IMG/VR virus record: IMGVR_UViG_3300020465_000119
Span: 1 to 20,442 of that record
DNA: 20,442 nt
Source: a virus
Direction: 5' to 3' (one strand)
Both the position numbers and the translations under genes were made by a program. Below, in pieces: positions 1 through 20,442 of the stretch. The notes below the pieces were generated by a model. That model was not told the origin of the DNA. It worked only from the letters and a program-made list of their open reading frames with translations, and ran no database searches. How positions within the stretch are numbered: the stretch's first letter is position 1; the number at the start of each line of letters is the position of its first letter.

Positions 1-257
1 TGAATGCCATATCAAATCATGCTGACATTGGTGGTACTCAAAATCCAGAATTGTATTTTACTGATTTGACTGTTAAACAATTTGACAGAGATGAGTCTGT
101 AAAGAAAACATATCATTTTAAAGATGCTTGGCCTGTTAATGTCAGCGCTATCGATCTTTCTTATGGTGATGTTGATACGATTGAAAGATTTACAGTAACT
201 TGGGCATACCAGTACTGGACATCTAATACTACAGATGGCGTCACTACAGCAGCTTAA
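1..257 (+). CDS. 19: Tail tube protein gp19, C-terminal part (5' end outside window)
   Basis: The frame is open from base 3 to the TAA at 255-257 with no start needed, so this is the 3' end of a longer gene. The visible 84 residues contain a stretch reading KDAWPVNVSAIDLSYGDVDT followed by IERFTVTWAYQYW. That is the typical end of T4-like tail tube subunits: T4 gp19 carries LWPTNVGELQLDWDSNN and ends in a similar beta strand before DYW. Tube subunits stack as hexamers to form the inner tail tube through which DNA passes. Its place directly before the portal gene matches the T4 order 18-19-20. The call rests on remembered family sequence and on gene order; the N-terminal half is not in the window. 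Confidence 0.88.
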   Translation, partial: NAISNHADIGGTQNPELYFTDLTVKQFDRDESVKKTYHFKDAWPVNVSAIDLSYGDVDTIERFTVTWAYQYWTSNTTDGVTTAA

Positions 258-264
258 CAGCTTT

Positions 265-272
265 AATAAATA
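265..272 (+). promoter_or_regulatory. Possible variant T4-type late promoter upstream of gp20
   Basis: AATAAATA differs from the T4 late box TATAAATA only at the first base. Transcription would start about 13 bases after the first base, near 278, directly in front of the hairpin at 279-304. A box with one mismatch is weak evidence in such AT-rich DNA; the position between gp19 and gp20 is what makes it plausible. Confidence 0.35.
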
Positions 273-278
273 AGATAT

Positions 279-304
279 AGGGAGGGCCAATAAAGGCCCT
301 CTCT
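279..304 (+). terminator. Strong hairpin between gp19 and gp20 (leader stem or terminator)
   Basis: The arm AGGGAGGGCC (279-288) pairs with GGCCCTCTCT (295-304) around the loop AATAAA, giving ten base pairs including one G-U. No T-run follows (the next bases are GTTAAGG), so it is not a classical intrinsic terminator. It could end part of the gp19 transcripts, mark an RNA processing site, or protect the 5' end of a gp20 mRNA if the variant late box at 265 is used. Confidence 0.6.
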
Positions 305-321
305 GTTAAGGAAAGATTATA

Positions 322-1965
322 ATGGCAGACGATTCAAGAGGCTTTAGATTATTTGGATTCGAATTAAGAAGATCTCCTACCGAAGATCCAAATAAAAAAC
401 CATCAATAGTTCCAGCAAAGGACGATGATGGAGCAGGTTATGTTACTGCTTCAGGTTCACACTATGGACAATATATTAATTTAGATGGCGATGACTCTAA
501 AGATAATGCTCAATTAATTATGAAATATCGTGGAACAGCAATGCATCCAGAATGTGATGCTGCTATTGAAGATATTGTTAATGAAACTATTGTTTCTACA
601 TCTGAAGCCGGTGAACAATCGGTTGATATAGAATTAGAAAATCTTAAAGTTAGCGATGGAATTAAAAAACAAATAAAAGAAGAATTCGATAATATCATTT
701 CTATGTTAGATTTTAATGAATCTGGTCATGATATTTTTAAAAGATGGTATATTGATGGACGATTATATCATCATTTAGTAGTTAATGAATCCCAACTTAA
801 ATTGGGAATACAAGAAATACGTCCAATAGATTCATCAAAAATTAGAAAAGTAAAACAGGTTCAGAAGAAAAAAGATCCAGAGACTGGAGCTCAGCTTATT
901 GAAAAAGTTGATGAATACTACATTTATCAAGATAAACCTGGTGAAAGAACAGCCGGAGTTAAATTAAGTTTAGACTCTGTTAGTTATATAACATCTGGAA
1001 TATTAGATGAAACTCGAAAAAAAGTTTTAGGTTATTTACATAAAGCATTAAAGCCATTGAATCAGTTAAGAATGATGGAAGATTCATTGGTAATTTATCG
1101 TCTCGCACGTGCACCTGAGAGAAGAATATTTTATATAGACGTTGGTAACTTACCACGTGGTAAAGCTGAAGGATATATGAAAGATATTATGGCAAGATAT
1201 CGTAATAAGTTAGTTTACGATGCTAAGACCGGTGAAATTCGAGATGATAGAAAACATATGTCAATGCTCGAAGACTTTTGGCTTCCACGAAGAGAAGGAG
1301 GTCGAGGTACTGAAATTTCTACTCTTCCTGGTGGAGATAATTTAGGTCAAATAGATGATATAGTTTATTTTCAAAAGAAATTATACAAAGCTCTTAATGT
1401 TCCAATTAATCGATTAGAACAAGAAGCACAGTTCAGTCTTGGTAGATCTTCAGAAATAACTAGAGATGAACTTAAATTTCAGAAATTTGTAGCTAGATTA
1501 AGAACTAGATTCGGAAAATTTTTTACTGATCTATTAAAAACTCAGTTAATATTAAAAGGTATTATTACTGAAGATGATTGGCAAGATATGAAAAATGATA
1601 TTATAGTTGATTATTTAAAAGATAATCATTTTTCAGAATTAAAAGAATCAGAACTTTTAAGAGAAAGAGTCCAAACATTAGATCAAGTATCTCAATATGT
1701 TGGAACTTATTTTAGTCGTGACTGGGTAATGAAAAACGTATTACAGTTTAGCGATGAAGAAATTGAAAAAATGGCAGATGATGCTAAAGACGAATCTGAT
1801 CAAATGGGAGATCAAGAAGAAGAAATGCCACCTCAAAATGAAGAGGAAGTGCAGAAAGATTCTGACTTATCTATTGATGAAAATATTGTAAGGGAATTAG
1901 AAAGTGAAGTAAAACTAAAAGAATTAGAAGTTTTAGAAAACATCAATAACTCATTGAAAAAGTAG
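322..1965 (+). CDS. 20: Portal vertex protein gp20
   Basis: At 547 aa it is close to T4 gp20 (524 aa). Portal proteins form the dodecameric ring at one head vertex. The ring starts prohead assembly, is the channel through which the terminase packs DNA, and later joins the neck. Residues about 354-425 carry the best conserved stretch (ALNVPINRLEQEAQFSLGR, then SSEITRDELKFQKFVARLR and LKTQLILKGIITEDDW), recognisable as T4-type portal. The N-terminus has the usual mixed loop region. The last 70 residues are strongly acidic (EEEMPPQNEEEVQ). The ATG at 322 is preceded by AAGGAAAG at a normal distance. It stands after gp19 as in T4, but the genes downstream are a fibre cassette instead of the prohead core genes. 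Confidence 0.95.
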   Translation: MADDSRGFRLFGFELRRSPTEDPNKKPSIVPAKDDDGAGYVTASGSHYGQYINLDGDDSKDNAQLIMKYRGTAMHPECDAAIEDIVNETIVSTSEAGEQSVDIELENLKVSDGIKKQIKEEFDNIISMLDFNESGHDIFKRWYIDGRLYHHLVVNESQLKLGIQEIRPIDSSKIRKVKQVQKKKDPETGAQLIEKVDEYYIYQDKPGERTAGVKLSLDSVSYITSGILDETRKKVLGYLHKALKPLNQLRMMEDSLVIYRLARAPERRIFYIDVGNLPRGKAEGYMKDIMARYRNKLVYDAKTGEIRDDRKHMSMLEDFWLPRREGGRGTEISTLPGGDNLGQIDDIVYFQKKLYKALNVPINRLEQEAQFSLGRSSEITRDELKFQKFVARLRTRFGKFFTDLLKTQLILKGIITEDDWQDMKNDIIVDYLKDNHFSELKESELLRERVQTLDQVSQYVGTYFSRDWVMKNVLQFSDEEIEKMADDAKDESDQMGDQEEEMPPQNEEEVQKDSDLSIDENIVRELESEVKLKELEVLENINNSLKK

Positions 1966-1970
1966 TAATT

Positions 1971-3200
1971 ATGTCTAAGATTATTAATGAAGCTCTCATA
2001 GCATTACACATAAAAGAGCTAAAAGAAGAAATAGCTCGTCTCAAAAAATCTCAAGGAAAAGTTGGAGAAAAAGGTGACATCGGTGATCCGGGTCCTATTG
2101 GCTTACGCGGTCAAAAAGGTGAAAAGGGCGATAAGGGTATTAAAGGAGATATCGGTCCTCAAGGTCCTATTGGTGAAAGTATCACTGGATTACAAGGAGA
2201 TCCAGGAGAAAGAGGTCTAAGAGGTTATATTGGACCTATAGGCGAGACTGGTCCTCAAGGTGAACGTGGACCTGAAGGTGTTCAAGGTGAACAAGGAATT
2301 CCTGGATTTATTGGAGAACAAGGTCCAATTGGTCCGATAGGACCAGAAGGTCCAGAAGGACCTCAAGGTAAAAGGGGATTTATAGGTGAACAGGGACCTC
2401 AAGGAGAAAGAGGATTTCCTGGATTTGAGGGGCAACAAGGCGAGATTGGAGAACCAGGACCCGAAGGACGTCCAGGAGAAAGAGGCCCTAAAGGTGAACA
2501 AGGTGAAAGAGGTTTTACTGGACCTCAGGGGCCTGAAGGTAGATCATTAACAACAGAAGATGTTGAACCATTATTAGCAAATAAATTAAATTTATATCAA
2601 AAAAATTATGATAGATTTGTAAGTAATGTTAACAGATCGTTGTCATCACTTGGAGGTGGTGGTGAAACTAAACTTAAACGTTTAGATGATGTTGATGCAT
2701 CTGCTCTTGTTGATGGTAAAGTTTTAACGTATGACGCTACAACTGATAAATTTATTGGTGGTGTTGGAGGTGGCGGTGGCGATGGAACAATTGATTCAAG
2801 TTATCTTTCAAATCTTCAACAAAGTTTAGTTCCATTTGCTGATTCTGCTTATGATTTGGGTACTGCTGCTAAAAAATGGAAAGATTTATATCTAAGTGGA
2901 GAAACTATATATTTAGGTGGTTCAAAAATTCAACAAAAAGATAATAGATTATCAATACGTGGGCCAGATGGTGGCGAATTTAAAAATACTAATAATAATA
3001 CAACAACTATTCCAGGTACAACTAATACAGATTTAAGACTTACTCAAGGTGATTCTGATAATCGATTTAGAGAAGATGATAATACTAAAACTATGGGTAA
3101 TACAGACAGAGATGTATTTGGTTCAGATTTAAGAACTATATATGATAATATGGAACCACACGGAGTTTTCAAAAGTTTAGATCTTGGTGCGCTATCATAA
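1971..3200 (+). CDS. Collagen-like fibre protein
   Basis: This 409-aa protein begins with a short charged helix (residues about 1-28) that could be an oligomerisation segment. It is followed by Gly-X-Y triplets: 14 from G29 to G68, a four-residue break (ESIT), then 40 unbroken triplets from G73 to G190. Such tracts fold as collagen triple helices and are common in phage fibres. A GGGG-rich hinge (about residue 263) follows, then a tail-fibre-type segment around ADSAYDLGTAAKKWKDLYL, often seen in marine phage fibres. The C-terminal 70 residues are polar and rich in Asn, Thr and Asp. There is no clear Shine-Dalgarno; the ATG lies five bases after the gp20 stop, so translation is probably coupled to gp20. 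Its place in the virion is not shown by sequence. Confidence 0.85.
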   Translation: MSKIINEALIALHIKELKEEIARLKKSQGKVGEKGDIGDPGPIGLRGQKGEKGDKGIKGDIGPQGPIGESITGLQGDPGERGLRGYIGPIGETGPQGERGPEGVQGEQGIPGFIGEQGPIGPIGPEGPEGPQGKRGFIGEQGPQGERGFPGFEGQQGEIGEPGPEGRPGERGPKGEQGERGFTGPQGPEGRSLTTEDVEPLLANKLNLYQKNYDRFVSNVNRSLSSLGGGGETKLKRLDDVDASALVDGKVLTYDATTDKFIGGVGGGGGDGTIDSSYLSNLQQSLVPFADSAYDLGTAAKKWKDLYLSGETIYLGGSKIQQKDNRLSIRGPDGGEFKNTNNNTTTIPGTTNTDLRLTQGDSDNRFREDDNTKTMGNTDRDVFGSDLRTIYDNMEPHGVFKSLDLGALS

Positions 3201-3204
3201 CTTA

Positions 3205-3212
3205 TATAAATA
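3205..3212 (+). promoter_or_regulatory. T4-type late promoter for the fibre cassette
   Basis: An exact TATAAATA box lies in the 36-base gap before the 1023-aa fibre gene. T4-like phages use this single element, recognised by RNA polymerase with gp55. Start would be near 3218, leaving a short leader that holds the AAGGA ribosome site at 3226-3230. Confidence 0.8.
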
Positions 3213-3236
3213 GACTAAAGATATTAAGGATAAATT

Positions 3237-6200
3237 ATGCCGACAACACTACAGTTTAGAAGAGGTACTCAAGCTCAAAATAACTCTTTTACAGGAGCGG
3301 CAGGTGAAATAACTTTTGACGTAACTAATAAAACTCTTCGTGTGCACGATGGAGCTACTGCTGGTGGCCATAGATTAGGTACATTTGCTGAAGTAGTAAC
3401 TGCTCAAAATCAGGCTGCAGGATTAGATTCGGCTGCGGTTATTAAAATTTCTATTGATTCTGCTAGAACAGTTGGATTAATTGATTCTGCGTATATTAAT
3501 GCTAGAGCAGATGCTAATATAGATTCTGCTGCACTTATTGTTTTAGTTGAAAATGAATTAAAGCTTTTGGATTCAGATCGAGGTAATGCGTTAATTGATG
3601 CTAGAGTTAATGCTACATTTATTAATAATCTTACAATAGACGCTGATACTCTTGCTGGTCAAAACGGAGCTTATTATAGAGCGTATGGTAATTTAACTGG
3701 TAAACCTACTATTCCTTCTCTTGGAAATAGTTTTGTCGATTCAGCCGAGACAATTACTTTAGCAGATGCAAGAATTGCTGCAAATATTATTGATGAAGAT
3801 AATATGTCTTCTAATTCAGCTACACGAGCACCAAGTCAACAATCAGTAAAAGCTTATGTTGATACAGAAGTAAGTGGATTAGTTGCTTCTGCTCCAGGTG
3901 CATTAAATACATTGAACGAATTGGCGGCTGCTATAGGCGATGATGCCAATTTTAGTACAACTATTACAAATTCTATAGCCGCAAAATTAGATTCGGCTTT
4001 AACTACACAATTAATTGATAGTTCTTATGTTCAAGCAAGAACAACTGCTGGTACAGATTCGTCTGCTACTATTTCACTTATTAATAGTACAGTCAATGCA
4101 TTTAAAACTATTTCTGTGGCTGGTCAAGATAATGTTGTTGCAGATACGTCTAGCGATACATTAACATTTACAGCTGGTTCTAATATGACAATTACCACCA
4201 ATGCAGGTGGCGATGCAATTACATTTACCGCGGCAGGCGGTGGAGGTGGTGGTGACATTACGTCTGTTGTAGCAGGAAAAGGTATATTAGGAGGAGGAGC
4301 AAGCGCAGATGTTACCTTAAATCTAGATTCGGATAATATAAAAGCATTTACAGTACAACATTTGGGAACAGATTTTGTAGATTCAGCAGAAGCTAGAAAA
4401 CTTCTTTCTGGTGGTACAGGTATTACATATAATTCTAGTACTGGTGCAATTACGACTACCGACGCAGATATTGTTCATGATAATTTATCTGGATTCGTAG
4501 CTAACGAACATATTGATCATACTAGTGTTTCTATAACTGCAGGTAAAGGATTATCTGGAGGTGGAACAATAGCATCGACTAGAACTTTAAATGTTGATTC
4601 AGCAAATATTATATCTTTTACTGTACAACATTTAGGTACAGATTTTGTTGATTCTGGAGAAACTTTAAAATTAATTGGAGCTAATGCATTAGACTCAGCA
4701 AGAGCTTTAGTACAAATAAATTCTTTAAAACTTTTAGACTCTGCTCGTGGTTTACTTGTACCTGAAACTGAATTTAGTGTAACAACAGCAAGTGGTAGTG
4801 TTTATAAATTTACAGGAGATGGTTTCCCATCTCAATCAGGAAATAATCCAACTCTTTATTTTACTCGTGGTAAGAGATATGTAATTCATAATTCTTCTTA
4901 TGGTTCTCATCCGCTATATATTAAAACAACTCCAGGTACCGGAACAGGAAATCAACAATCATCTGGTACTGCGGGACAAGGTAGTGTTAAAGTAACGTTT
5001 GATGTTCCAATGGATGCACCAAAATTATTGTATTATCAATGTTCTGCTCACGCAGCAATGCATGGAACTATAGTTATATTAAGTGAAGCTTCTGCAGTCG
5101 ACTCTGCTCAAGTTTCAGGAATAATCGATTCTGATTACGTAAATATTAGATCATTAAAAGGTCTTTCAGTTAGTACAGCTTCTGCTTCAGGTGGCGGTAC
5201 TTTAGCTTATAATAATGTTACCGGTGTATTTACTTTCGCCCCTTCAACAAACTCTGGTGGTGGCGGAGGATTAGATTCTGCTTTAACTACTCAACTTATC
5301 GATAGTTCTTATGTTCAAGCAAGATCCAGCGGTGGCAGTTCATTAACGGTACAAAACGAAGGATCATCATTATCAACTGCGGCAACAACACTTAACTTTG
5401 TTGGTGCAGGTGTTTCAGCATCTGGATCAGGAGCTACTAAAACAATTACTGTTGAGTCTGAAGTATCACCGGGACCTTCATTATCGAATTATGAATATTT
5501 TGCCACAAATGGTCAGACAATATTTTCTGGTAATGACGTTGATGGATCTAGTTTATCTTTTGCTACAGATACTATACTGGTTCATCATAATGGTATTTTA
5601 TTGAAGAAAACTAATGACTATATTGAATCTGCTGGTAATAATAGAATAACACTAACATCTGCTGCAGATTCAGATGATATTCTTACAGTATCAGTTTTTG
5701 GTACTCCGGGTAATGCCGGAATAACCTCGTTTAAATATGAAGCCGATTCTGCACAAACAGCTTTTGGTGGTACAGATTTAGGTGGTGCTACACTTGGATA
5801 TACAGTTGGAAAAGTTCAGGTACATTTAAATGGTATATTATTAACAGATAGTGATGACTATACTGCTTCTAATGGTACACAAGTTGTTTTAACTTCTGGT
5901 GCTGATAGCGCTGATATAATTAGTATTTCAGCTTTTTCTGGTAGAGGAATAGATTCAGCTACAACTATTGCTTTAATTGATAGTTCTTATGTTCAAGCAA
6001 GAGTTTCTGGCGGTACTGACTGGCAAGCTGTTAAAACTACGGATTATACGGCAGTTGCTGGACAAGGTGTATTTGTTAATAGTACAGCAGGAACTAAGAC
6101 AGTAACATTACCGGCCAATCCTACATTAGGAGATCAAGTTAGAATTGTAGATGCTTATGGCACATCTGCTACAAATAATATAACTATTGCACGAAATAGT

Positions 6201-6308
6201 AAGAAAATAATGGGAGCAGATTCTAATTTAGTATTATATGTTAATAGAGCTGCAGTTGGTTTAGTATTTGTTAATGATGCTCAAGGTTGGGTACAAATAG
6301 AAAAATAA
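3237..6308 (+). CDS. Large DSA-repeat tail fibre with embedded cupredoxin-like domain
   Basis: This is a 1023-aa structural protein. The N-terminal 50 residues (FRRGTQAQN, then AGEITFDVTNKTLRVHDG) match the attachment domain found at the start of many phage fibres and the major tropism determinant. The body is built from short units with DSA or DSS: LIDSSYVQAR occurs three times and FTVQHLGTDFVDS twice. Residues about 513-615 look like a cupredoxin, with a His after a turn (H558) and C602-x2-H605-x2-M608 near the end. Two 75-residue repeats (about 749-825 and 835-905, each with HxNGILL and DDY) follow, and then a C-terminal beta domain ending in VFVNDAQGWVQIEK. Own late promoter at 3205; ribosome site AAGGA. 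Probably a host-contact fibre, but its position in the particle cannot be read from sequence. Confidence 0.8.
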   Translation: MPTTLQFRRGTQAQNNSFTGAAGEITFDVTNKTLRVHDGATAGGHRLGTFAEVVTAQNQAAGLDSAAVIKISIDSARTVGLIDSAYINARADANIDSAALIVLVENELKLLDSDRGNALIDARVNATFINNLTIDADTLAGQNGAYYRAYGNLTGKPTIPSLGNSFVDSAETITLADARIAANIIDEDNMSSNSATRAPSQQSVKAYVDTEVSGLVASAPGALNTLNELAAAIGDDANFSTTITNSIAAKLDSALTTQLIDSSYVQARTTAGTDSSATISLINSTVNAFKTISVAGQDNVVADTSSDTLTFTAGSNMTITTNAGGDAITFTAAGGGGGGDITSVVAGKGILGGGASADVTLNLDSDNIKAFTVQHLGTDFVDSAEARKLLSGGTGITYNSSTGAITTTDADIVHDNLSGFVANEHIDHTSVSITAGKGLSGGGTIASTRTLNVDSANIISFTVQHLGTDFVDSGETLKLIGANALDSARALVQINSLKLLDSARGLLVPETEFSVTTASGSVYKFTGDGFPSQSGNNPTLYFTRGKRYVIHNSSYGSHPLYIKTTPGTGTGNQQSSGTAGQGSVKVTFDVPMDAPKLLYYQCSAHAAMHGTIVILSEASAVDSAQVSGIIDSDYVNIRSLKGLSVSTASASGGGTLAYNNVTGVFTFAPSTNSGGGGGLDSALTTQLIDSSYVQARSSGGSSLTVQNEGSSLSTAATTLNFVGAGVSASGSGATKTITVESEVSPGPSLSNYEYFATNGQTIFSGNDVDGSSLSFATDTILVHHNGILLKKTNDYIESAGNNRITLTSAADSDDILTVSVFGTPGNAGITSFKYEADSAQTAFGGTDLGGATLGYTVGKVQVHLNGILLTDSDDYTASNGTQVVLTSGADSADIISISAFSGRGIDSATTIALIDSSYVQARVSGGTDWQAVKTTDYTAVAGQGVFVNSTAGTKTVTLPANPTLGDQVRIVDAYGTSATNNITIARNSKKIMGADSNLVLYVNRAAVGLVFVNDAQGWVQIEK
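4017..6002 (+). repeat. 24-base direct repeat, three copies inside the fibre gene
   Basis: The same 24 bases, beginning GATAGTTCTTATG and ending CAAGCAAGA, occur at 4017-4040, 5301-5324 and 5979-6002. All are in frame and encode DSSYVQAR. Identity at the DNA level, including third positions, suggests recent duplication or gene conversion, and the copies could recombine to lengthen or shorten the fibre. Confidence 0.8.
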
Positions 6309-6574
6309 TGGTTGAAAGTTTAAATAGAAAAATAGCTAGAAGAGGTGGTAGAGCTGCTAGGGATAATACTATAAAATTAAACGGAGATTTAGCAATTCAG
6401 TTTGTTACTCATTATTCAAGTATTAATAGTTTACCTAGTAGTGCAAGTGAAGGAGATTTAGCATATGTTTCGGCCGCAAATCATCCTAAAGTACTTTATA
6501 TATACATAAATCATGACGGAGATCCGTATACAGCCAGCGGTTGGTATAGTCTTAAAATAGGAGAGGCAGCATAA
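6308..6574 (+). CDS. Small fibre-domain protein (88 aa)
   Basis: The ATG at 6308 overlaps the stop of the fibre gene (TAATG), which favours coupled translation. An upstream TTG at 6287 in the same frame would add seven residues but has no clear ribosome site. After a basic start (NRKIARRGGRAARDN) the protein aligns by eye with residues 10-75 of the following 1107-aa protein: both have N-T/I-I-x-L-x-G, an x-SLP segment, then G-D/S-LAY/F, LYIY/H and a GW near the end. It therefore looks like a stand-alone copy of the N-terminal domain of the next gene, perhaps an adaptor or a short attachment subunit. The exact role is unknown. Confidence 0.6.
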   Translation: MVESLNRKIARRGGRAARDNTIKLNGDLAIQFVTHYSSINSLPSSASEGDLAYVSAANHPKVLYIYINHDGDPYTASGWYSLKIGEAA

Positions 6575-9500
6575 TGCCTATGACAAGAGCAAGAGATTTA
6601 GCAAGTAGTTTAGGACAAGCTGTTTCTAAAAATAATATCACTTTAAGTGGTGGACTTTCAGTTAGTGGTCTTACTACATATACTAATAAAGCCAGTTTAC
6701 CTGGTAGTTATGATTCTGATAATGCTGGTAGTTTAGCTTTTACTACAGATTCTGATAGACTTTATATTCATACTGGTACAGGTTGGCATAATGTTGCTAT
6801 TATTAATACAACTCCACTTTGGGTTACTCAACCGGCTGGATCATATACATTAGCTACTGACGCGACCGGTCATCCTCAACCTAATACTGGAACGGCCACT
6901 GAAATTATTGTAAGAGCCCGTGATTCAGAAGGCGCGGCAATAACTTGGTCTGCTACAGCAGATTCTGCATTTGGTACTATAGCTCGTATTACTCAAGACT
7001 CGGCTGGTACTAATGTTAATAAATTTATTATAGAACCCCATTCACAAGATTCAGTAAGTGCTGGTAATACTTCAGGTACTGTTACATTCAAAGCATCTGA
7101 TGGAGTTAATATATTATCTCAAGTATCAACATTCACGCTAGAATTTTACACAACTATTCCAGATTCAGAAGGTACTAATCTGATCACTAAAATGATAGGT
7201 AATAATGGTGTTAATACTGTATTTGATGATGGATCCTCTGGCAATCATACTGTAACAGTAAATGGAGATACTCAGCAAGGTTCATTTTCACCATATGCTT
7301 CTAGCGGTTATAGTTATTGGTTCGAACAAGCTAATCATGGCCATTTAGAATATGCTGATTCTGCAGATTGGGATTTATCTGATTCTGCAGATTGGACAAT
7401 AGAATTTTGGGTTAATCCTGAACTGCTTACTAACTACGCTACGATTATAACTCAGGTAAATGCTTTTGCTATTGAATTATATGATAAGAGTATTAGTGGA
7501 TGGTTCTCAGATAATGGTAGTGGAAATTGGGGTATATTAAATCAAGAACGACTTGGTCCTAAGTTAAATATAGGCGAATGGACACATTTTGCGATTGTTT
7601 ATGATGCATCAGCCGATACAATAAAATCATATCAAAATGGTAGTTTATATGGAACTTTTACTAGTAAAACAGGTTTTACTGGCAATAGTAATGTGCTGAA
7701 AATTGGTCAATATGATGGCCACCCATGGTATGGTGGTATATGTGATTTACGTTTAGTAAAAGGTAAAGCGGTTTATACTGGTAATTTTACTCCGCCCAGC
7801 GGTAAACTTACTACTACTGGTGGTGAATATCATTCTACTACAAATGTTGTAAATCCAACTAGTTCAGAAACAAAACTTTTAACGTGTCAACAACCTTTTA
7901 TTATAATAGGAAAAGATGTTACTGGAAATCACACACATACAGTATCTACTAATCAAGTTAGAGTATTACCTATATCTCCATACATGCTTCCGGATGCATA
8001 CAGTAAGACGGCGAATGGAGGTTCAGTTTATTTAGATGGAACAGGTGATCACCTTGCATCACCTGCTCATGCTGATTTTAATCCAGGTACCGGTGCTTAT
8101 ACGGTAGAAGGTTGGTTTTGGTTTAGTGCTGATACTGCTGCTAATAGTGGTTTATTTTGTTCACATTCTGGAGGAGGTTATGGTTTTGGTATGTGGACAA
8201 CTGGTTCTATATTATATATTGAAGAAAGACAAAATAGTTATGGATCTCAGATGAGACAAACATATACTTGGCCAAGCAATATGTGGAAAGAATCATGGCA
8301 CCACGTCGCTATGGGTAGAGACAGCACTTCTGGAACAATGAAAGCATTTATTAACGGTATACAAGTTGCTAGCGCAAGTTCAGATTTGAGGGATTTGACC
8401 GATGACGGGCCTCTTCATGTAGGAACTAGTAATGCTGGAGTAAGCCCAATGACAGGATTTCTAAGTGATTTTAGATATATCAAAGGTACACAAGTTTATA
8501 CATCTGCCTTCACACCTCCAACAGCACCATTGACAGCGATTAGTAATACTAAATTTTTGCTCAGTATGGCTGATGCGAATGTAATTGATAACGGCGGCAG
8601 AGGTGTTTTTAGACTTAAAGGAACTGCTAAAAGTTCTACTGGTGTTCAAAAAAATTCAATACCATCTTTATACTTAGATGGAAATAGCGATTATATTGAA
8701 AAAGGTATGACTAGAGGATTAGCAATACAGCATAGTTTTACTACTACAAATTTTACCATAGAAGGGTGGATATATCGATCAGCTGTAGGAGCTGAGCACT
8801 ATATAATAGATAATCGAAATGGGAATAACTATAATTGGGCAGTATCTGTAAATTCAAGTAATCTAATAGTATGGAATCCTAGGAATGGTTCAAGTGATAA
8901 TGCCATGACCTCAGACTCAACAGCAATGAGTAGTGTTAATACATGGTATCATTTTGCTATTGTTAGACATTATAGTAAAAAATCAAGCGCGGTAAATGAA
9001 TACATTTATATAAATGGTGTACAAGCTAATAGTAGAGCAAATGTTAATGCGATTAAAGTAGATAATTCTAGTGCACCAAAATATTATATTGGAGCAAAAA
9101 ATGATGCCAGTACTTTCTTTAATGGTTATATAAGCGATCTTAGAGTTAAAAAGGGACTAGCCGAGTATCCATTTCGACCGTTAAAGGAAACTTTAACATC
9201 CACAACATCTTTTCAGAAAGGGAGAACGGTAGGAGGTTCAGGTGGGCATACAAAAATAATTTGTTGTCATAGTTCTACTCTTACAGCAGACGGATCAGCA
9301 GCAGGAAGAACATTAGTAGCTACTAATGCTACAGCTTCAACTAATTCGCCACACGGAGGTATGAAATCCGTGTATTTTGATAGTACTAGCTCTGCCTCGC
9401 ATATAAGTGCTAATACATCAACTTCTCAATTTGCTTTAGGTACTGGGGATTATACATTTGAAACCTGGGTTAATTTCCATTCTTTCCCACAAACAATAAA

Positions 9501-9897
9501 TACTATAGCCGGTACTACTATAAGCGCTGGTAGTACTGTTTTATATTGGCATGCTAAATCTGATAGATTATCTATTGGAACCCAGGACGCATGGATTAGA
9601 GATAATGCTAATATTACTTGGGAGACAGGGAAATGGTATCATGTAGCTGTATGTAGAATTTCAGCTACTACAACAATTTTTGTAGATGGTCATGTAATTG
9701 ATTCTTTTGGCAGTGATACTACTAGTTATACTGCCGATGGTTTTAGAGTAGGTGGTAATAATTCAGGTGGTAACCCGTTGAAAGGATGGTTATCTAATAC
9801 GAGATTAATAGTTGGTACAGGAATATATCAAAAAGATTTTGTACCGTCAACAACAGCATTAGATTCAGAAGTTGGACCAGCAATTGGTAGCGGTTAA
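6574..9897 (+). CDS. Large structural protein with four LamG/concanavalin-like domains
   Basis: This 1107-aa protein starts MPMTRARDLAS and has, in order, a small N-terminal domain (residues 10-75), a cadherin- or Ig-like domain (about 90-205), then four repeats of the LamG/concanavalin-like jelly roll (about 247-413, 482-653, 696-869 and 930-1096). Each repeat shows the family signs: an F/YLDG-like strand, an aromatic-rich strand (TIEFWVN, TVEGWFWF, TIEGWIYR, TFETWVN), W-x-HFA/HVA before the central strand, an F/I-x-NG turn, and a final G-x-LSDxR strand followed by FTPP or a similar turn. Such domains bind glycans or mediate protein contacts. The ATG overlaps the previous stop (TAATG), with GGAG just before. 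Most likely a receptor-binding or decoration protein of the virion; no signal peptide or membrane segment is seen. Confidence 0.8.
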   Translation: MPMTRARDLASSLGQAVSKNNITLSGGLSVSGLTTYTNKASLPGSYDSDNAGSLAFTTDSDRLYIHTGTGWHNVAIINTTPLWVTQPAGSYTLATDATGHPQPNTGTATEIIVRARDSEGAAITWSATADSAFGTIARITQDSAGTNVNKFIIEPHSQDSVSAGNTSGTVTFKASDGVNILSQVSTFTLEFYTTIPDSEGTNLITKMIGNNGVNTVFDDGSSGNHTVTVNGDTQQGSFSPYASSGYSYWFEQANHGHLEYADSADWDLSDSADWTIEFWVNPELLTNYATIITQVNAFAIELYDKSISGWFSDNGSGNWGILNQERLGPKLNIGEWTHFAIVYDASADTIKSYQNGSLYGTFTSKTGFTGNSNVLKIGQYDGHPWYGGICDLRLVKGKAVYTGNFTPPSGKLTTTGGEYHSTTNVVNPTSSETKLLTCQQPFIIIGKDVTGNHTHTVSTNQVRVLPISPYMLPDAYSKTANGGSVYLDGTGDHLASPAHADFNPGTGAYTVEGWFWFSADTAANSGLFCSHSGGGYGFGMWTTGSILYIEERQNSYGSQMRQTYTWPSNMWKESWHHVAMGRDSTSGTMKAFINGIQVASASSDLRDLTDDGPLHVGTSNAGVSPMTGFLSDFRYIKGTQVYTSAFTPPTAPLTAISNTKFLLSMADANVIDNGGRGVFRLKGTAKSSTGVQKNSIPSLYLDGNSDYIEKGMTRGLAIQHSFTTTNFTIEGWIYRSAVGAEHYIIDNRNGNNYNWAVSVNSSNLIVWNPRNGSSDNAMTSDSTAMSSVNTWYHFAIVRHYSKKSSAVNEYIYINGVQANSRANVNAIKVDNSSAPKYYIGAKNDASTFFNGYISDLRVKKGLAEYPFRPLKETLTSTTSFQKGRTVGGSGGHTKIICCHSSTLTADGSAAGRTLVATNATASTNSPHGGMKSVYFDSTSSASHISANTSTSQFALGTGDYTFETWVNFHSFPQTINTIAGTTISAGSTVLYWHAKSDRLSIGTQDAWIRDNANITWETGKWYHVAVCRISATTTIFVDGHVIDSFGSDTTSYTADGFRVGGNNSGGNPLKGWLSNTRLIVGTGIYQKDFVPSTTALDSEVGPAIGSG
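7356..7395 (+). repeat. 16-base direct repeat encoding DSADW
   Basis: TGATTCTGCAGATTGG is present at 7356-7371 and again at 7380-7395. It encodes a duplicated DSADW motif at the start of the first LamG-like domain. It looks like a small in-frame duplication. Confidence 0.7.
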
Positions 9898-9925
9898 TAA
9901 CAGATTAATAAATTAGGAGTAAATT

Positions 9926-11011
9926 ATGGCCATAACTAGAGCAAGAAGGAAATCTGCATTCGGCAATGATGCCGATCCTAATATAATTTTAGAACCTTCA
10001 AATATAGCAATAGGTCCAGTAGCTGGTTCTACTGATTCAGCAAATACTATTATGTTAGCAAAAGATCCAGAGGGTTTTCCAATTACTTATGACGTTAATT
10101 ATTTTGATTCATCTACTACAACATTTTATAAAAATGATTCATCTAATTTACCTCCTCATTTATTACATCCTGCTCAAATAACTGATAGTGCTGGTACTGG
10201 TAAATTTAGATTTCTTACAAGATCTGCTGATTCTGATGGATCTGGTAATTCTACTAAAAATCAACTTAAATTAAGATATACTGCTTCAGACGGTATTCGA
10301 ACAAGTACAAGTATAAAAACTTTTAAACTGGATTTTGGTGCAGCATTATGGAGAATATTTGTTCAAAGCGGTTCTGCTTGGGGTAGTACTTATTGGGATC
10401 ATGAAAATGAAGATGATGGTGAAATGGGTTGGATTACAGATAGTACCACAGCAAATAATAATAATAAAAATATAATAGCTGGTACCGTTTCAGGATATGG
10501 AACGGAATTAGGTTTACTAGCTGACGATGCTAGTTCTGCTGCTAGTAAATACGGTTTTTGGAGAGGTGACGATGATTTCTTTTCTGGAACAAAACATACC
10601 TTTACAAATGAAGATGTTACTAAAGATTGGTTTAAATCAGCAGGTACGAGTAATGCAAGACAATACGTTAGGGCAGCGACCGCGGGCGCTACGGATGCTG
10701 ATAAATTAACCGGAGGAAGAGATTACATATTCTTTTGGTTTAGTGAAGCTCTTAGTGATGCTAAAATAGCTGGTACTTATTTGAGATTTGATACATTTCA
10801 AAATGGACGTCCAGATAGAAGACCTAGTGGAACTGTGTTATTCCAATATTACAGTGGAACTCTTGGCAGTAATTATAGTGCTTCTAATTGGGTAACATGG
10901 TGTAGTTTAGATATGGATTACGGTAATAATGGCGGCAGCGGCGGAAATTATTCGAGATATTATTTTGGGCCTTTAGTTAAAGGTGCAACACTTACCGCTA
11001 CACATTTTTAA
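9926..11011 (+). CDS. Structural protein sharing the Ig-like domain of the LamG protein
   Basis: This 361-aa protein starts MAITRARRKS, close to the MPMTRARDLA start of the preceding gene. Residues about 25-135 repeat the pattern of that protein's Ig- or cadherin-like domain: A-x-D-x-E-G-x-x-ITW/Y, ITxDSAGT, and a YTASDG/FKASDG strand followed by SxxxTFxLxF. The C-terminal 220 residues are different, rich in Trp, Tyr, Gly and Asp and ending in a beta-type segment (YYFGPLVKGATLTATHF). I do not recognise that part. AGGAGT stands six bases before the ATG. It closes the fibre cassette, and may be a second tip bound to the same attachment site as the LamG protein; this is inference from the shared N-terminal part. 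Confidence 0.65.
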   Translation: MAITRARRKSAFGNDADPNIILEPSNIAIGPVAGSTDSANTIMLAKDPEGFPITYDVNYFDSSTTTFYKNDSSNLPPHLLHPAQITDSAGTGKFRFLTRSADSDGSGNSTKNQLKLRYTASDGIRTSTSIKTFKLDFGAALWRIFVQSGSAWGSTYWDHENEDDGEMGWITDSTTANNNNKNIIAGTVSGYGTELGLLADDASSAASKYGFWRGDDDFFSGTKHTFTNEDVTKDWFKSAGTSNARQYVRAATAGATDADKLTGGRDYIFFWFSEALSDAKIAGTYLRFDTFQNGRPDRRPSGTVLFQYYSGTLGSNYSASNWVTWCSLDMDYGNNGGSGGNYSRYYFGPLVKGATLTATHF

Positions 11012-11033
11012 AATAACAAACAAGGAGTAAATT

Positions 11034-11369
11034 ATGGCTGAAGAAGCACAAGAAGTTGAACAAAACCCATTACACGATTTGGTGCAACACGCATTAGATC
11101 AAGATTATAATAAAGCGAATAGAGTGTTTGGTGACTTAATGGGAGTCAAAATGCAAGATGCTTTAGATCAAGAGCAAATAAAAATTGCTGATAAACTTTA
11201 TAACGGAGTTGATGATGAAGTTGAAGCCGAGGCTGAAGCCGAAATTGAAGCTGAAGCTGAAGTAGAAACTGATGAAGATCAAGGAGAATTAGATTTAGAA
11301 GATGATGAGTCTGAAGAAATTGAACAAGATGAAGAAGAATTACTTGATGATGAAGAAAACATAGAGTGA
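11034..11369 (+). CDS. 67: Acidic prohead core protein, gp67-like
   Basis: This is 111 aa: a helical N-terminal half, then a C-terminal half made almost only of Glu, Asp and Ala (EAEAEAEIEAEAEVE, later DEEELLDDEENIE). T4 gp67 (80 aa) has the same plan, and the N-terminal parts align by eye: LVQHALDQDYNKANRVFGDLM here against LIEAIKSNDLVAARKLFAEAM in T4, then EQIKIADKLYNG against EKIALARNFLIEG. In T4 gp67 is an internal core protein needed for correct prohead shape and is degraded by gp21. Here it is two small genes upstream of gp21. AAGGAGT lies before the ATG. The repeated GAAGCT/GAAGCC codons (about 11219-11265) could slip. Function is by homology and position. Confidence 0.75.
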   Translation: MAEEAQEVEQNPLHDLVQHALDQDYNKANRVFGDLMGVKMQDALDQEQIKIADKLYNGVDDEVEAEAEAEIEAEAEVETDEDQGELDLEDDESEEIEQDEEELLDDEENIE

Positions 11370-11381
11370 TAAATATATCAC
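11366..11381 (+). terminator. Weak AT-rich hairpin after the gp67-like gene
   Basis: GTGATA (11366-11371) pairs with TATCAC (11376-11381) around AATA. It overlaps the stop codon and is followed after nine bases by a T-rich stretch (TTTATTTTTAT). The stem is only six pairs, so it can at most be a weak terminator or pause; a late promoter follows at once. Confidence 0.3.
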
Positions 11382-11399
11382 AGTAGAAATTTATTTTTA

Positions 11400-11407
11400 T
11401 ATAAATA
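11400..11407 (+). promoter_or_regulatory. T4-type late promoter for the head operon
   Basis: An exact TATAAATA box lies in the 55-base gap before the 67-aa gene. Start would be near 11413, so the leader is about 12 bases and would begin with the ribosome site AAAGGG (11413-11418). It can feed the 67-aa gene, the 82-aa gene, gp21, gp22 and gp23, as no terminator is seen before 15094. Confidence 0.8.
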
Positions 11408-11424
11408 TATACAAAGGGTATTAA

Positions 11425-11628
11425 ATGAAAACTTTTTTAGAAATTAGAGAAGCTAAAAATAAACCTGTAGTTTCTAAGAAGATCGGAAAAATTAAAATGT
11501 CCGTCATGAAAGAACCGAAAGGTTTTACTGTATATGTCGATGGCGATAAAATAGACACATATAAAAGTCAGAGAGAAGCTGAAAAAGCTGGAACAACTTT
11601 TATAAAACAATATAGAGGAATGAGATAA
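11425..11628 (+). CDS. Small basic head protein with capsid-targeting-like N-terminus
   Basis: The 67-aa protein starts MKTFLEIREAKNK. T4 internal protein III starts MKTYQEFIAEA, the capsid-targeting sequence that brings proteins into the prohead core and is removed by gp21 after I-A-E. Here residues 7-9 read I-R-E, fitting the protease rule (L/I)-x-E, so cleavage after E9 is predicted. The rest is Lys-rich (about 13 Lys and 5 Arg) with a short beta region (KGFTVYVDGDKIDTY), compatible with DNA contact inside the head. It sits just upstream of gp21, where T4 has gene 68, so it is either a gp68-like core protein or an internal protein packed with the DNA. The targeting match is visible; packaging is inference. 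Confidence 0.65.
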   Translation: MKTFLEIREAKNKPVVSKKIGKIKMSVMKEPKGFTVYVDGDKIDTYKSQREAEKAGTTFIKQYRGMR

Positions 11629-11877
11629 ATGGAAATAACACCTTTAGCTGCAAAAGTAAATAATTTAAATGGTTCCGGTAATGCTACAACCGTAGGTTCA
11701 GCTAGTATACTCTATATAATGGGTACCGCAGCAGATACAGTTACTAATAAAACTACTGGAGGTTCTTTTCAAATAGCACCTAATCAACCAATAGTAATGC
11801 ATAAAGCAAGATTAGATGAAGTTTTTAGTGGTGCTACTACAACGCATTTTACTAAAATAGAATTTCCTAGAGGATAG
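11629..11877 (+). CDS. Small hypothetical protein, probably beta-rich
   Basis: This 82-aa protein begins directly after the stop of the previous gene (TAA then ATG), with GAGGAA upstream, and ends four bases before gp21. It is rich in Thr, Ala and Gly, with alternating hydrophobic residues (GSASILYIMG, GGSFQIAPNQPIVMHK, HFTKIEFP) that suggest a small beta sandwich. No signal peptide, membrane segment or Cys is present. I do not recognise the family. Position in the head operon suggests a small head or decoration protein, but nothing in the sequence resembles T4 Soc or gp68 closely. Confidence 0.65.
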   Translation: MEITPLAAKVNNLNGSGNATTVGSASILYIMGTAADTVTNKTTGGSFQIAPNQPIVMHKARLDEVFSGATTTHFTKIEFPRG

Positions 11878-11881
11878 CGCA

Positions 11882-12538
11882 ATGAAACTTATATCAGAAT
11901 TTCATGATCAAAATCTTCAGATGCTAATTACTGAAGGGAAAAACGGTAAAAAGAAATATCATATAGAAGGTGTATTTGCGCAAGCAGAAAGTAAAAATAG
12001 AAATGGACGTATTTATCCTATGGGCGTTATGGAAGGCGCTGTTGGTAAATACTCTGAAAATCAAGTTTCTAAAGGTCGTGCCGTCGGTGAATTGAATCAC
12101 CCAGAAGGGCCGACTATAAATTTAGATAAGGTTTCACATAAGATCGATGAACTCAAATTTGAGGGAAATGATGTTATGGGAAGAGCCACAGTATTGGACA
12201 CTCCGATGGGTAATATAGTCGAAGGACTGCTCGAAGGTGGCGTTCAACTGGGCGTTTCGACTCGTGGTATGGGGAGTTTGGAGAGACGTAATGGCGCAAT
12301 GGTTGTCAAAGACGACTTTATTCTTAACGCGATAGACATCGTGCAAGATCCATCAGCACCTAGTGCTTTTGTTAATGGGATAATGGAAGGTGTAGAGTGG
12401 ATTTGGAATAACGGCATTATTGAACAAAGAGCTATTGAAAAAATGGAGACTGAAATAAAACGGGCTCCGCGGGCAGATCTCTATGAGACACAAGTTCGTG
12501 AGTTTAAAAATTTCCTCTCGTTACTAAAATCAAAATAA
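11882..12538 (+). CDS. 21: Prohead core protein protease gp21
   Basis: At 218 aa it matches T4 gp21 (212 aa). This serine protease sits in the prohead core and, when assembly is complete, cuts scaffold, core proteins and the capsid precursor at (L/I)-x-E sites. Conserved blocks are visible: YHIEGVFAQAESKNRNGRIYP (residues 26-46, T4 has LYIEGIFMQAEVVNRNKRLYP), GELNHP with the catalytic His73, GVSTRGMGS with the nucleophile Ser126, and DIVQDPSAP at 152-160, where Asp152 aligns with a conserved Asp of T4. All key residues are present. It is followed after 14 bases by the scaffold gene gp22, as in T4. Substrates in this window are probably gp22, gp23, the gp67-like protein and the 67-aa protein. 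Confidence 0.95.
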   Translation: MKLISEFHDQNLQMLITEGKNGKKKYHIEGVFAQAESKNRNGRIYPMGVMEGAVGKYSENQVSKGRAVGELNHPEGPTINLDKVSHKIDELKFEGNDVMGRATVLDTPMGNIVEGLLEGGVQLGVSTRGMGSLERRNGAMVVKDDFILNAIDIVQDPSAPSAFVNGIMEGVEWIWNNGIIEQRAIEKMETEIKRAPRADLYETQVREFKNFLSLLKSK

Positions 12539-12552
12539 AGGGAGTCAATTAA

Positions 12553-13680
12553 ATGACTGATGAAAATCAATTGGAAGAAGGTGAACTCCACGAAAATGAC
12601 GACGTGGAAGAAGCTCATGATCCCAAAAACGCTCCTGCTCAAGAAGTAGCTGCTGCCGATAAAGCAGAAGATGCTGCTCCGAAAGCTAAGAAGCGAAAGG
12701 GTGATAAGTCTGGCAAAGATCCAATGCAAAAAGTCGCTGCTCCTGCAGGTCAAGACTCAAAAGTCGATGACAAAGGTGCTATGCCTTTTAAAGAAGGATA
12801 TAAAACCAAAGCAGGAATGATTAATGCTGCATACCAGAAAATGAATGGTATGAAAAAGGAAGAACTTGCTGTTCTTATGTCTAAAATAATGCAAGAAAGT
12901 TCAACTGAAGACGGAGAGGTAGTCGTTGAAAATCAAGTTGATGATATAGATTATCAAACTGATTGGAATGACGATCTTAACGCTTTAGTAAATTCTGAAG
13001 CTACTCTTTCTGAAGAGTTCAAATCTAAAGCTGAAACTATTTTTAATATGGCTATTAAGAATAAGTTATCAGAAGAAGTTGATCGCTTAGAAGAGAAGTA
13101 TAACGAAGAACTCACTGCTGAAATAGAGGAAACTAAAACAGGACTCGTAGATAAGGTTGATTCATACCTTAACTATGTTGTTGAAAACTGGATGGAAGAA
13201 AATAAACTTGCTGTCCAATCTGGCCTCAGAACAGAGATCGCCGAAAAATTTATGAATAATCTTAAAGATCTATTCACTGAATCATACATCGACGTACCTG
13301 AGTCTAAAGTCGACCTAGTTGACGACTTAGCTGCAGAAGTTGAAGAGTTGGAAACATCTCTAAATGACCAAACAGCTAAATCCATCGCAATGCAAGAGGA
13401 ACTCGAAGGTTATAAAAGAGACTCGATTATTAGAGAAGCTTCTAGAGACCTAGCAGAAACTCAAATTGAAAAGCTGAAATCTTTAACAGAAAAAACCGAT
13501 TTTGAAGATGAGGAATCATTTACTAAAAAGGTTGCTACTGTTAAGGAATCATATTTTAATAAAAAGGCTACACCAACATCAACTTTGACAGAAGAAACAG
13601 ATGAAGATACTAATGAAGTAGAAGCTTCTGGCTCTATGTCACAGTATGTTAATGCCTTAAAAACCCAAATCAAAACTTAA
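12553..13680 (+). CDS. 22: Prohead scaffold protein gp22
   Basis: This 375-aa protein lies between protease and capsid genes, the place of T4 gene 22 (269 aa). It is very rich in Glu, Lys, Asp and Ala and is predicted to be mostly helical. Long heptad-like stretches (about residues 150-205 and 255-315) suggest coiled coils. The first 85 residues are charged and low in complexity and hold L-x-E sites such as LEE (6-8) and LHE (12-14), possible gp21 cuts. In T4 gp22 forms the bulk of the assembly core and is degraded to peptides before DNA packaging. GGGAG stands before the ATG. The call rests on composition and gene order more than on motif identity. Confidence 0.88.
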   Translation: MTDENQLEEGELHENDDVEEAHDPKNAPAQEVAAADKAEDAAPKAKKRKGDKSGKDPMQKVAAPAGQDSKVDDKGAMPFKEGYKTKAGMINAAYQKMNGMKKEELAVLMSKIMQESSTEDGEVVVENQVDDIDYQTDWNDDLNALVNSEATLSEEFKSKAETIFNMAIKNKLSEEVDRLEEKYNEELTAEIEETKTGLVDKVDSYLNYVVENWMEENKLAVQSGLRTEIAEKFMNNLKDLFTESYIDVPESKVDLVDDLAAEVEELETSLNDQTAKSIAMQEELEGYKRDSIIREASRDLAETQIEKLKSLTEKTDFEDEESFTKKVATVKESYFNKKATPTSTLTEETDEDTNEVEASGSMSQYVNALKTQIKT

Positions 13681-13690
13681 AGGGAGTCCA

Positions 13691-13710
13691 AAGAGATGCA
13701 AAGAGATGCA
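13691..13710 (+). repeat. Tandem 10-base repeat at the gp23 start
   Basis: AAGAGATGCA occurs twice in a row, each copy containing an ATG (13696 and 13706). Only the first ATG is in the gp23 frame. It has GGGAG nine to ten bases upstream, so the second is out of frame and probably silent. Confidence 0.75.
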
Positions 13711-15072
13711 ATATCTTACGATAAGTTGGTCGAAAAATGGGCCCCAGTTCTTAATGAAGAATCTGCGGGTACTATAAGCGATCATCACAAGAAAGCAGTT
13801 ACAGCTGCTGTTCTTGAAAACCAAGAAATCGCTCTTCGTGAAGAGGGCATGCTTCAAGAAAATTCTAACCTTGGAGTAACTGCTGCCAATCACGGTACTA
13901 CAGGCGCAAACTGGAATCCAGTTTTAATTGCTCTTGTAAGACGAGCTATGCCAAACTTAATGGCTTACGACGTATGTGGCGTTCAGCCGATGACAGGACC
14001 AACAGGTCTTATCTTCGCAATGAAAGCTAGATACAACACATCAACAGGTGGTGCTGCTGCAGGCGCTACTCAAGCTGCTAACACCGAAGCGTTGTTTAAC
14101 GAAGCACTAGTTAATTATTCTGGTGACTCAACAACAACAGGACTTGGAGATAAAGGTTCTTCAGGTTTGTTCGGCGTATCTGATACTAACTCTGACTCGT
14201 CAATTGACGACTCTGGTGCTTCTTATGTACCTGAAATTGGTGATGCTTTAACAACAAACGAAGCTGAAAATCTAGGCATATCAGGTGGACAAGCATTTGC
14301 AGAGATGGGATTTACCATTGAGAAAGCTACAGTGACTGCAAAGTCAAGAGCACTCAAAGCTGAATACACTCTAGAACTTGCTCAAGACTTGAAAGCTATT
14401 CATGGTCTAGATGCTGAAACTGAATTGGCAAACATTTTGTCAACAGAAATTTTGGCAGAAATTAACCGTGAAGTTATCAGAACTGTTAACCAGCAAGCTA
14501 AAATCGGTTGTCTTCAGTCTAACATGAATACAAAAGGTCTTTTCTCATTAACTAATGACGCTGATGGTCGTTGGTCAGTAGAGAAATTCAAAGGTCTTAT
14601 TGTTCAGCTTGAAAGAGAAGCCAACGTAATCGCAAAAGAAACCAGACGTGGTAAGGGTAACTTTATGATCTGTTCATCAGACGTTGCCTCAATTCTATCT
14701 GCTTCTGGAATGTTGGATTACGCTCCATCAATGAATACTTCATTAAACGTTGATGATACTGGTAATACATTTGCTGGTACTATTAACGGTAGAATGAGAG
14801 TATACATCGATCCATATGCGTCAGCAGACTATGTTAACGTTGGATATAAGGGTACAAATCCTTACGATGCTGGACTTTTCTATTGCCCATACGTACCTCT
14901 AACTATGGTACGAGCAGTTGGCGAGAATACATTCCAACCAAAAATCGGCTTTAAGACTCGATATGGTATGGTCTCTAATCCTTTTGTTGGATCTTCTCCA
15001 TCAGACGGACTTGCTACTGCAAGAACTAACCAGTACTACAGAATTTTCAGAGTGGATCATATCCTCACATAA
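13696..15072 (+). CDS. 23: Major capsid protein gp23
   Basis: This 458-aa protein is the hexamer-forming shell subunit; T4 gp23 has 521 aa and marine T4-like versions are shorter, as here. Typical blocks include ANWNPVLIALVRRAMPNL (about 71-88), QPMTGPTGLIFAMKARY (about 97-113), the region around TAKSRALKAEYTLELAQDLK, and the C-terminal NPYDAGLFYCPYVPL. The N-terminal propeptide carries L53-Q54-E55, a gp21 site at the position expected for maturation (T4 cuts after residue 65). Codon use contains more AAC, GAC, TTC and ATC than the fibre genes, as expected for the most abundant virion protein. A strong terminator follows. There is no separate gp24-type vertex protein in the window. Confidence 0.97.
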   Translation: MQRDAISYDKLVEKWAPVLNEESAGTISDHHKKAVTAAVLENQEIALREEGMLQENSNLGVTAANHGTTGANWNPVLIALVRRAMPNLMAYDVCGVQPMTGPTGLIFAMKARYNTSTGGAAAGATQAANTEALFNEALVNYSGDSTTTGLGDKGSSGLFGVSDTNSDSSIDDSGASYVPEIGDALTTNEAENLGISGGQAFAEMGFTIEKATVTAKSRALKAEYTLELAQDLKAIHGLDAETELANILSTEILAEINREVIRTVNQQAKIGCLQSNMNTKGLFSLTNDADGRWSVEKFKGLIVQLEREANVIAKETRRGKGNFMICSSDVASILSASGMLDYAPSMNTSLNVDDTGNTFAGTINGRMRVYIDPYASADYVNVGYKGTNPYDAGLFYCPYVPLTMVRAVGENTFQPKIGFKTRYGMVSNPFVGSSPSDGLATARTNQYYRIFRVDHILT

Positions 15073-15093
15073 TAAAGAAAATTCTAAAACTTC

Positions 15094-15121
15094 AGAGGGG
15101 CTTTTTAGCCCCTCTTTTTTT
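15094..15121 (+). terminator. Intrinsic terminator after gp23
   Basis: AGAGGGGC (15094-15101) pairs with GCCCCTCT (15108-15115) around TTTTTA, and the stem runs into seven Ts (15115-15121). This is a textbook Rho-independent terminator. It ends the head operon and stands directly before the late promoter at 15123. Confidence 0.92.
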
Positions 15122-15122
15122 G

Positions 15123-15130
15123 TATAAATA
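15123..15130 (+). promoter_or_regulatory. T4-type late promoter for the gp3-like gene
   Basis: An exact TATAAATA lies one base after the T-run of the gp23 terminator. With the usual late-promoter spacing, transcription would start at about 15136, which is the A of the ATG of the next gene. The mRNA may thus lack a leader. Confidence 0.82.
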
Positions 15131-15135
15131 GTACT

Positions 15136-15642
15136 ATGGCAAGCTTAACAACAAATCTAAATTACTTACAACCTACTTCGTATAAAATCACTATTGACCG
15201 TGAGAATTATCCGAACCTAGAATACTTTGCTCAGACTATAACACATCCTGGAGTTATAACTCAACAAGTAGAAATGCCTTTTAGACAAGTTGCTGGAGTT
15301 CCATTAACTGGATCTTCTTTAACGTATAACGAATTATCAGCAACAATAATACTTGATGAGAATATGTCATCATATACCGAAATGCACGATTGGATAAGAA
15401 GAAACGTAGAAAATTCAGATGTGCCTGCTTTAAGTAGAGATTACAAAAAACAAAAACCTCCAACTTATTCAGACATTACAATATCAATATTGTCAAGTCA
15501 TAATAATAAAACAAAACAAATAGTATATAGAGATTGTGTACCAACTTCATTAGGTGATATTACCTTTGAATCAACTGCAACTGGTACAGAATTTGTAACT
15601 TATGCTGTTTCATTTAGATTTATGTACTTTGATATCGTATGA
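15136..15642 (+). CDS. 3: Tail tube terminator, gp3-like (tail-tube fold)
   Basis: This 168-aa protein has the tail-tube-type beta fold pattern: YKITIDRENYPNLEYFAQ, then HPGV, then a loop, then a strand-helix block (ATIILDENMSSYTEMHDWI) and a final strand ending FRFMYFDIV. As I remember T4 gp3, it has the same order (VRFLVDEDLKSWLNMYEWM and PYKYFQV), and gp3 commonly follows gp23 in marine T4-like phages. gp3 caps the tail tube as a hexamer and stabilises the sheath end. A gp19 paralogue or a baseplate tube initiator (gp48/54 type) is the main alternative. No ribosome site is visible before the ATG, which lies right at the predicted transcription start. The 3' end overlaps the next gene by ATGA. 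Confidence 0.65.
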   Translation: MASLTTNLNYLQPTSYKITIDRENYPNLEYFAQTITHPGVITQQVEMPFRQVAGVPLTGSSLTYNELSATIILDENMSSYTEMHDWIRRNVENSDVPALSRDYKKQKPPTYSDITISILSSHNNKTKQIVYRDCVPTSLGDITFESTATGTEFVTYAVSFRFMYFDIV

Positions 15643-16250
15643 TAAAAGAAGACGATGAAACATGGTTTGAAACTAATTTAGATGATTTATGGATATATGA
15701 TAAATTAATTCTCAGTAGAAAATTAGGTTATAATTGTGGACCAGTAGATTCTTGGGTGCCCAAACCTGATTGGTATATAGTTAGGCCTATCAGTAATTTT
15801 GCTGGTATGGGTAGAGATGCTATAAAAGAATTTATTCACAGAGAAACTACTTATTTACCGGCCGGACATTTTTGGTGTGAGATGTTTGAAGGAAGACATT
15901 TAAGTATTGATTATATAGATAAAGAACAAGTTCTTGCAACCGAAGGATTTAAAGATAAAGATGAACCGCTATGGAAATGGGAAAGCTGGAAAAAGGTTGA
16001 TGATCAAGTTCCGTATCCTCAGATTTTAAATACACTTAAAGATAATTATAGATATATTAACTGTGAATTTATAGAAGATAAATTAATAGAAGTTCATTTA
16101 CGTTTAAATAATGATATGGAAGAATACGATGAAATTATACCTATGTGGGAAAGTGATAGATATGATACCAAAAGACTTTTATTAGAAGCTGAAGGTTGGA
16201 TATATAAAGATGATAAAGATTATAAGAGACTGGGCTTTTGGAAAAAATAG
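15639..16250 (+). CDS. Hypothetical protein, possibly ATP-grasp-like
   Basis: This 203-aa protein is coupled to the gp3-like gene (ATGA). It is rich in Trp, Tyr, Asp and Glu. The segment WYIVRPISNFAGMGRDAIKE (about 46-65) and later YINCEFIEDKLIEVHLRLN (about 138-156) resemble two parts of ATP-grasp enzymes: the glycine-containing nucleotide loop after a lysine/arginine-bearing strand, and the strand pair with E-x-x-x-R/N residues that hold metal. The match is by pattern only. The protein is short for a full ATP-grasp domain and the N-terminal subdomain would be reduced. I do not recognise a named family. It is placed between a tail gene and uvsY; the role is unknown. Confidence 0.75.
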   Translation: MIKEDDETWFETNLDDLWIYDKLILSRKLGYNCGPVDSWVPKPDWYIVRPISNFAGMGRDAIKEFIHRETTYLPAGHFWCEMFEGRHLSIDYIDKEQVLATEGFKDKDEPLWKWESWKKVDDQVPYPQILNTLKDNYRYINCEFIEDKLIEVHLRLNNDMEEYDEIIPMWESDRYDTKRLLLEAEGWIYKDDKDYKRLGFWKK

Positions 16251-16410
16251 ATATGAATTATTTATAGGTCATTATAAAATTTTAAGAAAAAGACAAATAC
16301 CTAATCTTCCATTTCGTGATTGGAATGTTGATTATGGAGTGATTAATTGTACAATATGGGCATGGCATAATAGTGGTACCCATGATTTAGACGGAAATTA
16401 TTTGAAATAG
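16210..16410 (+). CDS. Small hypothetical protein (66 aa)
   Basis: The reading frame overlaps the preceding gene by 41 bases and fills the gap before uvsY. It is basic and aromatic (IIRDWAFGKNRYELF, then NLPFRDWNVDYG and IWAWHNSGTHD), with a composition like its neighbours. If it were not coding, about 165 bases would be empty in an otherwise packed region. No other ATG in frame offers a shorter form, and no clear ribosome site precedes the ATG, so coupling to the upstream gene is likely. No family is recognised. Confidence 0.5.
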   Translation: MIKIIRDWAFGKNRYELFIGHYKILRKRQIPNLPFRDWNVDYGVINCTIWAWHNSGTHDLDGNYLK

Positions 16411-16417
16411 GAATATA

Positions 16418-16864
16418 ATGATTGATTTAAATGAAGTCCTTGAAGAATGGACAAAAGATAATGTAATAAGTGATATGCATCTAGATGAATCCTCTCGGAA
16501 AACACCGTTACTACATTCAAAATATTTAGAGAAATTAGCAAACGCAAAGTTATTATTGCGTAGAGCTGAGATGTCTCAGAAATCTTTATTAAAAGATAAG
16601 TGGTTATATTATAACGGAAAGATGACTCAAGAAGAAATAGTAGAAAAAGGTTGGGATCCAGATCCATTTGATGGTTTAAAAATATTAAAAGGTGAAATGG
16701 ATTATTATTACGATGCCGATCCAGAAATACAAAAATCAGAAGAAAAGATACAATACTTTAAAACTGTAGTAGAAACATTAACAGATATAGTAGATACAAT
16801 AAAATGGCGACACCAAACAATAAGCAATATAATTAAATGGAAGCAATTTCAGTCAGGAAATTAA
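16418..16864 (+). CDS. uvsY: Recombination mediator UvsY
   Basis: At 148 aa it is near T4 UvsY (137 aa). UvsY helps load the recombinase UvsX on gp32-covered single strands. The protein is helical and charged, begins with IDLNEVLEEWTKD as marine UvsY proteins do, carries SRKTPLLHSKYLEKLANAKL in the middle and ends in a helix with WRHQTISNIIKWKQF, the usual C-terminal oligomerisation part. AGGAA precedes the ATG. uvsW starts inside its 3' end (28-base overlap), a pairing typical for T4-like genomes. Confidence 0.88.
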   Translation: MIDLNEVLEEWTKDNVISDMHLDESSRKTPLLHSKYLEKLANAKLLLRRAEMSQKSLLKDKWLYYNGKMTQEEIVEKGWDPDPFDGLKILKGEMDYYYDADPEIQKSEEKIQYFKTVVETLTDIVDTIKWRHQTISNIIKWKQFQSGN

Positions 16865-18333
16865 GTCATGCAAATCTCCATATCGATTGTGATTATGGAG
16901 TAGCTGCTGAATTAAAAGAGTTTTTCTCTTTTTTTGTACCCGGTTATAGATTCATGCCGGCATTTAAACGTAGAATTTGGGATGGAAAAATACGTTTATT
17001 TGATTCAACGAGTGGTGAATTGCCAGCTGGTTTATATTATCATTTTCTTAAGATGTGTGAAAATAGAGGATATAAAGTTAAGTTAGTTAAAACTAAATAT
17101 GGATTGGCTAATGATATAAATGATATTACTCCAGATGAAATATATAATTATTCTAAAAATCTAAAACTTCCATGGGAATTAAGAGATTATCAATTTACTG
17201 CAGTATTACACGGATTAAAAAAGAAAAGAGCAATACTGCTATCTCCTACTGGATCTGGTAAATCATTAATAATATATGTTTTAGTAAAATATTGGTATGA
17301 AATGCTGACAACTGGATTGAATTGGCCTAAAGCTAGTAAGATATTGGTTATCGTACCTACAACTTCTCTTGTAGAACAGATGCATAGTGATTTTGTATCT
17401 TATGGCCAAGCCGAAGGTGGTATACATAAAATTTATTCAGGTAAAGATAAAGATAATATTGAATCTGCTATTGTTATTTCTACTTGGCAATCAATTTATA
17501 AATTGCCGAAAATGTGGTTCGAACAATTTGGTATGGTAATAGGTGATGAATGTCATGGATTTAAATCTAAATCATTAATGAATATTATGAATAAAGCAAC
17601 AGAAGCTGAATATAGATTTGGAACAACCGGAACATTAGATGGAACTCAAACCCATGAATTAGTATTACAAGGTTTATTTGGAAAGACTTATAAAGTTACG
17701 ACGACGCGCGCGCTCCAAGAAAATAAAACATTAGCTGATTTAGATATAAAAAGAATAGTATTAGAATATGATTTAGAATCTAGGCAAGATTTTGGCAAAA
17801 AGACTTATCAAGAAGAAATAGAGTATATAGTAGAAAACGATAAAAGAAATAAATTTATTCGTAACTTATCTTTAGATCAAAAAGGTAATACTTTAGTACT
17901 TTTTAATCTAGTCGAGAAGCACGGTAAGCCTCTTTTTGATTTGATAAATACTAAAGCAGACACTGAAAGGAAAATATTTTTTGTATCTGGAAACACTCAG
18001 ACATCAGATCGTGAAGCCATTAGAGGTATTGTGGAAAAGCAAAAGAACTCTATTATTGTTGCTAGCCTTGGCACTTTTAGCACCGGGATTAATATTAAGA
18101 ATCTCCATAATATTATATTTGCTTCTCCTTCTAAGTCGCAAATCAGAGTCCTCCAATCCATCGGACGAGGGCTTCGGGTAGCAGATAATAATAGTATTAC
18201 TAATCTTTATGATATTATAGATAATATTAGTTATACAAATAGAAAAAATTTCGCATTATTGCACTCTGAAGAAAGATTAAAAATATATGACCGTGAAAAA
18301 TTTAAATACAAAACATTTAAAGTAGAACTATGA
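16837..18333 (+). CDS. uvsW: ATP-dependent helicase UvsW
   Basis: This 498-aa superfamily 2 helicase matches T4 UvsW (about 503 aa) over its whole length. The N-terminal double-strand DNA-binding domain reads ANLHIDCDY and FFSFFVPGYRFMPAFKRRIWDGKIRLF (12-54, in pieces). Motifs follow: SPTGSGKS (136-143, Walker A), IVPTTSL (172-178, motif Ia), DECH (237-240, motif II), TTGTLDG (263-269, motif III), FSTGINIKNL (414-423, motif V) and SIGRGLR (441-447, motif VI). All active residues are intact. UvsW unwinds R-loops and remodels stalled forks, switching T4 from origin-dependent to recombination-dependent replication. The start overlaps uvsY by 28 bases. Codons at 18000-18180 are richer in G and C than the rest of the gene. 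Confidence 0.97.
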   Translation: MEAISVRKLSHANLHIDCDYGVAAELKEFFSFFVPGYRFMPAFKRRIWDGKIRLFDSTSGELPAGLYYHFLKMCENRGYKVKLVKTKYGLANDINDITPDEIYNYSKNLKLPWELRDYQFTAVLHGLKKKRAILLSPTGSGKSLIIYVLVKYWYEMLTTGLNWPKASKILVIVPTTSLVEQMHSDFVSYGQAEGGIHKIYSGKDKDNIESAIVISTWQSIYKLPKMWFEQFGMVIGDECHGFKSKSLMNIMNKATEAEYRFGTTGTLDGTQTHELVLQGLFGKTYKVTTTRALQENKTLADLDIKRIVLEYDLESRQDFGKKTYQEEIEYIVENDKRNKFIRNLSLDQKGNTLVLFNLVEKHGKPLFDLINTKADTERKIFFVSGNTQTSDREAIRGIVEKQKNSIIVASLGTFSTGINIKNLHNIIFASPSKSQIRVLQSIGRGLRVADNNSITNLYDIIDNISYTNRKNFALLHSEERLKIYDREKFKYKTFKVEL

Positions 18334-18812
18334 CTAAACCAATAATAAAACAATTTAAACTATCTACTAAAGAAGAAATTATCTGTGAAGTATTAGAATG
18401 GGATAATGAAGAAAGTAGTACTGTTTTAATAAGATCAGCTTTAAAAGTTGTAGAATCAGAAAATTATAAATCTGGAATAAAGGTATTTTCATTTAAGCCT
18501 TTTATGTTTTTCGGCGATGACCCAAGAATTATGCAAACTTTAAATAGTGAACATATAGTAGGTGAATTATCTCCTTGTACTTCTTTATTAAAAATGTATG
18601 CTAAATGCATTTTAAAAATTGCTAAAGAATATGATAATAATAAAGAACCGCCGACTATTGATTTAGAAGATTTAGATCATTTAGATGATTCAGAATTAGA
18701 AGCTTATTTAGAAACCCAATTAAGTCGACTTAAACAAGACTTAGAATTAGTAGAAGATTCCGGTACAGTAGATAATATTATTCAATTTAAACCAAAAGAA
18801 ACTGTACATTAA
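18330..18812 (+). CDS. Sm-like (LSm-type) phage protein
   Basis: This 160-aa protein is coupled to uvsW by an ATGA overlap. Residues about 5-95 fit an Sm-like barrel: KQFKLSTKEEIICEVLEW (a strand with the STKEEI turn, as in Sm1 motifs), then STVLIRSALKVVE, then FSFKPFMFFGDD and a last strand near SEHIVGE. This pattern is familiar from conserved marine T4-like phage proteins for which an Sm-like fold has been reported. The C-terminal 60 residues are acidic (IDLEDLDHLDDSELEAYLE). Sm-like proteins form rings that bind RNA; here the acidic tail could control RNA or protein binding. The fold assignment is by recall of pattern, not by a search; function is unknown. Confidence 0.6.
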   Translation: MTKPIIKQFKLSTKEEIICEVLEWDNEESSTVLIRSALKVVESENYKSGIKVFSFKPFMFFGDDPRIMQTLNSEHIVGELSPCTSLLKMYAKCILKIAKEYDNNKEPPTIDLEDLDHLDDSELEAYLETQLSRLKQDLELVEDSGTVDNIIQFKPKETVH

Positions 18813-18858
18813 AAAGTATATATGTCTCCCCCCAAAATACCTTAATTTATTATACACG

Positions 18859-18896
18859 CATTTATAATAAATGTACACGGTTAATTTAATTAAATT
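18859..18896. promoter_or_regulatory. Two AT palindromes upstream of gp55 (candidate operator)
   Basis: CATTTAT-A-ATAAATG (18859-18873) is a perfect inverted repeat around one base, and AATTTAATTAAATT (18883-18896) is a perfect 14-base palindrome. They lie 26 to 63 bases before the -35 element of gp55, in the 159-base gap between the Sm-like gene and gp55. They might bind a regulator, but palindromes arise easily in AT-rich DNA. Confidence 0.4.
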
Positions 18897-18921
18897 TTCA
18901 TTTAATAACAGAAAATAATAC

Positions 18922-18950
18922 TTTACATTATATATTTTTTATAGTATAAT
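18922..18950 (+). promoter_or_regulatory. Host sigma70-type promoter for the gp55 operon
   Basis: TTTACA (18922-18927) matches five of six -35 bases and TATAAT (18945-18950) is a perfect -10, with the ideal 17-base spacer. Transcription would start near 18957, and the leader of about 15 bases holds AAAGGA before the ATG at 18972. No TATAAATA box is present here, so gp55 should be made before late transcription. Confidence 0.82.
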
Positions 18951-18971
18951 TATAGCAATGAAAGGATAAAC

Positions 18972-19562
18972 ATGGCACGTCAGAAAAGATTAAATATTCA
19001 TTATGTTAATAATGCTCAGTTTTCTCAAGCCGTAGTAGATTATTGTACGTTAGTAGAAGAAGCTAAAAAAGATGGAAAAGAAATTCCAAAAGTAACAAAC
19101 TATGTAGCTCATTGTTTTTTACGAATAGCAGAAGGTTTATCGCATAAAGCTAATTTTATAAGATATACCTATAGAGAAGAAATGGTTATGGATGCAGTAG
19201 AAAATTGTCTTAAAGCTATAGGTAACTATAACTTAGAAGCAGCTACTAGAACCGGAAAACCTAATGCCTTTGCGTATTTTACTCAAATATCTTGGTATGC
19301 GTTTTTAAGACGTATCGATAAAGAAAAGAAACAACAAGATATAAAAATGAAATATTTAGCAAATTCAGGAATAGAAGAATTTATAGTACAAGGTGGAGAA
19401 CAAGGTAATAATCATGTCATTGGTGCCTTTGTAGATTCTTTAAAAGATAGAATAGATAAAGTAAAATCTTATGATACTAAAATAAAGACTTTTGCTAAAA
19501 AACAAAAGAAAAAAAGAAAAGCTAGAATAGCTGATTCAGATTTATCAGAGTTTTTAATATGA
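18972..19562 (+). CDS. 55: Late-transcription sigma factor gp55
   Basis: This 196-aa protein resembles T4 gp55 (185 aa), the small sigma factor that directs host RNA polymerase to TATAAATA late promoters. Residues about 61-120 hold the sigma region 2 core: NFIRYTYREEMVMDAVENCL, then AIGNYNLEAA and NAFAYFTQISWYAFLRRID, with the aromatic residues that melt the promoter. A Lys-rich stretch (about 165-182) follows. The last nine residues DSDLSEFLI look like the hydrophobic-acidic tail by which gp55 binds the sliding clamp gp45. Its targets in this window would be the boxes at 3205, 11400 and 15123. Expression from a host-type promoter fits its role before late genes. It overlaps the next gene by ATGA. 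Confidence 0.95.
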   Translation: MARQKRLNIHYVNNAQFSQAVVDYCTLVEEAKKDGKEIPKVTNYVAHCFLRIAEGLSHKANFIRYTYREEMVMDAVENCLKAIGNYNLEAATRTGKPNAFAYFTQISWYAFLRRIDKEKKQQDIKMKYLANSGIEEFIVQGGEQGNNHVIGAFVDSLKDRIDKVKSYDTKIKTFAKKQKKKRKARIADSDLSEFLI

Positions 19563-19741
19563 GCGAAGAACTTAATATGTCAATTAGACGGTTTTTGAAA
19601 CAAGTAGGAGTAACATCTCAACAACAAATCGAAAAAGCTTGGAAAGAAAAAAATCCTGAAAATAAAAAAGTTAAAGCAGAAATGAAATTAACTATTTCTG
19701 ATTTAAACCTTGAACACATCGTAAAAGTTGATTTAGGATGA
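19559..19741 (+). CDS. DUF6494-like small protein
   Basis: This 60-aa protein overlaps the gp55 stop by ATGA. Residues 6-25 (NMSIRRFLKQVGVTSQQQIE) closely match the N-terminal signature of the bacterial DUF6494 family, which as I recall reads NMSIRKFLKxVGVxSQREIE. The end (AEMKLTISDLNLEHIVKVDL, about 40-59) fits the family's C-terminal strand. The spacer is shorter than in bacterial members. The family is of unknown function and common in proteobacteria, so the gene may have been taken from a host. Its place between gp55 and gp47 suggests middle expression. The helix with SIRRFLKQVGVTSQ could bind DNA or protein, but this is a guess. Confidence 0.7.
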   Translation: MSEELNMSIRRFLKQVGVTSQQQIEKAWKEKNPENKKVKAEMKLTISDLNLEHIVKVDLG

Positions 19742-19971
19742 CCGAAGTACAAAAATTTAATTATAAAAAATTAATTTCAGAATATAGTGTAATAGAAACT
19801 ATTAATATTCCTACAGAAGCTATGGCTAAAATAGGAGTTTTTAAAGGAGATTTAATAGAAATTGAAGTATTAGAAGATGATGATATTGTAGTTATTAGAA
19901 AAACTATAGATCCAGTTAAAGAATATAGAATGAATGAGGGATTAATTAATGAAAATAGCGATATTGAATGA
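19738..19971 (+). CDS. AbrB/MazE-like small protein
   Basis: This 77-aa protein is coupled to the previous gene by ATGA and overlaps gp47 by 23 bases. Residues 22-56 carry the swapped-hairpin (SpoVT-AbrB/MazE) pattern: INIPTEAMAKIGVFKGDLIEI, then E-rich turn, then DIVVIRKT. The members of this superfamily are small dimeric DNA-binding proteins, often transition-state regulators or antitoxins. The C-terminal 20 residues are polar and acidic, as in antitoxin tails. No MazF-like toxin gene is beside it, so an antitoxin pair is not supported. It may regulate this operon, or it may be an assembly factor using the fold for another purpose. Assignment by motif pattern only. Confidence 0.6.
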   Translation: MTEVQKFNYKKLISEYSVIETINIPTEAMAKIGVFKGDLIEIEVLEDDDIVVIRKTIDPVKEYRMNEGLINENSDIE

Positions 19972-20442
19972 TACGCATTGTGGTATACGAAACGCATCAC
20001 AAATATTTTTAGACAACGCAGCAGACTTTTACAAAAACATATTTTTTCCAGAATGTGAGAAAAGAGGAATAACTCAAATCTTACATCTTGGTGATTATTA
20101 CGATCATCGTAAGTATGTTAACTTTAAAGCTTTACAACATAATCGTAAACATTTTTTAGACGTTATGCGAAAAAGAGGAATGAGAATGGACATCATTCCT
20201 GGAAATCATGACGTTTATTTTAAAAATACTAATGAACTAAATTCTTTAAAAGAATGCCTTGGTCATTATATGAATGAAGTCCATCTTATAATGGATCCAA
20301 AAGTAATGGATTACGGGTCTATGAAGATCGCTTTATTACCATGGATTAACCAAGAAAATTACGACCAATCTATGAATTTTATAAAAGATTGTAAAGCAGA
20401 TTGGTGTGGATCACATTTAGAATTACAGGGTTTTGAATTAAT
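19949..20442 (+). CDS. 47: Recombination endonuclease subunit gp47 (SbcD/Mre11-like), 5' part
   Basis: The first 164 codons are present and the gene runs off the window. The calcineurin-like metallophosphatase motifs are visible: D8-x-H10 (LNDTHCG), GDYYDH at 48-53, and GNHD at 85-88. T4 gp47 is the nuclease half of the gp46/gp47 complex, the phage counterpart of Mre11/Rad50, which resects double-strand ends for recombination. The ATG at 19949 lies within the 3' end of the preceding gene, with GAGGG nearby (19935-19939), and the protein starts MKIAILNDTH as expected. gp46 should follow outside the window. Confidence 0.95.
   Translation, partial: MKIAILNDTHCGIRNASQIFLDNAADFYKNIFFPECEKRGITQILHLGDYYDHRKYVNFKALQHNRKHFLDVMRKRGMRMDIIPGNHDVYFKNTNELNSLKECLGHYMNEVHLIMDPKVMDYGSMKIALLPWINQENYDQSMNFIKDCKADWCGSHLELQGFEL

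What the first reader, a model, noticed from the sequence alone, without database searches (positions are those of the whole stretch)
11425..11628. Capsid-targeting N-terminus on a 67-aa basic protein: candidate internal (injected) protein
MKTFLEIREA resembles the T4 capsid-targeting sequence MKTYQEFIAEA of internal protein III, and I7-R8-E9 fits the gp21 cleavage rule. The mature part would be Lys-rich and about 58 aa. T4 internal proteins enter the host with the DNA and can block host defences, so this may be a packaged effector in a marine phage, with its own late promoter.
Basis: partly seen in the sequence, partly recalled or inferred. Interest (0 to 1): 0.72.

Follow-up and report, generated by a model that had tools for sequence, protein, structure and literature searches.

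The report
Likely packaged basic head protein
A small, positively charged protein made next to the head-building protease of a marine T4-like phage probably carries a removable address tag that loads it into the forming head; it belongs to a widespread, unnamed family in ocean phages, but nothing shows that it is a weapon injected against host defences.

Summary
The 67-aa basic ORF with N-terminus MKTFLEIRE|A is real, conserved and under purifying selection. It belongs to an unnamed family (107 unique sequences collected, no PHROG, Pfam or PDB match) in marine T4-like phages. Nearly every member whose contig extends far enough lies just upstream of the prohead protease gene gp21, usually after an acidic gp67-like gene. 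That is the slot T4 uses for gp68, but the protein is not a gp68 homologue. Among 51 representatives the N-terminus is strongly conserved: F4 about 49, R8 about 49, [ILMV]7 50, E9 41. The gp21 rule [IL]-x-E holds at position 9 in about 80%. It resembles T2 internal-protein targeting sequences (MKTFKEFINE|A). The rest forms a confident basic b4-alpha domain (pLDDT 88, pI 9.2-10.1), and a TATAAATA late promoter is conserved upstream. The capsid-targeting reading therefore gains support. 'Injected anti-defence effector' does not: the gene sits in the head operon, evolves conservatively and has no counter-defence relative. It is dispensable, being absent from 22 of 75 closely related gp21 loci. 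Best reading: a T4-IP-like, gp68-slot core/internal head protein. Virion location and cleavage are untested.

The parts
11425..11628 (+). 67-aa basic protein X (the finding), including stop codon
   Evidence: ORF; family of 107 unique relatives; dN/dS about 0.17
11425..11451 (+). codons 1-9, MKTFLEIRE: candidate capsid-targeting helix / propeptide, predicted gp21 cut after E9
   Evidence: F4, R8, [ILMV]7 near-invariant, E9 41/51; helix 4-11 at low confidence
11452..11625 (+). codons 10-67, mature basic b4-alpha domain
   Evidence: AlphaFold2 pLDDT 87.7, pTM 0.69; pI 10.05
11400..11407 (+). TATAAATA, T4-type late promoter element
   Evidence: conserved in 64/73 and 43/49 relatives
11034..11369 (+). 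acidic gp67-like prohead-core protein, 111 aa, net -39
   Evidence: aligns with T2 gp67, 31% to the window protein; C48C1 homologue in the same place; acidic gene (net <= -10) upstream in 63/76 family loci
11629..11877 (+). 82-aa gene inserted between X and gp21 in some relatives
   Evidence: present in 41 of 132 gp21-tree rows with many changes; 27 short downstream ORFs counted
11882..12538 (+). gp21 prohead protease
   Evidence: Pfam PF03420 4e-37, phrog_207 2.7e-75
12553..13680 (+). gp22 scaffold
   Evidence: Pfam PF25623 1.6e-66, phrog_237
13696..15072 (+). gp23 major capsid protein; propeptide boundary LQE|N aligned to T2 LTE|A
   Evidence: Pfam PF07068 9.4e-144; alignment
322..1965 (+). 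gp20 portal
   Evidence: Pfam PF07230 1.1e-175

Best explanation
X is a small basic internal-head (prohead-core) protein. Its N-terminal helix M-K-T-F-x-x-[IL]-R-E docks it onto the gp22/gp67-like scaffold core (inferred from the T4 capsid-targeting sequence). When gp21 is activated it cuts after E9 in most members (inferred from the [IL]-x-E rule, which this lineage's own gp23 and gp21 obey). The propeptide leaves and the basic b4-alpha domain (predicted) stays among the DNA, helping to neutralise or organise it, and probably leaves with the DNA at infection (inferred by analogy). It fills the genomic slot, and probably part of the role, of T4 gp68, but is unrelated to gp68 in sequence. It is a dispensable helper, not an essential one.
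For: Nearly every family member with room downstream is directly upstream of gp21, or separated from it only by the 82-aa gene; an acidic gene is upstream in 63/76, and the order 20-67-X-21-22-23 matches T2's 20-67-68-21-22-23. The conserved N-terminal motif resembles T2 internal proteins ip7 MKTFKEFINE|A and ip4 MKTYQEFITE|A; residues 4, 7, 8 and 10 carry targeting and processing in IPIII (PMC9026906). The gp21 rule holds in this lineage: the gp23 propeptide boundary is [LIM]-x-E aligned with T2's LTE|A, and a gp21 N-terminal [ILV]-x-E is conserved. Mature pI is 9.2-10.1 in the 32 representatives tested. The folded domain starts just after the cut site. Late promoter conserved. Purifying selection, dN/dS 0.17. 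Other phages place different basic proteins in the same slot (DLP_6 MKTWNQFKSQLPIHE|A; HTVC008M and Melnitz).
Against: About 20% of representatives lack E9 (mostly K instead), nearly all without another early [IL]-x-E. P1' in X is often L or K, not seen at P1' in the gp23 boundaries inspected. R8 is near-invariant though the rule does not need it, so the segment may be conserved for another reason. X is absent in 22/75 loci with closely related gp21, so it is not an obligatory core part. No virion data.
Confidence: 0.6

Rival explanations
1. X is a transient core (scaffold) component, a functional replacement of gp68: it helps to build or size the core, then is degraded or expelled, and is never injected.
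For: Same operon slot as gp68 and beside an acidic gp67-like gene; gp67 and gp68 are cut into fragments and mostly leave the head (PMC9026906 and PMC5694885).
Against: The body is a compact domain; not homologous to gp68 (hhalign probability 0.4%); missing from many close relatives, whereas mutations in gp67/gp68 in T4 change head shape (PMC2984593).
Confidence: 0.2
2. X is a packaged effector that is injected and blocks a host defence, as T4 IPI* does.
For: CTS-like N-terminus, basic small body, patchy presence across close relatives, similar overall layout to T-even internal proteins.
Against: Fixed position in the head operon, purifying selection at only 1.6 times the gp21 rate, one conserved domain across the family, no match in Pfam or PHROGs, and no PDB fold match at E<0.001. 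T-even internal proteins are a highly diverse set sharing only the CTS (PMC3012670).
Confidence: 0.12
3. X is not a virion protein: it is a small regulator or assembly partner of gp21/gp22 whose N-terminal helix is a binding motif and not a cleaved propeptide.
For: Immediate neighbour of gp21; R8 more conserved than E9; a fifth of members cannot be cut at residue 9 by the known rule.
Against: Conserved own late promoter implies substantial expression; strong basicity is typical of internal proteins; absent in 22/75 close gp21 loci, awkward for an essential gp21 partner.
Confidence: 0.08

Closest known systems
T4/T2 internal proteins with capsid-targeting sequence (IPI, IPII, IPIII; T2 ip4, ip5, ip7)
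   Same: Short N-terminus M-K-T-[FY]-x-E/Q-hydrophobic..E, then a small basic body; gp21-type cut site; late gene
   Different: One residue shorter before the cut; R8 near-invariant; conserved single family fixed beside gp21 instead of diverse genes elsewhere; packaging and cleavage not shown
T4 gp68 prohead core protein
   Same: Same slot (after gp67, before gp21), small, basic, next to a strongly acidic partner
   Different: No sequence relation (hhalign probability 0.4%); half the length; b4-alpha domain instead of a Lys/Arg-rich tail; absent from many close relatives
HTVC008M and Melnitz 82-aa basic slot protein
   Same: Same slot, small, basic, in marine Kyanoviridae phages
   Different: Different family, related to each other (39%) but without X's MKTF..[IL]RE motif; relation to X not formally tested
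DUF2188-like small b-sheet plus helix domains
   Same: Weak sequence hint (one family member, E 0.15); layout resemblance recalled from memory
   Different: Below any accepted threshold; no shared function known

Membership tests
T4 internal proteins (CTS class) | N-terminal ~10-residue targeting sequence with hydrophobic residues at the key positions | tested here: met
   MKTFxx[IL]RE conserved in 51 representatives, compared with T2 IPs; similarity only, with a one-residue gap
T4 internal proteins (CTS class) | gp21 cleavage motif L/I-X-E ending the propeptide | tested here: inconclusive
   [IL]-x-E at 9 in 40/51, met in the window; absent in about a fifth; P1' often L/K
T4 internal proteins (CTS class) | Basic mature body | tested here: met
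   pI 9.2-10.1 for all 32 representatives tested
T4 internal proteins (CTS class) | Present in virions and ejected with DNA | not testable with these tools
   needs virion proteomics
T4 internal proteins (CTS class) | Anti-restriction or other host-directed activity (IPI*) | not testable with these tools
   no Pfam or PHROG family matched; the activity itself needs an experiment
T4 gp68 | Sequence homology to gp68 | tested here: not met
   hhalign probability 0.4%, E 0.16
T4 gp68 | Gene position between gp67 and gp21 | tested here: met
T4 gp68 | Required for normal head shape | not testable with these tools
   X absent in 22/75 close loci argues against strict need

The most novel reading that the evidence does not exclude
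Marine T4-like phages use a one-residue-shorter capsid-targeting code, F-x-x-[IL]-R-E, distinct from the T4 code, to load interchangeable basic proteins into the gp68 slot; X is the most common cargo there and, once injected, acts on host DNA or host defence.
Probability: 0.1. Interest if true: 0.75.

Novelty: new member of a known kind. Interest (0 to 1): 0.45.

Why it matters
It gives a testable role to a very common but unannotated gene of ocean T4-like phages (more than 400 relatives confirmed in one capped IMG/VR scan). It extends the capsid-targeting idea, worked out in T4, to marine lineages, where a 2010 review held that gp67 and gp68 are missing from cyanophages (PMC2984593). If the tag works it offers a second, compact address label for loading proteins into phage heads. 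It also suggests that an acidic-plus-basic pair in the prohead core is a recurring design, met by unrelated basic proteins.

Tried and rejected
Homology to T4/KVP40/Ackermannvirus gp68: rejected. PHROGs, Pfam and PDB by sequence: nothing above threshold; the cef (phrog_1354, E 0.089) and galectin hints are noise. Foldseek, PDB and viral: no match at E<0.001; the best viral matches are unnamed small phage proteins, and MmoD 6d7k_H (TM 0.73, E 0.67) is a fold resemblance only. Whole-genome enrichment of MKTF-type starts in C48C1 and a 131-kb relative: not significant (P about 0.2), so the motif alone is no proof. Window-wide TATAAATA count: no more than expected. Strict conservation of E9: looked near-universal in 32 representatives (28/32) but fell to 41/51 when loci recruited through gp21 were added. 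X elsewhere in records lacking it upstream of gp21: none in 11 records, but these are fragments and the run had no positive control. Cellular genomes: one match, in a 142-kb contig of a Sphingobacteriales MAG with the same portal-67-X-21-22 order, so probably a phage contig. Literature on phage C48C1: none held.

Full report
WHAT IS THERE. The window is a fragment of a marine T4-like phage: portal gp20 (322-1965), then about 9 kb of adhesin-like genes, then an acidic gp67-like gene (11034-11369), the 67-aa protein X (11425-11628), an 82-aa gene, prohead protease gp21 (11882-12538), scaffold gp22, major capsid gp23, UvsY and further T4-type genes. The record held is the 20442-base window itself.

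THE FAMILY. One isolate genome, phage C48C1 (Kyanoviridae), has a relative at 44% identity. Its annotated start (14491) is too late; the conserved frame begins at GTG 14434, and the gene ends directly before gp21. Scans of IMG/VR found 13, then 413 confirmed (80 kept), 22 and, using only the body of the protein, 498 confirmed (80 kept) relatives. After adding loci recruited through gp21, 107 unique sequences gave 51 representatives below 80% identity. No PHROG, Pfam or PDB family matches.

POSITION. Of 76 unique members, 73 have gp21 downstream; the other three lie at or near contig ends, and one of these has the 82-aa gene next. The gap is -4 to 8 nt, or 246-279 nt where the 82-aa gene intervenes. 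An acidic ORF (net -10 or lower) is found upstream in 63 of 76 by a simple search. T2 and KVP40 have 20-67-68-21-22-23. Several cyanophages have only the acidic gene. HTVC008M and Melnitz have a different basic 82-aa protein in the slot, and Stenotrophomonas phage DLP_6 has a 261-aa basic protein starting MKTWNQFKSQLPIHE|A. So the slot recurrently holds a basic protein next to an acidic one, though the proteins appear unrelated. X is not a gp68 homologue.

THE N-TERMINUS. In 51 representatives F4 is present in about 49, R8 in about 49, a hydrophobic residue at 7 in 50 and E9 in 41 (a few rows are off register). Positions 5, 6 and 10 vary freely; in the 32-representative alignment mean entropy is 1.0 bit for positions 2-9 against 1.4 for the rest. 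T2 internal proteins found by the same kind of search begin MKTFKEFINEAAAP (ip7), MKTYQEFITEAAIN (ip4) and MKTFKEFATK (ip5). In IPIII, residues 4 and 7 matter for targeting, and 8 and 10 for processing (PMC9026906). The gp21 rule L/I-X-E (same source) holds in this lineage: the gp23 propeptide boundary is [LIM]-x-E aligned to T2's LTE|A, LQE|N in the window, and gp21 carries a conserved N-terminal [ILV]-x-E. Caveats: about a fifth of members lack E9, P1' in X is often L or K (not seen in the gp23 boundaries inspected), and R8 is conserved without the rule needing it. Chance rates: [IL]-x-E with E at 9 in 3% of C48C1 gene starts, at 8-12 in 11%.

THE BODY. Residues 10-67 are predicted with good confidence (pLDDT 87.7, pTM 0.69) as four strands and a C-terminal helix. 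In the full-length model residues 4-11 form a less certain helix (block pLDDT 61). The folded part begins a few residues after the predicted cut, so cleavage would release an intact domain (inference). Mature pI is 9.2-10.1 in the 32 representatives tested, net +9 in the window. Fold searches give no match at E<0.001.

EXPRESSION AND SELECTION. TATAAATA occurs within 45 nt upstream in 64 of 73 members, and in 43 of 49 in the gp21-recruited set, against 3 of 139 C48C1 genes. Median dN/dS is 0.17 for X and 0.13 for gp21 over 221 usable pairs; X accumulates amino-acid changes about 1.6 times as fast. That is the pattern of a conserved structural gene, not of the highly diverse T-even internal proteins (PMC3012670).

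DISPENSABILITY. Among 80 loci recruited only by gp21 (75-84% identity to the window's), 53 have X, 5 are too short to tell and 22 lack it. A FastTree gp21 tree needs at least five changes of state, with weak branch support. X was not found elsewhere in 11 records lacking it, all fragments and without a positive control. X is therefore common but not obligatory.

MECHANISM. Shown: position, conservation, motif, promoter element, basicity, selection. Predicted: fold. Inferred: docking to the core through the N-terminal helix, gp21 cleavage after E9, retention with DNA, ejection. I put 0.6 on an internal head protein, 0.2 on a transient gp68-like core part, 0.12 on an anti-host effector and 0.08 on a non-virion gp21 partner.

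NOVELTY. A new protein family that works, by sequence, like a known kind (CTS-bearing internal/core proteins). Membership is not proven, because presence in virions is untested.

Noticed in passing
window 1971-11011: About 9 kb of adhesin-like genes (collagen repeats, Mtd_N domain, four laminin-G-like domains) sits between portal gp20 and the gp67-like gene; laminin-G-like genes also precede the gp67-like gene in L002 and L028, while L029, L030, L235 and L238 have the portal directly before it.
   Followed up: partly
window 11629-11877: 82-aa gene between X and gp21: present in 41 of 132 gp21-tree rows with at least 15 changes on the tree, so frequent gain or loss; similar-sized genes occur in Melnitz and HTVC008M. 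Possibly a decoration protein (guess).
   Followed up: partly
L017 3667-4017, L018 3814-4026, L019 3518-3745, L024 3658-3981, L026 3685-4017: Cyanophages carry an acidic gene in the gp67 position, annotated hypothetical, which looks like a gp67 analogue although a 2010 review says gp67 is missing from all cyanophages.
   Followed up: partly
L015 6001-6198 (C48C1 record 14434-14631): Annotated start of the C48C1 X homologue (14491) is too late; the conserved frame starts at GTG 14434, so the targeting motif is lost in the public annotation.
   Followed up: yes
L227 4284-4733 (Salmonella phage ISTP3 142183-142632): A CTS-like N-terminus MKTFLEFYRES on an ADP-ribosyltransferase domain (Pfam ART-PolyVal 2e-10): candidate packaged ADP-ribosyltransferase, recalling T4 Alt.
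   Followed up: partly
L211 11659-11832; L218 11105-11266 and 11266-11616 (minus strand): Unrelated small proteins starting MKTFQEF, MKTFKQM and MKTFDQL in C48C1 and a 131-kb relative; possible further head-targeted cargo, but such starts are not significantly enriched.
   Followed up: partly
L020 2896-3681: Stenotrophomonas phage DLP_6 has a 261-aa basic protein starting MKTWNQFKSQLPIHE|A between gp20 and gp21, another candidate head-targeted protein.
   Followed up: no
window 15123-15138: TATAAATA lies only 5 nt before the ATG of the tail-tube-like gene at 15136, so the true start or promoter there is unclear.
   Followed up: no
L314 2472-3800: A 142-kb contig assigned to a Sphingobacteriales MAG carries portal, gp67-like, X (GTG start), gp21 and gp22: probably a misbinned T4-like phage contig.
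   Followed up: partly
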